Assembly (NCBI RefSeq): GCF_000737325.1
Contig: NZ_CP011125.1
Coordinates: 8,308,001 to 8,372,000, forward strand
Direction: 5' to 3'
From: Sandaracinus amylolyticus
GTDB taxonomy: Bacteria; Myxococcota_A; Polyangia; Polyangiales; Sandaracinaceae
DNA: 64,000 bases
Shown: positions 1-64,000 of the stretch, piece after piece
Layout: each line of letters opens with the position of its first letter
Numbering within the stretch: position 1 is the stretch's first letter
Notes under the pieces: generated by a model
What the model was told of the DNA's origin: nothing
The model's database searches: none
What the model saw: only the letters and a program-made list of their open reading frames with translations
Made by a program: the position numbers and the translations under genes

Positions 1-1063
1 TCTGGCGGAAGAGGTCGCGGCAGCGCGCGAAGGTGCCGAAGAGCTGATCGTCGAGATCGTTGCGATCAGTGATCACGACGAGCGTCGGGTTCTCCATGTC
101 AGGGTGCTGGACCACCTTGCCGGCGTAGAACGCCATCGTGAGGCTCTTGCCCGAGCCCTGGGTGTGCCAGACGACGCCCACCTTGCGGTCGCCCGCCGAC
201 GACGTCGCGCGCACCGTCTGCGCGACCGCGGTGCGCACCGCGTGGAACTGGTGGTAGCCCGCGACCTTCTTGATCACGCCGCCGTCGTCGTCCTCGAACA
301 CCACGAATCCGCGCACGAGATCGAGGAAGCGCTCCTTCTCGAACACGCCCTCGAGCAGCGTCCGCATCTCCAGCTCGCCGGGCGCGGCGACCTCGACGCC
401 GTCCACCGTGCGCCAGGGCGCGAAGCGCTCCCACGAGCCGGTGAGCGTGCCCATGCGCGCGCCGATGCCGTCGGAGACGACGAGCAGCTCGTTGAACTGG
501 AAGAGCGAGGGGACCTGCTTCTTGTAGGTCTGGAGCTGCTGGAACGCGGCGCGCGTCGTCGCGGCCTCGTCGGTGGGGTTCTTCAGCTCGATCACCGCGA
601 GCGGCAGCCCGTTCACGTACACTACGAGGTCGGGCCGCCGGTTCGCCTGCCCCTCGATCACCGTGAGCTGGTTGACGACCACCCAGTCGTTGCCCTCGGG
701 CGCCGGATAAATCACGCGCAGCCGCTCGCCGCGGACCTCGCCGCCCTCGTGCGCGACCTCGATCTCCACTCCGTCCCGCATGAGCGCGTGGGCGCGCCGG
801 TTGTTCTCGATCAGCGTCGGCGCGTCGCCGAGCAGGAGCGTGCGCCGCGCCTCGCGAATCGCCGCCTCGCTCGCGTGCGGGTTGAGCCGGCGGATGGCCT
901 CTTCCAAGCGGCCGACCAGCACCACGTCGGCGTACGACGCGCGCTCCGCGCTTGGCTCGCCGGGCGCGATGTCCGGCCCGTGCTGAACCTCGTACCCGAG
1001 CGCCGCGAAGAGCTCGAGCGCCAGCTCCTCGACGTGCGACTCGGCGATGCCCGGGATGCTCAT
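1..1063 (-). CDS. hsdR: type I restriction endonuclease subunit R (partial, runs off the window)
   Basis: This is the N-terminal ~354 residues of the motor/nuclease subunit of a type I restriction enzyme; the C-terminal part lies beyond position 1. The protein starts [14 protein letters not shown]. It carries the HsdR nuclease signature (RPDLVVYVNG followed by AVIELKN, a PD-(D/E)XK-type D...E-x-K) near residues 145-165, then a helicase Walker A (TQGSGKS) near residue 310. The family makes DNA breaks after ATP-driven translocation when the site is unmethylated. The ATG lies in an ATGA overlap with the hsdS stop, so R is the last gene of an M-S-R operon read right to left. No frameshift is visible in the part present. 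Confidence 0.93.
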   Translation of the reverse strand, partial: MSIPGIAESHVEELALELFAALGYEVQHGPDIAPGEPSAERASYADVVLVGRLEEAIRRLNPHASEAAIREARRTLLLGDAPTLIENNRRAHALMRDGVEIEVAHEGGEVRGERLRVIYPAPEGNDWVVVNQLTVIEGQANRRPDLVVYVNGLPLAVIELKNPTDEAATTRAAFQQLQTYKKQVPSLFQFNELLVVSDGIGARMGTLTGSWERFAPWRTVDGVEVAAPGELEMRTLLEGVFEKERFLDLVRGFVVFEDDDGGVIKKVAGYHQFHAVRTAVAQTVRATSSAGDRKVGVVWHTQGSGKSLTMAFYAGKVVQHPDMENPTLVVITDRNDLDDQLFGTFARCRDLFRQ

Positions 1064-2373
1064 GTCGCCTCTCCGACGAGCTTCTCGGCGTCCCGCATGC
1101 GGACCTCGCCCGAGAGGAGCTTGGGCAGGAGGTAGTCGCGCAGCTCCGCGAGCGTGCGGGACTCGACACGGCTCGAAACAGCTCGAGCCAGCATCGGCTC
1201 GAAGGTCCCGCCTGCCGCAGTGATCACCGCCTGCGGCGGAATGGCGACCTTCGCCTCCGTGAGGTGCCGGCGCTGGATGTGCCCCATCGTGGTCGCCTTG
1301 TCCGCCGCGATCGCTTGGAACGAGGGCAGGTGATGATCGAGCCAGCCCTTGAAGAACCATTTCGGGCATCGGTCGGACGTGACCTTGAATAGATGCTGGT
1401 TGAGCGCGCCGCGCCCGCCGCACCAGACGTCCACCAACAACGAGCCCGACCACGAGAACAGGAGGTCGCCGTCTTCGATGACGTACTGCGCCGGAACCGC
1501 GGCGTCCGCGAGTTCGCGCTCGTTCGGTGCACCCGCACGGAGCTGGGCGATCTTGATCACGGGCAGCACAGGACGACCTTCGATCGGCGGGAACTTCTGG
1601 AGCGCCAACCCGTTCAGGAAGCTCGCGATGCCGTCGAGCGCGTCGACGGCCCAGCCCTTCGGCACCTCGCCGGTCTCCGAGTCATCGAACGACGCCGGGA
1701 ACAGGGCAGCGGTCGCAGCGTCCATCCCGAACGGCTGCCGGCCTTCGGCCTTCGCGCGCACCGGATCGAAGTCGACGAACCACGACTTGAAGAGCGCCCT
1801 CGCCGTCTCCTCGAGCGTCTCGCTCATCCGGCGGTTCAGGTCGATCTTGTCGTCGAGCGCGCCGAGCACCGCGGCGATGGCGCGCTGCTGGGGAAGGGAA
1901 GGTGCGGGGACCGCGGCGTTGCGCAGGTCCGTCTTGTTGAACTTCGGCTGCGCGCTCCCCGAGACGATCGAGCGCAGCAGATCTTGTCCAGGCGGCGAGG
2001 ACAGAAAGTAGTAGAGGAAGTCGCGCAAGAGGATCTGACGATCAGGACGGCACAGGACCGCGTTGGGTCCCAGTGTCATCGGGTACGGGAGCCGCGGCGC
2101 GCGGAACACGGTTCCTGCGTTGGCACCGACATTCGCGACGATCACGTCACCAGGCGCGACCTCGCTCTTGCGGAGAAACCGGAACGCGCTCTCCGAGACG
2201 AAGACGTAGTTGCCGTTCCAGCCGTTGCTGTGGTCGACGAGCCGGACGAGCACGGCGTACCCCGGTGCATCGAGGTACTGCACGTTATTGCGGAGAGCTT
2301 CGAAGCTCCCGTTCGCGACGTAGTCGGTGATTTCGCAGCAGTCACCGAGGCGAACAGTGGTGCGCTCAGCCAT
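1060..2373 (-). CDS. hsdS: type I restriction-modification specificity subunit S
   Basis: A 437-residue target-recognition subunit that would bind DNA and bridge two HsdM and two HsdR subunits. Two target-recognition domains are visible: residues ~1-150, and a second from ~215 ([14 protein letters not shown]). Each is followed by a helical conserved region ([24 protein letters not shown] around residue 160; [17 protein letters not shown] near the C-terminus). Length is normal for the family. The start overlaps the end of hsdM by 8 bp and the stop overlaps the hsdR start by 4 bp, indicating translational coupling. The DNA target cannot be predicted from the sequence. Confidence 0.93.
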
Positions 2374-4234
2374 CGGTCAGCCCGGCTAGACTCGCGCGAA
2401 CCACGGCGCCGAGCCGGTCGCTCTCGGCGAACTGCTCCTCCAGCTTCTTCACCAGCCTCGGGAACTTCACCTCGAAGGGCTCGTCGTCGTCCTCGACGTC
2501 CTCCGCTCCGACGTAGCGGCCCGGCGTGAGCACGTGCTGATGAGCGCGCACCTCGTCGAGCGTGTCGCTCTTGCAGAAGCCCGCGACGTCCTCGTAAGTG
2601 CCCGCGCCCTTGTCGCCGCGCCACGCGTGGTAGGTCGCGGCGATGCGCGCGACGTCCTCGTCGGTCAGCTCGCGCTGCACGCGGTCGATCATCCGGCCGA
2701 GCTTGCGGGCGTCGATGAAGAGGATCTCGCCGCGGCGATCGCGGAAGCGCTTGTCGCGCTTGTCGCGCGCCAGGAACCACAGGCACGCGGGGATCTGCGT
2801 CGAGTAGAAGAGCTGGCCGGGCAGCGCGACCATGCAGTCGACGAGATCCGCCTCGACGATGCTCTTGCGGATCTCACCCTCGCCCGACTGGTTCGACGAC
2901 ATCGAGCCGTTCGCGAGGACGAAGCCCGCCTGGCCGCTCGGTGCGAGGTGGTGGACGAAGTGCTGCACCCACGCGAAGTTCGCGTTGCGCGCGGGCGGGA
3001 TGCCGTACTTCCAGCGCGGGTCCTCGCGCAGCCGATCGCCGCCCCAGTCGGAGTCGTTGAAGGGCGGGTTCGCGATGACGTAGTCGGCGCGCAGGTCGGG
3101 GTGCAGGTCGCGGTGGAAGGTGTCGGCGTTCTCGGGGCCGAGGTTCGCCTCGATGCCGCGGATCGCGAGGTTCATCTTCGCGAGCCGCCACGTCGTCGGA
3201 TTCGACTCCTGCCCGAAGACGCTGATGTCGCCCACGCGCCCGCCGTGCTCCTGGATGAAGCGCTCGGAGGAGACGAACATGCCGCCCGAGCCGCACGCCG
3301 GGTCGTAGACGCGGCCCTTGTAGGGCGCGAGCATCTCGACGAGCAGGCGCACGACCGAGCCCGGCGTGTAGAACTGCCCGCCCTTCTTGCCCTCGGCGAG
3401 CGCGAACTCGCCGAGGAAGTACTCGTAGACGCGGCCGAGGATGTCCTTGCTCTGGTCGGCCTTGGAGCCGAGGGCGATGGTGCCGATCAGGTCGACCAGC
3501 TCGCCGAGGCGCTGCTTGTCGAGCTGCGGGCGGCCGTAGTTCTTCGGCAGCACGCCCTTGAGCGACGGGTTGTCGCGCTCGATCGCGACCATCGCGTCGT
3601 CGATCAGCTGGCCGATCGTCGCCTGCTTCGCGTTGGCCTGAAGCGTGGTCCACCGCGCCTCCTTCGGCACCCAGAAGACGCGCTCGGCGCGGTACTCGTC
3701 GGGGTCCTCGGGATCCGCGCCCTGGTCGACCTCGGCGGCGAGCTTCGCGTGCAGCTCGTCGAACGCGTCCGAGATGTACTTGAGGAAGATCAGGCCGAGG
3801 ACGACGTGCTTGTACTCGGCCGCGTCGAGGTTGTTGCGGAGCTTGTCCGCGGCCTGGAAGAGAGTGCGCTCGAAGCCGAGGTCGCCGCCGCTCTTCGGCT
3901 CCTGCGTCTTGGCGCGCGGTCCGCTCGGAGGCAGGGGCGGCGTAGGCGTCGCCGCAGCGTCCGCGGCGCGTGCCGACGCTGCGCCTCCGGCGAGCCGCGA
4001 GATCATGAGCGCCTTCTCGCGTCCGCTGTCGTCGAGCCCGAGCGCGCGGCACAGCTCCTTCAGCCGGTCGCGCGAGAGCGGGTCGAGGATCTGCTCGAGG
4101 CTCGCACTCCGCGAGACGACCAGCGCGTCCACGAGCTGGTCGCGCACCCGACGATCGGCGACGTGGATGTCGAAGCGCTCGACTGCCGCGAGCAGCTCGT
4201 CGCGTTTCAGATAGTTGAGGATTTCTCGCTTCAC
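2366..4234 (-). CDS. hsdM: type I restriction-modification methyltransferase subunit M
   Basis: A 622-residue N6-adenine DNA methyltransferase. I chose the GTG at 4234 because GGAGGG lies 3 nt before it and because the protein from there reads as a sensible domain; the frame stays open further upstream only as GC-rich noise. Residues 1-85 ([14 protein letters not shown]...) form an extra SAP-like helical domain. The HsdM helical bundle follows ([17 protein letters not shown]), then the SAM-binding motif ([10 protein letters not shown]) and the catalytic NPPF ([11 protein letters not shown]). It is first in the M-S-R operon. The N-terminal SAP-like addition is seen in some HsdM proteins and may help DNA binding; that role is inferred. 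Confidence 0.93.
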
Positions 4235-4277
4235 TGGCCCTCCGACGATGATGCCTTGGAGCCCTGCGTTCGGGGAA

Positions 4278-4311
4278 GTCCGAGGAGCGCCAGGTCTGGC
4301 GCTCCGCGGAC
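4278..4311 (-). terminator. strong hairpin between methylase remnant and hsdM
   Basis: GGAGCGCCAG at 4284-4293 and CTGGCGCTCC at 4296-4305 form a perfect 10-bp stem with a 2-nt spacer; an outer GTCC/GGAC pair extends it. There is no T-run on either side. It sits in the 133-bp gap between the decayed methylase stop and the hsdM GTG, so it could end read-through or act as a dimeric regulator site. Confidence 0.4.
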
Positions 4312-4367
4312 CCGCGGCGCGGGTGATCGCTGTTGCTGGTGACGAACCGTTCCGGTCGAGCGCTGGC

Positions 4368-5294
4368 TCAGCCCCGACCTGCGGCGACGAGATTCGCGAG
4401 GGCACCCGCCGTTCGGGCGCGCGCAGACTCTTCCGCCGCGCGGAGCTCGGCAACCTCGCGCGCGAGGTCCGCGGCGTCGGGCGCCAGGGTCTCGCTCGCT
4501 TCGTCCTCGAAGAACCTGTTGGGGTCGAGCGAGTACTCGGCGGCGCGGAGCTCCGATGCCGACACGACTCGAGCGCGGCAGTCCTCCGTGTCGTGGTCGC
4601 GGTACTCGCGGACCAATCGCAGCACCGAGTCGACCACCGGCTGCGAGAGATCCTTGAGGCGCTCTCGCGCTGCACCCACGCGCACGAAGAGCGTGCGCCC
4701 CTTGCGCGCGGCGGGTCGATCGCGACCGAGGACGAGCACGACGATCGGGAGACTCGTCGAGGACAGCAACCCCGGCGGCAACGCGATCACGGCGTCGATC
4801 AGGTCCGCTTCGATGAGCCCACGCCGCACTTCCGCCTCGGCACCGCTCCGGAACAGCGGGCCGCGGGGGACGACGAGCGCTGCGCGGCCGTTCGCGTCCA
4901 ACAGCGAGATCGCGTGCTGGACCAGGAGCAAATCCGCGGTTCTCGACGGCGCACCGAACCGGAAGCGACCCCCCGACGCGAGGTGCAGGTGATCGGGCGT
5001 TCGCATGTTGAACGGAAGCACGCTGATCACCGTGTCGAACGCACCTGCGTGATCGGGTACGGGGGCCGTCAGCGCGTGCGCCACGCGCACGTCGGGCTCG
5101 CCGTCGGCGAGGAACGTGAGGACGCGTGCCATCGAGACCGCCTCGAGCGAGGGGTGCGTCCCGTGGAGCCGCGGGACATCGCCAGCATCGCGTCGGACGC
5201 GTTCGACTGCATCGGCGAGCAGGAGCCCCGTTCCGCACCAGGGATCGATCTGTCGGAGGCGTGCTCGCCTACTCGGTCGTGCGCCTGGACCCGG
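4368..5294 (-). pseudogene. decayed N6-adenine DNA methylase (HsdM-like) remnant
   Basis: The frame from the stop at 5295-5297 reads through a recognisable SAM motif (DPWCGTGLLLADAVERV, near 5245) and then 254 residues from the ATG at 5132 that follow the HsdM pattern ([43 protein letters not shown], as in the post-catalytic region of N6 methylases). The whole N-terminal helical domain is missing. Where NPPF is expected the text reads SVLPFN, so the catalytic motif is lost, and the usual Ala of DPACG is Trp. It lies upstream of intact hsdM on the same strand. Either a dead paralogue or a regulatory leftover; decay is the simpler reading. Confidence 0.6.
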
Positions 5295-5417
5295 TCATCC
5301 GTCCCGAGATCGATCGCTGAGGTCGATCGCTTCGTGTCGAACGGTCGCCGCATCTGACGCGCGCTGCCAGCGAAGCACGGAGAAGCCGCGCGCCTCGGTC
5401 ACGCCCCAGCGCTCGAG

Positions 5418-6176
5418 CTACGGCGCGCGGCTCGTCGTTTTCGTCCGCCCGAGCGCGGCGTTTCGAGACGGCAGGCTCGCGATGAGGCGCGTGATGTCGT
5501 CGCACGCCGAGAACGAACGCGAGCGCGGTGTCGGACCGCTCCGGGCCCAACATGCGCAGAGCCGCGCCGCGAGCTCCTGCGCGTCGAGCGGGCCGGTGAC
5601 GGCGAACTTGTAGCCGCGGCGTCCGTCGCCCGGCTTGCGACACGCACGCAGATGCGGTCGGCCGTCGTCCCAGTAGAGCTGGATCGGGCAGGCGTTCCGG
5701 AACTGGTCGCACGGCCGCGAGATCCCCGCACACGCCGGCGTCGGGACGGGCGGTATCTCTCCGAGTGCCGGATGCGCGCACACACCGCGTGCCGGCTCGT
5801 ACGAGTACGGACGCGCGCACGCGTACGGCAATCGCACGCCCGGCTCCGCTCCCTGCGCGGGCCCGCGAGCGCACGTGAACTCGCGCCGATGCTGCGCCGA
5901 GCGTGCTTCGATCGCGCTCGGCGACGTGTATCGGAATCCCGGCGGCCGCGAGATCACGATCTTCGAGAACGTCGAGTGCGCGCCCGACCGCGAGTCGACG
6001 CGAGCGTGCTCGACGATGTCGACCGGCGGACGAACGCACACCGTGCGCGCGCGACCGCTCGCGCTGGTGCGTACCTCTTCCGAGAACCCGCGCGGACAGG
6101 ATGTCGAGCGCTTCCGCCGCTGCTGAGTTGCGCATCGGCGCGTCGGCGGCGCCCGCATCGAATCCTTCATCCTCAT
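5418..6176 (-). CDS. Cys-rich protein of unknown function downstream of GP88-like gene
   Basis: A 252-residue protein I do not recognise. The ATG at 6176 was chosen because GAGGG lies 4 nt upstream and it begins 10 nt after the GP88-like gene's stop. From residue ~105 it has about ten cysteines spaced over 85 residues (FTCARG, YACARPYSY, VCAHPAL, PACAGISRPCDQF, NACPIQLYWDDG, RACRKPG), then a segment VTGPLDAQELAARLCACW resembling a small alpha/beta core. The Cys pattern suggests metal or iron-sulfur binding, or disulfides; this is inference. Its tight linkage to the GP88-like gene suggests they act together. Confidence 0.6.
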   Translation of the reverse strand: MRMKDSMRAPPTRRCATQQRRKRSTSCPRGFSEEVRTSASGRARTVCVRPPVDIVEHARVDSRSGAHSTFSKIVISRPPGFRYTSPSAIEARSAQHRREFTCARGPAQGAEPGVRLPYACARPYSYEPARGVCAHPALGEIPPVPTPACAGISRPCDQFRNACPIQLYWDDGRPHLRACRKPGDGRRGYKFAVTGPLDAQELAARLCACWARSGPTPRSRSFSACDDITRLIASLPSRNAALGRTKTTSRAP

Positions 6177-6186
6177 CGATCCCTCG

Positions 6187-7467
6187 TCAGTGGAGCGTGT
6201 AGTTGATCGCGAGCCCGCCCGGCGCGCCTTCGGGTGTCCGCGTGCCGTACGTCCAGCACGCACGACATCCGATGCGCCCGTCCGGGGCTCTGGCCTCGCG
6301 GCAACTCGCGAGCTCGTTCGCCGAGTCGTACGCCTGGCAATCCCAGTCGTACGGCGGCCGCCGCCCGCCGCGGGCCATGACCCGCGGTCCGTCGGGCTTC
6401 AGGCTGTCCTTGTACGTCGTGGCGCCGGCGGCCCAGCCGACACCCAGCTCGCGCGCGTCGGGAGCGGCCTCGTTGATGTGAAACGCGCTCGGACGGATCA
6501 CCAGGTTCGAGTGCTCGGCCGGACCGTTCACGGCGTTCACCGCTTCGCGCAGCATCTCATTGACCCAGACGCGCGAGGGCGCCCAGAAGCTCACGTCGGG
6601 ATTCAGGTTCGCCACGCTCTTCCAGATCGCCAGATAGCCGGGGCTGAAGAAATCGCCGCTGTCGTGCAGTCGGAAGTAGCGCCGACAGTCGCGCTCCCCT
6701 CGAGCTCGGCGCCAGCCCTCGACGGGGTCGAGAGATCCGCGGCGCCCATCGAGGTAGTAGTTGGCGTTCTTGATCGCGTAGTCGAACAGCGCGGTGAGAT
6801 CTCCCTGCCCCTCCCGCGACGTGAGCATCTCGCTGACGAATGCCAGCCGCACGAGCTGCGCGTACTGGACCGACGCGGTCGAGTACTGCCCGCCTTCCGC
6901 GTAGCAGTGCTGACAGATGGCCTGTGCGAAATGCACCGGCGCGCCGATCTGCTCGCTCACTCTGCGAGCTGCGCGGCGCAGCGTCGAGAGCGGCACGACA
7001 GACTGACCGGCGTTCGCGCCGGGACAGGTGCCGCCCATCGTAATCGCTCCGGCGGGGAGGCTGAATGACGGCGTGCCCATCTTGCTCGTCCACGACAGCA
7101 ACTGAAATCGGCGCAGGTTCTCCTGCGCCGGCGGGTTCCACGCCGGCACCGTCGGCAGCGCATGCTCGAGCTCGAGCCACACCTGCCGACCATCGAGCAC
7201 GGGTGTGATGCGGTTGCCCACGAGCGCGCGCTGCAATACCGCACGTATCCACGCCATCTGTTCGAGCTGAGCGTGCGACTTCTGCAGGGCCTCGCTGGCA
7301 ATTCGGAGCGCGCCCGTGTCGTCCTCCGGCGCGCTCCCCAGACCGGAGGAGCGCTCGCGCGATCGCTTCGTAGCCCCCACGAGCTCCACCCGCGCGAGCG
7401 ACGCGATCGCGCGGTCGAGTTCCGTCAGAGCCGACTGGTGTTCGAGCTTGATCGTGATCGCGGCCAT
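6187..7467 (-). CDS. phage gene-product-88 (GP88)-like protein
   Basis: A 426-residue protein resembling the GP88 family of actinobacteriophages. Residues ~130-200 contain FSLPAGAITMGGTCPGANAG and ICQHCYAEGGQYS, giving clustered cysteines (CPG, CQHCYA) that look like a metal or Fe-S site. Residues ~265-290 have RYFRLHDSGDFFSPGYLAIW, the RLHxSGDF signature I associate with this family. A last Cys pair (CRACW) is near residue 410. Residues 1-110 are helical and variable. The biochemical role of GP88 is not settled as far as I know. It sits in an operon with ParB-like and Cys-rich genes inside the island, consistent with phage-derived cargo. Confidence 0.7.
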   Translation of the reverse strand: MAAITIKLEHQSALTELDRAIASLARVELVGATKRSRERSSGLGSAPEDDTGALRIASEALQKSHAQLEQMAWIRAVLQRALVGNRITPVLDGRQVWLELEHALPTVPAWNPPAQENLRRFQLLSWTSKMGTPSFSLPAGAITMGGTCPGANAGQSVVPLSTLRRAARRVSEQIGAPVHFAQAICQHCYAEGGQYSTASVQYAQLVRLAFVSEMLTSREGQGDLTALFDYAIKNANYYLDGRRGSLDPVEGWRRARGERDCRRYFRLHDSGDFFSPGYLAIWKSVANLNPDVSFWAPSRVWVNEMLREAVNAVNGPAEHSNLVIRPSAFHINEAAPDARELGVGWAAGATTYKDSLKPDGPRVMARGGRRPPYDWDCQAYDSANELASCREARAPDGRIGCRACWTYGTRTPEGAPGGLAINYTLH

Positions 7468-7531
7468 ATCTCACCCACAGTGCCGAACCCGCGCGATCGA
7501 CGAGCAGTACCGTCGATGACAACGCTCGTGC

Positions 7532-7882
7532 TCAGCCATCGTCAGAGACCACTTCCGCGTCGATGAAGTCGACCGGGGCACGCGGAGCTGCGCGGTCCTC
7601 TGACATCGCCGTCTTCACCACGTCGAGAATCTCCAGCGACGTACGGAAGAACCCCGCCCAGTCGAATCCCGGCCGCTGCACCGTCGGCGTCGCACGAAGC
7701 CGCACGAGCTCGTGCTCGAATGCCACCATCGCATCCGTCAATCGATCGAGCGCGCGCCTCAACTCGAGCTGCCTCGCCTTCTTCACGCGCTCACTCGCCT
7801 CGTCCGCATACGCTCGGCGGAGGAAGTGGTGCGCGCGCACGACCACGCGCACCGTGCGAATCACGTCCTTCAAGGCTCGCAC
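7532..7882 (-). CDS. small helical protein of unknown function
   Basis: 116 residues, predicted mostly helical with an Arg/Lys-rich first half (VRAHHFLRRAYADEASERVKKARQLELRRAL) and an acidic C-terminus (VDFIDAEVVSDDG). The start is a GTG with GGAGG 6 nt upstream. It lies 27 bp after the ParB-like gene and 64 bp before the GP88-like gene on the same strand, so it is probably co-transcribed. No family recognised. Confidence 0.6.
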   Translation of the reverse strand: MRALKDVIRTVRVVVRAHHFLRRAYADEASERVKKARQLELRRALDRLTDAMVAFEHELVRLRATPTVQRPGFDWAGFFRTSLEILDVVKTAMSEDRAAPRAPVDFIDAEVVSDDG

Positions 7883-7909
7883 TTCGCACCTCCGCTCGTG
7901 CGCACGCGA

Positions 7910-8860
7910 TCACGGCTCATCCCGATGCGTCGACTCATCGCCCACGTCGGCGGCATCGACCTTCGCATCCTTGTGCTTGCGCCCGGACCGGAGTGCATTG
8001 CTGACCGCCTCCGTCATCCCGCGAATCCGCGAGCTCGGCACGAACCCGAGGGCCCATCGGACCCCGAGCCAGAAGTCCTCCCTGACGTGCCCAAGACCGA
8101 ACGCCGCGGGGTCTGCAAGGAGTCGCTGGACGACACGGCGGGCAGGCGGAGGTTCGCGCGCGGACTTCCCGTCGACTTCGCTCGTGCACAAACGATTTCG
8201 TACCGCCACGGCTGCGGCAACGGTTCGATTCTCGCCCCGCAGGAGCTCCTCGAGCGCCACAACCTGCAGCTCCGCAGGGAGCACCACGAGCTTCAGCGCA
8301 GCGGTCATCGTCACTGTTTCGTTCGCGACTGCCTCGCGCACCAGCGCGTCGAGCTCGAGCAAGCTGAGATAATTGCGGACCATCGGGACGCCAATACTGA
8401 GGTACGCCGCAATTTCGCTGAGCGTCTTGCCATCCGTCAGAAGCTGCTGCGCCGCCTCTGCGGTCTGGATCGCATGCTCGGGTTTGGCGCCGCGATTCGC
8501 GAGTCGCGAAAGCCCGAAGACGTGTGCGTCGTCCCCCTCCTGGACGATCGCGCGGATCGTGCGAGGCGCTTCCCCATCGCGCTCGCGCAGGACGCGATTC
8601 ACCTCGCGCGCGTGAAGCACCCGGCGACGACCATCGACAACTTGGTAGCGGGCTCCGACCTGTCGCACGAAGATCGGCCTGAGCACTCCGACCATCTCGA
8701 TCGAGTGGAGCATGTTCTCGTCGAGAGGCAGGAAGACGCGCTCATCGAACAGCGCGTGCTCCCCTTTTCGATGTGGCGTATCGACACCAATGAGCACCAG
8801 GTCCTCGGGGGCCAGGTGCAGCATGCTTTCCGAGACGATCGCGCGCTCGGTCGTACCCAT
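7910..8860 (-). CDS. ParB/Spo0J-like nuclease-domain DNA-binding protein
   Basis: 316 residues. I chose the ATG at 8860 because GGAGGA lies 5 nt upstream; the frame extends 30 residues further but without a ribosome site. Residues ~20-85 match the ParB N-terminal fold (LPLDENMLHSIEMVGVLRPIFVRQVGARYQVVDGRRRVLHAREVN), where the conserved GRRR(V/L) motif is present. Residues ~135-185 form a helix-turn-helix (KTLSEIAAYLSIGVPMVRNYLSLLELD). There is no ParA partner nearby, so chromosome or plasmid partitioning is unlikely; such orphan ParB-like proteins in phages and islands are usually regulators or CTP-dependent DNA-binding factors. It leads the GP88 operon. Confidence 0.8.
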   Translation of the reverse strand: MGTTERAIVSESMLHLAPEDLVLIGVDTPHRKGEHALFDERVFLPLDENMLHSIEMVGVLRPIFVRQVGARYQVVDGRRRVLHAREVNRVLRERDGEAPRTIRAIVQEGDDAHVFGLSRLANRGAKPEHAIQTAEAAQQLLTDGKTLSEIAAYLSIGVPMVRNYLSLLELDALVREAVANETVTMTAALKLVVLPAELQVVALEELLRGENRTVAAAVAVRNRLCTSEVDGKSAREPPPARRVVQRLLADPAAFGLGHVREDFWLGVRWALGFVPSSRIRGMTEAVSNALRSGRKHKDAKVDAADVGDESTHRDEP

Positions 8861-9090
8861 CTCACTCCTCCAGAGACACTCCTGCACGAGCATCGGAGGC
8901 GGATCTCCGACGCGCGATCCCTTGTGCTTCGCGCGCATGTCGCGCGTCACGCAATGGGTGTGGCGCCGCCGAGTCGCTGCGCGCGGATGCGCTCATGACT
9001 CGCGACGTTCAATGCCGTGCCGCACTGCAGGGAGGCGGAGTGGTGGCAATTTTCGTCTGCGCTTCGCTCAATCTGGCGCAGACAAGGTGC

Positions 9091-9441
9091 CTAACCTAAC
9101 GGCGCCATCGGCTGGGCTGGCTCACGTTCCTGTGCGCCGACCCACGCCGGCGAGAAGGACAGCAGTCCATGCGTCATGCTCTCGCAGAGCAGCCGGTTCG
9201 CGAAGCGAGCACGCACAAGGAACCGAGCTCCGATCGGCACGATCGCGTCATCGATCGTGTGCAGAGCACGGATGGTCGCGACCATGGTCCCGACCAGCTC
9301 ATCGAGGCGGATGGCGAGCGCGCTGTTCGCCCGGTCCCACGCCATCTCCAACTCCCATCGCTCGCGCTCGAGTGCGGAGAGGGCCATTCCGCTGCGCGCA
9401 CGCGCGCGCCATTCTTCACCGTAGCTCATCGATTCGATCAC
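9091..9441 (-). CDS. small helical protein of unknown function
   Basis: 116 residues from a GTG with GGAG 7 nt upstream. The centre (ALERERWELEMAWDRANSALAIRLDELVGTMVATIRALHTID) looks like a two-helix coiled coil; no motif is recognised. It lies 230 bp upstream of the ParB-like gene on the same strand and downstream of the palindrome at 9479-9492, which could be its operator. Confidence 0.5.
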   Translation of the reverse strand: MIESMSYGEEWRARARSGMALSALERERWELEMAWDRANSALAIRLDELVGTMVATIRALHTIDDAIVPIGARFLVRARFANRLLCESMTHGLLSFSPAWVGAQEREPAQPMAPLG

Positions 9442-9478
9442 GATTCATCTCCACGACAGCATCGGAATCGACGTCCTC

Positions 9479-9492
9479 GAAAACCGGTTTTC
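9479..9492. promoter_or_regulatory. 14-bp perfect palindrome GAAAACCGGTTTTC
   Basis: The sequence equals its own reverse complement. It lies 37 bp upstream of the GTG at 9441. Related AACCG/CGGTT palindromes occur at 9981-9996 and 13318-13333, all in island control regions, so a shared repressor site is plausible. Confidence 0.45.
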
Positions 9493-9576
9493 TTCGTCCG
9501 TCTCTCCAAACCCGACGGAGCATGACGGGATTCCCGTCGGCGAGCCCGTCTGAAGGCGCCTGTATCAGTCGACACA

Positions 9577-9604
9577 ATTGCCGAGAACCCGGGTTCCCGG
9601 CAAT
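9577..9604. promoter_or_regulatory. 28-bp near-perfect palindrome
   Basis: ATTGCCGAGAACCC at 9577-9590 is followed directly by GGGTTCCCGGCAAT at 9591-9604; the two 14-nt arms pair with one mismatch and no spacer. The lack of a loop favours a protein-binding site over a transcription terminator. Confidence 0.5.
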
Positions 9605-9822
9605 CGCGAGACTGCCGTGTTACCAGCGAGTTACCATCAAACTGGCAATTGTCATGGGAGTCGCCTTTCGACGACCATTTCAATACTTTTGGTCATCGAG
9701 AACCCGTCCTCGGCACCAGCAGAATCTGGCGCTCATGACTGTGAATCGGAGGTCGCGTACCCACGCTACGGGGGGTCACGTCATCATCGGGGTCGTTTAG
9801 GACGCAAATACTCGACATCACA

Positions 9823-9862
9823 TGACGTCGTATTGACGGCACTGACGTCGTATTGACGGCAC
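9823..9862. repeat. perfect tandem duplication of a 20-mer
   Basis: TGACGTCGTATTGACGGCAC occurs twice head to tail with no mismatch (9823-9842 and 9843-9862). Each copy holds TGACGTC and TTGACG, so the duplication doubles a potential activator site or a -35-like element. Confidence 0.8.
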
Positions 9863-9980
9863 GACGCTCTTGCGCGCCGGTCTTCAGAGAACTCAACCGC
9901 AGGCTCTCCGCGTCCTGACGACGCTGGATCTCAGTCCATGTGGCTCGAGCGGAAAGCGTCGCGTAGACCGCTCTCTTGAA

Positions 9981-9996
9981 ACCGTTCGGAAACGGT
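9981..9996. promoter_or_regulatory. inverted repeat ACCGTT-CGGA-AACGGT
   Basis: Two 6-nt arms separated by 4 nt, 233 bp upstream of the DUF429 gene start. It shares the AACCG/CGGTT half-site with the palindromes at 9479 and 13318. Confidence 0.35.
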
Positions 9997-10228
9997 CTTT
10001 CGTCGCGCTCCAAGTCGAGTCGACTCTAATCAGCCAGTTCAACCCGGCATCCGTCACGGGCTATCCCGTTGAGAGCGTTCGACCGAAGCGCTAGTTGCAA
10101 ACTCAGAATATTGAAGAATGGCGAGAACGCCGGCAGCCTCGGGCCGGGGTGTGGTTGCCAGCGTGACGACCTCACTCGCATCACAGGTTCGCTCGAGCAG
10201 CGGGTCAGTGATGTGAGACGATGCGCAG

Positions 10229-10936
10229 ATGCTGACGCTCGGGATCGACCTCGGCGCACAAGCGAACGAGACCTACGGTTGCGCGATCGACTGGTCCGGG
10301 GGAGCCTGTCGGGTTGCGGCGCTGCACCCGAAACTCGACGACGAGCGTCTCGTGAAGCTCGTCACCGATGACGCGTTCGCCGCGATCGGCGTCGACGTGC
10401 CGTTCGGCTGGCCCGTTGCGTTCGTAGAGCTCCTCACGGCCCGGGGGTCCGCGCAATCGTGGAGCGTCGACGCCGCGAGGCTTCGGCTTCGAGACACCGA
10501 TCGCCACTGCAAGCGCCTGACGGGCAAGGACCCGCTCTCGGTCTCGTCCGATCGGATCGCCGCGCCGGCGATGCGGTGGCGGCTGCTCGCGACACGCGTC
10601 GCGTCGGCATCCGCCCGGCTCCATGAGGTCTACCCGGGCAGCGCGCTCGCGGTCTGGAGCTTGGAACACAAGGCGTACAAGAACGCCGACCAGCGGGACG
10701 CGCGAATCCGCATCCTCTCGGCGCTGCGCGCGAAGCTCTCACTCTGCGTCGTGGACGCCGATGCCGAGTGCCTCGCGACGTGTGCCGACGCCCTCGACGC
10801 GCTCGTCGCGAGCCTCATCGCGCGCGCAGTGGCGCTCGGGCGCGTGCACCCGATCCCGCCGGACCTCGAAGCGGCGGCAGCATGCGAGGGTTGGATCCAG
10901 ATCCCCACTTGCAACGTCGCAGAGCTGCGCTGCTAG
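10229..10936 (+). CDS. DUF429 family protein (predicted RNase H-fold nuclease)
   Basis: 235 residues with the DUF429 layout: an N-terminal acidic beta-strand motif (LTLGIDLGAQ), a second Asp motif (AIGVDVPFGWP, residues ~52-62), a Tyr/Pro motif (LHEVYPGSALAVW, ~135-147) and a C-terminal helix with CADALDALVASLIARAVALG. These correspond to the spread acidic residues of RNase H-like folds, so nucleic-acid hydrolysis is predicted by family, not proven. It stands alone 114 bp before the PD-(D/E)XK-like gene on the same strand. Cargo of a mobile island. Confidence 0.8.
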   Translation: MLTLGIDLGAQANETYGCAIDWSGGACRVAALHPKLDDERLVKLVTDDAFAAIGVDVPFGWPVAFVELLTARGSAQSWSVDAARLRLRDTDRHCKRLTGKDPLSVSSDRIAAPAMRWRLLATRVASASARLHEVYPGSALAVWSLEHKAYKNADQRDARIRILSALRAKLSLCVVDADAECLATCADALDALVASLIARAVALGRVHPIPPDLEAAAACEGWIQIPTCNVAELRC

Positions 10937-11050
10937 CACGCAGTCGCCGTAAGTCTCGCGGTCAGTTCCGCTGCGACGGGCGCTCGCGCGTGCGCGGCGT
11001 TCTGTCGCGCTTGGAGATCACGGCTCCATCGCGCTATCGATCGGGCTCGA

Positions 11051-12418
11051 ATGAGCGACCTCTCCGACGCACTCGAGCAACTCGATCGCTTGCATCAGTT
11101 CTTCGCAGATCGCGGTGATGCTGACGTTTATGCGGAGCTGTACCGCTTCGTCGCGGCGCTCGAGGCCGACGCGAGAACCAGCTCCGTCTTCGCGGAGCTC
11201 GTCGAGGAATGCGTCGAACGTCTCCGCGCCGCTCAAGCTCAGGACGAAGCCATCGCCCGGGAGGTCGTCGAGCTTCGAAGGGAGATTGTGCTCGAATTGC
11301 CGCAGCTCGAGGACAAGCCGCAAGACGTCGCAAGCGGCCCGGACGTCGACCCGTTTCCACGGCAGTGGTCGCTGGCACGCTTCGACGAGTTGGCCGCGGG
11401 AACGAGCTCCATCCGGTTCTCTCTCCTCGCACGCGACATCGACGACGGCTCGCTCGCGACGAAACTCATTCGAATCCTCGAGAGCCGGCTCCGTCGGATG
11501 GGCGAGGACGAGTTGTTCCCAAACGAACCGGGAGCAGCAACACCTTCGAGCGAGTTCATCCGAAGTGTCTCCAGGATCAAGCGCCGCCACCAGCACTTCG
11601 TGCGCGATTGGCTGCTCTACACGCGGACCGACGGATGCGCTTCCGCGCTGCGGATCCTCGGCATTGCTCGTGACGTCAACCCGAAACCGCGAGCATTGAG
11701 CACTGACCTCGCCCTGTTCGCGCTTCTCGAGGAAGCGTGGGTGGAGGTGGCCTATCCGTTCCGCAACCTGCGCGCGAATACGTTTGGCGAGCGAGTCGAG
11801 ATGGCGAACACGCCACGCGACGCCGAGCTCGTCGCGATGATTCGCACCGAGGCCCGACGCGCATACGAGGAAACTCGCCGACGCCTGCTCTCGATGCGAT
11901 CCCACCGCGCGCTCGTGCTCCGGTTCGCGCAGTGGGTTCAGCTCTACGGACGCAACGAGCTGTACGACCTCGCCAAGAATACGCCCGGCAAAGTCGAGGA
12001 CGTGCTCACACAGCAGCTCGCGCGCTTTCTGTTCGAGCGCGGGCTTAACCCACTCACGAAAGCCAACGTCGGCCCGTCGCAGCCGGACCTGCTGGATCCG
12101 ACCACGCGATGGAGCTTCTACGTCGAAGCGAAGCAGTACAATGAGGCGGGCAGGAGTGTCGTGAAGAAGGCGGTCAGACAGATCGCCGACACGCTGCTCC
12201 CGTTGCGCGCGCTGCCGAACGGCATCCGGGAAGCATTCCTCGTCGTGTTTCGCGTGGGAGGCCCGCGGCTCGTGCTCCCGCCGGAGGTGCCCGTCGATGG
12301 TGTCCGCATCTGGCCGGTGCTGGTGGACATCGCGCCGAGTTCCGAAGCGAACTCGCACCAGAAGCACACGCCGATCGTGGTCTCGCTCGAGGAGCTGCTC
12401 GCGCACGACGAGCAATGA
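11051..12418 (+). CDS. large helical protein with C-terminal PD-(D/E)XK nuclease-like domain
   Basis: 455 residues. Residues 1-300 are helical with no recognised family. Residues ~315-380 show a nuclease-type arrangement: VEDVLTQQLARFLFERGLN, then SQPDLLD, then WSFYVEAKQY, i.e. an early Glu, an Asp and E-x-K on adjacent strands, as in Holliday-resolvase/Mrr-like folds. A GTG-free ATG start at 11051 has no strong ribosome site. It faces a 171-residue gene that ends 110 bp away. Within an island beside a type I R-M system, a defence nuclease is a reasonable hypothesis; it could also be a housekeeping repair factor. Confidence 0.6.
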   Translation: MSDLSDALEQLDRLHQFFADRGDADVYAELYRFVAALEADARTSSVFAELVEECVERLRAAQAQDEAIAREVVELRREIVLELPQLEDKPQDVASGPDVDPFPRQWSLARFDELAAGTSSIRFSLLARDIDDGSLATKLIRILESRLRRMGEDELFPNEPGAATPSSEFIRSVSRIKRRHQHFVRDWLLYTRTDGCASALRILGIARDVNPKPRALSTDLALFALLEEAWVEVAYPFRNLRANTFGERVEMANTPRDAELVAMIRTEARRAYEETRRRLLSMRSHRALVLRFAQWVQLYGRNELYDLAKNTPGKVEDVLTQQLARFLFERGLNPLTKANVGPSQPDLLDPTTRWSFYVEAKQYNEAGRSVVKKAVRQIADTLLPLRALPNGIREAFLVVFRVGGPRLVLPPEVPVDGVRIWPVLVDIAPSSEANSHQKHTPIVVSLEELLAHDEQ

Positions 12419-12528
12419 GATACCTTGATAGCTTTCCCACGCTCGTTGACGCGCGCGCAAGGATCCGAGCGACCCTGGTGGCCCAGTTGGGCGGGCGAGT
12501 TCTGGGCGCGCCTCGGGACGTGACGCGC

Positions 12529-13044
12529 CTACACGAGCAGTACGGGCAGCGCGATGCTCGAAAGCCGGTCGCGAAACTCCAGAAGTTTCTTCCGGCTCAT
12601 CTGGCCCACTTGGTCGCGCTTGCGATAGAGCTTCCCTGTCGAGAGGCAGAGTTTCAGACCCGTGCCGCGCTCGTGTGCGTGAGGATTCGAAGGAAAGTAG
12701 TCAGCATCGTACCTGTGGATCTCCCACAACCGCCCGTCTTGTTTGACGACCTTCTCAAGCAGCAGGTCGGACTCCCCCGGCGGCACTCCAACTTCTTCGT
12801 CTTTGAGGTGCAGCGTTGCGAGGACGACGGGCGACGCAGGCCAGTCGTAGGCCGCAAGCTGCTCAGCGATCGTCGAGGCGTCCCCAACCGCGCCGACGAG
12901 ATGGCGTTCTTCTCGTACGCTCAGATGGACGCAGAGTGCCTCGGCAACATCGCGGAACGTCGTGGGCACTCCGCGACTCCGCGACAAGATCTTTGCCGCT
13001 TCGTCAATGGCAGCAATGGTCTGGGCAATCGGGTCAATCGTCAT
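12529..13044 (-). CDS. unknown protein convergent with the PD-(D/E)XK-like gene
   Basis: 171 residues. The N-terminal half looks helical (TIDPIAQTIAAIDEAAKILSRSRGVP, FRDVAEALCVHLSVREERHLVGAV). The C-terminal third has a distinctive block, WEIHRYDADYFPSNPHAHE then GTGLKLCLSTGKLYRKRD, with conserved-looking His, Asp and Asn; this could be a small catalytic or nucleic-acid-binding unit. I do not recognise the family. Convergent placement argues against simple co-transcription with the neighbour at 11051-12418. Confidence 0.6.
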   Translation of the reverse strand: MTIDPIAQTIAAIDEAAKILSRSRGVPTTFRDVAEALCVHLSVREERHLVGAVGDASTIAEQLAAYDWPASPVVLATLHLKDEEVGVPPGESDLLLEKVVKQDGRLWEIHRYDADYFPSNPHAHERGTGLKLCLSTGKLYRKRDQVGQMSRKKLLEFRDRLSSIALPVLLV

Positions 13045-13381
13045 GCGACAACGCTCCGGGAATTCATTCTGACTGATCTATCACCCCGACAACCGTCCGT
13101 TCGTTGGGACGCCAGACTGATTACGAAGGCGAGATCACCCGACTATGGAGCCTGACGATCCGTGCGGCGAGCCCACGCAGCGAAAGGACCCCGGCCTCCC
13201 CGCGCTGGAAGCGAGTCAACAAGCAATCACGCAGTAGTCGAGCCGTTCGACGGAACCCACAGTTCCGCCTGCTTCCGGCTGGGCGCGGACCACGCAACAG
13301 CGCTACAGCAATGCTCGCCGAAACCGTTTTCGGTAGGGCGGCCGCGCGTACAGGGCGTCCCGCCCATTGCCGGAGGACGAT
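13045..13381. other. 337-bp gene-free region before the integration module
   Basis: No credible gene. It holds CCGAAA-CCGT-TTTCGG at 13318-13333, an inverted repeat 48 bp before the excisionase-like start and akin to the palindrome at 9479. It probably contains the promoter of the xis-int cluster. Confidence 0.5.
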
Positions 13382-13717
13382 ATGACCACCGAGGTTGACC
13401 TCGCGCGACACGTGGCGGGCAGGATCGTCGTCGTAACCACCGAAGAGCTCGCAGCCCTCCTAGAGTCAGCCGTTCGGCGCGCACTCGATTCTCTTGAGGG
13501 TAGGTCGGCAGCACTCGAGTGGCTCGACGCGGCGGCAGCTGCGGAGTTGCTCCGCGTGCACCCCCGCACGATTGGCAAGCTGGTGCGGCAGCAAGGGTTG
13601 CCAGCGCACCGCATCGGCAAGCTCTACCGCTTCGAGCGTCGCGAGCTGCTCGCATGGATCGAGAAGCACCGCGCTCCTACGCCGAAGCACCTGCGCGAGT
13701 TTCGCGCCGTGCGCTAG
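13382..13717 (+). CDS. excisionase-like helix-turn-helix protein
   Basis: 111 residues; the ATG at 13382 has GGAGG 5 nt upstream, preferred over a TTG 15 nt earlier. Residues ~48-98 form a MerR-type winged HTH as in helix_turn_helix_17/excisionase proteins (LEWLDAAAAAELLRVHPRTIGKLVRQQGLPAHRIGKLYRFERRELLAWI). The N-terminal part (TTEVDLARHVAGRIVVVTTEELAALLESAVRRAL) resembles a dimerisation helix. Followed closely by a small gene and the integrase, so it likely controls integrase direction or expression. Confidence 0.75.
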   Translation: MTTEVDLARHVAGRIVVVTTEELAALLESAVRRALDSLEGRSAALEWLDAAAAAELLRVHPRTIGKLVRQQGLPAHRIGKLYRFERRELLAWIEKHRAPTPKHLREFRAVR

Positions 13718-13742
13718 TATCGTGTACAAGTAACCGACAGCC

Positions 13743-13958
13743 ATGAACGAGAGCAAGCCGCGTGGTCCCGGAGGACGCTCGCCGAGAGCCGATCGGGCGG
13801 CCGAAGTCCGTGTGACTGTACCCGCGACGCGAACCGAGCGCGATCGGTGGCGACACGCACATCGGGATCTCGGTTTAGCGATGGCGGAAACGGCGCGCGC
13901 AGCCTTCGAAAGCGTTGTGGCTCGAGCGGAGGCGAAGAGGAAGCGAGGCGACCGATGA
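13743..13958 (+). CDS. small basic protein between excisionase and integrase
   Basis: 71 residues, rich in Arg, with a central VRVTVPATRTERDRWRHAHRDLGLAMAETARAAFE that resembles a ribbon-helix-helix repressor (short beta strand followed by two helices). Its TGA overlaps the integrase ATG (ATGA), so the two are translationally coupled. A regulator of the integrase is likely by position; the family call is tentative. Confidence 0.55.
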   Translation: MNESKPRGPGGRSPRADRAAEVRVTVPATRTERDRWRHAHRDLGLAMAETARAAFESVVARAEAKRKRGDR

Positions 13959-15280
13959 CGAGTGGCCAACGGCGAACGAGTGGACGCGGCTCTGTCTATC
14001 GACGGTCCGGCACCCGGGTTTTCTGGTGCAAGTACGCCGGACCCGATGGACGTCGCGTCCAGGAGTCGACGGAGACAAGCGATCGGCGCGCGGCGCTGAG
14101 TTACCTGGCAAGCCGCGTCCGCGAGGTGGTCGACGGCACGTGGGCCCCGAAGAACGGCGCCCAACTGCCGGCAACGCGCACGTTCGAGGACGATTGGAAC
14201 GAGTGGCTCAAGGGGCGAGAGGACGTGAAGACGCTCGCCGACAACCGCTCCGCGGGCCGCGATCACATCCTGCCGGTGCTCGGGAACCTCGTCACGCGCG
14301 AAGTGACAACGGGCCAGATCGCCGATTTCCTTGCCGAGCTGCGGCGGAAAAAGAGCGCGAGGGGGACGCCACTCGCGAAGAACACGATCCGCAACATCAA
14401 CGCGCTGGTCGTGACGTTCTTCGCGGACATGGAGCAGCACGGGAAGATCGCGCGCACGCCGTACGCCGGGCTCCGCAAGAGCCAAAAACCGAAGAAGGCG
14501 TCACGCCACGAGATCGTCGCGGCAAAGCGCGTGTTCTCGCATCAAGAGGTCTCGACGCTCCTCTTCGACGTTCGCGTCGCGCAGGACCGTCGCGTGCTTT
14601 ACGCGCTCCAGTTCTTCACCGGGACGCGTTTCGGTGAGGCGGCTGGACTGCGCTGGCGCGACTACGACTCCGCGGCAGAGCCGCTCGGTGTGATTCGCAT
14701 CACTCACCAGTACGAGGATCTGCCGCTCAAGGGGAAGCGTGCAGAGCCGGGCCCGCCGCGCACCGCGCCCGTGCACCCGCAGCTCGCGGCCATGCTCGCC
14801 GCGTGGAAGCACCAGGGATTTCCGATGCAGTTCGGGCGGCCGCCGCAGCCCGACGATTTCATCTGCCCCCAGAGCTCCGGCGAGTGCCGAAAGCTTCGAA
14901 CGGTGGACAAGCAGCTCCTCGTCGATTGCGCCGCGGTGCGAGTTCCCTCGACGGGCCAGACGCATGCGTTCCGACGTGCGTTCAAGACCATCGCCGTCGC
15001 AAACGGCGCTCCCGAGGTCTGGATCGAGCGCATCATCCACAACGCTGCGGGTGGCGTCGCGGAAGGCTACCTGGCGGACGATTACCCGGCGATGTGCCGG
15101 GCGGTTCAGTGCATCCCGGTGACCGCGCCGAGCCCCGGCGACGTTGTGCCTCTGCGAGCGACCGCGGATGAACTGCCGATAGACCCCCCGGGGCAGCCCG
15201 GCGGCGGTTCGCGCCCGCGCCGTGGCTACAGTCGTGGCTACAGTCGCCGCTCCACGGCTCGGTTTGCTTTGAAAACGGAT
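13955..15280 (+). CDS. tyrosine recombinase (island integrase), C-terminus unresolved
   Basis: Phage-type integrase starting at the ATG of an ATGA overlap. Residues ~1-60 form an AP2-like arm-binding domain (RGSVYRRSGTRVFWCKYAGPDGRRVQ), ~65-160 the SAM-like core-binding domain (TFEDDWNEWLK...), and ~195-390 the catalytic domain with the first Arg (FTGTRFGEAAGLRW), HxxR (THAFRRAFK) and a C-terminal VAEGYLADDY holding the likely nucleophile. The domain ends near 15150, but no in-frame stop occurs before the tRNA gene at 15280; the frame stays open to 17308, antisense to the TROVE gene. The end given is the island boundary, not a stop codon. Confidence 0.85.
15221..15244. repeat. tandem 12-mer CGTGGCTACAGT x2 beside the attachment site
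   Basis: Two identical head-to-tail copies (15221-15232, 15233-15244) lie 36 bp from the tRNA-Glu 3' end, on the island side. Short direct repeats in this position are typical of arm-type integrase binding sites. Confidence 0.5.
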
Positions 15281-15330
15281 ACTGGTGACGGGAGTCGAAC
15301 CCGCGGCCTCTCGACTGAGAATCGAGCGAT
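15280..15330. other. putative att site in the 3' half of tRNA-Glu
   Basis: The integrase gene runs into the 3' end of the tRNA on the opposite strand, the usual geometry for tRNA-integrated islands. The core should lie within the T-arm/anticodon-arm half of the tRNA. The matching second copy would be left of the window and is not present within 1-15279. Confidence 0.45.
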
Positions 15331-15356
15331 CCCATCCCGACGGGATCTCCACCAGC
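15280..15356 (-). tRNA. tRNA-Glu(CTC)-like; probable island integration target
   Basis: A full cloverleaf can be drawn: acceptor GCTGGTG/CACCAGT (first pair G-T), D-stem GATC/GATC with a GG-containing loop, anticodon arm CTCGA-TTCTCAG-TCGAG (anticodon CTC at 34-36, T33 and A37 present), five-base variable loop, T-arm GCGGG-TTCGACT-CCCGT and discriminator A. CCA is not encoded. It is last in the tRNA-like array read right to left. The G-T first pair and A73 are unusual for Glu, so the identity by charging is less sure than the anticodon. Confidence 0.75.
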
Positions 15357-15387
15357 GTGAAGGTCGAACACGAAGCCGTGCGCGGAG

Positions 15388-15459
15388 AGCGGATGGGGGG
15401 AGTCGCACCCCCGAGGTCTCGGATGGCGCCCGAGATCCGGCGCTCGCCGGGTCACCCGC
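15388..15459 (-). tRNA. non-canonical tRNA-Gly(GCC)-like
   Basis: Acceptor GCGGGTG/CATCCGC with discriminator T, as in bacterial tRNA-Gly; anticodon arm CTCGG-GCGCCAT-CCGAG (GCC at 34-36 but C instead of T at 33); T-arm GGGGG-TGCGACT-CCCCC. The D-arm is CCGG-CGAGCG-CCGG, lacking the G18G19 pair, and the T-loop has G at position 55. The double change removes the normal D-loop/T-loop contact on both sides. Could be a specialised non-translational tRNA or a decayed gene; the intact stems favour a retained structure. Confidence 0.5.
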
Positions 15460-15545
15460 GAAGAACAAAGGGCCGACCAATCAAGTGCGACCGAGAGCCC
15501 TGTACTCTCGTGCGGCATTCGGCCCGGGATCGATCAGGGCGCGAA

Positions 15546-15590
15546 GCTGCCCCGCCCTTCTCCGTCTCTCGGAGGCCCAGGCGGGGCAGC
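15546..15590 (-). terminator. long hairpin after the TROVE gene
   Basis: GCTGCCCCGCC (15546-15556) and GGCGGGGCAGC (15580-15590) pair over 11 bp; an inner CTCCG/CGGAG stem sits inside. It starts 11 nt past the stop codon. No T-run follows, so it may terminate factor-independently only weakly, protect the 3' end, or be a small structured RNA. Confidence 0.5.
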
Positions 15591-15601
15591 TCTTCCCTCG
15601 C

Positions 15602-17188
15602 TCACGCGGTCTCGATCTCCATCCGCTGGATCACGTCGACCCAGCCTGCCCCCTCGCCCCGCGCCTGCGCGAAGGCGGCGATCACGTCGAACACGCGGTC
15701 GGAGAAACCTCCGACGTTGAGCACGTCGTCGCGATCGGGCGCCTGCGTGTGCGCGTAGGGCTGGAGATCGATGCAGACGAGCTTGGCGCGCGGGCAGCGC
15801 GCCTTGAGCTTCGCCCACTCGGTCATCGTCGCCGACGCACCGTGCCCAGAAGCAGAGCCGCGCGCGGACGCGTCGACCCAGGACTGGTTGTCGGAGACGT
15901 ACACCACGAGATCCGCGTGCTCGCGCTTCTCGTTGAGATGCGCGAGGGGCAGCGACACCGAGGTGCCGCCGCCGCCGACCGCCGCGAGCTTCGTCGCGTT
16001 GGTCAGCACGGTGTCGCGCGGCTCGAGCACGACGTCGCGCAGGCGATCGTCGAACGGGAGCACGCGCGCGTGCGTCGCGGTGCGGAGGAACGACGCGGCG
16101 ATCAACGCCGCCACGTCGACGCAGCGCACCGCGGTGGTCTGGCCCTCGCCGCGATCGCCGGTGACCGGCGACTGCATGGAGCCCGACACGTCGGGGAGCA
16201 CCCACACGCGGCCCTCGACGCGCGGCACGTTCGCGATCGCCATCTCGAGCGCGTCGTGCAGCGCCTCGACCACCACGCGCGGCAGATCCGATCCGCGCGT
16301 CGCGACGTACGCGATGAGGAGCTGGTACGGGAACACGCGCGACTTCGCGATCGCCTCGCGATCGCGCAGGCGCTCGGCGATGAGCTCCGGCATGCCGGGC
16401 ACGCCGAACACGCCGTGACGCGCGAACGTCGCGAGGTTCATGCGCGTCACCTGCCAACCCGCGTGCTTCGCGATCTCCACCCACTCGTTGGTGCCGAGCG
16501 GGAGCGACGTGAGCAGCTGGTACGGCACGTCGGGCACCTCGCCCGTCACGTCGGTCTTGTACTGCTCGAACGCGCGCACGAGCGGCGGCAGATCCTTCGC
16601 GTCGTAGGTGCGCCCGATCAAATACGCGTAGAGCGCGCGACGCGCCGGCGTGAGCGGCTTCGGGTGCACCATCTTCACGACGTCGGCGAGCGACGGGCGC
16701 TCACCGATCGACGCGCGGAAGAGCTCGTCGTCGTCCTGCGCGTCGAGCCAGCCACGCACCGCGCGCTTGGGGCGCGTCCCGAGCGATTTGCGCCCGATGC
16801 GGCCCGAGCGGACGATCTGCACGAACGTGCGGACCATGCGCGCGTTGTCGACGACGCGCGGGAACACCTTCGCGAAGAGCGTCGGATCGCGCAGCGACAG
16901 CACCGCGACGAGGAGCGCGGGCATGTCCTTCATGTGCGCCTCGCGACGCGCGTAGAGCGCGGTCTTCGCGAGGAACACGGGATCGACTTTCGTCGCGAGC
17001 GCGAGTGTCTGCTCGAGCTGGTTCTCGTCGGTCGCGTAGTACGTCGCGCCGAGGCATCCGGTCACCGCGAGCTGCGCGAGCGCGTGCTCCGCGGAGAACG
17101 CGTACGCGTTGCCGCCGGCCTCGTGGATCGTGTCGGTGCCCGGCAGGCGCGCGCCCGAGTACGTGCGGAAGAGCGTCGTGTTCACCAT
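15602..17188 (-). CDS. rsr: TROVE domain/vWA protein (Ro60/Rsr orthologue)
   Basis: 528 residues, typical length for bacterial Rsr. The N-terminal ~330 residues form the HEAT-repeat TROVE ring (AYAFSAEHALAQLAVTGCLGATYY, then ENQLEQTLALATKVDPVFLAK, and ARREAHMKDMPALLVAVLS). The C-terminal von Willebrand A domain has an intact MIDAS (DVSGSMQS at ~345; GGTSVSLPL; VYVSDNQSW). Known bacterial Ro60 proteins bind Y RNAs and misfolded or structured RNAs and pass them to exonucleases. The ATG has GAGGTG upstream. The gene is embedded in a tRNA-like array, with a Trp-like tRNA and a cloverleaf-like RNA directly upstream and Gly/Glu-like tRNAs downstream. Confidence 0.92.
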   Translation of the reverse strand: MVNTTLFRTYSGARLPGTDTIHEAGGNAYAFSAEHALAQLAVTGCLGATYYATDENQLEQTLALATKVDPVFLAKTALYARREAHMKDMPALLVAVLSLRDPTLFAKVFPRVVDNARMVRTFVQIVRSGRIGRKSLGTRPKRAVRGWLDAQDDDELFRASIGERPSLADVVKMVHPKPLTPARRALYAYLIGRTYDAKDLPPLVRAFEQYKTDVTGEVPDVPYQLLTSLPLGTNEWVEIAKHAGWQVTRMNLATFARHGVFGVPGMPELIAERLRDREAIAKSRVFPYQLLIAYVATRGSDLPRVVVEALHDALEMAIANVPRVEGRVWVLPDVSGSMQSPVTGDRGEGQTTAVRCVDVAALIAASFLRTATHARVLPFDDRLRDVVLEPRDTVLTNATKLAAVGGGGTSVSLPLAHLNEKREHADLVVYVSDNQSWVDASARGSASGHGASATMTEWAKLKARCPRAKLVCIDLQPYAHTQAPDRDDVLNVGGFSDRVFDVIAAFAQARGEGAGWVDVIQRMEIETA

Positions 17189-17214
17189 GGCTCATCACCT
17201 CACCTTCTTCTCCT

Positions 17215-17232
17215 CGCGCGACGATTCGCGCG
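17215..17232 (-). other. hairpin between Trp-like tRNA and rsr
   Basis: CGCGCGA-CGAT-TCGCGCG, a perfect 7-bp stem with a 4-nt loop, directly after the tRNA-like gene and before the rsr ribosome-binding site. It may separate the tRNA 3' end from the mRNA, for example as a processing guide. Confidence 0.4.
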
Positions 17233-17237
17233 CGTGA

Positions 17238-17306
17238 CACGCCACCCTGGAGTTGCACCAGGTCCACCGGGTTTTGGAGGCCCTTCGGCTCTGCAGCCTG
17301 TGACGT
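17238..17306 (-). tRNA. non-canonical tRNA-Trp(CCA)-like
   Basis: Acceptor ACGTCAC/GTGGCGT with discriminator G (as in bacterial tRNA-Trp); anticodon loop CTCCAAA, identical to the classical tRNA-Trp loop, but its stem keeps only three good pairs (GGG/CCC); T-arm CCTGG-TGCAACT-CCAGG. The D-arm is minimal (GCT-GCAG-AGC region) with no GG, and position 55 is G. The set of changes mirrors the Gly-like and Leu(GAG)-like genes. Decoding ability is doubtful; structural or decoy function is possible. Confidence 0.5.
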
Positions 17307-17310
17307 AGGT

Positions 17311-17379
17311 GAGTCGGGGAGATCGACCGAGAGGAGCTCGGCAGTGGGGGACTACGAGCGAACGCGGTCGCCCCGACTC
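17311..17379 (-). ncRNA. cloverleaf-like RNA without tRNA consensus (candidate Y-type RNA)
   Basis: GAGTCGGGG at 17311-17319 and CCCCGACTC at 17371-17379 form a perfect 9-bp closing stem 69 nt apart end to end. Inside, read on the minus strand, are three arms: GCGA-CCGCGT-TCGC, GTAGT-CCCCC-ACTGC and CCGAG-CTCCT-CTCGG. The layout copies a tRNA but lacks the TTC T-loop and a proper anticodon loop. It lies between the Asp- and Trp-like genes, just upstream of rsr. Bacterial Y RNAs are known to mimic tRNA and to be encoded next to rsr, which suggests the call; no sequence match was possible. Confidence 0.4.
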
Positions 17380-17391
17380 GTTCGTGGATCA

Positions 17392-17463
17392 CGCCATGTG
17401 AGGGAGTCGAACCCTGCTCACTCCGTCGACAGCGGAGTCGCATCCCGGATGCGTTCACACGGC
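17392..17463 (-). tRNA. tRNA-Asp(GTC)-like
   Basis: Acceptor GCCGTGT/ACATGGC with discriminator G (as in bacterial tRNA-Asp), D-stem CGCA/TGCG with a 7-nt loop containing GGG, anticodon arm CTCCG-CTGTCGA-CGGAG (GTC, T33, G37), variable TGAGC, T-arm with TTCGACT and four good pairs (the fifth is C-C). Canonical T-loop and D-loop are kept. Located after the HNH gene. Confidence 0.7.
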
Positions 17464-17472
17464 AGACGAAGA

Positions 17473-17498
17473 CCCGCGCCGACTGGCATCGACGCGGG
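17473..17498 (-). terminator. hairpin after the HNH gene
   Basis: CCCGCG (17473-17478) pairs with CGCGGG (17493-17498), with an inner CGA/TCG pairing, between the HNH stop and the Asp-like tRNA. No T-run. Possible terminator or RNase processing element. Confidence 0.4.
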
Positions 17499-17545
17499 CC
17501 TCCATCGATCGAAATGGCGAGGTGGTCAGTCGCTCGAGCGCTCGA

Positions 17546-18076
17546 TCAAGCGCTCTCGCTCAGCTCCGACTGCCACCACATCCAGCTCTTCCACGCCTCG
17601 GGCACGCCACGACCGAAGTCGAGACGCACGAACAGCATGGGGAGCTCCTTCGGACGGACCGGCGGATGACGGAGCGCCATGCCCGCCTGCTCGGGCGTGC
17701 GGCCACCCTTGCGCGTGTTGCAGCGCGCGCACGCGGTGACGATGTTCTCCCAGCTCGTGCGGCCGCCCTGCGATCGCGGCACGACGTGGTCGAACGTCAG
17801 CTCACGCGGGGGCGCATTCCGGCCACAGTACTGGCAGGCGAAACCGTCGCGCGCGAGCACGTTGGCGCGGCTGAACTTCACACCGCGCTTCGCGTGGCGG
17901 ACGTGACGCACGAGGCGCACGACCGCGGGCATCTTCACGGTGATGCTCACCGAGCGGATGTCCTCGTCGTACTCCGAGAGCACCTCGACCTTGCCGTCGA
18001 AGAGCATCGTGATCGCCTTCTGCCAGGAGACGACGCGATGCGGTTGGTATGTGTGCGTCAAGACGAGCGTCTGCAT
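17546..18076 (-). CDS. HNH endonuclease
   Basis: 176 residues. The HNH core spans ~82-125: CQYCGRNAPPRELTFDHVVPRSQGG, then WENIVTACARCNTRKGG, giving a Cys4 zinc site (CQYC...CARC), the catalytic DHV and the N-x-x-x-K. N-terminal ~70 residues (TLVLTHTYQPHRVVSWQKAITMLFDGKVEVLSEYDEDIRS) match the widespread chromosomal HNH family whose role is undetermined. The start lies 20 nt after the Leu(CAG)-like tRNA, and a tRNA-Asp-like gene follows, so the gene is inside the tRNA array. HNH proteins cut DNA or RNA-DNA; action on RNA here would be a hypothesis. Confidence 0.88.
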   Translation of the reverse strand: MQTLVLTHTYQPHRVVSWQKAITMLFDGKVEVLSEYDEDIRSVSITVKMPAVVRLVRHVRHAKRGVKFSRANVLARDGFACQYCGRNAPPRELTFDHVVPRSQGGRTSWENIVTACARCNTRKGGRTPEQAGMALRHPPVRPKELPMLFVRLDFGRGVPEAWKSWMWWQSELSESA

Positions 18077-18096
18077 GGGAACACCTCGGGGGATGT

Positions 18097-18170
18097 TGCG
18101 GACGGCAAGACTCGAACTTGCACTCGGCGATACCTGAACCCGCTGCCTCTGCCGTTTGGGCTACGTCCGC
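18097..18170 (-). tRNA. tRNA-Leu(CAG)-like with short variable loop
   Basis: Acceptor GCGGACG/CGTCCGC, discriminator A, D-stem GCC/GGC with ACGGC in the loop, T-arm GCAAG-TTCGAGT-CTTGC. The anticodon loop TTCAGGT equals that of bacterial tRNA-Leu(CAG), but the anticodon stem has a G-A mismatch at 31-39. The variable loop is only five bases, whereas bacterial tRNA-Leu is class II with a long arm. Its leucylation is therefore uncertain. Confidence 0.68.
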
Positions 18171-18218
18171 ATGTCTTCTCTGGATTGTGTCTGGATTCGA
18201 CCCTCCTAGCAGGAGGGA

Positions 18219-18305
18219 TGCCCGGAGCAGGACTCGCACCTGCATCGCCCTCGATCGGGCCCCGGCGCCTCACACCGGTGTGTCTGCTGTTTCCACCATC
18301 CGGGC
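18219..18305 (-). tRNA. non-canonical tRNA-Leu(GAG)-like, class II
   Basis: Acceptor GCCCGGA/TCCGGGC, discriminator A, anticodon arm CCGGT-GTGAGGC-GCCGG (GAG, T33, G37), a long variable arm with GCCC/GGGC stem, and T-arm GCAGG-TGCGAGT-CCTGC. The 11-nt D-loop (GAAACAGCAGA) lacks GG and T55 is G, the same coupled change as in the Gly- and Trp-like genes. Confidence 0.6.
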
Positions 18306-18336
18306 CGAGCTCGTCGCCGACGCGACGAGCACGCAA

Positions 18337-18410
18337 CGCTCTCGGGAGGACTCGAACCTCCAACCTCCGGCTTCGCAGCCCGGCGCCCGCTCCATTCGGG
18401 CCTCGAGAGC
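18337..18410 (-). tRNA. tRNA-Arg(GCG)-like
   Basis: Acceptor GCTCTCG/CGAGAGC, discriminator G, D-stem GCCC/GGGC with GG in the loop, anticodon arm CCGGG-CTGCGAA-GCCGG (GCG, T33, A37; one G-G mismatch at 31-39), variable AGGTT, T-arm GGAGG-TTCGAGT-CCTCC. Most bacteria read CGC with an ICG-type tRNA, so a GCG anticodon is uncommon. Confidence 0.7.
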
Positions 18411-18424
18411 AGAGAACGAAAGAG

Positions 18425-18547
18425 GGCCGGCGAGGGTTCGCCAGAGGGTGAGCAGCCCGGCGGCATCCGGCCCGGTGAGTGAGCGCGACGCGCGTAGCGG
18501 CCGGCGAGGAAACGCCGGAGGGTGTGAGACCCGGCTGCATCCGGCCC
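18425..18547. repeat. two copies of a 49-nt structured repeat
   Basis: Copy 1 is 18425-18473 and copy 2 is 18499-18547, the same length and ~82% identical by eye. Both begin GGCCGGCGAG and end GCATCCGGCCC, so GGCC ends pair. Differences fall mainly in loops: GGCGA-GGGT-TCGCC versus GGCG-AGGAAA-CGCC, and GGG...CCC versus GGGT-GTGAG-ACCC. Loop-restricted change with stems kept indicates a folded RNA or a REP-like element. They lie between the Phe- and Arg-like tRNAs. Confidence 0.65.
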
Positions 18548-18563
18548 ACGCGTGTCGCCGTGC

Positions 18564-18588
18564 GCGATGCTGATTCGAGTCGCATCGC
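18564..18588 (-). terminator. hairpin just past the Phe-like tRNA
   Basis: GCGATGC (18564-18570) pairs with GCATCGC (18582-18588) around an 11-nt loop, 4 nt downstream of the tRNA 3' end on the minus strand. A processing or pausing signal is likely. Confidence 0.35.
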
Positions 18589-18592
18589 ACGA

Positions 18593-18663
18593 TGCCCCAG
18601 GGAGGGATCGAACCTCCACCTTCCGCTCTTCACGCGGACGCTCGACCTTCGAGCTGCCAGGGC
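18593..18663 (-). tRNA. tRNA-Phe(GAA)-like
   Basis: Acceptor GCCCTGG/CTGGGGC (two G-T pairs), discriminator A as in Phe, D-stem GCTC/GAGC with GG in the loop, perfect anticodon arm TCCGC-GTGAAGA-GCGGA (GAA, T33, G37), 4-nt variable loop, T-arm GGAGG-TTCGATC-CCTCC. It is the first tRNA-like gene of the array in the direction of transcription. Confidence 0.75.
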
Positions 18664-18671
18664 ACTTCGAT

Positions 18672-18703
18672 GGCGCCGAGCGGATGGTGGTCCGCTCGGC
18701 GCC
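18672..18703 (-). other. 13-bp perfect hairpin upstream of the tRNA-like array
   Basis: GGCGCCGAGCGGA and TCCGCTCGGCGCC pair without mismatch around TGGTGG. It lies 8 nt before the Phe-like tRNA 5' end. It has no T-run; it may be a processing element or attenuator. Confidence 0.55.
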
Positions 18704-18812
18704 CACGGCTTCGTCTTCGGTTGTCAACGAACCGCTCCGGACGGACCGGGGCGTCTCGACGCGCTGGAGCCGCGCGCCGATCTCGATCAATTTCGATTGA
18801 ATCGCGAAACTA

Positions 18813-18828
18813 TCGCGTTTGAACGCGA
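18813..18828. promoter_or_regulatory. palindrome TCGCGTT-TG-AACGCGA
   Basis: Seven-base arms, 2-nt spacer, within the AT-richer stretch upstream of the array. Fits an operator for a dimeric regulator. Confidence 0.4.
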
Positions 18829-19096
18829 CAGATCACGCGCCGATCATCGATGTGTTCTTCGCACCACGAAGGCGCGCGGCGCGGAGCCAGCGCCGCATCG
18901 CCGCGCTCGGGCGCGGATCGAACGGACGAGCTGGCAGGGCGCGCGAGCGCGGCCGGGGTGCGAGAGAACGCAAGCGCACGGGGGCTCTCCAGGAGGCTCG
19001 CGTCGCGCGCGAGCACGACGAGAGGCGGACGAACGAGGAAGATCCCGGTGGCGCGACGATCGGCGAGCGGTCGGGGACGAACGCGCGACGGAACGA

Positions 19097-19132
19097 CGAA
19101 GGCCGCCGGGGGGAGATCCCAGGCGGCCTTCG
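19097..19132 (-). terminator. terminator hairpin of the small gene at 19162
   Basis: CGAAGGCCGCC (19097-19107) and GGCGGCCTTCG (19122-19132) form a perfect 11-bp stem with a 14-nt loop, 30 nt past the TAG stop on the minus strand, followed by a pyrimidine-rich stretch. It probably separates this gene from the tRNA-like array. Confidence 0.6.
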
Positions 19133-19161
19133 CGGACACACGGAGTGCGCGAGAAGAACGC

Positions 19162-19512
19162 CTAGGTGTGGCCCTCCAGGCAACGAAGGCCCGACGAGCG
19201 CACGAAGAAGGGCGGGGCCGGCTTCGAGCTGCCGTGCCCGTTCTGCGGATATCCCGCCGCGCGATCGACCGCCGGCAGGAGCGTGCCCAGCGAATCGCCG
19301 GGGCACGGGAAGGAGACGCCCGTGGTGCCGAGCACGACGCGGTTCGCGCCGTGGCTCTCACGCCAGCTCTCGACCTCTTGCATCGCGATGCGTTCGATCG
19401 AGCCGACACCGACACACTCGTGCATCTGCACGAGCCCGCGAGCGAACGACACGCCCTGCAGGTCGCCCTGCAAGCGCGCGCTCGAGCGCGAGATGTTCCG
19501 GTGCCTCGTCAT
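19162..19512 (-). CDS. small protein of unknown function ahead of the tRNA-like array
   Basis: 116 residues from the ATG at 19512; third-position G/C use is strong and the gene has its own promoter and terminator. Sequence features: a Cys/Pro-Gly motif GVSFPCPGDSLGTLLPAVDRAAGYP and a basic N-terminus. No family recognised. The predicted transcription start lies only a few bases before the ATG, so translation may be nearly leaderless. Confidence 0.55.
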   Translation of the reverse strand: MTRHRNISRSSARLQGDLQGVSFARGLVQMHECVGVGSIERIAMQEVESWRESHGANRVVLGTTGVSFPCPGDSLGTLLPAVDRAAGYPQNGHGSSKPAPPFFVRSSGLRCLEGHT

Positions 19513-19522
19513 GATGCGGTCG

Positions 19523-19551
19523 GTTGTACGTGGGCCTTCGACGACTGTCAA
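19523..19551 (-). promoter_or_regulatory. sigma-70-type promoter TTGACA-17-TACAAC
   Basis: On the minus strand TTGACA (19551-19546) and TACAAC (19528-19523) are exactly 17 bp apart, close to the vegetative consensus, in an AT-rich patch. It drives the 116-residue gene starting at 19512. Confidence 0.7.
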
Positions 19552-19660
19552 ACGAAAAAGTTTTGGCGCTCGAATTCTTTCTGTTCGTCGAGCACGGACG
19601 TTCAATCCGAACATCGCGACGCGCACGTGCGCGCTGCGCGTCGGGGGGTACGTTGCCCCC

Positions 19661-20071
19661 GTGACCTGGGTCCCTTCCGAGAGCGACACGCCGTTCGATC
19701 GGCTCGGTGGCGAGACGCGCGTCCGCGCGCTCGCCGAGGCCTTCTACGACGCGATGGATCGCGACGAGCCCGCGCTCGCGCGCCTGCACGAGCTCGACGC
19801 CGAGGGTCGCGTCGCGCGCGGACCGCGCGATCGCTTCGCGCTGTTCTTGATCGAGTGGCTCGGGGGCCCGCGCGCGTACTCGCCGACGCACGGGCACCCG
19901 CGCCTGCGCATGCGCCACGCGCGCGCGCCCGTCGACGTCGCGATGCGCGACGCGTGGCTGCGCTCGATGTCGCGCGCGATGGACGCGATCGGCGTGGACG
20001 TCGAGCTCCGCGCGTTCCTCGATCGACGGTTCGCCGAGGTCGCGGACTTCCTGCGCAACACGCCGGGCTGA
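19661..20071 (+). CDS. group II truncated hemoglobin
   Basis: 136 residues from a GTG. The 2-over-2 globin pattern is clear: TPFDRLGGETRVRALAEAFYDAMDR at the A/B helices, LARLHELD, RDRFALFLIEWLGGPRAYSPTHGHPRLRMRHARAPVDVAMRDAWL with the proximal His in RMRHA, and a typical C-terminal helix. Group II (trHbO) proteins bind heme and O2 or detoxify NO and peroxide. GGGGG/CCCCC flanking TACGTTG forms a hairpin just before the start. It converges on the MerR gene with a 2-bp gap. Confidence 0.85.
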   Translation: MTWVPSESDTPFDRLGGETRVRALAEAFYDAMDRDEPALARLHELDAEGRVARGPRDRFALFLIEWLGGPRAYSPTHGHPRLRMRHARAPVDVAMRDAWLRSMSRAMDAIGVDVELRAFLDRRFAEVADFLRNTPG

Positions 20072-20073
20072 GC

Positions 20074-20832
20074 TCACTCGCCGGTCCAGTCCTTCCCGCC
20101 GTTCGCGATGCGGATCGCGCGCCCCACGTGCTCGAAGAGCGCGGGGTCCATGCCGTTCCGCTGCGCGAGCGAGGGCTCGCTCTTCCACATGCGGCCGAGC
20201 GACTCGTGGATGCCGCGATCGCCGCCCGTGAACTCGCGCACGAGCGCCATCCATCGCGACGCGATCGACTGCATGCGCGGGTCAGCGGGATCGACGCCTT
20301 CGTCCATCGCCTGCTTCGCCTCGGCGATCAGCAGCGGCCACGCCTGCTCGACCTCGCGGATGCGCTCCTCGCCGACCTCGACGCGCCGCTGCTCGAGCTG
20401 CTTTCGCTGCTCTTCGTCGTAGTACTTCTCGATCATCACCGTCTCCTCGATGGTGCGGAGCAAGTCCTCCGCGGACACCTTCGATCCCGCCCTCAGCGCG
20501 AGCGCGACGCGCTCGAGGCGCACCACGAGCCGCTGCTGCTCGGCGATGAGCTCCTTCGCGCGCGCGAGGTGCCGCTCGATCGCGTCGAGCGGCGATGCAT
20601 CGCGCCGCGCGAGGAGCGCGCGGATCTCGTCGAGGGACATGCCGACGGCGCGCAGCGAGAGGATCTGCTGGATCCGCATCAGCTCGCGCTCGCCGTAGAC
20701 GCGATGTCCGGCGCGCGTGCGGCGCGCGGGACGCAGCAGACCGACCTTCTCGTACCAGTGCAGCGTGCGCACCGAGATCCCGGTCGCGCGCGCGAGATCG
20801 CCGACCTTCCAGAGCTTCGCGTCGTCCGCCAT
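20074..20832 (-). CDS. MerR family regulator with TipAS-like domain
   Basis: 252 residues. N-terminal winged HTH (LWKVGDLARATGISVRTLHWYEKVGLLRPARRTRAGHRVYGE) is followed by a long dimerisation helix (~75-120) and a TipAS-type C-terminal effector domain (YYDEEQRKQLEQRRVEVGEERIREVEQAWPLLIAEAKQAMDEG, GDRGIHESLGRMW). TipA-class proteins sense peptides or small drugs; the ligand here is unknown. It lies 36 bp after the SDR-hydrolase gene, and the perfect palindrome at 20862-20878 upstream suits autoregulation. Confidence 0.9.
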   Translation of the reverse strand: MADDAKLWKVGDLARATGISVRTLHWYEKVGLLRPARRTRAGHRVYGERELMRIQQILSLRAVGMSLDEIRALLARRDASPLDAIERHLARAKELIAEQQRLVVRLERVALALRAGSKVSAEDLLRTIEETVMIEKYYDEEQRKQLEQRRVEVGEERIREVEQAWPLLIAEAKQAMDEGVDPADPRMQSIASRWMALVREFTGGDRGIHESLGRMWKSEPSLAQRNGMDPALFEHVGRAIRIANGGKDWTGE

Positions 20833-20861
20833 CGACTGCCTCGACGACGGACACTCTGCGT

Positions 20862-20878
20862 CCTGACGTCACGTCAGG
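20862..20878 (-). promoter_or_regulatory. MerR-type operator CCTGACGT-C-ACGTCAGG
   Basis: Perfect 8-bp arms around one base. On the minus strand TTGCAC (20883-20878) overlaps its edge and a weak -10 lies 19-20 bp on, the over-long spacer typical of MerR-controlled promoters. The stop codon of the upstream SDR-hydrolase gene falls inside it. Confidence 0.6.
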
Positions 20879-22683
20879 TGCAAGGGCGTCGATGCGAATT
20901 CGTCGTCGCGGAGCTGCGCGCTCACCGCCTCGGGGTGCGTGACGTGGAGCACGTGGCCCGCGCCCGCGACGGTCACGATCTCGCACGCGGGGCGCACCTC
21001 GAGCGGGTCCTGATCGCCGTGCACGATCGTGACGGGCACGGCGATCGCCTCGAGGAGACGGCGCAGCTCGGCGCGGGCCTCGAGCGTCGAGGCGCCCGCG
21101 AGCGCGCGGGCGATGCGCGACGCGACCCCGGGGCGGCGCAGGTGCGCGTGCGCGCTCTCGACCGCGGGATGCACGTCGCCCGCGCCGAGGAAGCGTCGCT
21201 GCGCGCGCTCGAGGCTCATGCCGCGGAGAGCACGCGACGTGAGCGCCGCGCACCGCAGCATCGCCGGCGCACGCCGCTGCAGGAACGCGGGCGAGACGAG
21301 CACGAGACGCGAGACCCGCTGCGGCCGACGCGCCGCGAAGCGCAGCGCGAGCCCTGCGCCGAGCGAGTGGCCCACCAGCACGATCGGCCGCGCTCGATCC
21401 GCGAGCAGCGCGTCGAGCCACGCGACGTCGTCGACGCGCGCAGGCGACGATCGACCGAGGCCCGGCAGGTCGACGCGCGCGCTCGAGCCCGGCGTGAGAT
21501 CCGCGACGTCGCGCCAGCTCTCGGCGTCCCACGGGAGGCCGTGCAGGAAGAGCGTCTGCGCGGTCTCCGGGCGTCCGACGACGAACGTGCGGCTGCCCGC
21601 GACATCGCGGATCGTCGCTGCGCCCGACGGCGCGCACGCGCCGAAGCGCGTCGACGTCAGGTACGTCGCCCATCGTCGCAGCGTCGTGTCGAGATCGGGC
21701 ATCTCGATCCCGACCGCGCGCGCATGCTCCTCGGCCGAGCGCGTGTCGTAGTCGTCTTCGCTGAGGAACGTGAGCGTCTCGGGATCGACGCCGGTGAGCG
21801 AGCGCGGAAGCGCGCGCAGCAGCGCGGGCGCCAGCACGCGCGTCGGCGCGGCGACGCCGAGGTGGTCGCCGATTCGTCGCACGAGCTCGGGGAGCGGCGG
21901 CGTGCGCGCGTCGAGCACGCAGAGCTCTCGTCCGATCGTCTCGTCGCGCTCGGGCGCGGTCGCGAGCATCGCCGCGACGTGATCGACCGCGACCACCGGC
22001 ACGTTGGTGCGTGCGCTCCCGGCGAGCGCAGGGAGCTCACCCGCGACCATCCGTCCGATCATCTCGCCGAGCCCGGTGACCTGGATCGTCTCGCCGGTGC
22101 GCGAGTCGCCGATGACCGTCGACGGGCTGACGATCGTCAGGGGGATCCCTTCGCGCGCCGCGAGCGCGCGCACCTCGAGCTGCGACTCGAGCTTCGACGC
22201 CTCGTACGCGCCGTGCTCGCGATAGAGCCGCGCGCGATCGTGCGACGAGAGCGGGATCTGCGCCTCGCAGAGCCACGCAGGCATGCGCGTGGCGCGATAT
22301 CCACCGAGGTGCACGAGGCGCCGCAGCTGCGGGCGCGACGCGGCCCAGCGTGCGACCCGCAGCGTCCCCTCCACGTTCACCGCGCGCGCGCGCACCGGGT
22401 CCATGCCGAACTCGAACGCGGCGCCCAAGTGGTAGACGTCGCGCACGCCCTCGAGCGCGATGTCGAGCCCCAGCCCGTCGCGCGTCAGATCGCCGTCGAC
22501 GCAGCGCAGCAGGCGCGCGTCCCCGCCGTGCGCGTCCACGAACGCGCGCAGCTCCTTCTCGCGCTCCCCCGCGCGGCGCACCAGCGCGACGACGCGCCTT
22601 CCTCGTCGCGTCAGCTCGGCGAGCAGCCAGCGCCCGATGAACCCACTCCCGCCGGTCACGAACGTGTCGAATGAATCGTCCAT
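20869..22683 (-). CDS. fused NAD(P)-dependent epimerase/dehydratase and alpha/beta-hydrolase
   Basis: 604 residues. Residues 1-330 are an extended SDR with the nucleotide-binding FVTGGSGFIGRWL, an active-site tyrosine region (HGAYEASKLESQ: Y-x-x-x-K variant YEASK) and a C-terminal substrate-binding part. Residues ~365-600 are an alpha/beta-hydrolase: FLHGLPWDAESWRDV (oxyanion HG), nucleophile elbow VGHSLGAG (Ser), VPVTIVHGDQDPLEV (Asp) and GAGHVLHVTHPE (His). A complete hydrolase triad plus SDR in one chain suggests sequential action on one lipid- or ester-like substrate. The ATG at 22683 puts the Rossmann motif near residue 9; an ATG 27 nt earlier is possible. A LysR gene is divergent, a MerR gene follows. 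Confidence 0.88.
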   Translation of the reverse strand: MDDSFDTFVTGGSGFIGRWLLAELTRRGRRVVALVRRAGEREKELRAFVDAHGGDARLLRCVDGDLTRDGLGLDIALEGVRDVYHLGAAFEFGMDPVRARAVNVEGTLRVARWAASRPQLRRLVHLGGYRATRMPAWLCEAQIPLSSHDRARLYREHGAYEASKLESQLEVRALAAREGIPLTIVSPSTVIGDSRTGETIQVTGLGEMIGRMVAGELPALAGSARTNVPVVAVDHVAAMLATAPERDETIGRELCVLDARTPPLPELVRRIGDHLGVAAPTRVLAPALLRALPRSLTGVDPETLTFLSEDDYDTRSAEEHARAVGIEMPDLDTTLRRWATYLTSTRFGACAPSGAATIRDVAGSRTFVVGRPETAQTLFLHGLPWDAESWRDVADLTPGSSARVDLPGLGRSSPARVDDVAWLDALLADRARPIVLVGHSLGAGLALRFAARRPQRVSRLVLVSPAFLQRRAPAMLRCAALTSRALRGMSLERAQRRFLGAGDVHPAVESAHAHLRRPGVASRIARALAGASTLEARAELRRLLEAIAVPVTIVHGDQDPLEVRPACEIVTVAGAGHVLHVTHPEAVSAQLRDDEFASTPLHLT

Positions 22684-22740
22684 GCGCGCAGCGTGGGCTG
22701 GAGCGTGCATGAGCGCTGATTCATAGATCTCATACCAGCC

Positions 22741-23676
22741 ATGAGCGAACCTGCAGAGCTCGGCGCTCTCAACCTGAACCTGCTGCCCATCCTCGCGGCG
22801 CTGCTCGAGGAGCGCAGCGTGAGCAAGGCCGCGCGCCGCGCGGGCGTCAGCCAGTCCGCGATGAGCCACTCGCTCGCGAAGCTGCGCGAGCTGCTCGGCG
22901 ATCCACTGCTGGTCCCCGCCGGGCGCGTGATGACGACCACGCCGCACGGCGCGCGCCTCGCCGCGAAGCTGCCGGCGCTGCTCCGCGATCTGCGCGACGT
23001 GGTCACGCCGCCCGCCGCGTTCGATCCGCGCACCGCGGAGCGGACGTTCACGATCGCGACGTTCGACTACTTCGAGATCACGACGCTGCGGCGGATGCTC
23101 GTGCACCTCGCGCGCGAGGCGCCGCGCGTGAAGCTGGTCATCGAGCGCTTCGGCGCGGAGACGCCGGCACGGCTGCGCGCGGGGGAGATCGATCTCGCGC
23201 TCGGCTCGGCGTCGTCGTCGTTCCCGAGCGCCGGCGTCTCGCGATGCACCGTGCACCACGAGCCCTTCGACGTGATCGCGCGGCGGGAACATCCGCGCAT
23301 CGGGCGCACGCTCTCGCTCGCGCGCTTCGTCGAGCTCGACCATCTGTTGATCAGCCTCGAGGGGCGCGCGGAGGGCGTCGTCGACCGCGCGCTTCGCGAG
23401 CACGGTCTCCGGCGCAACGTCGCGCTGCGCGTGCCGCACTTCTCGTCGGCGCCGCTCCTGGTCGCATCGACCGACCTCGTCTGCACCGTGGCGCGCAGCA
23501 TCGCCGAGCACGCGCGCGAGGCGTTCGACGTGCGTGTCGTGCGGCCGCCGATCGAGCTCCCGCCGGTCGAGATCGTCGCGTATTGGCCGCGCCTCCACGA
23601 CGACGACGGTGCGTCGGTGTGGCTGCGCTCGCTGTTCACCGAGCGCGCGCTGCTGCAAACGAAGAAGCCCGGCTGA
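22741..23676 (+). CDS. LysR family transcriptional regulator
   Basis: 311 residues: N-terminal winged HTH (LNLLPILAALLEERSVSKAARRAGVSQSAMSHSLAKLRELLGDPLLV), then a periplasmic-binding-like effector domain. Its start is 57 bp from the divergent SDR-hydrolase gene, the usual arrangement for a LysR regulator and its target; TCATAGATCTCATA in between may be part of the operator. NodD/SyrM-like N-terminus by pattern. Confidence 0.92.
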   Translation: MSEPAELGALNLNLLPILAALLEERSVSKAARRAGVSQSAMSHSLAKLRELLGDPLLVPAGRVMTTTPHGARLAAKLPALLRDLRDVVTPPAAFDPRTAERTFTIATFDYFEITTLRRMLVHLAREAPRVKLVIERFGAETPARLRAGEIDLALGSASSSFPSAGVSRCTVHHEPFDVIARREHPRIGRTLSLARFVELDHLLISLEGRAEGVVDRALREHGLRRNVALRVPHFSSAPLLVASTDLVCTVARSIAEHAREAFDVRVVRPPIELPPVEIVAYWPRLHDDDGASVWLRSLFTERALLQTKKPG

Positions 23677-23690
23677 GCCGGGCTTCTTCT
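23661..23690. terminator. bidirectional rho-independent terminator
   Basis: GAAGAAGCCCGGC (23661-23673) and GCCGGGCTTCTTC (23677-23689) form a perfect 13-bp stem whose loop is the TGA stop of the LysR gene. A-rich on one side and T-rich on the other, so it can serve the convergent dynamin-like gene as well. Confidence 0.85.
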
Positions 23691-23708
23691 CTCACGCTCG
23701 CTCGCGGA

Positions 23709-25481
23709 TCACTCGGCGGGCGGCGAGGCGCCCGAGCCGTTCGCCCAGAGCGACGTGCGCAGCGTCGTCATCTTCGTCTGCACCGAGCTCAGGCGCGCCA
23801 TCGACATGCCCGTCTGCGACTCGAGCGACGCGATCTCGCCCTCGCCCTTCTGACGCGCCTCGCGCGCGTGGCGAACCACCTCGGCGATGCTGCGCGTGAG
23901 CTCCTCGTTCGCGTTCTTCACGAAGTCGACGAGCTTGTCGCCGAACTCGTCGATGCTCTTCTCGAACGCCTCGGCGAGGTCGCTCGACGCCTTGAGCACC
24001 GCCTGCGGCGCTTCCTCGGTCGCGCGGCGCTTCAGATCGCGATCGGCGCGCTCGCGGAACACGTACGCGAGCACCGGCGCGGCGAGCGCCATCGCGCCGC
24101 CGACGAACACGTTCGAGAGCGCCATCATCGTGATGCCGAACGCGCCGAGCGCGATGACGCCGACGTCGTACGCGAGCGTGTTCACCGTGAGGTCCACGTT
24201 GGGCGCGCCGCCGAACGTCTCGGCGATCTTCTCGCCCCGCGCGCGCGCCTCCTCGCTGACGAACGCGATCGCGTCCTCCGCGACCTTCTCGAGGCGCTTC
24301 TGGATCTCACCGCCCTGCCGGTCCGCGAACGAGCGGAAGCGCTCCTCCATGAACCCCGGCAGGTAGCGCTTCAGATCCTCGGCGCGGCTCGACTCGATCT
24401 CCTGCGGGAGCGCGGCTGCGAAGCGACGCCCGAAGTCGTCGCACTCCTTGCGCACCAGCGCCTTCACGGCGGCGAGCGACTCCCGGATGATCCGCTCGCG
24501 GCGCTCGACCGCCTTCTCGCTCGACGCGAGATCGCCCTCGAGCGCAGCGAGGCGACGCTCGAGCTCGTTCTGGTCCATCGCGAGCGCCTGCTTCTGCACC
24601 TCGATGCCGCGCTTGAGCGTGTGCGCGGTGCGCAGGCCCTCGTCGAGCGCGTTGTCGAGCAGCACCTTGCCGCGCTCGTCGGCGAGGAAGCGCTGGAGGT
24701 CGGCGATGAGCCGGTTGAGCCCTGCGCCCTCGCGATCGCCGCCCAGCGCCTGCTCCGAGCTGATCGCGTAGACGCGCGGCTCGGGGACCAGCTTCGCGAG
24801 CTGCGTCCGCGCGTACGCGAGCGCCTGCTCCTTCTCCTCGTCGTCGAGCAGATCGATCTTGTTGATGACGAAGAGCACCTTGTCGCGCGACTGCGCGAGC
24901 AGCTTGTTCGAGAGGAAGCTGCGCTCGCTCTCCTTCAGGATCTGACCCGCGTCGAGCAGGAACAGGATCGCGTCGGCGCGCGGCACGTACGAGTACGTGA
25001 TCTCGGCGCGCGTCGAGTTGAGGTCGTTCACGCCGGGCGTGTCGACGAGCACCACGCCGCCCTCGAGGAGCGACGACGGATAGCTCACCTCGAGATAACG
25101 AACGCCCTCGCTCACCGCGTTGCCGCCGACGACGTACTGACCGACCTCGTCGAACGAGACGCCGCGCACGTTGCCGTCCTCCGCGACCGCCTTCGCGCCG
25201 CGCACGCCGTGCACGACCTGGTGGATCACCGCGGTCGTCGGCGTGACGCCCATCGGCAGCACCGGCGCGCCGAGCAGCGCGTTCACGAAGGTGGTCTTAC
25301 CGTGGTTGAACTCGCCGAGGACGACGAGGTGGAATTTCTCCTCTTCGAGCCGCGGGATGCGATCGTCGCGCAGCTTCTTCGCGAGCGAGGCCGCGCCCGC
25401 GTCCTCCGCGAGGATCGCGACCTCGCGCAGACAGGAGAGGACGTCCTGACGCTTGCCCTGGTAATCGGTCTGCTCGCTCAC
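23709..25481 (-). CDS. dynamin-like GTPase
   Basis: 590 residues from a GTG that overlaps the stop of the M48 protease gene (GTGA) with GGAGGG 8 nt upstream. GTPase motifs: G1 GEFNHGKTTFVN (~52-63), switch region TPTTAVIHQVV, G3 DTPGVND, G4 FVINKIDLLDD. A long helical stalk follows (EVQKQALAMDQNELERRLAALEGDLASSEKAVERRERII) and two hydrophobic segments near residues 440-480 (VIALGAFGITMMALSNVFVGG; MALAAPVLAYVF) that should insert in membrane, as in bacterial dynamin-like proteins. Such proteins remodel or protect membranes; coupling to a membrane protease fits stress repair. Confidence 0.9.
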   Translation of the reverse strand: MSEQTDYQGKRQDVLSCLREVAILAEDAGAASLAKKLRDDRIPRLEEEKFHLVVLGEFNHGKTTFVNALLGAPVLPMGVTPTTAVIHQVVHGVRGAKAVAEDGNVRGVSFDEVGQYVVGGNAVSEGVRYLEVSYPSSLLEGGVVLVDTPGVNDLNSTRAEITYSYVPRADAILFLLDAGQILKESERSFLSNKLLAQSRDKVLFVINKIDLLDDEEKEQALAYARTQLAKLVPEPRVYAISSEQALGGDREGAGLNRLIADLQRFLADERGKVLLDNALDEGLRTAHTLKRGIEVQKQALAMDQNELERRLAALEGDLASSEKAVERRERIIRESLAAVKALVRKECDDFGRRFAAALPQEIESSRAEDLKRYLPGFMEERFRSFADRQGGEIQKRLEKVAEDAIAFVSEEARARGEKIAETFGGAPNVDLTVNTLAYDVGVIALGAFGITMMALSNVFVGGAMALAAPVLAYVFRERADRDLKRRATEEAPQAVLKASSDLAEAFEKSIDEFGDKLVDFVKNANEELTRSIAEVVRHAREARQKGEGEIASLESQTGMSMARLSSVQTKMTTLRTSLWANGSGASPPAE

Positions 25482-26398
25482 TGTGCGCTCCCTCCGGTGC
25501 CGCCTGCCTGCGGCTCGTCCTTCCCGACGATCGCGATGATACGGCTGGTGCGCTCGTCGACCTCCTCGATCGAGATCCCTCCGTCCTGGCCCACGTGCTG
25601 GCGGTACAGCTGGCTGTCCGCGAACGTGCGCAGCGCCTGGATGCGCTTGGGCAGGAACGGGTGCGTCGCGAAGAACTCGCTGAAGCGGCCGATCGACGTC
25701 TGCCCTTCCTCGAGCTGCGCGAGATACGACTCGACGTCCATCTCCTCGTAGAGGCGGCGGCTGCCGATCGCGAGCTTCATGAAGCTCGACACGCCGGCAT
25801 CGAGATCGCCGCTGCAGAGCAGGCCCGCGCGGTCGCACGTGATCTCGGCGCGGCGATACCACGAGCGCAGCGCGATCAGCGCGGGCTCGATCAGCGGGCC
25901 GAGCACCATGCCGAACCCCTGCGTGAGGATCGTGAGCGCGGTGCCGTAGACGACGTGCTTGTTCTGGATGTGACCGGTCTCGTGGCCGATCACGAACTCC
26001 AGCTCCTTGTCGTCGAGCGCGTCGACGAGCGCGGAGTGCAGCACGATGAACGACTCCTCGTCGGTGCCGAACGTGAACGCGTTCACCACCGGGCTGTTCA
26101 CCACGTACATCTGCGGGGTCGGCACGCTCAGCGTCTGCGCGCAGCGCTCGGCGATCTTCTGCAGCCGCACGAACTGGCGCGGGCCGACCTTCACCGCCTG
26201 CCCGAGGAGCTGGCCGCGCACCATCTCCTTGCCGGTGCGCACCACCGCGGCGGCCGCGAGCTCGACGGGCCGGATGCGCTGGAAGCTGCGCAGCATCGCG
26301 ACGTCGGCCGAGTATGCGTAACGCGCGGCGTCGTCCCGACCGAAGGCGCCGCTCTTGCGGGACTCCACGTAGCGATCGAAGCGGAACTCCTCGCTCAT
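25478..26398 (-). CDS. M48 family zinc metalloprotease
   Basis: 306 residues. The zinc-binding HETGH is in ELEFVIGHETGHIQNKHVVYGTALTI (~150), with the third ligand Glu expected in AEITCDRAGL (~205, where E is in RRAEITCDR). Two hydrophobic stretches flank the site. No N-terminal signal. SD GGGAGG is 4-5 nt before the ATG. HtpX/M48 enzymes degrade misfolded membrane proteins. Translationally coupled to the dynamin-like GTPase. Confidence 0.9.
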   Translation of the reverse strand: MSEEFRFDRYVESRKSGAFGRDDAARYAYSADVAMLRSFQRIRPVELAAAAVVRTGKEMVRGQLLGQAVKVGPRQFVRLQKIAERCAQTLSVPTPQMYVVNSPVVNAFTFGTDEESFIVLHSALVDALDDKELEFVIGHETGHIQNKHVVYGTALTILTQGFGMVLGPLIEPALIALRSWYRRAEITCDRAGLLCSGDLDAGVSSFMKLAIGSRRLYEEMDVESYLAQLEEGQTSIGRFSEFFATHPFLPKRIQALRTFADSQLYRQHVGQDGGISIEEVDERTSRIIAIVGKDEPQAGGTGGSAQ

Positions 26399-26581
26399 GC
26401 GCCCTCCCGGAGATCACCGCGCGTGCAGCGCGGTCTCTCGTCTCCGCCATCGTAGGGCCCTGTCAGGGCCACAGCAATTCTGGTGCTCGGTCCAACCACG
26501 CGCGCGCGCAGGCTCTTCCCCGTCGCGGTCACGGCGTCCGCGCGAGCACGATCGCTGCGTACGACGGTCGAGGGCTCCGGG

Positions 26582-27241
26582 TCAGCGCGTCCGCAGCCGG
26601 ATCCCGCCCCGGCGCACGCCACCGCGCCACGAGGGCGTGTTCGGCGCAGCGCGCGGACGCGTGATCTCCTCGCGCGCATCACGGGTCGCGATCGCCCCGT
26701 CGAGCCGGAGCTGACAGTGCATCGCGGGCGATTCGCGCGCAGGCGCGAGCACGGCGGCCGCGGCGAGCGATGCGACGCCCATCGTGATCGTCGCGACCGT
26801 CGCCGCGAGGAGCTTGCGGCGCATCTTGCGGCGCACCCCCACGGCACAGTCGGCGGTGAGGATCGTGCCGTCCGCGCGCTGGAAGAACTGCGCGCACAGC
26901 GACTCGCCGTGGGCGCGCAGCAGCGCCTCTGCTTCGTCGGCGCGCATCGCGGAGAAGTCGAACACGGTCTTGTCGCACGACGCGCAGTGGCGCGCGCGAT
27001 CGTCGCCCTCCATGTCCTCCCAGCGTGCATCGCACGGGCTCGCGATCCGGACGCGCGAGAGGAGCGGCAGCGTGCGCTTGCGGGCGCGATCGAGCGTGTC
27101 GCTCACGTCGTCGAGCGTGCGCGCGAGCGCGTCGCGGCGCGCCCGTTGCGCGTCGGTCTCGTGCAGCACGTGATCGAGGCGCGCGAGCTCGTCGCGGAGC
27201 GCGTCGCGGCGCGCGCGGGCGGCTGCGAGCTCGTCGCTCAC
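26582..27241 (-). CDS. zinc-ribbon membrane protein, paralogue A
   Basis: 219 residues from a GTG that overlaps the stop of the upstream paralogue. Residues 1-65 form a coiled coil (ELAAARARRDALRDELARLDHVLHETDAQ). Then a cysteine motif: SPCDARWEDMEGDDRARHCASCDKTVFDFSAM, followed by EAEALLRAHGESLCAQFFQRADGTILTADC. A single TM segment follows (LLAATVATITMGVASLAAAAVLAPA). The Cys cluster suggests zinc binding on the cytoplasmic side. Function unknown; this pattern recurs in Sandaracinus-type genomes to my knowledge. Confidence 0.8.
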   Translation of the reverse strand: MSDELAAARARRDALRDELARLDHVLHETDAQRARRDALARTLDDVSDTLDRARKRTLPLLSRVRIASPCDARWEDMEGDDRARHCASCDKTVFDFSAMRADEAEALLRAHGESLCAQFFQRADGTILTADCAVGVRRKMRRKLLAATVATITMGVASLAAAAVLAPARESPAMHCQLRLDGAIATRDAREEITRPRAAPNTPSWRGGVRRGGIRLRTR

Positions 27242-27891
27242 AGCGCCTCCTCGCGCACGACCTCGGGCTCGGGCTCGGGACCGACGTTGGTCGCGCGCGG
27301 CTCGGGCAACGGCATCGGCGCGATGCTCCCCTGCACGTACACCGGCTCGATCTCCCCGACGACCGCCTCGCTGGTCACGAAGTACGCGCCGCCGGCGAGC
27401 GCTCCGAGGCCGGCGACCGCGGTGATGCTCGCCGCGAGCGCCCATCCGCGCCGACGCGCGCGCGCGACGCCGACGCTGCAGTCCGAGGTCATCACCGTTC
27501 CGTCCGCGCGACGGTAGAAGCGCACGCACATGCCGCTCGGCGCAGCGCCGTGGGCGCGCAGCAGCGCCTCGGCGTCGTCGCTCGTCATCGCCGAGAGATC
27601 GAAGACCGTCTTGTCGCACGACGCGCAGTGACGCGCGCGATCGTCGCCCTTCATCTGGTCCCAGCGCGCAGGGCACGGGCTCGCGACGCGGACGTTCGCG
27701 AGCAGCGGGAGCGCGACCTTCGCGCGGGCACGATCGACGTCGCGCTCGGCGCCCTCGAGCCGCTGCGCGAGAGCGTGTCGTTGCGCACGGAGCGCGGCGT
27801 CGTGGGCGATCGCTCGATCGATCTCCGCGAGCTCGCGGCGCAGCGCGTCACGCCGCTCTCTCGCTGCATCCGTCGCGTCCCGGTAGGTCAT
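27238..27891 (-). CDS. zinc-ribbon membrane protein, paralogue B
   Basis: 217 residues. The same plan as the neighbour: coiled coil (AARERRDALRRELAEIDRAIAHD), SPCPARWDQMKGDDRARHCASCDKTVFDLSAM, EALLRAHGAAPSGMCVRFYRRADGTVMTSDC, one TM helix (LAASITAVAGLGALAGGAYFV). I chose the ATG at 27891 because it aligns with the start of paralogue A; an upstream ATG at 27945 adds 18 residues. Coupled to paralogue A by a GTGA overlap, so a tandem duplication. Confidence 0.8.
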   Translation of the reverse strand: MTYRDATDAARERRDALRRELAEIDRAIAHDAALRAQRHALAQRLEGAERDVDRARAKVALPLLANVRVASPCPARWDQMKGDDRARHCASCDKTVFDLSAMTSDDAEALLRAHGAAPSGMCVRFYRRADGTVMTSDCSVGVARARRRGWALAASITAVAGLGALAGGAYFVTSEAVVGEIEPVYVQGSIAPMPLPEPRATNVGPEPEPEVVREEAL

Positions 27892-28014
27892 GCAGGGTGC
27901 GACCGGACGTTCGGCGAGGACCTTGGGCGCGACGCGCCGCGTCATGGCCGGCGCGAATGGCTTTGCTACGGTGCCGGCCCCTCTCGACGGGACTCAGGAA
28001 AGAGGATCGAGCGC

Positions 28015-29055
28015 ATGCCGGGAATCACGATCGTCGGCTCGGGGCGTCACGTGCCGGGACGTCCGATCAAGAACGACGAGCTCGCGCGCGTGATGGACAC
28101 GAGCGACGAGTGGATCAAGCCGCGCTCGGGCATCGAGCAGCGCCACTACGTCGCGGAGGGTGAAGGCGTCAGCGACCTCGCGGTGGTCGCGGCCGAGAAG
28201 GCGATCGAGCGCGCGCGGATCGACAAGCGCGAGATCGACTACGTGATCTTCGCGACGATGACGCCCGAGCACGCGTTCCCGGGATCGGGCGCGCTGCTCG
28301 GCGCGAAGCTCGGCATCCCCGGCGTGCCCGCGCTCGACATCCGGCAGCAGTGCGCGGCGATGCCGTTCGGGATGCAGCTCGCGGACGGGCTCGTCGCGTC
28401 GGGCGCGGCGAAGACGATCCTCCTCGTGGGCGCGGAGGCGCACGCGGGGTTCATGCCGTACGCGTGGGACGCGCTGCTCGGCGACACGAAGCCGACGCCC
28501 GAGGAGTACGAGTTCGCGACGAAGCATCGCGGCATCGCGGTGCTCTTCGGCGACGGCGCGGGCGCGCTCGTGCTGCGCAAGAGCGATCGTCCGGGGCACG
28601 GCTTCATCGGCGCGGTGAACCACAGCGACGGGCGCGCGGCGGATCAGATCTGGGTGCCCGGCGGGATGTTCACGCGGCGCCACTACTGGGACGCGAGCAT
28701 CGACTCGCACATCCCGACCATGAAGGGGAAGGACCTCTTCAAGAGCGCGGTCACGCTGCTGCCGAAGGTCGTGCACGAGGTCTGCGACAAGCACGACGTG
28801 AAGCTCGAGGACATCGACTGGTTCGTCGCGCACCAGGCGAACGACCGCATCAACGCGTCGGTGCGTCAGGCGCTGGGGATCGCGCCGGACAAGGTGCCCT
28901 CGAACATCGCGCGCTACGGGAACACGTCGGCGGGGACGATCCCGATCCTCGTCGACGAGATGATGCGCGACGGGCGGCTCGAGCCGGGCCAGCTGGTGTG
29001 CTTCCTCGCGCTCGGCGCCGGGCTCAACTGGGGCTCGGTCCTGATGCGGATCTGA
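28015..29055 (+). CDS. beta-ketoacyl-ACP synthase III-like enzyme
   Basis: 346 residues of thiolase fold. The KAS III triad is present: Cys in DIRQQCAAMPFGMQ (~115), His in WFVAHQANDRI (~280), Asn in RYGNTSAGTIP (~312). N-terminal TIVGSGRHVPGRPIKNDELARVMDTSDEWI and GIEQRHYV are typical of FabH. The residues around the active site differ from housekeeping FabH and there is no fab cluster nearby, so it may start an alternative chain or act in secondary metabolism. SD AGAGG precedes the ATG. Confidence 0.9.
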   Translation: MPGITIVGSGRHVPGRPIKNDELARVMDTSDEWIKPRSGIEQRHYVAEGEGVSDLAVVAAEKAIERARIDKREIDYVIFATMTPEHAFPGSGALLGAKLGIPGVPALDIRQQCAAMPFGMQLADGLVASGAAKTILLVGAEAHAGFMPYAWDALLGDTKPTPEEYEFATKHRGIAVLFGDGAGALVLRKSDRPGHGFIGAVNHSDGRAADQIWVPGGMFTRRHYWDASIDSHIPTMKGKDLFKSAVTLLPKVVHEVCDKHDVKLEDIDWFVAHQANDRINASVRQALGIAPDKVPSNIARYGNTSAGTIPILVDEMMRDGRLEPGQLVCFLALGAGLNWGSVLMRI

Positions 29056-29057
29056 GC

Positions 29058-29762
29058 TCACTCGCACGCGGGGAACTGGCTCGCGCCGGGCTGATCCACT
29101 TCTTCGCGCAGCTCGATCCCGGTGTCCTCGACGACGCTCCCGTGCACGTCGATCGCGCGGAGCGTGTACGGGCCCTCGCCGAAGCCGCTCTCCTCGACGA
29201 AGAAGTTGTAGTCGACGCGCGGGACGTCGACCCAGTCGCCCTCGGCGGTGAGGCGCTCGACGCGCGCGATGCGATGTCGATGCGCGCGCACCTGCACCGC
29301 GGTCCACCACGGGTTCGAGCCCTCCTTCATGCGCCACGCGATCGGGCCGCCCACGTCGCAGGGCACCTCGCGCCACGTGATCGGCACGCGTCCCAGCTCG
29401 CGCGCCGCGATGCGATCGAAGGCCTGCGGTGAGAGGTCGAGATCGCCGCGCGCGCACTCGGGGCAGAGATCGACGATGCGCACCGTGACCTCGCCCGACG
29501 GGCCCACGACGTGCGCGCACATCCCGCATACGCTCGAGCCCGCGAACTGCGGTGCGTTCATCGCGGCGACGAGGAGCTCGCCGCCGCCGGTCTGCGCGTC
29601 GAAGCTGCACGCGCCCGCCCCCGTCGCGTCGTAGTACGTGCCCTCCCCGCGCTGCTCGTCGAACGTGATGCACTCACCGGGCACGTGCGGGACGCCGTCG
29701 TCCCCTCCGCACGCGATCACGAAGGACGAGAGCACGAGGAGGAGCTGCGCACGACGTGTCAT
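29058..29762 (-). CDS. expansin-like lipoprotein
   Basis: 234 residues starting MTRRAQLLLVLSSFVIACGG, a lipoprotein signal with lipobox VIAC. Residues ~35-125 form a double-psi beta-barrel as in expansins/RlpA (GEGTYYDATGAGACSF, AMNAPQFAGSSVCGMCAHVVGPSG, VRIVDLCPECARGDLDLSPQAFDRIA, with the Asp of VDLCPEC). A C-terminal carbohydrate-binding beta-sandwich domain follows (WWTAVQVRAHRHRIARVERL). Bacterial expansins loosen cellulose or peptidoglycan non-hydrolytically. It converges on the KAS III gene with a 2-bp gap. Confidence 0.85.
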   Translation of the reverse strand: MTRRAQLLLVLSSFVIACGGDDGVPHVPGECITFDEQRGEGTYYDATGAGACSFDAQTGGGELLVAAMNAPQFAGSSVCGMCAHVVGPSGEVTVRIVDLCPECARGDLDLSPQAFDRIAARELGRVPITWREVPCDVGGPIAWRMKEGSNPWWTAVQVRAHRHRIARVERLTAEGDWVDVPRVDYNFFVEESGFGEGPYTLRAIDVHGSVVEDTGIELREEVDQPGASQFPACE

Positions 29763-29799
29763 CCACGCGCATCGTGCCTCGATCCGTGTCGCCGCCGCC

Positions 29800-29844
29800 A
29801 ACCCAGTGCCCAGTCGAGGTGAGCCTCGCCTCGGGCACTGGGTT
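29800..29844. repeat. long inverted repeat upstream of the expansin gene
   Basis: AACCCAGTGCCC (29800-29811) pairs perfectly with GGGCACTGGGTT (29833-29844), with an inner CGAGG-TGAG-CCTCG stem. A near-continuous double hairpin 38 bp upstream of the expansin ATG; it may be a 5' regulatory structure or a mobile-type repeat. Confidence 0.6.
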
Positions 29845-29968
29845 CGCCGTTCCCTTTCGGAGGGCGCGTGCGGCGCGCGCTTCCCCATCGGGCAAAGCCC
29901 GCCGAGCCTCCCTCCCGCCCGAAACCCGAACACCACAGCGTCGAGGATCGACACAAGTGGTCTTCGGG

Positions 29969-30628
29969 TTAGAGCACCCACGCCGCGAACGCGAGCTCGG
30001 AGAGCGCGTCGTCGTGGTCGCGCATCCACGCGATGCGCGCGTTCGCCCACTCGGCGGCGGGGTCGTGAGGAAACGCTTCGAGGTGCGACGAGACCGCGCG
30101 CGCCCACGCGTCCTCGTACGCGCGCAACCGGTCGGGGCCGAGCAGCACGTGCGGTGCGCCCACGGCGAGCGACTCGAGGGGAGGTGCGCCGAACGTCGCT
30201 TCTGCGCGCGCGCCGAGCGCGACCAGATCGCCGATCAGCACTCGATGCGCGCGCTGCGACAACGCGCGCGCGGCGGTCTCGAGCCCGGAGAGCGCATGGC
30301 TCGCGCCGAGACAGATCGCGAGCGCGACCGGGCCCTCCAGGCGCTCGAGGTAGGTCGCTGCGTCGGCGAGCACGAGCTCGACGTGCTCGCGACCTCGCGC
30401 TCGGCGGCGCGCTTCCTCGAGATAGACGTCGGAGCGATCGACGAGCGTGAGGTGCGCACCCGAAGTGCGGAGCGCGGCGTCGCCGCGTCCCGCGCCGAGA
30501 TCGAGCACGCGCTCACCCGGCGCGACGGGCGCGCGCTCGAGGAGCGCGTCGAGCTCCGCGAGAGCGAGCGGATTGCAGAGCGGCATCGCCGCGTGCGCGA
30601 CGAGCGAGAGCCGATCGCGATCGCTCAT
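29969..30628 (-). CDS. SAM-dependent methyltransferase
   Basis: 219 residues. Class I fold: motif I RVLDLGAGRGDAAL (~45), acidic end of strand 2 LTLVDRSDVY, motif II region VELVLADAATYL, and LAICLGASHALSGL as in small-molecule methyltransferases. The ATG overlaps the stop of the upstream gene (ATGA). Substrate unknown. Confidence 0.85.
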   Translation of the reverse strand: MSDRDRLSLVAHAAMPLCNPLALAELDALLERAPVAPGERVLDLGAGRGDAALRTSGAHLTLVDRSDVYLEEARRRARGREHVELVLADAATYLERLEGPVALAICLGASHALSGLETAARALSQRAHRVLIGDLVALGARAEATFGAPPLESLAVGAPHVLLGPDRLRAYEDAWARAVSSHLEAFPHDPAAEWANARIAWMRDHDDALSELAFAAWVL

Positions 30629-31746
30629 TCGCGCTCCAGCGCGGCACCGCCGCCGACGTGGATCGCCCAGAGCTCGCTGTCCGCGCTGCCGAACCCGAGA
30701 TCGCCGCCGAGGGCGAGCGTCGCGCGCAGCGTCGCGAACGCGGGCCCGAGCGCGACGCGCACCCAGGGCTCGAGCGCGGGCTGGAAGCGCTCGTTCGCGC
30801 CGCCGAGGCCCCACGCCGCGATCGATCCGCGCAGCCCGGCACGCAGCAGCTCGGGCACGACCGAGAACGCGACCTCGCCCGCGAGCTGCAGCACCGCCTC
30901 GACGTCTCCCGCACCACCGAGCACCGGCAGCGTGAAGCCACCCGCGGCGTCGACCGCGCCCGCGACGAGATCGCCGCCGAACGCGATGCGCGCCGGCAGG
31001 AAGAACGCGATGCGCTCGGGGAGGAAGCGCCACGGATCGCGTCCGCCGTACATGCCGAGCATCGCGTCGTGGACGATCTCCGACGCGTCGCGCTGCGCGG
31101 CGCTCGCCGCGTCGGTCGGCGCCTGCGCGAGCGCCGCGACCGGGAGCGCGAAGCCGAGCCCGACGCGCAGCGCGATCGACTCCCAGCGCGGCGCCCACGA
31201 GAACGTGAGCGTCGGGTTCCCGGGCTCGACGCGCTCGACGTCGCCCTGGTAGGGCTCGGGCTCGTCGTCGCCGCCGTCGAACTCGCCGCGCACGCTCGTG
31301 ACGCCGTACGCGAGGGCCCACGTCGCGCTCAGATCGAGCTCGTCGGTGAGCGCGAGGCGGAGCCCCATCGACGGCGCGATCGCGAACGTGTCGGCGCCCC
31401 GCACGCGCCCTGCGAAGAACGCGAACGACGCGGACGCGAGCAGCGGCTCGACGCGACCGTCCGCCGCGTCACCCCAGCGCTGATCGAGCAGCCGCGTGCC
31501 GCGCACGACCGGAGGTCGATCCTCGAAGAGCGGCTCCGGCTGCGGCGGCGGCCGGCTCAGCGACGCGCCGCCACCGAGGCTCAGCGGCTCCTGGGGCGCG
31601 GGCACGACCGGCTCGGGCGCCGGATCGGGTGGCGTCGCTTCGCCGACCGTGGGCTCTTCGACGACGGTCTCGTCGGGCACGGCGTCCTGCGCGACGGCGG
31701 ACGACGCGAGCGCGAGCACGAACGAGACGACGACGATCGCGCGCAT
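30625..31746 (-). CDS. outer-membrane beta-barrel-like protein
   Basis: 373 residues with a cleavable signal (MRAIVVVSFVLALASSAVAQ). Residues 20-80 are a Pro/Glu-rich linker (EEPTVGEATPPDPAPEPVVPA), and the rest shows alternating amphipathic strands ending in aromatic residues (ASFAFFAGRVRG, MGLRLALTDELDLSATWAL, ESIALRVGLGFALPV, LRATLALGGDLGFG), consistent with a transmembrane barrel. No family recognised. Coupled to the downstream methyltransferase. Confidence 0.75.
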   Translation of the reverse strand: MRAIVVVSFVLALASSAVAQDAVPDETVVEEPTVGEATPPDPAPEPVVPAPQEPLSLGGGASLSRPPPQPEPLFEDRPPVVRGTRLLDQRWGDAADGRVEPLLASASFAFFAGRVRGADTFAIAPSMGLRLALTDELDLSATWALAYGVTSVRGEFDGGDDEPEPYQGDVERVEPGNPTLTFSWAPRWESIALRVGLGFALPVAALAQAPTDAASAAQRDASEIVHDAMLGMYGGRDPWRFLPERIAFFLPARIAFGGDLVAGAVDAAGGFTLPVLGGAGDVEAVLQLAGEVAFSVVPELLRAGLRGSIAAWGLGGANERFQPALEPWVRVALGPAFATLRATLALGGDLGFGSADSELWAIHVGGGAALERE

Positions 31747-31847
31747 GAGGCGTGCGAAGCTAGCTCAGCGCGACCCGCAGATCACGGCGCGCGACGCGAT
31801 CCGCGTGCGAGCGACCCCACGGCCGCACGGTCATCACGACCGCCGGC

Positions 31848-33119
31848 TCACTCCGGCGCCGCGCTCGCGCGCACTTCCTCGGGCACCACGCCGATCGCTC
31901 CGTCGCCCGCCGCCGGCGCGAGCGTCTCGGTGTGTCCGTCGGGATGGATCGCGACCGCCCAGCGCTCGCGGCCGTAGTGCCCGCCGGGCGCGCGCGCGTT
32001 CCAGTCGAGGTTGAGCCACACCGGGCACGCGCCGTCGCTGCGATAGTGGATGTCGCCGAGCTCCACGCGCTCGGGCGCATCCGGGCTCCGGTAGAACGCG
32101 GCGAGACGGCGCGCGACGTCCTCCGCCGACGCGTCGACGCAGACCTCGGCGTACGCGTGCCCGCCGCCGTCCCCGTCGACCATCACCATGCGCGCCTGAC
32201 CGCCGATCGCCTGCAGCATCGCGATCATCACGGTCGCGAAGTCGTCGCAGTCGCCCGCGAGACCGTTCTCGATCGTCTCGCTCGCGGTCGCGAAGTACTC
32301 GCCGCCGCGCGGATCGCTCACGTAGCGCCACTCGCGACGCACGTGCGACCACACGCGCGCGACCTGCTCGACGTGGAAGGGCCCGCCCGCGCTCGCCGCG
32401 ATCCGCACCGCGAGGTTGCGCGTGCGTGGATGCCCCGCGTCGATCGACGCCGCGACGAGCGGCGCGACGCGCGCGCGGATCGAGGCCTCCTCCGGGCTCG
32501 ACGCGGCGGTCGGCGTCGGCTCGTTCACGAGCCCGAGCCACGCGCCGAGGCGCGACCACGCGTGCTCGGCGCGCGCCGGCGACGCCGCGACCATGATCCC
32601 CGCGAGCACCAACGTCAGCACCGCGCCCGCGCCGACCAACGCGGCGCGCACGCGCGGCGGATCTCCGCGATCTTCGCCCAGCACGAGGTGCGCGCCGCAC
32701 GCCGAGCACACGAGCTCCCCGCGATCGAACCCCGGCGGAAGGAGGCCGCGCGTGCCGCACGCGCCACACACGAAGCGGCGCCCCCAGAGCGGTCGGCCTC
32801 GCAGCGTGCTGCTGCGAAGCGTCGTACGGCGCGGCCCGGCGCGCAGGAACGCACGCATCTTCTCGGCAGCCCACGGCAGCGGGACCCGCCCCAGCACGAC
32901 CTCCTCGCCGGGGCGGATGCGCGTCGCCGACACCATGCGGCCGTCGACGAACGTCCCGTTCGCGCTCCCGAGATCGTCGATGGCGATGCGATCGCCGTCC
33001 CAGCGCAGGCGCGCGTGGTGCGCCGAGACGGTGGGGTCGTCGATCACCACGTCGCAGTCGCGCGCGCGACCGACGACGATCACTCGCAGGACGAGAGCGA
33101 TGGCACCGGCGCGATCCAT
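31848..33119 (-). CDS. FHA-zinc ribbon-TM-transglutaminase-like fusion protein
   Basis: 423 residues from the ATG at 33119. Residues ~10-75 are an FHA phosphothreonine-binding domain (VIVVGRARDCDVVIDDPTVSAHHARL, LGSANGTFVDGR). Residues ~115-150 hold two CxxC pairs (FVCGACG, LVCSACG) forming a zinc ribbon. A TM helix follows (LVGAGAVLTLVLAGIMVAA). The C-terminal domain has a transglutaminase-like core with Cys in GLAGDCDDFATVMIAML, His in GGHAYAEVCV and Asp in the next strand (GDIHYRSDGACPVWLNLDW). The topology suggests phospho-signalling inside linked to a periplasmic or extracellular peptidase or cross-linker; the activity is inferred. Confidence 0.85.
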   Translation of the reverse strand: MDRAGAIALVLRVIVVGRARDCDVVIDDPTVSAHHARLRWDGDRIAIDDLGSANGTFVDGRMVSATRIRPGEEVVLGRVPLPWAAEKMRAFLRAGPRRTTLRSSTLRGRPLWGRRFVCGACGTRGLLPPGFDRGELVCSACGAHLVLGEDRGDPPRVRAALVGAGAVLTLVLAGIMVAASPARAEHAWSRLGAWLGLVNEPTPTAASSPEEASIRARVAPLVAASIDAGHPRTRNLAVRIAASAGGPFHVEQVARVWSHVRREWRYVSDPRGGEYFATASETIENGLAGDCDDFATVMIAMLQAIGGQARMVMVDGDGGGHAYAEVCVDASAEDVARRLAAFYRSPDAPERVELGDIHYRSDGACPVWLNLDWNARAPGGHYGRERWAVAIHPDGHTETLAPAAGDGAIGVVPEEVRASAAPE

Positions 33120-33301
33120 CGGGGGCACCGATGCCCGAAGCACGAGGGGTGCCGCGCGCCGTACACGCCCGCCGCGCCCGTCGGGGGCGAGGCCGCGGCG
33201 CGTCACCCGTTTCCGGATCCTCCGGCGCTCCCCCGGAAAAATCCGAGATCCGCGCGACCACACCGCCTGGGGCGCGCGGGTCGCTCACGCTCCGCGCCGC
33301 C

Positions 33302-33928
33302 TCACTTCTTCGGCGGCTGCATCAGCATCATGCCGAGCGCCATGGCGCGAGATGCATCGCCGGTGAGGCGCAGGCGCCCGATCACCTGCTGCGGCGTGAG
33401 GTCGCCCTCCCGCATGTCCTCGATGTCGTCGTAGCTGATCGCCGCGGTGAACTGCGGCTTGGCGGGCGGCGTGTCGGTGCCGATGCCGATCCGGATCACC
33501 ACGTCGTCGTCGCGATCCGGAACGTCCTTCAGGATCACGTGGAACTCGAGCTTCTGGCCGTCGAGGATCTTCTCGGCGCGCGCCGAGAACATCCGCGCGA
33601 AGCGCTTCGGAGCGTGCGGGTCGTCCATGCGGCCGCTCGCGGTGAGCAGGCCGAGCGCCTCGCGCGCGACCTCGCCCTCGAGCTCGATCGCGCCGCGGAC
33701 CGGCACGCCCTCGGGCTTGGCGTCGTGCACCGTGAGCGCGCCGTTGTCGACGCGGAGCCACGACTCGCCCTCGCCCTTCACGACGATGCGCAGCGCGGCG
33801 CGCGCGGCGAGCACGTCGTCGAGGTCGGCCTTCGCGTTCGGGCCGGTCGCGGCCTTCAGCGCGTCGATGCCTTTGGCGAAGTGGGCGGGGATCTCGTTCT
33901 TGAGGAAGGCGAGGGGCTCGGTGGTCAT
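33302..33928 (-). CDS. SCP2 sterol-binding domain protein
   Basis: 208 residues. The centre and C-terminus follow the SCP2 fold: LRIVVKGEGESWLRVDNGALTVHDAKPEGVPVRGAIELEG and FTAAISYDDIEDMREGDLTPQQVIGRLRLTGDASRAMALGMML. These domains carry lipids or act as lipid-handling modules. No catalytic residues seen. Isolated gene between the FHA fusion and the dipeptidase on the same strand. Confidence 0.75.
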   Translation of the reverse strand: MTTEPLAFLKNEIPAHFAKGIDALKAATGPNAKADLDDVLAARAALRIVVKGEGESWLRVDNGALTVHDAKPEGVPVRGAIELEGEVAREALGLLTASGRMDDPHAPKRFARMFSARAEKILDGQKLEFHVILKDVPDRDDDVVIRIGIGTDTPPAKPQFTAAISYDDIEDMREGDLTPQQVIGRLRLTGDASRAMALGMMLMQPPKK

Positions 33929-33949
33929 GAGGGCCGCGAATATACCCGT

Positions 33950-35179
33950 TCAGTCCGTCTGCGCCGAGAGCACGCGGAGCACGTTCTCGCCCGCGATCGC
34001 CGCGACCGGCAGCTCGCGCGACGTCAGCTCCTCGACGAGGCGCGGCAGGTCCGCGACGTCCTGCATGCCCTCGGGGAGCTCGGAGATCCCGTCGAAGTCG
34101 GAGCCGAGGCACGCCGCGCCCTCGCCGCCGATCGCGACGACGTGCGCGAGGTGATCGGCGAGCACGCGCACCGCGGGCGGGCGCAGCGCGGGATCGATGC
34201 GCGCCGCGATCGCGTTGCGCTCGGTCGCGGTCTGCCACGAGCGACCGCGCAGGTGCGCGAACTCGGCGTGGTGATCGTGCTCGAGCGCACGACGGCGCGC
34301 GCCGTAGTCGGCGTCGAGGAAGTGCGCGTAGAAGTTCACGCACACCGCGCCGCCGCCCGCGGCGATGCGCCGGATCAGCTCGTCGGGCACGTTGCGCGGG
34401 TGCTCGGAGAGCGCGCGGGTCGCGGAGTGCGAGGCGATCACCGGGCGCGTCGTGACGTCGAGCACGTCGTGCGCGGTGCGATCGCTGACGTGGCTGACGT
34501 CGACGATCACGCCGAGGCGGTTCATCTCGCGCACCAGACGTCGCCCGAGCGGCGTGAGGCCGCGCGACGCGTGCCCGCCGGTCGACGCGTGGCCGAAGCG
34601 ATTGTCGCCGGTCCAGGTGACCGTGACGTAGCGGACGCCGAGCGCGTGGAGCTGGCCGAGCCGCGCGATCAGCGTGTCGTCGTCGGCGTCACCGAGGGCG
34701 TGCGCGCCCTCGAGGCCCATGAGCAGCGCGATGCGGCCCGCGGCGTGCGCGGCGCGCACCTCGTCGGCGGTCGTGCAGAGCGCGGCATCGTTCGGATGCG
34801 CCGCGGCGAAGTCGCGCACCGTGCGCACGAGGGCGAGCGCGCGCGCCCATCCGTCTTCGCCCTCGTAGCGCCGAGGGTCGACCCAGATCGACAAGAAGAT
34901 CGCGGAGAGCCCGCCCTCGCGCATGCGCGGGAGATCGACGTGTCCGTCGGGCAGACGGGCCGAGAGGTCGTCGCCCATGTCGAGCATGCGCTGCGTCGTG
35001 TCGGCGTGGGTGTCGATCGCGAGCAAGCGCGGCGGCGCGCTCGGCGCCTCGGCGATCACCGGAGTTTCCGGGAAATTCTCGAGAATCGGCGCGGACTCGA
35101 TCGGCGGCAGCGCGCTCGGCTCGGCCGCCGATCCGCACCCCACGCAGAGCCCCAGCACCCACGCGACGAGCACCCGCAT
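33950..35179 (-). CDS. membrane (renal-type) dipeptidase, M19 family lipoprotein
   Basis: 409 residues from the ATG at 35179, which has GAGGGG 3 nt upstream. Signal with a lipobox-like Cys (AWVLGLCVGCGS). Zinc ligands of M19: His-x-Asp in LLAIDTHADTTQRM (~55), Glu in LLMGLEGAHAL (~160), His in VIVDVSHVSDRTAHDV and RPVIASHSATRAL (~235-255); GSDFDG near 350. Hydrolyses dipeptides or beta-lactam-like substrates. The TrmB regulator at 35286 is divergent. Confidence 0.92.
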   Translation of the reverse strand: MRVLVAWVLGLCVGCGSAAEPSALPPIESAPILENFPETPVIAEAPSAPPRLLAIDTHADTTQRMLDMGDDLSARLPDGHVDLPRMREGGLSAIFLSIWVDPRRYEGEDGWARALALVRTVRDFAAAHPNDAALCTTADEVRAAHAAGRIALLMGLEGAHALGDADDDTLIARLGQLHALGVRYVTVTWTGDNRFGHASTGGHASRGLTPLGRRLVREMNRLGVIVDVSHVSDRTAHDVLDVTTRPVIASHSATRALSEHPRNVPDELIRRIAAGGGAVCVNFYAHFLDADYGARRRALEHDHHAEFAHLRGRSWQTATERNAIAARIDPALRPPAVRVLADHLAHVVAIGGEGAACLGSDFDGISELPEGMQDVADLPRLVEELTSRELPVAAIAGENVLRVLSAQTD

Positions 35180-35285
35180 CGTCCCCTCGACCTCGCGCGT
35201 CGAACGGCGCGCAGGCCCATCGTACTTCCCGTTCGTGCGGATGAGCGATTGACGGGAGGGCCGCCATGGCGACACTAGCGGCCCG

Positions 35286-36131
35286 ATGGCCGAGCCGGAC
35301 GTCGTCGATGCGCTGACCGCGCTGGGGTTCAGCCTCAACGAAGGGCGCGCCTATGCGGCGCTGCTGCGTTGGGGGCCGCAGACGGGCTACGAGGTCGGTC
35401 AGCGCGCGCAGGTGCCACGCAGCGCGGTGTACGGCGCGCTCCGGCGCCTGGTCGCGGTCGGCGCGGCGCGTTCGATCGCGGGCACGCCCGAGCGCTTCGT
35501 CGCGGCGCCGCCCGAGACGTTGCTCGCCCTGTTGCGGAAGCGCTTCGACGGTCAGGCGGAAGCGCTCGAGGGCGCGATCGCCGGGCTCGACGTCTCGCTC
35601 GAGGTGCCCGACGCGTTCAGCGTGCGCGGCTACGAGCGCGTGATGGAAGAGGCGGAGCGCCTGGTGCGCACCGCGGAGACGAACCTGCTGATCACCGGCT
35701 GGCCGCGCGAGCTGACGATGCTCGTCGGCGCGCTGGGCGAGAGCGCGCGTCGTGGGGTCGCGATCGTGATCTTCTCGCACTCGGCGCTCTCGCCGGAGAT
35801 CCCGGGCACGCACTTCAGCTACGGGCTCGAGGAGCGCGCGCTCGAGGACTTCTGGAAGCACCGCCTCGTGGTGGTGAGCGACGATCGGCGCACGCTGATC
35901 GGCGCGACCGAGCGCGCGCCGAGCGACAACGCGGTGATCAGCGAGACCGCGGCGATCGCGGAGATCGCGACGAGCCAGATCGCGCTCGACGTCACGCTGC
36001 TCGCGCAGCGCCACCACTGGGACACGCGCGCGACGATGGCCGCGATGCTCGGCGATCGCGTGGGCCGGCTCGACACGCTGCTGGGCCGCGGCGAGAAGGC
36101 CGAGCTCGGCGTGCGCCACGATCCGCGCTGA
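35286..36131 (+). CDS. TrmB family transcriptional regulator
   Basis: 281 residues. N-terminal winged HTH (LTALGFSLNEGRAYAALLRWGPQTGYEVGQRAQVPRSAVYGALRRLVAVGAARSI), a coiled-coil linker, then a PLD-like regulatory domain (TAETNLLITGWPRELTMLVGAL, RRGVAIVIFSHSAL, LVVVSDDRRTLIGA). TrmB proteins respond to sugars or related ligands. Its stop TGA and the suhB stop abut (TGATCA at 36129-36134). Divergent from the dipeptidase gene, its likely target. Confidence 0.9.
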   Translation: MAEPDVVDALTALGFSLNEGRAYAALLRWGPQTGYEVGQRAQVPRSAVYGALRRLVAVGAARSIAGTPERFVAAPPETLLALLRKRFDGQAEALEGAIAGLDVSLEVPDAFSVRGYERVMEEAERLVRTAETNLLITGWPRELTMLVGALGESARRGVAIVIFSHSALSPEIPGTHFSYGLEERALEDFWKHRLVVVSDDRRTLIGATERAPSDNAVISETAAIAEIATSQIALDVTLLAQRHHWDTRATMAAMLGDRVGRLDTLLGRGEKAELGVRHDPR

Positions 36132-36944
36132 TCAGAGCTCGGCGCGCGCGGCGAGCACCTCGCGGCGCAGCACCTCGTGCACGCGGCCGTTCGTGCACAC
36201 GACGCGGTTCTTCGGGCGCAGCGTGATCGGCGCGCCTTCGTAGTCCGTGAGCGTCGCGCCCGCCGCCTTCGCGATCGCCGCGCCGGCGCAGAGATCCCAA
36301 GGCGCGAGCTTCTGCTCCCAGTAGCCGTCGTAGGTTCCGTCGGCGACCAGCACGAGATCCATCGCCGCCGAGCCGAGGCGGCGGATGCCCTGCACCTGCG
36401 GGATGATGCGCGCGCTCTCGCGCACGTTGTTGTCGGGATCGATCGCGCGGTCGTACGGGAAGCCGGTCGCGATGATCGAGCTCGCGAGCGTGTCGTTCTC
36501 CGAGACGCGGCACTGCTCGAGGACGCCACCGACGCTGCGGAACGCGCCGACGCCCTCGGCGCCCCACCACGTGATCCCGATCGCCGGCGCGTGCACCACA
36601 CCCGCGATCGGCGCGCCGTGGTGTGCGAGCCCGATCGACACCGAGAACACGAAGTGCCCGTGCGCGAAGTTCGTCGTGCCGTCGAGCGGGTCGACGTACC
36701 ACGCGAGCCCGCTCGCGATCTCGCCGCCCGCCTCTTCCGCGACGATCGTGATCCCGGGGAAAGCAGCGCGAAGCCGCGCGGTGATCAGCGCCTCGCTCGC
36801 GAGGTCGTGCTCGGTCACCAGATCGATCGCGCTCTTCTTCTCCACGCGCCCGCCGCGCCGCCACGCGCGCGCGAGGAGCTGTCCCGCGTCGATCGCGATC
36901 GCGCGCGCTTCGTCGATCAGTCGCTCGAGCTCGGAGGTCGTCAT
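36132..36944 (-). CDS. suhB: inositol-1-monophosphatase family protein
   Basis: 270 residues from the ATG at 36944. Li-sensitive phosphatase motifs: metal-binding Glu in TIVAEEAGGEIASG (~65), DPLDGTTNFAHG (~85), and WDLCAGAAIAKAAGATLTDYEG (~215). Hydrolyses inositol phosphates or related sugar phosphates. It is third in a minus-strand cluster mpl, small membrane protein, suhB. Confidence 0.92.
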   Translation of the reverse strand: MTTSELERLIDEARAIAIDAGQLLARAWRRGGRVEKKSAIDLVTEHDLASEALITARLRAAFPGITIVAEEAGGEIASGLAWYVDPLDGTTNFAHGHFVFSVSIGLAHHGAPIAGVVHAPAIGITWWGAEGVGAFRSVGGVLEQCRVSENDTLASSIIATGFPYDRAIDPDNNVRESARIIPQVQGIRRLGSAAMDLVLVADGTYDGYWEQKLAPWDLCAGAAIAKAAGATLTDYEGAPITLRPKNRVVCTNGRVHEVLRREVLAARAEL

Positions 36945-36976
36945 GGCGCGCGAATCTGTCTTCTCGTGCGCCCCGG

Positions 36977-37264
36977 TCAAATCAGACCGAAGCCGCGCAG
37001 CACGAGCTGCAGCGAGCCGATCGTGAGCAGCGCGATCGTCGCGACGATGCGCGGCGTGCGCAGGGCGGGCGGCGTGCGCTTGAGCAGCGACACCGTGAAC
37101 GCGCCCGCGACCAGCGCGACGAACCCGCCCGCGATCGCCACCCAGTCGGGCACTCCGCCCGGCCGATAGCTGAAGAAAAACGGGAAGATGGCGCCCACCG
37201 CACCGATCCAGTCGGCGGTGTGGGGGAACGCGGGCGCCATCGCGCCGCTCTCGGCATCGTCCAT
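36977..37264 (-). CDS. small membrane protein
   Basis: 95 residues, three hydrophobic segments (WIGAVGAIFPFFFSY; WVAIAGGFVALVAGAFTVSLL; IVATIALLTIGSLQLVLRGFG). The ATG at 37264 has GGAGG 8 nt upstream and is preferred to a GTG 24 nt earlier. Sits between mpl and suhB. Unknown function. Confidence 0.75.
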   Translation of the reverse strand: MDDAESGAMAPAFPHTADWIGAVGAIFPFFFSYRPGGVPDWVAIAGGFVALVAGAFTVSLLKRTPPALRTPRIVATIALLTIGSLQLVLRGFGLI

Positions 37265-37309
37265 CACGACGACCTCCGAGAGCGTCACATCGTCCCGGGC
37301 TCGCGCGAT

Positions 37310-38749
37310 TCAGCGCTGGCCAGAGCTGCTCGGCAGCGCGAGCGCGGCGAGCAGTCGATCGTGCAGCCCGCCGAAGTCGCCGTTCGACATGAGCAGCACC
37401 GTGTCGCCCTCGCGCGCGCGCGAGGTGATCGTCGTGATCACCTCGTCGAGATCACGCGGCGCGATCGCGTCGCCGCCGTGCGCGCGGATCGCGCTCGCGA
37501 TCTGCGCGACGTCGAGGCGCTCCGCCTCGGGCACGTTCGATCGACCGAGCGGCGCGAGCACCGCGAGGTCGGCGTCGTGGAACGCGTCCTCGTACGCGCG
37601 CTGGTGCATCGCGCGGCACGCCGTCGCGCTGCGCGGCTCGAACGCGGCGATCAGCGCGCCCTCGGGATGACGCGCGCGGATCGCGGCGAGCGTCTCTCTC
37701 ACGGCGGTCGGGTGGTGCGCGAAGTCGTCGTAGACGCGCACGCCGCGCGCTTCTCCGATCAGCTCCTGACGACGCCGCACGCCCGAGAAGCGACGCAGGC
37801 ACGCGAGCACGTCCTGCACCGGGATCGTGCCCTCGCTCGTCTCGCAGATGAGCGCGATCGTCGCGACCGCGTTGCGAACGTTGTGCGCGCCGGGCAGCGG
37901 CGAGAGCACGGGCCCGCACGACGTACCGCCGACGAAGAGATCGAAGGGCTGCATCCCGCCCTGCGCCGCGATCGGCGCGGCGAGCCACGTCGGATCGATC
38001 CCGCCGGTGTCGTCGCCGCTCGACGCGTACCAGACGACGCGACAGCGCGCGCGCGACGCGACGGCGCGTACCTCGGGATCCCCGGCGAACGCGACGAGCG
38101 TTCCGCTCTCCGGGATGCGCTCGACGAAGCCCTCGAACGCCGCGCGATAGCTCGACGCGTCGGGATAGATGTCGACGTGATCGTGCTCGATCGACGTGAG
38201 GATCGCGGCGTGCGGCTTGTATCGCCACATCTTCGGCGTCTTCTCGAAGAACGCGCTGTCGTACTCGTCGCCTTCGATGACGAACGGGGCGCGCGCGCCG
38301 CCGACGCGGAAGCTCTCGCCGAAGTCGCGCGGGATGCCGCCGACGAGCATGCCGGGATCGCGACCGAGCCCGTGCAGCAGGTACGCGAGCAGCGCGGTCG
38401 TCGTCGTCTTGCCGTGGGTGCCCGCGACGACCCAGCCCGGACGCTCGGCGAGGAAGAGCGTCTCGATCGCGCCGGGCATCGACGTGTACGCGAGGCCTCC
38501 GTCGATCGCGGCGCGCGCCTCGGGGTTGTCCTTGCGGCACACGTTGCCGACGACGACGAGGTCGGGTCGATCCGCGAGGTTCGCGGGATCCCATCCGCGG
38601 CGCGTCTCGATCCCCCAGCGCGCGAGGGCCTCGCCCATCGGCGGATAGAACGCGGTGTCGCTCCCGCTCACGCGATGTCCCGCCTGCTGCAGCAAGCCCG
38701 CGAGCGCGCCCATGCCGGTGCCGGCGACGCCGATGAGGTGCACGTGCAT
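37310..38749 (-). CDS. mpl: UDP-N-acetylmuramate:L-Ala-gamma-D-Glu-meso-DAP ligase
   Basis: 479 residues. Mur-ligase architecture: N-terminal Rossmann IHLIGVAGTGMGALAGLL-type motif (here LIGVAGTGMGALAGLL), ATP-binding P-loop VVAGTHGKTTTTALLAYLL (~110), VIEGDEYDSAFFEK, SIEHDHVDIYP, then a C-terminal domain with YDDFAHHPTAVRETL. The FEKTPKMWRY region matches Mpl, the enzyme that recycles murein tripeptide back to UDP-MurNAc-tripeptide. A peptidoglycan recycling role fits an AmpG-like permease found at 42040. Confidence 0.93.
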   Translation of the reverse strand: MHVHLIGVAGTGMGALAGLLQQAGHRVSGSDTAFYPPMGEALARWGIETRRGWDPANLADRPDLVVVGNVCRKDNPEARAAIDGGLAYTSMPGAIETLFLAERPGWVVAGTHGKTTTTALLAYLLHGLGRDPGMLVGGIPRDFGESFRVGGARAPFVIEGDEYDSAFFEKTPKMWRYKPHAAILTSIEHDHVDIYPDASSYRAAFEGFVERIPESGTLVAFAGDPEVRAVASRARCRVVWYASSGDDTGGIDPTWLAAPIAAQGGMQPFDLFVGGTSCGPVLSPLPGAHNVRNAVATIALICETSEGTIPVQDVLACLRRFSGVRRRQELIGEARGVRVYDDFAHHPTAVRETLAAIRARHPEGALIAAFEPRSATACRAMHQRAYEDAFHDADLAVLAPLGRSNVPEAERLDVAQIASAIRAHGGDAIAPRDLDEVITTITSRAREGDTVLLMSNGDFGGLHDRLLAALALPSSSGQR

Positions 38750-39459
38750 CGCGCAGCGATACCACGACACGCGCGGAGGATCGCAGTGCGCGACACGCGA
38801 CGGAGCGATCACGCGCTGCGCGCGCGGAGAGAGATCGCGCACGCATTCCGCGCGTGCGTTGATCACTGCGAGCCAGTCCGCGTCCCTAGACGCCCGTCCA
38901 GAACACGCCGCATCGGGAAGGCGAGGAGGAGCGCATGTCGAAGTCCATGCGCGCGTCGGTGCTCTGCGCCGTCGCGCTCGGAAGAGCGATCGCATCGTGT
39001 CGCGCGCGAGCAGCTGCGGGCAGCGCGGAGGTCGTGCCGATCCGCGCGAGCGATCGATCGAGGTCGCGCGCGACGCGATTGCGTGAGGTCGATCCGCTCG
39101 CGCGCGCATCGCGTCGCGCGAGCTCGATGCGCGTGCGCGACGATCCCGACGAAGCAGCGTGATCGATCGCGTGACCCGACATCGCACGACGTCGACACTC
39201 TGAGTCGACGACGCGGGGTCGCGCGTCCTCGGCAGCCTCCTCCACCACTGCCATCTCGACTCGATCGTTCGCGCACGAGCGTTCGAGTCGACGACTCCGA
39301 TGCTCGTTTTGGGGTGCGATGTCTCCATCGGAGCCCCGAGCGTCGAGAACGGATCAAGCGCCGCTCTCCCGAGCCTCCGAACGCGCGTTTTCGCTGGGAA
39401 TTGCGCGAATTCTCACGAGGCACGCACGTTGCTGAACGGGGCGAGCGGAGGCTGCTCTC
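38750..39459. other. 710-bp region with only one doubtful small gene
   Basis: Codon-like periodicity is weak. The only candidate is the 75-residue frame at 38935. The rest (39163-39459) contains no gene I can support; the stretch before 39460 should hold the promoter of the cytochrome-like lipoprotein. Confidence 0.5.
38935..39162 (+). CDS. possible small secreted protein
   Basis: 75 residues. The ATG has GAGGAG 5 nt upstream and the first 25 residues resemble a weak signal peptide (SKSMRASVLCAVALGRAIAS). The remainder is Arg-rich and has no motif; the G/C third-position bias is unimpressive. May be chance. Confidence 0.3.
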   Translation: MSKSMRASVLCAVALGRAIASCRARAAAGSAEVVPIRASDRSRSRATRLREVDPLARASRRASSMRVRDDPDEAA

Positions 39460-41337
39460 ATGTCGAATCTCGCGAAGGGTGTCGCGAGCCCGGACTCACC
39501 GGCGCTCGCGGACGGATGGAATTCCTCGTGCTCGAGCGAGCGCTCCGGGCGACGCCCGAGCGCGCGTTTCGTGGCCGTCGCTGCAGTCGTGCTGCTCACC
39601 GGTTGTCCGGGCGCAGTCATCGACGGGCCCGCGACTCCGCGTGGCGGATCGGATGGCGGGACCACGACTCCGCCCCCGTGGGATGGCGGCGGCGCGCCCC
39701 CGCCCGACGAGACGTGCGAGGAGTCGACGCTCGAGACGCAGGAGCTCTTCTCCGCGATGTGCTCGCGCTGCCACGGCGAGGTCGGCTCGGGCGGTCTCGC
39801 GAACATCGACGACGTCGCCTCGCTCGTGCGCACGGGCCGCATCATCCCGGGCAACCCGGAGAATTCGCCGATCTTCCGACGCGTCTCCACGGGCTCGATG
39901 CCGCCCTCCGGCGCGACGCCGCGCCCGACCGACGCGCAGGTCGGATCGCTCGAGGCGTGGATCCGCTGCGGCGCGCCGCCGTTCGACGTCACGCCGACGC
40001 CGACGCCCGCCGAGCAGCTGGCGGTCGACGACGTGCTCGACATGATCGCCGACGATCTGCGCCGCTTCGACAACCGCGCGGAGCGCCTGTCGAAGCGCTA
40101 CATCATCCTCGCGCACCGCGTGAACGCCGGCGCGAGCTCGGCGGAGCTCAGCCAGCTCCGCGACTCGGTCGACGTGCTCGTGAACCACCTCTCGCAGGGC
40201 ACGCGCGTGGTCTCGCCGCAGCCGATCGACACCGCGCGCACCGTGCTGCGCATCGACATCGAGGACTACGGCTGGGACGCGGCGACCTGGGATCTGATCG
40301 TCGAGAACTACCCGTACTTCGTCCAGTACGACGATCGCTCGATCGAGTTCCCGTTCGACTCGTCGGCGCAGGAGTTCATCCAGGAAGAGACCGCGGAGCA
40401 GATCCCGTTCATCTTCGCCGACTGGTTCGTCTCGAACGCGTCGCAGCCGCCGCTCTACTACGAGGTGCTCGACCTGCCGGGCACCGCGCAGGAGCTCTTC
40501 GCGCAGCTCGGCGTGAACTACGCGCAGGACGAGGCCGAGGGTGACTTCACGCGCGCCGGCTTCGCGGTCTCGGGCGTCTCGGTGTCGAACCGCATCATCC
40601 AGCGCAATCGCCAGCCCGGCGGCGGCTACGTGTGGTCGAGCTTCGACTTCCTGAGCAGCGCGGGCGCCGGCAACATCTTCCAGAACCCGGTGGACTTCGA
40701 GGAGGACGGCGGCGAGATCATCTTCTCGCTCCCGAACCAGCTCCAGGGCTACTACATCTCGAACGCGGCGGGCGTCCGCCAGAACGCGGCGCCGCAGGCC
40801 GTGGTGAGCGACCCGCGCACGCCGGACCGCTCGGTCATCGCGGGTCTGTCGTGCATGGGATGCCACGACTCGGCCGGCCTCATCCCGCGCGACGACGAGA
40901 TCCGCGCGCACGTCATCGCGACGAGCCCGGCGGGCGCGCAGCGTGACCTCGTGCTCGCCACCCACCCGCCGAACGATCAGCTCATGGAGATCTTCGACGC
41001 GGACAGCGATGCGTACCGCGCGGCGCGTGCTCGCATCGGTCTCGACGGCCGCTCGCAGCCGGTGCCGGACACCGCCATCGCGTACCTCGAGGTCGACCGC
41101 GGCCTCCGCGACCTCGCGGCGCTCGTGTGGCTCGATCCGGACCGCGTGCGCGACGCGATCATCACCGACATCAACCTGAGCAACGCGTTCCGTGCGCTCG
41201 TCACGACCAGCAGCGGCCGCGTGGCGCGTGAGGAGCTCGAGGATCAGTTCGACGACATCGTGTGCTCGATCGGCGTGGGCCGCCCGGTGTGCACCGAGGT
41301 GACGGAGTCGTCGCCCTGCGGTTGCGTGAACCCCTGA
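39460..41337 (+). CDS. multi-heme c-type cytochrome-like lipoprotein
   Basis: 625 residues. A long N-terminus leads into a lipoprotein signal (FVAVAAVVLLTGCPG) and a Gly/Pro/Asp linker. A first heme site CSRCH (MCSRCHGEVGSGGLANID, ~98) with MPPSG as possible axial Met region, and a second CMGCH (LSCMGCHDSAGL, ~465). Between them is a large domain with no recognised family (LRIDIEDYGWDAATWDLIVENYPYF). Probably an exported electron-transfer or heme-dependent protein. GGAGG lies 9 nt before the ATG. Terminator follows. Confidence 0.8.
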   Translation: MSNLAKGVASPDSPALADGWNSSCSSERSGRRPSARFVAVAAVVLLTGCPGAVIDGPATPRGGSDGGTTTPPPWDGGGAPPPDETCEESTLETQELFSAMCSRCHGEVGSGGLANIDDVASLVRTGRIIPGNPENSPIFRRVSTGSMPPSGATPRPTDAQVGSLEAWIRCGAPPFDVTPTPTPAEQLAVDDVLDMIADDLRRFDNRAERLSKRYIILAHRVNAGASSAELSQLRDSVDVLVNHLSQGTRVVSPQPIDTARTVLRIDIEDYGWDAATWDLIVENYPYFVQYDDRSIEFPFDSSAQEFIQEETAEQIPFIFADWFVSNASQPPLYYEVLDLPGTAQELFAQLGVNYAQDEAEGDFTRAGFAVSGVSVSNRIIQRNRQPGGGYVWSSFDFLSSAGAGNIFQNPVDFEEDGGEIIFSLPNQLQGYYISNAAGVRQNAAPQAVVSDPRTPDRSVIAGLSCMGCHDSAGLIPRDDEIRAHVIATSPAGAQRDLVLATHPPNDQLMEIFDADSDAYRAARARIGLDGRSQPVPDTAIAYLEVDRGLRDLAALVWLDPDRVRDAIITDINLSNAFRALVTTSSGRVAREELEDQFDDIVCSIGVGRPVCTEVTESSPCGCVNP

Positions 41338-41360
41338 CGCGAGCGCGATGATCTGAACGA

Positions 41361-41400
41361 GGGCGAGGCCGGAGACGGCCTCGCCCTCTTCGTTTTTTTT
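41361..41400 (+). terminator. rho-independent terminator
   Basis: GGGCGAGGCC-GGAGAC-GGCCTCGCCC, a perfect 10-bp stem, followed by TCTTCG and eight T residues. Placed 24 bp past the stop of the cytochrome-like gene. Confidence 0.95.
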
Positions 41401-41487
41401 CGGGGACGGACGGCCGACCACGTCGCGCTTCGCCGGCGGGCGGCGCTGTCACGGTCATCGTGGGCGTGGTCGGTCGCTCGGCGCGAT

Positions 41488-41991
41488 CTACGAGCCGAGG
41501 ATCTTCTCGATCGTGTCGCGCGCGCGCGCCTCGACGAGCGTCGCGAGCAGCGCGCGGACCTTCGGGTGCTCCGCGAGCAGGCGCTCGATGCGATGACGCG
41601 CGAAGGTGACCGTCGTGACCGGCGAGATCGCGGTGACCGTCGCGGTGCGCGGTCCGCCCGAGAGCACCGAGACCTCGCCGACGCACGCACCGCGGCCGAG
41701 CTCCGCGAGCTGCAGCGTGCCGGTCGGCGTGCGCGTCTCCACGCGGACGGTGCCTTCCATGACGACGTACATCGTGTCGCCGGGGTCGCCCTCGCGGAGG
41801 ATCACGTCGCCCTCGTCGAAGCGCATCACGAAGCCGCTCGCGAGCAGGTGCTGTCGCCCTGCGTCGTCGAGCGACTTGAAGAGATGGCTCCGCAGGACGA
41901 TCGCCTCCATGTCGCGCTCGAGCGCATCCTGCTCCGCACGATCGAGGAGGCGGCCACCGCTCGGGATGCTCGAGGGACGACGATCCACCAC
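41488..41991 (-). CDS. cyclic nucleotide-binding domain protein
   Basis: 167 residues from a GTG at 41991 (start uncertain; an ATG 26 codons on also works). A single cNMP-binding jelly roll: LFKSLDDAGRQHLLASGFVMRFDEGDVILREGDPGDTMYVVMEGTVRVE, then LGRGACVGEVSVLSGGPRTATVTA holding the phosphate-binding cassette (GEVSVLSGGPRTAT, with the Arg). There is no DNA-binding HTH, so it is not a Crp-type regulator but a ligand-sensing partner. Divergent from the permease. Confidence 0.8.
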   Translation of the reverse strand: MVDRRPSSIPSGGRLLDRAEQDALERDMEAIVLRSHLFKSLDDAGRQHLLASGFVMRFDEGDVILREGDPGDTMYVVMEGTVRVETRTPTGTLQLAELGRGACVGEVSVLSGGPRTATVTAISPVTTVTFARHRIERLLAEHPKVRALLATLVEARARDTIEKILGS

Positions 41992-42039
41992 GCGGCGCGA
42001 GCCTACCAGCTTCCGCGCCCGCGATGGGACGCCCGCCTC

Positions 42040-43275
42040 GTGATAGACCGCGCTCGCGTGCGCTCTCCGCTGCTGCTCCTCGCGTGCCTCTACGTCGTGC
42101 AGGGCCTGCCCTACGGCTTCCAGGCGTCGGCGCTGAGCGCGTACCTGCGGAGCGAGGGCGTGTCGCTCTCGGCGATCGGCTTCGCGGGCGCGCTCGCGGC
42201 GCCGTGGATGCTCAAGGTGCTCTGGGCGCCGCTCGTCGACCGCTACGGCTCGGCGCGCTTCGGGCGACGGCGATCGTGGATCGTTCCGATGCAGGCGCTC
42301 CTCGCGATGGCGTGCCTCGTCGCTGCGGTGTTCCCGCCCGAGCGCGCGCTCGGCGCGCTGCTCGCGACCGTCTTCGCGATGAACCTCTTCGCGGCGACGA
42401 TGGACGTCGCGGTCGACGGCCTCGCGGTCGACGTGCTGCGCGAGCGCGAGCTCGGCCACGGCAACGCGGTGCAGGTCGTCGGGTTCAAGGCGGGCATGCT
42501 GATCGGCGGCGGCTTGCTGCTCTGGGCGAGCCGGTGGATCGGATGGCAGGGCCACTTCGTCGCGATGGCGGCGCTCGTGGTGCTCGCGCTCGTGCTCACG
42601 CTGCTCACGCCGGAGCCCGGCGCGCGCCGTGCGCCCGGAGACGACGCGAAAGAGAGTACGCCCGCGCACACGTCGATGCGGCAGGTGCTCGGCACGCTGC
42701 ACCGCGCGGTGTCGCGCGCTGGGGCCGGATGGCTCCTCGTGCTCGTCGCGACCTACAAGCTGGGCGAGTCGCTGATCGATCCGATGTTCTCGCCGTTCCT
42801 CGTCGATCGCGGCTTCGCGCGCGAGGACCTCGGGCTCTGGCTCGGCACCTGGGGCATGGCGGCGTCGATCGCGGGCTCGGTCGCGGGCGGATGGCTCGCG
42901 ACGCACGTCGAGATCACACGCGCGCTGCGGGTCGCGGGCGCGCTTCGCGCGGTGCCGCTGGCGATCGTCGTCGCGCTCGCGACGCTGAGCACGTTCGGCG
43001 CGCCGGTCGTGATCGCGACGACGATCGCCGAGCACTTCTTCGGCGGGATGCTCACGACGACGATGTTCGCGTTCATGATGTCGCGCGTCGATCGTGAGGT
43101 GGGCGCGAGCCACTTCACGCTGCTCGCGACGGTCGAGGTGCTCGGCAAGTCGCCGCTCTCGCTCGCGTCGGGCTGGCTCGCCGAGCGCGCGGGCTACGTC
43201 GGGATCTTCGGCGTCGGGCTCGCGATCTCGGTGGTGTGGGCCGCGATGGTCGGTGCCGTCGCGAAGAAAGCGTGA
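42040..43275 (+). CDS. AmpG/PAT-like MFS permease
   Basis: 411 residues, 12 hydrophobic segments. The N-terminus reads LLLLACLYVVQGLPYGFQASALSAYLRSEGVSLSAIGF, the QGLPYG signature of AmpG muropeptide permeases; VLWAPLVDRYGSARFGRRRSWI is the loop 2-3 motif, and MDVAVDGLAVDVL is family-typical. The first start is a GTG at 42040; another GTG at 42058 is equally plausible. Import of anhydromuropeptides would supply the Mpl recycling enzyme. Confidence 0.88.
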   Translation: MIDRARVRSPLLLLACLYVVQGLPYGFQASALSAYLRSEGVSLSAIGFAGALAAPWMLKVLWAPLVDRYGSARFGRRRSWIVPMQALLAMACLVAAVFPPERALGALLATVFAMNLFAATMDVAVDGLAVDVLRERELGHGNAVQVVGFKAGMLIGGGLLLWASRWIGWQGHFVAMAALVVLALVLTLLTPEPGARRAPGDDAKESTPAHTSMRQVLGTLHRAVSRAGAGWLLVLVATYKLGESLIDPMFSPFLVDRGFAREDLGLWLGTWGMAASIAGSVAGGWLATHVEITRALRVAGALRAVPLAIVVALATLSTFGAPVVIATTIAEHFFGGMLTTTMFAFMMSRVDREVGASHFTLLATVEVLGKSPLSLASGWLAERAGYVGIFGVGLAISVVWAAMVGAVAKKA

Positions 43276-43653
43276 TCAGCGGCGGGTCGCGCAGGGACGC
43301 TCGCTCGCGGCGAGCGCGCTCGCCTCGGCCTCTTCGAGGTCGGTGGGCACGTCGCGTCCCTGCGCGACGAGCGCATCGCGGAGCTCGCCGAGCGCGACGC
43401 CGAGACAAGGCGCGGCGGTCTCGTAGGCGAGCGAGCCGCTCGAACCCCAGACCTCGATGCCCTCTTCGCTGCGCTCGAGCCACACGCGCGAGCGCTCCAG
43501 CGGCGCACGGAGCGGCTCCTCTCCACCGCTCGTGCCCTCGACCTGCATCAGCGCCGCGCGCGCGCTCTGCACGGTGGCGTCGGCGCCGACGCGGCGCGCG
43601 TCGGGCCCACACGCCGCGAGCGAGAGAAGGACGATCACCAGCACGCGCTTCAT
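43276..43653 (-). CDS. small lipoprotein, paralogue 1
   Basis: 125 residues; lipobox in VLLSLAACGPDARRVGADATV. Rest helical with LMQVEGTSGGEEPLRAPLERSRVWLERSEEGIEVWGSSGSLAYETAAPCLGVALGELRDAL. The same VxGTSGGEE...WLExSExxxxxWxGxGSLAxETxxPCLG pattern recurs in the adjacent gene. Unknown function. Confidence 0.75.
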   Translation of the reverse strand: MKRVLVIVLLSLAACGPDARRVGADATVQSARAALMQVEGTSGGEEPLRAPLERSRVWLERSEEGIEVWGSSGSLAYETAAPCLGVALGELRDALVAQGRDVPTDLEEAEASALAASERPCATRR

Positions 43654-43663
43654 GCGATCGAGA

Positions 43664-44062
43664 CTACTCCGAACGCGCGCGGCGCCGCGCGCAGCGACGC
43701 TCGGTCGCGGTGCGCGCGAGCGCCTCGGCCTGGCGCAGCGACTCGGGGATCGGCCGCGTGTTCCGCGCGAGCGACTCGCGCAGCACGCCGAGCGAGCGAC
43801 CGAGGCACGGCACCATCGTCTCGAACGCGAGCGATCCCGTGCCTGGCCACGCGTCGACCGCCTGCTCGCTCTGCTCGAGCCAGCGACCCGCGTCCTCGCG
43901 TGCGCGCGTGAGCTCGGGCGTGCTCGCGATCTCGCCGCCGCTCGTCTCGTCGACGAGCGTGATCGCGCGCGTCGCGAGCTCGACGGTGTGCTCGGCGCGA
44001 GCGCGACGCACGTCGGGCCCGCACGCGACGAGCAGCACCGCGACGAGCGCGATCGCCCTCAA
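43664..44062 (-). CDS. small lipoprotein, paralogue 2
   Basis: 132 residues from a TTG start that overlaps the stop of the L,D-transpeptidase gene (TTGA). Signal [24 protein letters not shown] with lipobox LVAC. Body matches paralogue 1 (VDETSGGEIAS, WLEQSEQAVDAWPGTGSLAFETMVPCLGRSLGVLRESL). Translational coupling to the transpeptidase suggests a cell-wall role; that is inferred. Confidence 0.72.
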   Translation of the reverse strand: MRAIALVAVLLVACGPDVRRARAEHTVELATRAITLVDETSGGEIASTPELTRAREDAGRWLEQSEQAVDAWPGTGSLAFETMVPCLGRSLGVLRESLARNTRPIPESLRQAEALARTATERRCARRRARSE

Positions 44063-45276
44063 TCGCGCACCCGGACCAGCGTCCCGGGGCGCGCGGACGT
44101 CGGCAGGATCGCGTCCCATCCGGGCGGCAGCGCGGGCTCGGTGATCGCGAACAGACGACGCGCGTCGCGCGGCGCGAGGTTCACGCAGCCGTGGCTGCGG
44201 CGGCGCCCGAAGTCGTCGTGCCAGAACGCGGCGTGCAGCCCCACGCCCTCCGCGAAGTACTGCACCCAGGGCACCGCTTCGATCGCGTAGTTGCTCTCCT
44301 GATCGGTGCGCTCGAGGTCGTCCATCGTGTCCTCTGCGAGCTTCACCCAGACGCGGAACACACCGGTCGGCGTGTCGCTGCCGGGGCCGGGACGACCGGT
44401 CGAGACCAGCGTCGCGAAGAGCGGGCGCGCGCCTTCGTAGAGCACGAGCGTCTGCGTCGTCACGTCGACGTCGATCCATCGCTCGGCCTCGCCGAGCCCG
44501 TCGGGCGGCGTCGTCGCGCGCGGTCGCTGCAGATCGCGCGCGGCGATCACTCCGTCGTCGATGCGCACGAGCCCACGCGCGAGCTCCTCGATCACGTGCA
44601 CGCGCTCGCGACGGCCCGCGCGACGCACCTCGCGCCCGGCGCGGCGGCCATCCCACGCGCGCACGATTGCGCCTTCGCGCGCGACCCACGCGACGTCGAG
44701 CGCGCCCTGCAGCTCGACGCCCTCGAAGTCGCTGCCGCGCGCGCGACGGAGCTGGTCGTCGGGCACCCAGAGCCCGCCGAGGCTGCGCACGAACGTCACG
44801 CCCTCGTAGCGCTGCACCTCGGTGATCGCGATGCCGAACCCGCGGCCCAGCGACTCGGTCCAGTCGTCGAGGAAGTAGTCGCTCGGCCGCGCATACGCCC
44901 ACGTCCCGTCGACGCCGACGAACGCGTACGCGCGCGGCAGGAGCGAGCCCGGGGCGACCACCGGCACTTCTTCGCCCCCTGGCGTCTCCGCGCTCGGTCG
45001 CACCAGCGAGCTGCACACGAACGCATCGTCGCCGACGCGGTACCAGTCGCCGCCGGGACACCCTTCGCCGTGCACGCGCGCGTGGACCGGAAGGCGCGTG
45101 CCCACGCGAACCGTGCCGCGTCGCGCAGCGCGCGTGGATGGCGCGGCGCGGATGGTCACCCCGCTCGCGACCACCTCGAGCGAGCGCGCCGGGATCGCGA
45201 GCGGCGTCGACTGCGCGCGCGCGAGCGCCACGAAGGCGATGGCGATCGCGACCGCGCACATCGACGCCCGACGCAT
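44059..45276 (-). CDS. L,D-transpeptidase (YkuD) with SH3-like domain
   Basis: 405 residues; cleavable signal ([22 protein letters not shown]). An SH3b-like domain follows ([34 protein letters not shown]). The C-terminal YkuD domain (~275-405) has [32 protein letters not shown] and the catalytic RRSHGCVNL with His, Gly and Cys. Forms 3-3 cross-links or attaches proteins to peptidoglycan. Followed by the two coupled lipoproteins. Confidence 0.9.
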
Positions 45277-45310
45277 CGCGCCGAGTATGCCGTGATCGCC
45301 GGAGCGCGGC

Positions 45311-46963
45311 CTACTCTTGCGCGTCCCAGTACGAGACGGTCTCGGCGATCACCGCCGCGAGATCGTCGCCGCCGTCGAGCCCCCAGAATTGATCCGCGGG
45401 GAAGTTGTCGCGCACCAGCGCGCGGCCGTGCTCCGGGAACATCCGCTCGTCGCGCGCGACGTCCGAAGGTCGCACGCCGCTCATCGCGTGCTGATGACAG
45501 CCGACGCAATTCGAGCGCACGAGCCCGGGCCCGGCATCGATGTACGGGTTCGAGCACCACGAGGGACCACCCTCGCCCGTGTGCACCGCGGAGAGCGCCG
45601 CGCCGAGGCTGCCATCGAGCCCGCCGCGCGGATCGGGGTCGCGCTCGTCGAACTCGACCGCGACGCACATCTTGTAGCTCGACCACGGGCCGCCGAGCGC
45701 GCGGATGGCGTCGGGTCGATCGGCGCCGAAGTCCTCGTCCGGCCGATCCGACCACCACATCGTGATGTTCAGCCAGTGATCGAGCTCGCGCGTGCGCACG
45801 TGCATGCCCGCGAGCCGGAACACGGCGCCGGTGGGCAGCCGCATCGTGTAGATGACGTCGTCGCCGGGCTCGGCGGTCGCGTCACCCGCGCCCCACGTCG
45901 CGTCCTCGCCCTCGGCGAGCCTGCGCGCGAGGCCTTGCGCCGACGTGTCGTAGACGGCCAGCGGTCGTTCCGGCTCGACGCGCCTCCACTCGAGCGCGAC
46001 GGTCGCCGATGCGAGCGGGAACGGACCGTCGAGGCACGCCGTGAGCGGCATCGCGGGCTCGGTCCGCTCGACGTCGACGATCGCGTCGAGGCCTTCCTCG
46101 TCCGCGCTCACCGTCACGAAGAACGAGCCCGGCCCCTCGACCTCGCACTCCGTCGTGCCGGTGCACGAGCCGACCACGAGCTCCGCGCCCTCGAGCTGCT
46201 CGCCGTCGAGACGCGCGCGCAGCGTCCCACCGCGCGCCACCGAGAACGGTCCGATCGTCCTCGCGCCGCATCGCTCGATCGAGATCGCCTCGCGCGCGAG
46301 CCGCTGCGTGGTGTCGGCGGGCACACCCGCGAGCGCGGGAGGCGCGCCCTCGTCGAGACAGCGCAGCACCTCGGGGTAGCTCGTCATCACGTGGCGCGCC
46401 GCGTCGGGGCTGAGCGCGATGCGCCGCACGCCGCCGATCCCCGCGACGGCCGCGTCGTCCTCGAGCGCCGCGACGTACTCCGCCCATCGCGACGCGGGCC
46501 ACGTCGGGAGCGTCGTCACGAGATCGACGTTCCATCCCATCGCCGCGTCGAGCGCGGCCTCGTCGAAGCGCGCGCGGCTCGCGCGCCCCGCGGGCCCCAT
46601 GACCTCGTACGCATGACGGAAGAGACGCGCGAAGTCCTCGCTGTCGTACCAGGTGCGAAAGCGCGGCACGCGCGCGCCCTCGGCCGGCGTGGGCTCGGTG
46701 AGCTCGACCGGGCGCAGCACCCGGGCGAGCGCGTCCCACGCCGCCGCACGACGCGCGCGCTGCGAGCGCGCGAGCTCTTCCGCGCGATCTCGGAGCGACG
46801 CGTCCGCGGGGTACGGCGACGCGTGGCCGAGCAGGTGCCGATCGGGCGCGGTCGCCGCCTCGATCGCGGTGCCCACCTCCTCGCAGCTCGGAGGCGGCGG
46901 GGGCGCCGGCGCGCGCTCGCAGCCCGCGATCACGAGCGCGAGCAGCGCGACGCGCGCCCTCAC
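45311..46963 (-). CDS. c-type cytochrome-like lipoprotein
   Basis: 550 residues from a GTG overlapping the stop of the upstream gene (GTGA). Signal RARVALLALVIAGCERAP with lipobox VIAGC and a Pro-rich linker. A beta-rich middle (GPFSVARGGTLRARLDGEQ, FFVTVSADEEG) and, near the C-terminus (~505), a heme site CVGCH (LVRSNCVGCHQHAMSG). Forms a two-gene unit with the next upstream protein; likely a periplasmic redox or heme-binding complex. Confidence 0.75.
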   Translation of the reverse strand: MRARVALLALVIAGCERAPAPPPPPSCEEVGTAIEAATAPDRHLLGHASPYPADASLRDRAEELARSQRARRAAAWDALARVLRPVELTEPTPAEGARVPRFRTWYDSEDFARLFRHAYEVMGPAGRASRARFDEAALDAAMGWNVDLVTTLPTWPASRWAEYVAALEDDAAVAGIGGVRRIALSPDAARHVMTSYPEVLRCLDEGAPPALAGVPADTTQRLAREAISIERCGARTIGPFSVARGGTLRARLDGEQLEGAELVVGSCTGTTECEVEGPGSFFVTVSADEEGLDAIVDVERTEPAMPLTACLDGPFPLASATVALEWRRVEPERPLAVYDTSAQGLARRLAEGEDATWGAGDATAEPGDDVIYTMRLPTGAVFRLAGMHVRTRELDHWLNITMWWSDRPDEDFGADRPDAIRALGGPWSSYKMCVAVEFDERDPDPRGGLDGSLGAALSAVHTGEGGPSWCSNPYIDAGPGLVRSNCVGCHQHAMSGVRPSDVARDERMFPEHGRALVRDNFPADQFWGLDGGDDLAAVIAETVSYWDAQE

Positions 46964-48834
46964 GGCGCGAGCACGAGCGCAGCGTCGCTCGCGACGACCT
47001 GCTCCCGACCTTCGCCGCGCACGACGATGTAGATCCACCCGTCGGAGCGGAAGTGCGGGAAGAGCGCGTAGTACCCCGCGGACATGTTGGTGATGCGCGT
47101 CGTCTGCCCGGTCACGAGATCGACGAGCCACGCGTCGGCGCGATCGGCCTCGTAGTGGTGGAGGACCATCCACCGCTCGTCGAACGAGATCGCAGGCTTG
47201 CCGCCGTTGATGCAGTAGCGGCCGATCACCGGCGCCGTCGCGGACCAACTTCCGTCGGGGCTCCGTCGCGCGTCGACGCGGCGGAGCACGAACCCGTGCT
47301 GCTGCCCGCCCGAGCCGACACGCGTCACGACGAGGCGCGACGACGGCGAGATCACCGCGTCTCCTTCGTACGGCGTGCTCACGTCGATCGTCTCGCGCGC
47401 CGCGAACCCGCTGCCGTCGTTCACGAGCCTCGTGAAGCTCGTCGTCGTCGACACCGAGAACGACGCCCACGGGTCGGGCCCGTGGCCGTTGTCGCTCGTG
47501 AAGTCGCCGTGCACCGCCCAGTAGTCGCCGCCGCCGAGCGATGCGCCGACGTGCTCGTAGAGCCCGACGACGCCGTTCGTCTCGCACTGCGGCTCGTTGA
47601 ACGTGATCGTCGTGGGCGAGCCCGTCGTCAGCACGCTCTGCTCGCAGAAGTGCGCGCCGCCGCCCTGGAACACGAAGCCGCTGTTGTCCGGGAAGAACGA
47701 CGGGTCGTAGCTCGCGTTCGCGCCGATGACGCGGTTCTCCTGGAGATCGATGAACGTGCTGCGACCGCCGTCGCCGCCGCCGTGCGCGACGAAGCGACCG
47801 TCCGCGGAGCTCCGCGTCCAGAACGACGAGCGGCTCGAGTACGCGTAGAGCCAGCGCAACGAGCCCGCCCCGGCGACCTCCCACGCGGTCACGCGCGGCG
47901 CCGTCGCGAAGCAGTCGCGCGGCGACGCCGCGCCCGCGCAGCCGTGCATCAGGAGCCCGTTGTCGCGGTTGATCGCGCCCCAGCCGGTCGCGGTCATCTC
48001 GGCCACGTGCGCGGCGACCGCGGGCGTCGCGGAGGGCCGGCACACGTCGGGCGGAGGATCCTGCGGCAGCACCGCCTCGACGTTCGGCACGCCGCGCAGG
48101 AACCACTCCGCGACCACGTCGAACTCCGCCTGGGTGAACGGCGTGTGCGTCGCGGGCTCGATCGGCATGCCCGCCTGCGCGACGAACGCGTCGTACGACG
48201 CCTCCCACCCCGGCCCGAGCGCGCGCTCGAACACGAACGGGTACCAGTCGAGCCGCGCCGCGCCGGCGAGCACGCCGACCGCGTCGGCCTCGTACTCGTC
48301 GGTCGCCGCGCCTTCGCGCAGGCAGTCGACCACCGCGCGCGCGGACGCGACGGTGCGCACCTCGAGATCGGTGAAGCACGCGCCCCACGCGAAGTCGGTC
48401 ATCGCCTGCCACTCGCGGATGCGCGCGCGGGTCATCGAGTGGCACGAGGCGCACGATCCCGAGCCGCCCGCTTGGGGCGCGCCGAGGATCCGGAGCGCCT
48501 CGGTCGCGAGCTCCGCGTCGGGCAGCGCGACCGGGTTGCGGAACGGAGGAGCCGGGTCGTGCACCCCCGAGTCGGGCGGGCCCGCGTCCGGCATGCCGGC
48601 GTCGGTGCCGGCGTCGAAGCTGCCGGAGTCGGGGCTGCCGGCATCGGACGCCCCCGAGTCGGTCGCGCCCGCGTCGGTGCCCGTGCTCGCGTCGTGACCG
48701 CCGTCGGTCGACGCGTCGATGGTCGGAGCGCCGTCGTCGTCGTCGCCGCACGCAGCGAGCGGCGCGCTCATGGCGAGCAGCAACAACGCCCGCGTCGCGA
48801 AGGTCTGTGGATCGATCCGTCGAGGCAAGCGCAT
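46960..48834 (-). CDS. heme-binding lipoprotein with beta-propeller-like domain
   Basis: 624 residues from the ATG at 48834 (GAGGAG 4 nt upstream). Lipobox LAACGD, then a low-complexity Asp/Gly/Ser linker (STGTDAGATDSGASDAGS). Heme motif CASCH at ~125 (GSGSCASCHSMTRARI). Residues ~320-620 contain repeated WD-like strands (DGRFVAHGGGDGGRSTFID, SFFPDNSGFVFQGGGAHF, DERWMVLHHYEADRADAWLVD), consistent with a TolB-like propeller. Paired by overlap with the 550-residue cytochrome-like protein. Confidence 0.75.
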   Translation of the reverse strand: MRLPRRIDPQTFATRALLLLAMSAPLAACGDDDDGAPTIDASTDGGHDASTGTDAGATDSGASDAGSPDSGSFDAGTDAGMPDAGPPDSGVHDPAPPFRNPVALPDAELATEALRILGAPQAGGSGSCASCHSMTRARIREWQAMTDFAWGACFTDLEVRTVASARAVVDCLREGAATDEYEADAVGVLAGAARLDWYPFVFERALGPGWEASYDAFVAQAGMPIEPATHTPFTQAEFDVVAEWFLRGVPNVEAVLPQDPPPDVCRPSATPAVAAHVAEMTATGWGAINRDNGLLMHGCAGAASPRDCFATAPRVTAWEVAGAGSLRWLYAYSSRSSFWTRSSADGRFVAHGGGDGGRSTFIDLQENRVIGANASYDPSFFPDNSGFVFQGGGAHFCEQSVLTTGSPTTITFNEPQCETNGVVGLYEHVGASLGGGDYWAVHGDFTSDNGHGPDPWASFSVSTTTSFTRLVNDGSGFAARETIDVSTPYEGDAVISPSSRLVVTRVGSGGQQHGFVLRRVDARRSPDGSWSATAPVIGRYCINGGKPAISFDERWMVLHHYEADRADAWLVDLVTGQTTRITNMSAGYYALFPHFRSDGWIYIVVRGEGREQVVASDAALVLAP

Positions 48835-49016
48835 CGTCTCCTCGTCCCGCTCTGGGCCGTCCGCGCGGCGGCGTTCGTCACGATCGACCGACGCTCCCCG
48901 CGCGGAAGAGTCGGCCGTCGGCGCCCATGATACGGCGACCACGAGCGGCGACGAGCGTGCTCTGTCGCACGAGACCCAGACCGAATTGATGCGCCCTCAC
49001 CACCTCTTGTGAGGTC

Positions 49017-50249
49017 TCACTGGCAGCCGGGCGTCGAGTCGAGCTGCGTGAAGCACCGCACCGTGAGCACCACACTCCGCTCGAGCGGCACCCTGAGCTG
49101 GAGCGCAGGCCGATCCCCGCAGAGCTCGGGCGACGCACCGAGGAAGACCCCGTCGTCGTCCTCCGTCGCGACCTGCAGGATCGCGCACGTCTCGCGCCCG
49201 TCCTCGTCGATCGCGACCGGCACCGGATCGCGGCCGGGCCGGCCGGCGCACGGCGTGGCGGACACCTCGTCGACGGGGCGCTCCGTGAGGGTGCATCGCG
49301 GCAGCGACGTGAGCGGATCGATCGACGGCTCGCGCGCGAGGCAGATGCTCGAGAGCCCGAGCCCGCCCAGGCTCGTCGCTGCGGGCGGGACCGCCGCGCA
49401 GACCGAGCTGGCGAACGCCGACTCGAACCCGGCGACGCCGACCTCCGCAGCGAGCGCGAGGAGCCGCGGCGTGGTGGGCACGCTCGCGCCCGCGATCCCG
49501 CACGCGGCACCGCCGTCGAAGCGCGGGTCGGCCAGCGCCGCGGTGATCGCGCCGGGATCCGCGAGCGGGTCGAGGTCGGTGGGCACGCCCGCGACCACGC
49601 CGAGCTCGAACGTGAACGGCGAGAGCATCGCGACGCGCGGTCGGATCTCCTCAGCCTCGAGACCGGGCGCTTCGTCGACCGCGCTCACGACGTAGACGAG
49701 CAGCGCCGAGCCTCGGCGGCGGACGCCCTCGACGAGCCTGATCGCGTCGAGCGCAGCGAGCATGGGACGCTGCGCGTCGCACGTGTCGGTCGCCCACGCG
49801 AGGCACTCGATCGCGCTCGCGACGTCGTCGGCGCTCTGCGCGGGCCACTCCTGCTGCGGTGCGTACTCCGCGGCGCACGCCGCGGGCGCGCCGCTCGAAG
49901 GCGCGGTGCGGACGCGCGGGAGCTCGCTCGGCGTCGCACCGCACCCGAGATCGCCGCCGATCACGGAGAACCGCACGTCGCGCGTCAGGTGGCGCAGGTC
50001 ACCGCTCTCGGCGCGCGCGAGCACCGATCGCGCGATCGACGCAGCGCGCGTGGCGAGCGCCGATCGCAGCGGCGCGCTCGCGGGCGAGGAGTCGACGGCG
50101 ATGACGACGTCGAGGCCGCGCGGCGAGCTCGCGCCGATCTGGTCGCGTGTCTCGATCACGCGGCAGCCCTCGAGCGTCGTGTGCTCGATCTCGTTCCCGC
50201 AGGCCCCGAGGAGGGCCAACACCAAGAGGATCGCTGGTCGTCGACGCAT
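49017..50249 (-). CDS. vWA-like lipoprotein
   Basis: 410 residues from the ATG at 50249; lipobox LLGACGN. Residues ~45-110 start like a von Willebrand A domain (LDVVIAVDSSPASAPLRSAL, MIDAS DSS rather than DxSxS complete), with VSAVDEAPG and VLVYVVSAVDE on later strands. Many Cys residues in the C-terminal half. An intact MIDAS is not certain. Exported, unknown role. Confidence 0.7.
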   Translation of the reverse strand: MRRRPAILLVLALLGACGNEIEHTTLEGCRVIETRDQIGASSPRGLDVVIAVDSSPASAPLRSALATRAASIARSVLARAESGDLRHLTRDVRFSVIGGDLGCGATPSELPRVRTAPSSGAPAACAAEYAPQQEWPAQSADDVASAIECLAWATDTCDAQRPMLAALDAIRLVEGVRRRGSALLVYVVSAVDEAPGLEAEEIRPRVAMLSPFTFELGVVAGVPTDLDPLADPGAITAALADPRFDGGAACGIAGASVPTTPRLLALAAEVGVAGFESAFASSVCAAVPPAATSLGGLGLSSICLAREPSIDPLTSLPRCTLTERPVDEVSATPCAGRPGRDPVPVAIDEDGRETCAILQVATEDDDGVFLGASPELCGDRPALQLRVPLERSVVLTVRCFTQLDSTPGCQ

Positions 50250-50321
50250 GCGCGCGCACCGAGCAACGAGCGCGCCTGCGCCGGAGCGCGTGCGGAACGC
50301 CGCCGCACGCGTTCCTCCGCG

Positions 50322-50402
50322 CGCCAACCGAGTTGGCGTGACGTGCGGTTCCGCGCGCATTCGACGCCTTCACCTCACGCGACCGCGCCAACCGAGTTGG
50401 CG
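50322..50402. repeat. two identical 17-bp palindromes CGCCAAC-CGA-GTTGGCG
   Basis: Copies at 50322-50338 and 50386-50402, centres 64 bp apart, between the vWA-like lipoprotein start and the epimerase stop. Perfect 7-bp arms with the same 3-bp spacer, so likely a pair of operators; the spacing is about six helical turns. Confidence 0.65.
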
Positions 50403-50408
50403 CACGCA

Positions 50409-51410
50409 TCAGGGACGCAGCTGCGCGAGGAGCGCCCGCTCCCGATCACGATGCGCCAGCTCGGCCAGCGGCTCGCGGCCCATCGTCGCGATCACCGCGT
50501 CGATCACGCCGGGCAACCACGCGTCGGCCGGGGGATGCACCAGCCCGAGCTCGCGCACCGCGCGCGTGGGATCGAGCACCGACATCCATCGCCCGCCGAT
50601 CGGGCACACGTCCTCGGCGCGCAGCCCGTAGCGCGCGAGCATCACGTCGTCGACCGGCACGACCGGCGCGTCGCTCCCGAGGTGACGCACGATGCGCCCG
50701 AGGAACGCGCCGACGGTCGTCGGCTCCGAGGGCGCGACGTTGTACGCGCGACCGATCGTCCGGCGCGCGCCGATCATCGACACCAGCATCGACGCGATCG
50801 TCGGCGCGTGGACGTGCCGCACCGTCGCGTGGGCGCGCGGCGCGAGCACGGGCCCTCCGTCGAGCACGCGCGCGATCACGCGCTCGATGCGCCGGTGGGG
50901 ATCGCCCGGGCCGTGCACCATCGGGATGCGCACGCACGTCGCGGGGAACCCGCTCTCGTGGTGCGCGCGCGCGAGCACGGCTTCGGCCTCGCGCTTTCCG
51001 ACGCCGTACGCGTGCTCCTCGCGATCGAGCGCGTCCTCGGGCTGTGCGATCAGCGGACCGTCGGCGTCCTCCTCGCGCGACGGTGAAGGGCATCCCTCGC
51101 GCACCAGGTACACCTGTCCGGTGCTCACGAAGAGGTAGTGCCCCACCCTGCCCTCGAGCACGCGCACCGCGCGCGTGAGGTCGTCCCCGGTGTAGCCCGC
51201 GAAGTCGATCACCGCGTCGAAGCGACGCCCCGCGAGCGCACGATCGAAGCGCTCGTCGGTGCGATCCGCGACGAGGCGCGTCACGCTCGCGCCGAGCCCG
51301 TCGTCGTGGGTCCCGCGATTGAGCAGCGTCGTGCGCACGCCGTGCGCGACGAGCCGTGCGGCGAGCTGCCTCCCCATGAAGCGAGAGCCGCCGATGACGA
51401 GCACGTCCAC
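50409..51410 (-). CDS. NAD(P)-dependent epimerase/reductase
   Basis: 333 residues from a GTG at 51410. Nucleotide motif LVIGGSRFMGRQLAARL, then DYA-type strand FDAVIDFAGYTGDDL and catalytic Y-x-x-x-K in EEHAYGVGKREAEAVL. This is the pattern of SDRs annotated as nucleoside-diphosphate-sugar epimerases and of csm41-like RNA-binding relatives. Substrate unknown. Confidence 0.85.
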   Translation of the reverse strand: MDVLVIGGSRFMGRQLAARLVAHGVRTTLLNRGTHDDGLGASVTRLVADRTDERFDRALAGRRFDAVIDFAGYTGDDLTRAVRVLEGRVGHYLFVSTGQVYLVREGCPSPSREEDADGPLIAQPEDALDREEHAYGVGKREAEAVLARAHHESGFPATCVRIPMVHGPGDPHRRIERVIARVLDGGPVLAPRAHATVRHVHAPTIASMLVSMIGARRTIGRAYNVAPSEPTTVGAFLGRIVRHLGSDAPVVPVDDVMLARYGLRAEDVCPIGGRWMSVLDPTRAVRELGLVHPPADAWLPGVIDAVIATMGREPLAELAHRDRERALLAQLRP

Positions 51411-51489
51411 GCTTCGATCCGAGCACGAAACGAGCCCGCGGGTCACGCTCGACGTGCGTTCGTGAGATGCTCTCGCGAGGGAGGCGACG

Positions 51490-51987
51490 ATGCGACGAAG
51501 GATGCTCGAGGTGATCGCGGCGATCGCGATCACGTGCGTGGTGCTGACGGGGTGCGCAGCGCGGACACGGCTCGCATCGAGCGCGCCTCCAGCGGCACAG
51601 GGCGAGACACGCGCGCAGCTGCTCGCGCGTGCGCGCATCGATCTCGGGTGCGAGCGCGCGTCGTTGGTCGAGCTCGGTCCCCGGCACGTCGCGGCCGCCG
51701 GGTGCGGCGCGCAGCGTGAGTACCGCAACGTCTGCGAGGGCGCGCGCGCGTGCGAGTGGATCACGATCGACGATCTCGCGATCCGCGCGAGCTTCGAGCT
51801 CGAGTGCCCGGTCGCGGATCTCGAGGTCGTCACGCTCGGCGCGTCGAGCCGCGGCGTCGTGGGCTGCGGCGTGCGCGCGACGTACGTGCTCGTGTGCCAG
51901 GGCGAGGGCTGCCACTGGCTGCCGTCGACGGTGCATCGGAGCGCGGCAGAGCGACACTTCGCGCCCGCTGCGCTCGTGCAGCAGTGA
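51490..51987 (+). CDS. Cys-containing lipoprotein
   Basis: 165 residues. Lipobox VVLTGC after a clear signal; GGGAGG is 5 nt upstream of the ATG. Two similar blocks follow: ARIDLGCERASLVELGPRHVAAAGCGAQREYRNVC and ASFELECPVADLEVVTLGASSRGVVGCGVRATYVLVC, i.e. an internal duplication with paired Cys. Unknown function; the pattern is common among myxobacterial lipoproteins. Confidence 0.75.
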   Translation: MRRRMLEVIAAIAITCVVLTGCAARTRLASSAPPAAQGETRAQLLARARIDLGCERASLVELGPRHVAAAGCGAQREYRNVCEGARACEWITIDDLAIRASFELECPVADLEVVTLGASSRGVVGCGVRATYVLVCQGEGCHWLPSTVHRSAAERHFAPAALVQQ

Positions 51988-52022
51988 AGAGCTCCAAGTC
52001 GGCTCGCCCGCTCAGGGCCTGG

Positions 52023-53429
52023 TCACTCGCCGGTGTCGCGGATGCCGTATCGCTTCGCGAGCTCGCGCAGGTGATAGCGCGTGAGGCCCGCGGCGTTCGC
52101 GCTGCGCGTCACGTTGCCGCCGTGCTTGTCGAGCAGCGCCTTGAGGTACGAGGCCTCGAACGCGTCGAGCACGCGCTGCTTCGCTTCCTTGAACGGCAGG
52201 CCCTCCTCGACGAACTTCTCGGCGTTGCCGCCGGGCAGCGGCACCGGAGGCGTCTTCTGCGAGCTCGGCAGCAGATCGCGCACGCCGAGCTCGGTGCCGT
52301 CGGCGAGCGACGCCGCGCGCTCCACCGTGTTCTTCAGCTCGCGGATGTTGCCCGGCCACGGATAGGCCTGCAGCCGCGTCATCGCCTCGGTCGTGATCGT
52401 GAAGCGACGCGCCTCACCGGGCCATCGTCGCGACGCGACGTCCGCGAGGAAATGCTCGACGAGCAGCGGCACGTCCTCCGGGCGCTCGCGCAGCGGAGGC
52501 AGATCGATCTGCACCACGCTGAGGCGGTAGTAGAGGTCCTCGCGGAACGTGCCCTCGTTGACCATCTGACGAAGGTCGCGGTTCGTCGCCGCGACCACGC
52601 GCACGTTGACCGGGATGGTGCGATCACCGCCGACGCGCTTGATCTCGCGGTTCTCGAGGACGCGCAGCAGCTTGGGCTGCAGCGCGAGGTCGAGCTCGCC
52701 GAGCTCGTCGAGGAAGATCGTCCCGCCGTCCGCCTGCTCGAAGCTGCCGCGGTGACGATCGGTCGCGCCGGTGAACGCGCCGCGCTCGTGGCCGAACAGC
52801 GTGCTCTCGATCAGCTCCTTCGGGATCGCCGAGCAGTCCTGCACCACGAGCGGCGACGACGTGCGGCGCGATGCGCGGTGGATCGCGCGCGCGACGAGCT
52901 CCTTGCCGGTGCCGGTCTCGCCGCGGATCAGCACGGTGAGCTCGGTGGGACCGACCTTCGCGAGCGTCGCGAAGATCTCGCGCATCCGCACGCTCTTGCC
53001 GACGAGCTCGAAGAAGCGGTCGTCGCTCGAGAGATCGATGTCCACGGTCCCTTGGACCGGCTCGAAGCGAATCTGTGTCTGACCGACGCGGATGGTCGCG
53101 CCCGGCTTGATCCAGACCTCGCGGACGCGCAGCGCCTCGCTCGAGGCCGACGCGCCGCAGAACGTGCCGTTCGTCGAGTCGAGGTCGCGCAGCAGGAAGC
53201 CCTGCTCGTTCGCGACCACCTCGAAGTGCGTGCCGCTCACCGCCTTGTCCGCGAGCACCATGTCGCAGATCACGCTGCGACCCACCGTGATGCGCTCGCG
53301 CTCGATCGAGAGATCCTTGCCGCGATCGGGCCCTTCCGACACGACCAGCCGCGCCTTGCGCAAGCGGCGCTTGGTGGCGCGATCCTCGACGAAGATGGTG
53401 GTGAGAGCGGGGTTCGTTTCCTGGCTCAC
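52023..53429 (-). CDS. FHA-containing sigma-54-dependent transcriptional activator
   Basis: 468 residues. FHA domain ~35-115 ([38 protein letters not shown]). AAA+ ~140-370 with Walker [12 protein letters not shown], the sigma-54 contact GAFTGA in [16 protein letters not shown], Walker [13 protein letters not shown] and an Arg finger region [12 protein letters not shown]-terminal Fis-type HTH ([27 protein letters not shown]). FHA sensing of Ser/Thr phosphorylation is a myxobacterial hallmark, and a Ser/Thr kinase lies nearby at 54297. Overlaps rpe by 4 bp. Confidence 0.93.
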
Positions 53430-54100
53430 AGAGAACCTTTCGACGCGTCCGCGCGCAGCGCCGCGATCGAGCGCGCGTAGTCGCCCCCCGCGAACACCGC
53501 GTTGCCCGCGACGAGCACGTCGGCGCCCGCCGCGACCACGCGCGACGCGGTGCCCACCTTGATGCCGCCGTCGACCTCGAGCCGCACGTCCTTGCCCGAC
53601 GCGTCTATCATCGCGCGCAGCTTCGCGATCTTCGGGAGCACCTCGGGGATGAACGACTGCCCGCCGAAGCCCGGGTTCACGCTCATCACGAGCACGAGAT
53701 CGAGCTCGCCGATCACGTAGCGCAGCACGTCCTCGGGCGTGTGCGGGTTGAGCGAGACGCCGGCCTTCTTCCCGGCCGCGCGGATCGCCTGGAGCGTGCG
53801 GTGCAGGTGCATGCTCGCCTCGGCGTGCACCGTGATCACGTCGGCGCCCGCCTCCGCGAACGCATCGACCCAGCGCTCCGGCTCGACGATCATCAGGTGC
53901 ACGTCGAGCGGCGACTTCGTGATGCGCCGCAGCGCCGCGACGACCGGCGGTCCGATCGTGATGTTCGGGACGAAACGACCGTCCATCACGTCGACGTGGA
54001 TCCAGTCCGCGCCGGCAGCGTCGAGGGCGCGGACCTCCTCTCCGAGCCGCGCGAAGTCGGCGGAGAGGATCGAGGGAGCGAGCAGCACCGGGCGTGTCAC
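53426..54100 (-). CDS. rpe: ribulose-phosphate 3-epimerase
   Basis: 224 residues. TIM barrel with family motifs [40 protein letters not shown] (metal-binding His/Asp), [29 protein letters not shown] and [10 protein letters not shown]. Pentose phosphate pathway: interconverts ribulose-5-P and xylulose-5-P. The ATGA overlap makes it co-transcribed with the FHA activator downstream. Confidence 0.95.
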
Positions 54101-54189
54101 CGGGCGTCAGTCAAGCCGCCCGAACGGCTCCGGTCAAGGCGCTCCGAACACCTTCAATTCCAAGGGATTCGCCGTGTCTCACGCATTGC

Positions 54190-54218
54190 TTGCTGTATTT
54201 CACGTGCGTTCCTACAAT
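54190..54218 (+). promoter_or_regulatory. promoter TTGCTG-17-TACAAT for the kinase gene
   Basis: TTGCTG at 54190-54195 and TACAAT at 54213-54218 with a 17-bp spacer in an AT-richer patch, 79 bp before the kinase ATG. Confidence 0.6.
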
Positions 54219-54296
54219 CGCGCCTCGACCCCGGATCACGGGGCGATCGCGCCCGCTCGACGACCATGAGAGCCGTGCGGGGCGCGCGAGGAGTTC

Positions 54297-55799
<1,503 letters not shown>

Positions 55800-55807
55800 G
55801 TGTCCCG

Positions 55808-55828
55808 GGGGAGGCTGCGCGCCTCCCC
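55808..55828 (+). terminator. hairpin after the kinase gene
   Basis: GGGGAGGC-TGCGC-GCCTCCCC, an 8-bp perfect stem starting 9 nt past the stop. No T-run, so a weaker terminator. Confidence 0.45.
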
Positions 55829-55938
55829 TCTCGACCCCTCGCGCTGCGCGCGGGTCCCCACCCGCTTGCGGTCGGCGCGCGTCCCCTCTCGACCCCTCGC
55901 GCTGCGCGCGGGTCCCTACCCGCTCGCGGTCGGCGCGC
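55824..55938. repeat. 58-bp direct repeat, two copies
   Basis: Copies 55824-55880 and 55882-55938 repeat at a 58-bp period with two substitutions (TCCCCA/TCCCTA and CTTGCGG/CTCGCGG). Contains TCTCGACCCCTCGCGCTGCG. Intergenic, between convergent genes; probably a local duplication. Confidence 0.75.
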
Positions 55939-55961
55939 CTCTCCGGGCTGCATCGCTGTGC

Positions 55962-56438
55962 TCAGCGCGCGGGCGGGAGCTTGCTGCGCATCGCGAGGTC
56001 GCGCGTGAAGCGCACGACCTCGTCGAGGTGCTTGATCACCTGGAACTCGTGGTTGAACACGCCCGCGATCACGCCGTCGCGATCGATGACGTACGTGACG
56101 CGATGCGCGAGCGGCAGGATCGGGAAGAACACGTCGTACGCGCGCGAGATGCTGCGATCCTCGTCGGCGATCATCGGGAAGCGCACGTCGTGCGTGCTCG
56201 CGAAGCGGCACTGCGTGGCGTAGTCGTCGCACGAGACGCCGACGACCTCGCTGCCGAGCTGCACGAGGTCCTCGTAGTTGTCGCGGAACCCCTTCGTCTC
56301 GACGGTGCAGTTGGGCGTGAACGCGCGCCGGAAGAAGTAGAGCACCACGATGCGCCCGTGGAGCTCGCGCAGCGAGATCGAGTCGCCGCGCGTCGTGCGT
56401 GCGACGAACACGGGCGCAGGCGTGCCGACGGCGAGCAC
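55962..56438 (-). CDS. peroxiredoxin (AhpC/TSA, BCP-like)
   Basis: 158 residues from a GTG at 56438. Thioredoxin-like fold: VGTPAPVFVARTTRGDSISLRELHGRIVVLYFFRRAFTPNCTVETKGFRD, with the peroxidatic Cys in TPNCT (the usual G is N). LGSEVVGVSCDDYATQCRF supplies a possible resolving Cys. Reduces peroxides. ATG codons upstream are out of frame. Divergent from a hypothetical gene. Confidence 0.85.
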   Translation of the reverse strand: MLAVGTPAPVFVARTTRGDSISLRELHGRIVVLYFFRRAFTPNCTVETKGFRDNYEDLVQLGSEVVGVSCDDYATQCRFASTHDVRFPMIADEDRSISRAYDVFFPILPLAHRVTYVIDRDGVIAGVFNHEFQVIKHLDEVVRFTRDLAMRSKLPPAR

Positions 56439-56458
56439 GCGCGCATCATACTCCAGCG

Positions 56459-56959
56459 GTGCGCACGTTCCGAAACTTGGGGCCGATCGATGCGGCGTGG
56501 CTACGGCACGCGGTGGCGCGCGACATCGCGTACTTCTTCCACGAGCAGGCCGAGTACGGGTTCCTCTTCGACGATCTCGAGCACTGGATGTTCGAGACAC
56601 CGTACTGGCTGTATCTCGCGCTCGACGAGCGCGACGAGCACGTCGAGCGCGGCTGCCTCGCGCTCGCTTACGCGATGGGATGCTGCGAGGCAGGGGGCGT
56701 CGGCATCGCGCTCGGGGAGCGTCTCGCCGAGTGTCGCGCCGCGATCGTTGCCTTCACGCCCCACGGCGACGACCTCGCCCGCTTGCGCGACGCCGCGCTC
56801 GAAGCGCTCGAGCTCGCCGCGACTCCGAACGAGACTCGCGACTCCGATCGACTGACGGCGCTCGTGTCGCGCGAGACGGAGTGGATCCACGGCGCGGTGG
56901 TGCGGCGCTACTTCGAGGAGCACGCCGCGCGGATCCTTCACGCAGTCGGGTCGAAGTAG
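56459..56959 (+). CDS. hypothetical protein
   Basis: 166 residues from a GTG. Helical, with conserved-looking HAVARDIAYFFHEQAEYGFLFDDLEHWMFETPYWLYLALDERDEHVERG and WIHGAVVRRYFEEHAARIL. No family recognised. Divergent from the peroxiredoxin gene and overlapping the Uma2 gene by 22 bp at the 3' end. Confidence 0.65.
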   Translation: MRTFRNLGPIDAAWLRHAVARDIAYFFHEQAEYGFLFDDLEHWMFETPYWLYLALDERDEHVERGCLALAYAMGCCEAGGVGIALGERLAECRAAIVAFTPHGDDLARLRDAALEALELAATPNETRDSDRLTALVSRETEWIHGAVVRRYFEEHAARILHAVGSK

Positions 56960-57501
56960 ACGTCGTCGACGGCGATCGTCGCGTCGATCGACGTGAGCAC
57001 GAGCTGCTCGCCGGGGCCCGCCTCGGTGAGCACCCAGCCTGCCTCGCTGCGCCGGAAGACCTCGATGCGTGGCGCGTCCTGCGCGACGAGCACGTACTCC
57101 TGGAGCGAGCTCAGACGGCGGTAGTGGGCGAACTTGTCGCCGCGATCGGCGCGCTCGCTCGATTCCGAGAGCACCTCGACGATCAGGACCGGGTTCGTGA
57201 TCGCGTGCGGGTCGATCGCGGACGTTTCGCGCTTCCCGCACACGACCGAGAGATCCGGATACGTGGTGCGGTCCGACGCATCGATGCGGACCCGAACGTC
57301 CGACGAGAGGACCACGCACGGTCGCCGCCCGAGCGCACGACGGATCTCCGCCGCGAGCGCGACCTGGATGCGCCCGTGCTCGGGCGTTCCGCCCGCCATC
57401 GCCCAGACCTCGCCGCGGAGGTACTCGTGGCGCACGTCCCCCTTCGATTCGAGCGCGACGTACTCGGCGTACGTGAGCTTCGCGCGCGGCGCCGTGGCCA
57501 T
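56938..57501 (-). CDS. Uma2 family endonuclease (DUF820)
   Basis: 187 residues with the PD-(D/E)XK-type arrangement: LTYAEYVALESKGDVRHEYLRGEVWAM, RTTYPDLSVVCG (Asp), NPVLIVEVLSESSERADRGDKFAHYRRLSSLQEYVLV (Glu then a Lys replaced by L/V region). Common in myxobacteria and cyanobacteria; target unknown. Upstream of the hypothetical gene by convergence. Confidence 0.8.
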   Translation of the reverse strand: MATAPRAKLTYAEYVALESKGDVRHEYLRGEVWAMAGGTPEHGRIQVALAAEIRRALGRRPCVVLSSDVRVRIDASDRTTYPDLSVVCGKRETSAIDPHAITNPVLIVEVLSESSERADRGDKFAHYRRLSSLQEYVLVAQDAPRIEVFRRSEAGWVLTEAGPGEQLVLTSIDATIAVDDVYFDPTA

Positions 57502-57526
57502 GACGACAGCCTAGCAGCCGACGTGC

Positions 57527-58231
57527 TCAGCGCGCAGGCGTGGCCGCGAGCACGAACCTCGGCGGCGGACCGCTGGGCTTGGTCGCGCGTGCGTCGTCGC
57601 TCCATCGCGCGAGCGCGGCACCGACGAACGCACGTGCGTCGTGCGCGAGCGGCGCGAGCGCGGTGAGCGCGCGCGTGAGCTCGTCGATGTCGAAGGGCGG
57701 GATCGCGAGCCGGAACGTCACCCAGCGCCCCGAGAGCACCACCAGATCGCCGCTCACGAGATCGAGCTCGCGCACGTGCGGCGGGCCCAACGCAGCGCGG
57801 TCAATCCAGTCCCCGAACGTGCCGGGGCTGGGCGTTTCGACGAGCTCCTCGCTGCGAATCACGCTCACGTCGAGGTTGCCGCGACGCGCGATGCGCGCGC
57901 GCCCTGGCCGCAGCTCGACGATGGTGAGCTGTGCTGCGGGACCGCCGACGTCGTCGTCCTCGGGATACGGCACCGCAGCCTCGTAGAACGCGGTGCGCGC
58001 CGACGCGAAGAGCGACTCGATCGGCGCGCTTTGCTCGGCGTCGAGCGCTTGCTCGACACCATCGAGCACCGGCGACGCGATCTCGTGCGCGCCGCTCGTC
58101 CAGCCACACGTGTGGCCCTCGGCCAGCATCACGAGCGTCCGAGCGCGCTGCGCGCGCACCCGCACGAACGACGCGAGGTCGTCGCGGTTCGTGCCGCAGA
58201 CGACGCCGGCGTGCGACTCGATCAGCGACAT
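57527..58231 (-). CDS. PP2C-like protein lacking obvious metal ligands
   Basis: 234 residues. The strand pattern resembles PPM/PP2C (VMLAEGHTCGWTSGAHEIASPVLDGVEQAL; QLTIVELRPGRARIARRGNLDVSVIRSEEL; DLVSGDLVVLSGRWVTF), but the DG/GD metal motifs are not clear, so it may be a pseudophosphatase. The start overlaps the end of the large TPR gene by 10 bp, tying it to that protein. Confidence 0.6.
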   Translation of the reverse strand: MSLIESHAGVVCGTNRDDLASFVRVRAQRARTLVMLAEGHTCGWTSGAHEIASPVLDGVEQALDAEQSAPIESLFASARTAFYEAAVPYPEDDDVGGPAAQLTIVELRPGRARIARRGNLDVSVIRSEELVETPSPGTFGDWIDRAALGPPHVRELDLVSGDLVVLSGRWVTFRLAIPPFDIDELTRALTALAPLAHDARAFVGAALARWSDDARATKPSGPPPRFVLAATPAR

Positions 58232-61200
58232 CGGCGCAGCACGCCGTCGACCTCGTCGCGGTCGTAGCCGCGGGGTGAGGCGTCGACGTAGCGGCGCGCG
58301 AGCGTGCACGCTTCGTCGCCGCGCTCGAGGCGGATCGCGAGGCGGCCCACCGCCTCCGGCGCGACGCGCGTGCCCGCGATCGCCGAGCGGAAGTGCGGGA
58401 TCGGATCTTCGTTGCGCTCGATCGCGACGTTCGCGAGCAGCAGGTGCCCCTCGCTGCACTTCGGGTCCGCCGTGATCGCCTGCTGCGCGAGCCGGCGCGC
58501 CTCGTCGAGATCACCGACCTCGTAGCGCAGCCGCGCCCGCGCGACCGAGACCCGCGCGAAGAACGACGTCGACGCGCCGCGCTGACGCCCCGCGCGCTCC
58601 GCGCGATCGATCGAGCGCGCCGAGCCTCCGAGATCGCCGCGCCGCATCTCGACGCCGGCGCGTCCGAGCAGCGCTTCGTAGTTGTCGTCGTCGGCGCGTA
58701 CCGCGCGCGTGTAGAGGTCCCGCGCCTCGCGGTCGTCCTCCGCCTGCGCGTGCAGGTGACCGAGCGCCGCGAGCAGCGGTCCGTCGCGCCGGTTCTCCTC
58801 GACCACCGGCTCGATCGCCGCGATCGCGCCGTGCCCGAGCCCGCGCGCCACCGCCAGCTCCGCGCGCAGCCTCGCGAGATCGAGCGGCGCCGCGCCCGCG
58901 CGCGTCGCCTGCTCGATCGACGCGCTCGCCTCGTCGAAGCGTGCGTCGTCGATCGCGAGCGTCGCCGAGCCGACCAGCGCTCGCGCGAGCCCCGGCGAGA
59001 GCCGCAGCGCCTCCTGGAACGCCGCCGCCGCGACGTCGCGACGGCCCGCGCGCAGCCCGGCCTCGCCGAGCTCGGCACGCAGCTCCGCATCCTCGGGGCG
59101 CACCTCGCACGCGCGCTGGAGCGCTGCGAGCGCCTCGTCGACGCGCCCCAGCGCGAGCAGCACCGAGCCGCGCGCCGCGACGAGCTCGATCGCGTCGGGA
59201 CGATGCGCGAGCGCCGCCTGGATCGCGGTCTCCGCCGCTGCCGCGTCGCCGGTCGCGAGCGCCGCGCGCACGAAGAGCGCGACCGCGCGCACGTCCGCCG
59301 GCGCGAGGCGCAGCGCGTGATCGAGCTGGGCGCGCGCCTCGCGCGGACGCGACATCCGGAGCAGCACCGCGCCGGATCGCGTGCGCGCCTCGAGCGCCTC
59401 GCGCGGGTCGCCCGCCGCGCGATCGTAGAGCTGCCGCGCGGTGTCGAGCTCGCCGCGCGCCTCGGCCACGCGCGCTCGCAGCAGCTCGGCGTGCGCGCCC
59501 GCGCCCGCCGACATCAGCGCGGTCTCCGCGCCCGCGAGATCGTTCGACGCCAGCGCGACCTCCGCGACCAGCATCGCGCGGCGCGTGGGATCCACCGGGC
59601 TCGAAGGCAACCGCGCGAGCGCCTCGCGCGCGTCGTTCGGCGCCTCGGCCTCGAGGAGCGTCTCGACGACGCTGAGCCCATAGCCCTCGTCGAACGCCGG
59701 CGTGCGCGACGCCGCCTCGAGCGCCGACGCGCGCGCCTCGGCCTGCGCGCCGCGACGCGCCGCGAGCCGCGCGCGCACGAGGTGCGCCCAGCCGAGCTCG
59801 ACCGGCGTCGCGCTCGGCGCGAGCTCGGTGAGCACCGCGTCGGCCTCCGCCGCCGCACGCACGGGATCGCCACCGCTCTCGAGGAGCACCCGCGCGCGCG
59901 CGACGCGCACCGCCGGCGAGGTCGCGCCGTTCGGCACCGAGTCGAGCACGCTCAGCGCGCTCGACGCATCACCGGCCGCGAAGCGCAGCACCGCGTGCAT
60001 CGCCGCGTGACGCGACGCGCCGGGACGCACGGTGAGCGCCTGTCGCGCCGACTCCTCGGCCTCGGGAACTCGCCCGGCCGACGCGGCGGCCCACGCGCGC
60101 GCACGGAACGCCTCGGCGAGCTCTTCGCCGCTCGCCGGCAGCCCGCTCAGCACGCCGAGCGCATCGGGCCCGCGCCCCTGCGCGACGAGCAACAAGCTGC
60201 GCGCGATGCGCGCATCGGGCAGCGCCGCGCCTTCGCGCTCGAGGCGGGAGAGCTCGACCTCGACCTCGGTCGCGCGATCCTGCGCGTGCTCGAGCGTGAG
60301 CGTCGCGAGCAAGCGCGCGCGCAGCGCGATGCGCCACGGCTCGTCGGCACCTTCCACGTCGATGGTCGCGATCGCGCGCTCGACGCTCGTGCGGCGTCCA
60401 TCGCTGCTCGCCTGCGCGGCCGCGGTGCGGATCGCGGCATCACCGCCGCGCCGCAGGTACGTGCGGACCCCGATGCCCGCGAGCCCGACCACCAGGAGCC
60501 CGAGCACGACGAGCACGACCATCCGCGCGATCGACGCAGGGCGGCGCCGCGTGGACTCGGTCGTCACCTGCGCGCGCACGTCGATCGGGATCTGCGGCGT
60601 CCGGATCGGCGCGGGGTCGACGCGCCGCGGATCGGTCGGCGGCTCGGGCTGCGCGCCGTCGAGCGGAGGACGGCCGCCGAGGAACGGACGCGCGACGCCC
60701 GCGTCGCGCACGAGCGTCTCGGACGACGTCAGCTCCTCGGGCGGCGGGACGATCGCCGGCGGCGGCGCCGAGCGCAGCGCGGGGCGCAGCATCTCCGGCG
60801 GGCGCGACGGACGTGCGGGCGGAGGCGCCGACGGCGGAGGCGCGGCGCGCGGCGGCGCCGCGGGCGGCGGGACCGAGCGCGGCGCGGCGGGAGATGCGAC
60901 GGGAGCATGCGCGCCCACGGGAGGACGCGACGCGACCGGGGCATGCGACGCGACCGGGGCATGCGACGCGACCGGTGCATGCGACCCAGGAGGACGCGAC
61001 GCCGGAGGCGGCGCGAGCGAGTCGGGTCGACGACCGAGCAGCGTCGGCGCGTCGTCCTCGTCCTCTTCGTCGGGCTCGTCGTGATCGCGATCGGAGCGCG
61101 CGCCGGGCACGCGCAGCTCTTCTTCGAGCGCGATCTCGTCGGTGGGCGGATCGTCGTCGATCGCGCGTCGCGCGCGTCCGTGGGCGACGGTCTCGGCGTC

Positions 61201-62127
61201 CCGCAGCCCGCCGCCCTCCGCGGGGCGCGCGAAGCTGCGCAGCGCGGGCATCGGCTGCGTCGGGCCCGCGTCGCCGACGTGCGGGAGCGCGGTCATCGGC
61301 GGCGGAGGCATGCTCGCGCGCGGCGGCGGCGGCGCGGAGCGCCCGACCCGCGCCGGCACCGTCGCCTGGGCAGGCACCGTCGCCTGGGCAGGCACCGCAC
61401 CCTGGGCAGGCACCGCGCCCTGCGGCGACACGCTGCGCTGGGCGACCGGCGCGGCGGGCTGCGCTGCACGCGGCGCCACCGGCGCGCGCGGCACGGACAT
61501 CGCGCCCATGCCCATCATCGTCGGCTTGCGCGCCGGACGCGCCGCGGGCGCCTTGGGCTCCGCCGGCTTCGCCGCGGCCCTCGCCGCTGCCGCGGCCTCC
61601 TCGGCGAGCGACGGATCGACCTGCACCGAGGGCTCGCTCGGCGCGGTGCGCACCCGCGGCGACGCCGGCGCGGGCGTCGTGTCGTCGAAGTGCGGCGGCA
61701 GCTCCTGCTCGACCGTCTTCGGCCCGTCCTCGCCGAACCAGCGCTCGATCGTGTGCGAGAGCGGGCTCTCCTCGTCGACCGCCTCGCGCAGCAGGTCGCG
61801 CGCGATCGCGTCGTTCGGCGCGAGCTCGACCGCGCGGCGGAGCGACTCCTTCGCCTTCGCCGTCTGCCCGGCGCGCAGGTACGCCTCGCCGAGGATCCGA
61901 TGCAGCTCCGCGACGTTCGGATGCTTGCGCGCGAGCGCCATCATCTCGACGCGCACCTGCTCGTATCGCCCCGTGACGAGCAGCGCCTGACCGAGCAGCA
62001 GGCGCACCTCGACGAGGTCCGGGCGCGTGAGCAGCGCCCTGCGACTGACGCGGATCGCCTCGTCGTAATTGCGCTCGGCGATGAGCCGCTTGGCGCGTGC
62101 GGTCTGCTCCTCGGGGCCTTCGGCCAT
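58222..62127 (-). CDS. very long tetratricopeptide-repeat protein with TM segment
   Basis: 1301 residues. N-terminal TPRs (AKRLIAERNYDEAIRVSRRALLTRPDLVEVRLLLGQALLVTGRYE), then a long Pro/Ala-rich region with VPAQGAVPAQATVPA and SHAPVASHAPVAS repeats (residues ~230-480), a single TM helix (ARMVVLVVLGLLVVGLAGIGVRTYL) near 530, then ~750 residues of TPRs (LARALVGSATLAIDDARFDEASASIEQATRAGAAPLD). Such proteins scaffold assemblies; the PP2C-like neighbour may be a partner. DNA repeats inside the Pro/Ala region could cause slippage. Confidence 0.9.
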   Translation of the reverse strand: MAEGPEEQTARAKRLIAERNYDEAIRVSRRALLTRPDLVEVRLLLGQALLVTGRYEQVRVEMMALARKHPNVAELHRILGEAYLRAGQTAKAKESLRRAVELAPNDAIARDLLREAVDEESPLSHTIERWFGEDGPKTVEQELPPHFDDTTPAPASPRVRTAPSEPSVQVDPSLAEEAAAAARAAAKPAEPKAPAARPARKPTMMGMGAMSVPRAPVAPRAAQPAAPVAQRSVSPQGAVPAQGAVPAQATVPAQATVPARVGRSAPPPPRASMPPPPMTALPHVGDAGPTQPMPALRSFARPAEGGGLRDAETVAHGRARRAIDDDPPTDEIALEEELRVPGARSDRDHDEPDEEDEDDAPTLLGRRPDSLAPPPASRPPGSHAPVASHAPVASHAPVASRPPVGAHAPVASPAAPRSVPPPAAPPRAAPPPSAPPPARPSRPPEMLRPALRSAPPPAIVPPPEELTSSETLVRDAGVARPFLGGRPPLDGAQPEPPTDPRRVDPAPIRTPQIPIDVRAQVTTESTRRRPASIARMVVLVVLGLLVVGLAGIGVRTYLRRGGDAAIRTAAAQASSDGRRTSVERAIATIDVEGADEPWRIALRARLLATLTLEHAQDRATEVEVELSRLEREGAALPDARIARSLLLVAQGRGPDALGVLSGLPASGEELAEAFRARAWAAASAGRVPEAEESARQALTVRPGASRHAAMHAVLRFAAGDASSALSVLDSVPNGATSPAVRVARARVLLESGGDPVRAAAEADAVLTELAPSATPVELGWAHLVRARLAARRGAQAEARASALEAASRTPAFDEGYGLSVVETLLEAEAPNDAREALARLPSSPVDPTRRAMLVAEVALASNDLAGAETALMSAGAGAHAELLRARVAEARGELDTARQLYDRAAGDPREALEARTRSGAVLLRMSRPREARAQLDHALRLAPADVRAVALFVRAALATGDAAAAETAIQAALAHRPDAIELVAARGSVLLALGRVDEALAALQRACEVRPEDAELRAELGEAGLRAGRRDVAAAAFQEALRLSPGLARALVGSATLAIDDARFDEASASIEQATRAGAAPLDLARLRAELAVARGLGHGAIAAIEPVVEENRRDGPLLAALGHLHAQAEDDREARDLYTRAVRADDDNYEALLGRAGVEMRRGDLGGSARSIDRAERAGRQRGASTSFFARVSVARARLRYEVGDLDEARRLAQQAITADPKCSEGHLLLANVAIERNEDPIPHFRSAIAGTRVAPEAVGRLAIRLERGDEACTLARRYVDASPRGYDRDEVDGVLRRCR

Positions 62128-62235
62128 CTGGCGCGCGAGATCGTAGTCGATTCATGGGGGGGATCGCAGCGACAAAGACGCGTGCTCGTGGATCGCGCGT
62201 TGCTGGAGCCCGGGAAACACGCGGAGAATGGCAGG

Positions 62236-63162
62236 ATGCGGCACACGGGGATGGGGGCGGCGCTCGGAGCGGCGCTGGTGATGGGCGGCTGTTTCGGCGC
62301 GCACGGGCGCGGCGACGACGCGGACGCGGGGCCGCTCGGTGACGGCGGGCTGGTCGGCGACTGCGCGGCGGCATCGGCGGCGCCCGAGGGCGCGCCCTGC
62401 GTCGACGGGCTGCACTGCGACGACTTCGGCAGCTGCGGGCCGAGCACGACGATCCGGTGCGTCGACGGGCGGCTCCGCCGCATGTCGCGCATCTGCTCTC
62501 CGCCCCCGCGCGCGCGTGACTGCGACGAGTACGCGCGCTTCGCCGGCGGCCCGGTGCTCTGCGACGCGGCCGAGTTCGTCGGGTGCACGCGCGACGAGGG
62601 CGACTGCTGCTTCACCCGGATCGACTGCGAGGGCGGCATGGTCGTCGAGACGCGGCTCTGCGGCGACTGCGAGGGCGAGTGCCCGGGCTACACCCCGCCG
62701 CCGCCCGAGCACCCGATCTGCACGTCGAGCGTCGCGTGCGAGGGCTTCCCCTGCGTGCCGCCGGGCACGCCGCGCGCGTGCGGGATCTGCCGGCCCGCCG
62801 AGCACCAGTGCGAGGTCGACGGCGACTGCGGGCCCGGCTCGTTCTGCGTGGAGCGCGCCGCGTCGTGCCTGTGCGACGGAGCGACCCAGCGCGTCTGCGA
62901 GATCGACTGCCGCACCGCGGAGAGCGATCCCTGCGCGGCCGGCGAGCGCTGCGGGAGCGACGGGCGGTGCCGCGTGCTCTCGTGCGAGGGCGAGTGGACC
63001 TGCGGCGTGAACCAGCGCTGCACGCCGGGCGCCGACGCGCCGACCGACGCGCACGGATGCAGCCGCGTCGCCTGCGACACCGCGCTCGACTGCGACTGCG
63101 GCGCGTGCATCGACGGGCTCTGCTACGACGGCCCCGGCACCTGCGAGCCGCCGGTGCCCTGA
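62236..63162 (+). CDS. Cys-rich lipoprotein
   Basis: 308 residues. Lipobox LVMGGCFG, then about forty Cys in short spacings (CVDGLHCDDFGSCG, DCDEYARF, DCCFTRIDC, CGICRPAEHQCEVDGDCGPGSFC). The pattern resembles the disulfide-rich 'EGF/MopE-like' surface proteins of myxobacteria. An exported structural or binding protein; no enzyme motif. Divergent from the TPR gene. Confidence 0.85.
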   Translation: MRHTGMGAALGAALVMGGCFGAHGRGDDADAGPLGDGGLVGDCAAASAAPEGAPCVDGLHCDDFGSCGPSTTIRCVDGRLRRMSRICSPPPRARDCDEYARFAGGPVLCDAAEFVGCTRDEGDCCFTRIDCEGGMVVETRLCGDCEGECPGYTPPPPEHPICTSSVACEGFPCVPPGTPRACGICRPAEHQCEVDGDCGPGSFCVERAASCLCDGATQRVCEIDCRTAESDPCAAGERCGSDGRCRVLSCEGEWTCGVNQRCTPGADAPTDAHGCSRVACDTALDCDCGACIDGLCYDGPGTCEPPVP

Positions 63163-63166
63163 CCCG

Positions 63167-63564
63167 TCAGTCGACGCGCGCTTCTTCGCGCGCGCGCCGG
63201 GGATCGTAGAGCTGCGGCATCCGCCACCGGATGCCGCAGCTGACCGACCAGCCCTCGTCGGTGCTCGGGAACGTCGTGCCGAAGGTCGCGTCGATCTCGC
63301 GTCGTCCGAGAGGATCGAGCGCGGCCCGAGCTGCGCCCACGTCTCGAGCTCGACGTAGCCGCCGCCCACCACACGCGGGTCGTCGGTCAGGTACGGGCGC
63401 TGGGGGTCGGCGCGTGAAGGGAGCAAGAGCGCGCAGAGCGCGACCGCTGGAACGAGAGAGCGGGTCGTAGCGCTCCGGCGCGCCCGTCGGTCGGGCGGCC
63501 GATGGGTATCGAGGACGTCACCGAACACCCTCGATCGCGGACGCTCCGGCCGCTCCGGGGACAT
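63167..63564 (-). pseudogene. decayed exported beta-rich protein
   Basis: The 5' part reads as a signal followed by RPYLTDDPRVVGGGYVELETWAQLGPRSIL, a recognisable start of a myxobacterial outer-membrane protein. The 3' part, in another frame, ends EIDATFGTTFPSTDEGWSVSCGIRWRMPQ then LYDPRRAREEARVD and a TGA at 63167. The middle is missing, so an internal deletion with a frameshift is the best explanation. Confidence 0.6.
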
Positions 63565-63577
63565 CCGAGCGCGTGTG

Positions 63578-63826
63578 GAGCCGGCCCGACCCCCTCTCCC
63601 GCATGTGCGGATCGCGGGTAGAGCCGGCCCGACCCCCTCTCCCGCATGTGCGGATCGCGGGTAGAGCCGGCCCGACCCCCTCTCCTGCATGTGAGGATCG
63701 CGGGTAGAGCCGGCCCGACCCCCACTCCCGCATGTGCGGATCGCGGGTAGAGCCGGCCCGACCCCCGCTCCCGCATGTGAGGATCGCGGGTAGCGCCGGC
63801 CCGACCCCCGCTCGCGCATCTGCGGA
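63578..63826. repeat. 43-bp tandem repeat array, about six copies
   Basis: Unit GAGCCGGCCCGACCCC... ending GGATCGCGGGTA; copies begin at 63578, 63621, 63664, 63707, 63750 and 63793, with a few substitutions (CTCTC/CACTC/CGCTC; GTGCGG/GTGAGG). No spacers, so not a CRISPR array, and 43 is not a multiple of three, so not a protein repeat. A minisatellite-type intergenic array. Confidence 0.9.
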
Positions 63827-63843
63827 GCGCTCGTGCGAGACGC

Positions 63844-64000
63844 TCAGACGTGCTGGTACACGACGCGAATCGGCATCCCCAGCGCGCGCTCGACCTGCAC
63901 GACGACGCGAGGCGCGCCGGCCGCACACGCGCGAGCCCGGGCACCGACGCCAGCACGCGACGGGCGTGCTCGAGCGCCGCCTCGTCGCACGTCGCCGACA
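63844..64000 (-). CDS. partial gene at the window edge, possible frameshift
   Basis: Minus-strand frame ending at TGA 63844-63846 reads PRVVVQVERALGMPIRVVYQHV, while the upstream part reads sensibly only in another frame (CDEAALEHARRVLASVPGLARV). A single-base shift near 63910 would join them. Too little is present to name the product. Confidence 0.35.
   Translation of the reverse strand, partial: VGDVRRGGARARPSRAGVGARARACAAGAPRVVVQVERALGMPIRVVYQHV

Follow-up and report, generated by a model that had tools for sequence, protein, structure and literature searches.

Element X, a 69-nt hairpin in the genome of Sandaracinus amylolyticus (10,327,335 bases in a single contig), is best read as a genus-specific structured spacer RNA of a tRNA array that also contains rsr, the gene for a Ro60-like protein, and not as a Y RNA of the YrlA type; we put the probability of this reading at roughly 0.55. 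Within the 64,000-nt stretch of DNA that was analysed (the window), X is a predicted stable bulged rod, flanked by a tRNA gene on each side, that has hardly changed in a sister species and lacks the Y-RNA motif. A first-pass annotation of this DNA had proposed X as a candidate Y RNA of a new type, with the shape of a cloverleaf and a resemblance to the neighbouring tRNAs, at a place next to rsr where Y RNAs are to be expected. The Y-RNA idea is borne out for the locus as a whole but not for X.

The strand of X is inferred from the array, which puts it on the strand of rsr, between tRNA-Asp and a degenerate tRNA-Trp and inside the rsr-containing series of tRNA genes. Read along the minus strand, the order is tRNA-Phe, tRNA-Arg, two tRNA-Leu, an HNH endonuclease gene, tRNA-Asp, X, the degenerate tRNA-Trp, rsr, a tRNA-Gly-like element, and tRNA-Glu (Table 1). 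From X, a gap of 122 nt, in which the degenerate tRNA-Trp lies, leads to the rsr start codon at 17188, and X is thus indeed a neighbour of rsr. In the tRNA-Gly-like element a paired acceptor stem and a GCC loop can be read by eye. In most of the Polyangiales relatives whose rsr is close to this one (50-61% identity), tRNA genes flank the gene, up to 26 of them in the stretch fetched, and a more distant rsr homologue (36% identity) is accompanied by 32 tRNA genes. Three minor observations concern the surroundings. A strong hairpin at 15541-15591 (z about -3.8), in the gap that separates rsr from the downstream Y RNA candidate Yd, may be a processing or termination signal. An open reading frame at 13955-15208 gave the impression of a tyrosine recombinase, which Pfam did not confirm. 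The genome also carries a second, distant rsr-like gene (L066, G000:C1:1585838-1587421; 31% identity) that has no tRNA genes nearby, and around it no Y-model match passes E 1.

Table 1. Features of the rsr-containing tRNA array, listed along the minus strand in positions of the window.
Feature	Position	Strand	Remarks
tRNA-Phe (gaa)	18591-18664	-	ARAGORN; Rfam 48.5 bits
Y RNA candidate Ya	18498-18547	-	Minimal, without tRNA-like module; R1 55.6 bits (in training set); R3 27.2 bits, E 1.4e-4
Y RNA candidate Yb	18424-18473	-	In tandem with Ya; R1 55.1 bits (in training set); R3 29.9 bits, E 2.7e-5
tRNA-Arg (gcg)	18336-18411	-	ARAGORN; Rfam 51.3 bits
tRNA-Leu (gag)	18219-18305	-	ARAGORN; Rfam 39.6 bits
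tRNA-Leu (cag)	18095-18171	-	ARAGORN; Rfam 47.1 bits
HNH endonuclease gene	17549-18076	-	Pfam HNH_5 63.4 bits, HNH 63.1 bits
tRNA-Asp (gtc), divergent	17391-17464	-	ARAGORN; below Rfam tRNA threshold; weak tRNA-Sec match, 32.1 bits
Probable released RNA	17308-17390	-	X with 11-nt and 3-nt tails, between tRNA-Asp and the Trp-like tRNA
Element X	17311-17379	- (from the array)	69-nt bulged rod hairpin with 9-bp terminal stem
Degenerate tRNA-Trp (cca)	17236-17307	-	Between X and rsr; ARAGORN only at threshold lowered to 85%; 0/72 changes in sister species G002
rsr	15602-17188	-	Ro60-like protein, 528 aa; Pfam vWA_Ro60 59.1 bits, TROVE 29.6 bits, both above curated cut-offs
Y RNA candidate Yd	15470-15525	-	Directly downstream of rsr; R1 21.8 bits, R3 21.0 bits, E 0.005; in neither training set
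tRNA-like element, probably degenerate tRNA-Gly (gcc)	15391-15454	-	Rfam tymovirus tRNA-like model 31.9 bits, below gathering score
tRNA-Glu (ctc)	15280-15356	-	ARAGORN; Rfam 26.9 bits, below threshold

In relatives, the spaces between tRNAs contain a recurring motif, CGAATG...GGGACTACA closed by CCTCGTCG, and the Y RNAs of their rsr loci form a covarying two-stem motif, GNCGAAUG...CCUCGUCG. Chen et al. reportedly found in 2014 that GNCGAAN(0-1)G is the bacterial Rsr-binding motif. Because a MAFFT alignment of whole Y RNAs misplaced the 3' arms, two-arm versions were aligned from which the variable apical part had been cut by hand; in the resulting alignment of 13 motif copies, 94.9% of pairs are standard, both sides change at 9 of the 15 pairs, and covariation scores 0.521; shuffles score 0.196 +- 0.027, and 0 of 500 reach the observed value. 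The Y-RNA models cover the core only, the apical parts having been removed by hand, and their E-values are rough. One of them, R1, has 87 matches at 56 of the 80 named rsr loci, spread over several phyla; all 87 are on the rsr strand and 83 are downstream of rsr. Many motif copies have a T-arm, a closed acceptor stem, and a D-arm inside them, arranged in a permuted order; this agrees with YrlA as it has been described, a stem bearing a tRNA-like domain (PMC8394870). One family member, at the rsr locus L053, coincides with an Rfam YrlA match of 70.1 bits. At four loci of Polyangiales arrays (L048, L049, L050, and L055) the Y RNAs enclose a circularly permuted tRNA with an Rsr-type stem at the place of the anticodon arm, and several of them occur per array.

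Three Y RNAs, Ya, Yb, and Yd, are predicted in the array of the window. Since Ya and Yb are in the R1 training set, a second model without any Sandaracinus-type sequence, R3, was built to score the window independently, and its top three matches there are Yb, Ya, and Yd; in a whole-genome R3 search over a limited candidate set, the best two among the matches listed are Ya and then Yd, and Yb is not among them. Each of the three has the two-stem core with the conserved loops AUGNN and NNNNCCUCG. In Ya and Yb the usual CGA/UCG is replaced by CGG/CCG, a compensatory change on both sides, and in Yd, which has an exact GCCGAATG and a fold z of -2.4, the 3' loop ends in UUGG and not in CCUCG. Yd is kept in the sister species G002 (L047 10635-10690) with 3 of 56 bases changed, and its position downstream of rsr is the usual side for Y-model matches. 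All three candidates are short (50-56 nt) with short apical loops and no obvious tRNA-like module, and all go undetected by Rfam, whose family RF02553 has no match in the window.

The same models give no such signal at X. Over X and its flanks, with all filters off and on either strand, R1 and R3 reach at most 7.9 bits, a noise level, whereas members on which R3 was not trained receive 21-30 bits from it in the window; an Rsr-binding core with a paired partner strand was accordingly not found in X. No Rfam family matches X at E<=10, RF02553 and tRNA included, and X contains no tRNA-like module of D-arm, T-arm, and acceptor stem. By these tests, the model scores and the lack of an Rfam match, X does not belong with the YrlA-type Y RNAs. 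It does adjoin rsr, yet upstream of the start and so not on the side where most model matches fall. The expectation of Y RNAs at rsr is therefore borne out by the three model matches in the array and not by the element for which it had been voiced. A likeness between the plus-strand GCAGTGGGGGACTACG of X and the Y upper-stem strand GCAGTGGGGACTACA is unsupported by the models and lies on the wrong strand.

The alternative that survives best, though we consider it unlikely, is that X is a Y RNA, though one that has strongly diverged or decayed, in which the 9-bp stem would be the Y upper stem and Rsr would bind the flanks. On the minus strand, CGAACGA stands just 5' of X (the Y consensus is CGAAUG) and CACCTACG just 3' (CACCUACG against the consensus CCUCG-UCG), so that the flanks resemble the Y core on both its sides. 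Of 3610 comparable stems in the window, 0.3% have two flanks that match as well and about 1% have as high a summed score, in a test that was devised after the flanks had been seen. We regard this similarity as a weak hint. Two further points favour the same reading: the homologue of the Trp-like tRNA in the relative G009 is preceded by a real Y RNA, and Y RNAs likewise have a long, bulged terminal stem. A decayed Y RNA is nevertheless hard to reconcile with full scoring by R1 and R3, which covered these same flanks, or with the absence at X of a proper lower stem with CGA/UCG pairing.

The fold of X speaks for a structured spacer RNA. A perfect 9-bp stem, GAGTCGGGG/CCCCGACTC, closes the 69 nt, as the first-pass annotation had described, and it was equally right that a T-loop and a proper anticodon loop are absent. 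The three small hairpins that it had drawn under this stem, however, have a fold energy of only -25.0 kcal/mol, 12.6 kcal/mol worse than the minimum-energy fold, which on both strands is a single bulged rod made up, in order, of the 9-bp stem, a one-sided 4-nt bulge, a 6-bp stem, an internal loop, and an apical hairpin (-37.6 kcal/mol on the plus strand and -37.1 kcal/mol on the minus strand). The cloverleaf is thus rejected, and with a rod as the favoured fold the idea that X mimics the neighbouring tRNAs is unsupported. X is also no intrinsic terminator: it has no T-run, being followed by ACCTACGTC on the minus strand and GTTCGTGGATC on the plus strand, and is absent from the terminator scan. 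The closing stem alone is no more than chance would give in a GC-rich genome, where such stems are common: 9-bp stems closing 60-80 nt number 50 in the window and 51 on average in shuffles. The whole fold is beyond chance, with z of -4.2 on the plus strand and -4.7 on the minus strand and 0 of 200 shuffles equally stable; z <= -4 is reached by only 0.4% of 69-nt windows, a comparison that flatters X because it was chosen with optimal ends.

Conservation within the genus points the same way. The rsr genes of this genome and of G002 are 97% identical, and X differs between the two at 1 of 69 bases, an unpaired one, against 47 of 266 bases in the array spacers (17.7%; p about 1e-4) and 37 of 327 fourfold sites of rsr (p about 0.005). 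This low rate is independent support for a fold that exceeds chance. The tRNA-Asp and Trp-like genes are as conserved as X, with a single change in the whole 229-nt Asp-X-Trp block, so the entire block is constrained, and the conservation may belong to the block rather than to X in particular. A hairpin that arose by chance in GC-rich spacer DNA, and whose conservation reflects only a recent block or some other constraint, would account for this shared conservation as well as for the ordinary frequency of the closing stem; we think it improbable, as the whole fold stands in the top 0.4% and the spacer beyond tRNA-Asp, on its far side from X, has changed by 19%.

Outside the genus, X was not found. 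R2, a structure model of X built from two sequences, finds it in 2 of 184 genomes of the order, this one and G002, and nothing convincing in 20 array loci or the 182 other genomes; its best other match is at 41625-41711 of the window (E 0.012). A DNA search of 57 relatives likewise gave a full-length match in the sister species only, the rest being short and weak. The two X sequences differ at one unpaired base, and no compensatory changes were seen at homologous loci in the 184 genomes. Conservation of the stem in homologous loci, on which the earlier proposal had been made to depend, is thus strong within the genus and fails beyond it (0 of 182 other genomes of the order). Least probable of all is that X is the remnant of a tRNA gene, with an acceptor-like stem still present and the T-arm gone: its length and position would fit, between tRNA genes in an array where several are degenerate, but X has no cloverleaf, 7-nt T-loop, or anticodon loop, draws no tRNA match from Rfam at E<=10 and no ARAGORN call down to 85% of threshold (at 75%, ARAGORN returns noise, 47 genes in 4 kb), has no proper tRNA homologue in the 20 array loci and 182 order genomes, and is among the best-conserved stretches, which is unexpected of a decaying gene.

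If X is a structured spacer RNA, the array would be transcribed as one long minus-strand RNA, although no promoter-like site in support of a single array transcript was found. Two cuts, one where tRNA-Asp ends (3') and one where the Trp-like tRNA begins (5'), would then free X together with short single-stranded tails, giving a ~83-nt RNA whose ends are set by those of the neighbouring tRNAs and whose predicted fold has a z of -4.3. The long GC-rich stem would shield the released RNA from exonucleases, and it may let the flanking tRNAs fold independently. More speculatively, X could be a ligand of Rsr, since proteins of the Ro60 type are reported to bind misfolded RNAs with no strict requirement for sequence (PMC4726728). 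A broader reading, in which tRNA arrays with an embedded rsr form a dedicated Ro/Y-RNA module that provides Rsr with a large set of interchangeable RNAs (permuted tRNA mimics, 23S rRNA helix mimics, and plain rods), and in which X is an Rsr ligand specific to its lineage and of an undescribed kind, seems to us rather unlikely.

X fits a class of stable non-tRNA hairpins that also occupy gaps between tRNAs in other arrays of this kind. Nine of the 38 inter-tRNA gaps tested, X among them, have z <= -3.7, a count that is not fully independent, as one 67-nt rod is included for G007 and again for its close relative G009. This rod, between tRNA-Pro and tRNA-Arg, has a perfect 9-bp terminal stem and a C-rich loop (L048 6863-6929 and L049 110-176, oriented with rsr on the plus strand), and is X-like with no detectable sequence similarity to X. 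The array of L048 holds another small element at 5913-5969 (same orientation), 57 nt long; it has an 8-bp stem, a loop (CTGCAAA) resembling the one in tRNA-Cys, and neither T- nor D-arm, and is possibly an armless tRNA-like element.

Compared with known systems, X resembles the bacterial Y RNA YrlA (RF02553) in lying beside rsr, on the rsr strand, and in having ends that form a long bulged stem; it differs in lacking both the GNCGAAUG...CCUCGUCG core and the tRNA-like module, whereas Ya, Yb, and Yd have that core and show no obvious module of this sort. As in the Salmonella rsr-yrlBA-rtcBA RNA repair operon (PMC7790460), the genes for Rsr and Y RNA are adjacent on one strand, but the partners seen here are tRNA genes plus one for an HNH endonuclease. 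In archaea, 20 of 29 surveyed tRNA clusters were reported to contain a TROVE-domain gene, which means that finding TROVE genes together with tRNA clusters is not itself new (PMC6333295). The present locus is like those clusters in placing rsr within an array of many different tRNA genes together with an HNH gene; unlike them, the present arrays occur in bacteria (in Polyangiales and in some other phyla), with Y RNAs lying among the tRNAs.

What Ro60-like proteins do is determined by Y RNAs, few of which have been characterised in bacteria. For other Ro proteins, deletion of the gene has been reported to lower Y RNA levels (PMC4726728). The locus described here combines rsr within a tRNA array, short Y RNA candidates that Rfam misses, and additional hairpins, X among them. 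Should X be expressed and be a ligand of Rsr, such ligands would no longer be limited to YrlA-type RNAs; even if it is not, the locus shows that a hairpin beside rsr does not suffice for calling a Y RNA and provides a motif, tested by covariation, that tells the two apart. A further observation concerns four rsr-locus sequences of relatives in which the stretch ACTATAACGGTCCTAAGGTAGCGAA, which we take to be 23S rRNA, follows directly on a Y-type CGAATG motif: L056 (minus strand, 4656), L051 (plus strand, 9151), L053 (minus strand, 993), and L119 (plus strand, 12647), the last from Undibacterium sp. TS12, where the CGAATG match is looser. The stretch agrees at 25 of 25 bases in L056 and with 3-5 mismatches in the other three, and by their sequence all four look like Y RNAs that mimic a helix region of 23S rRNA.
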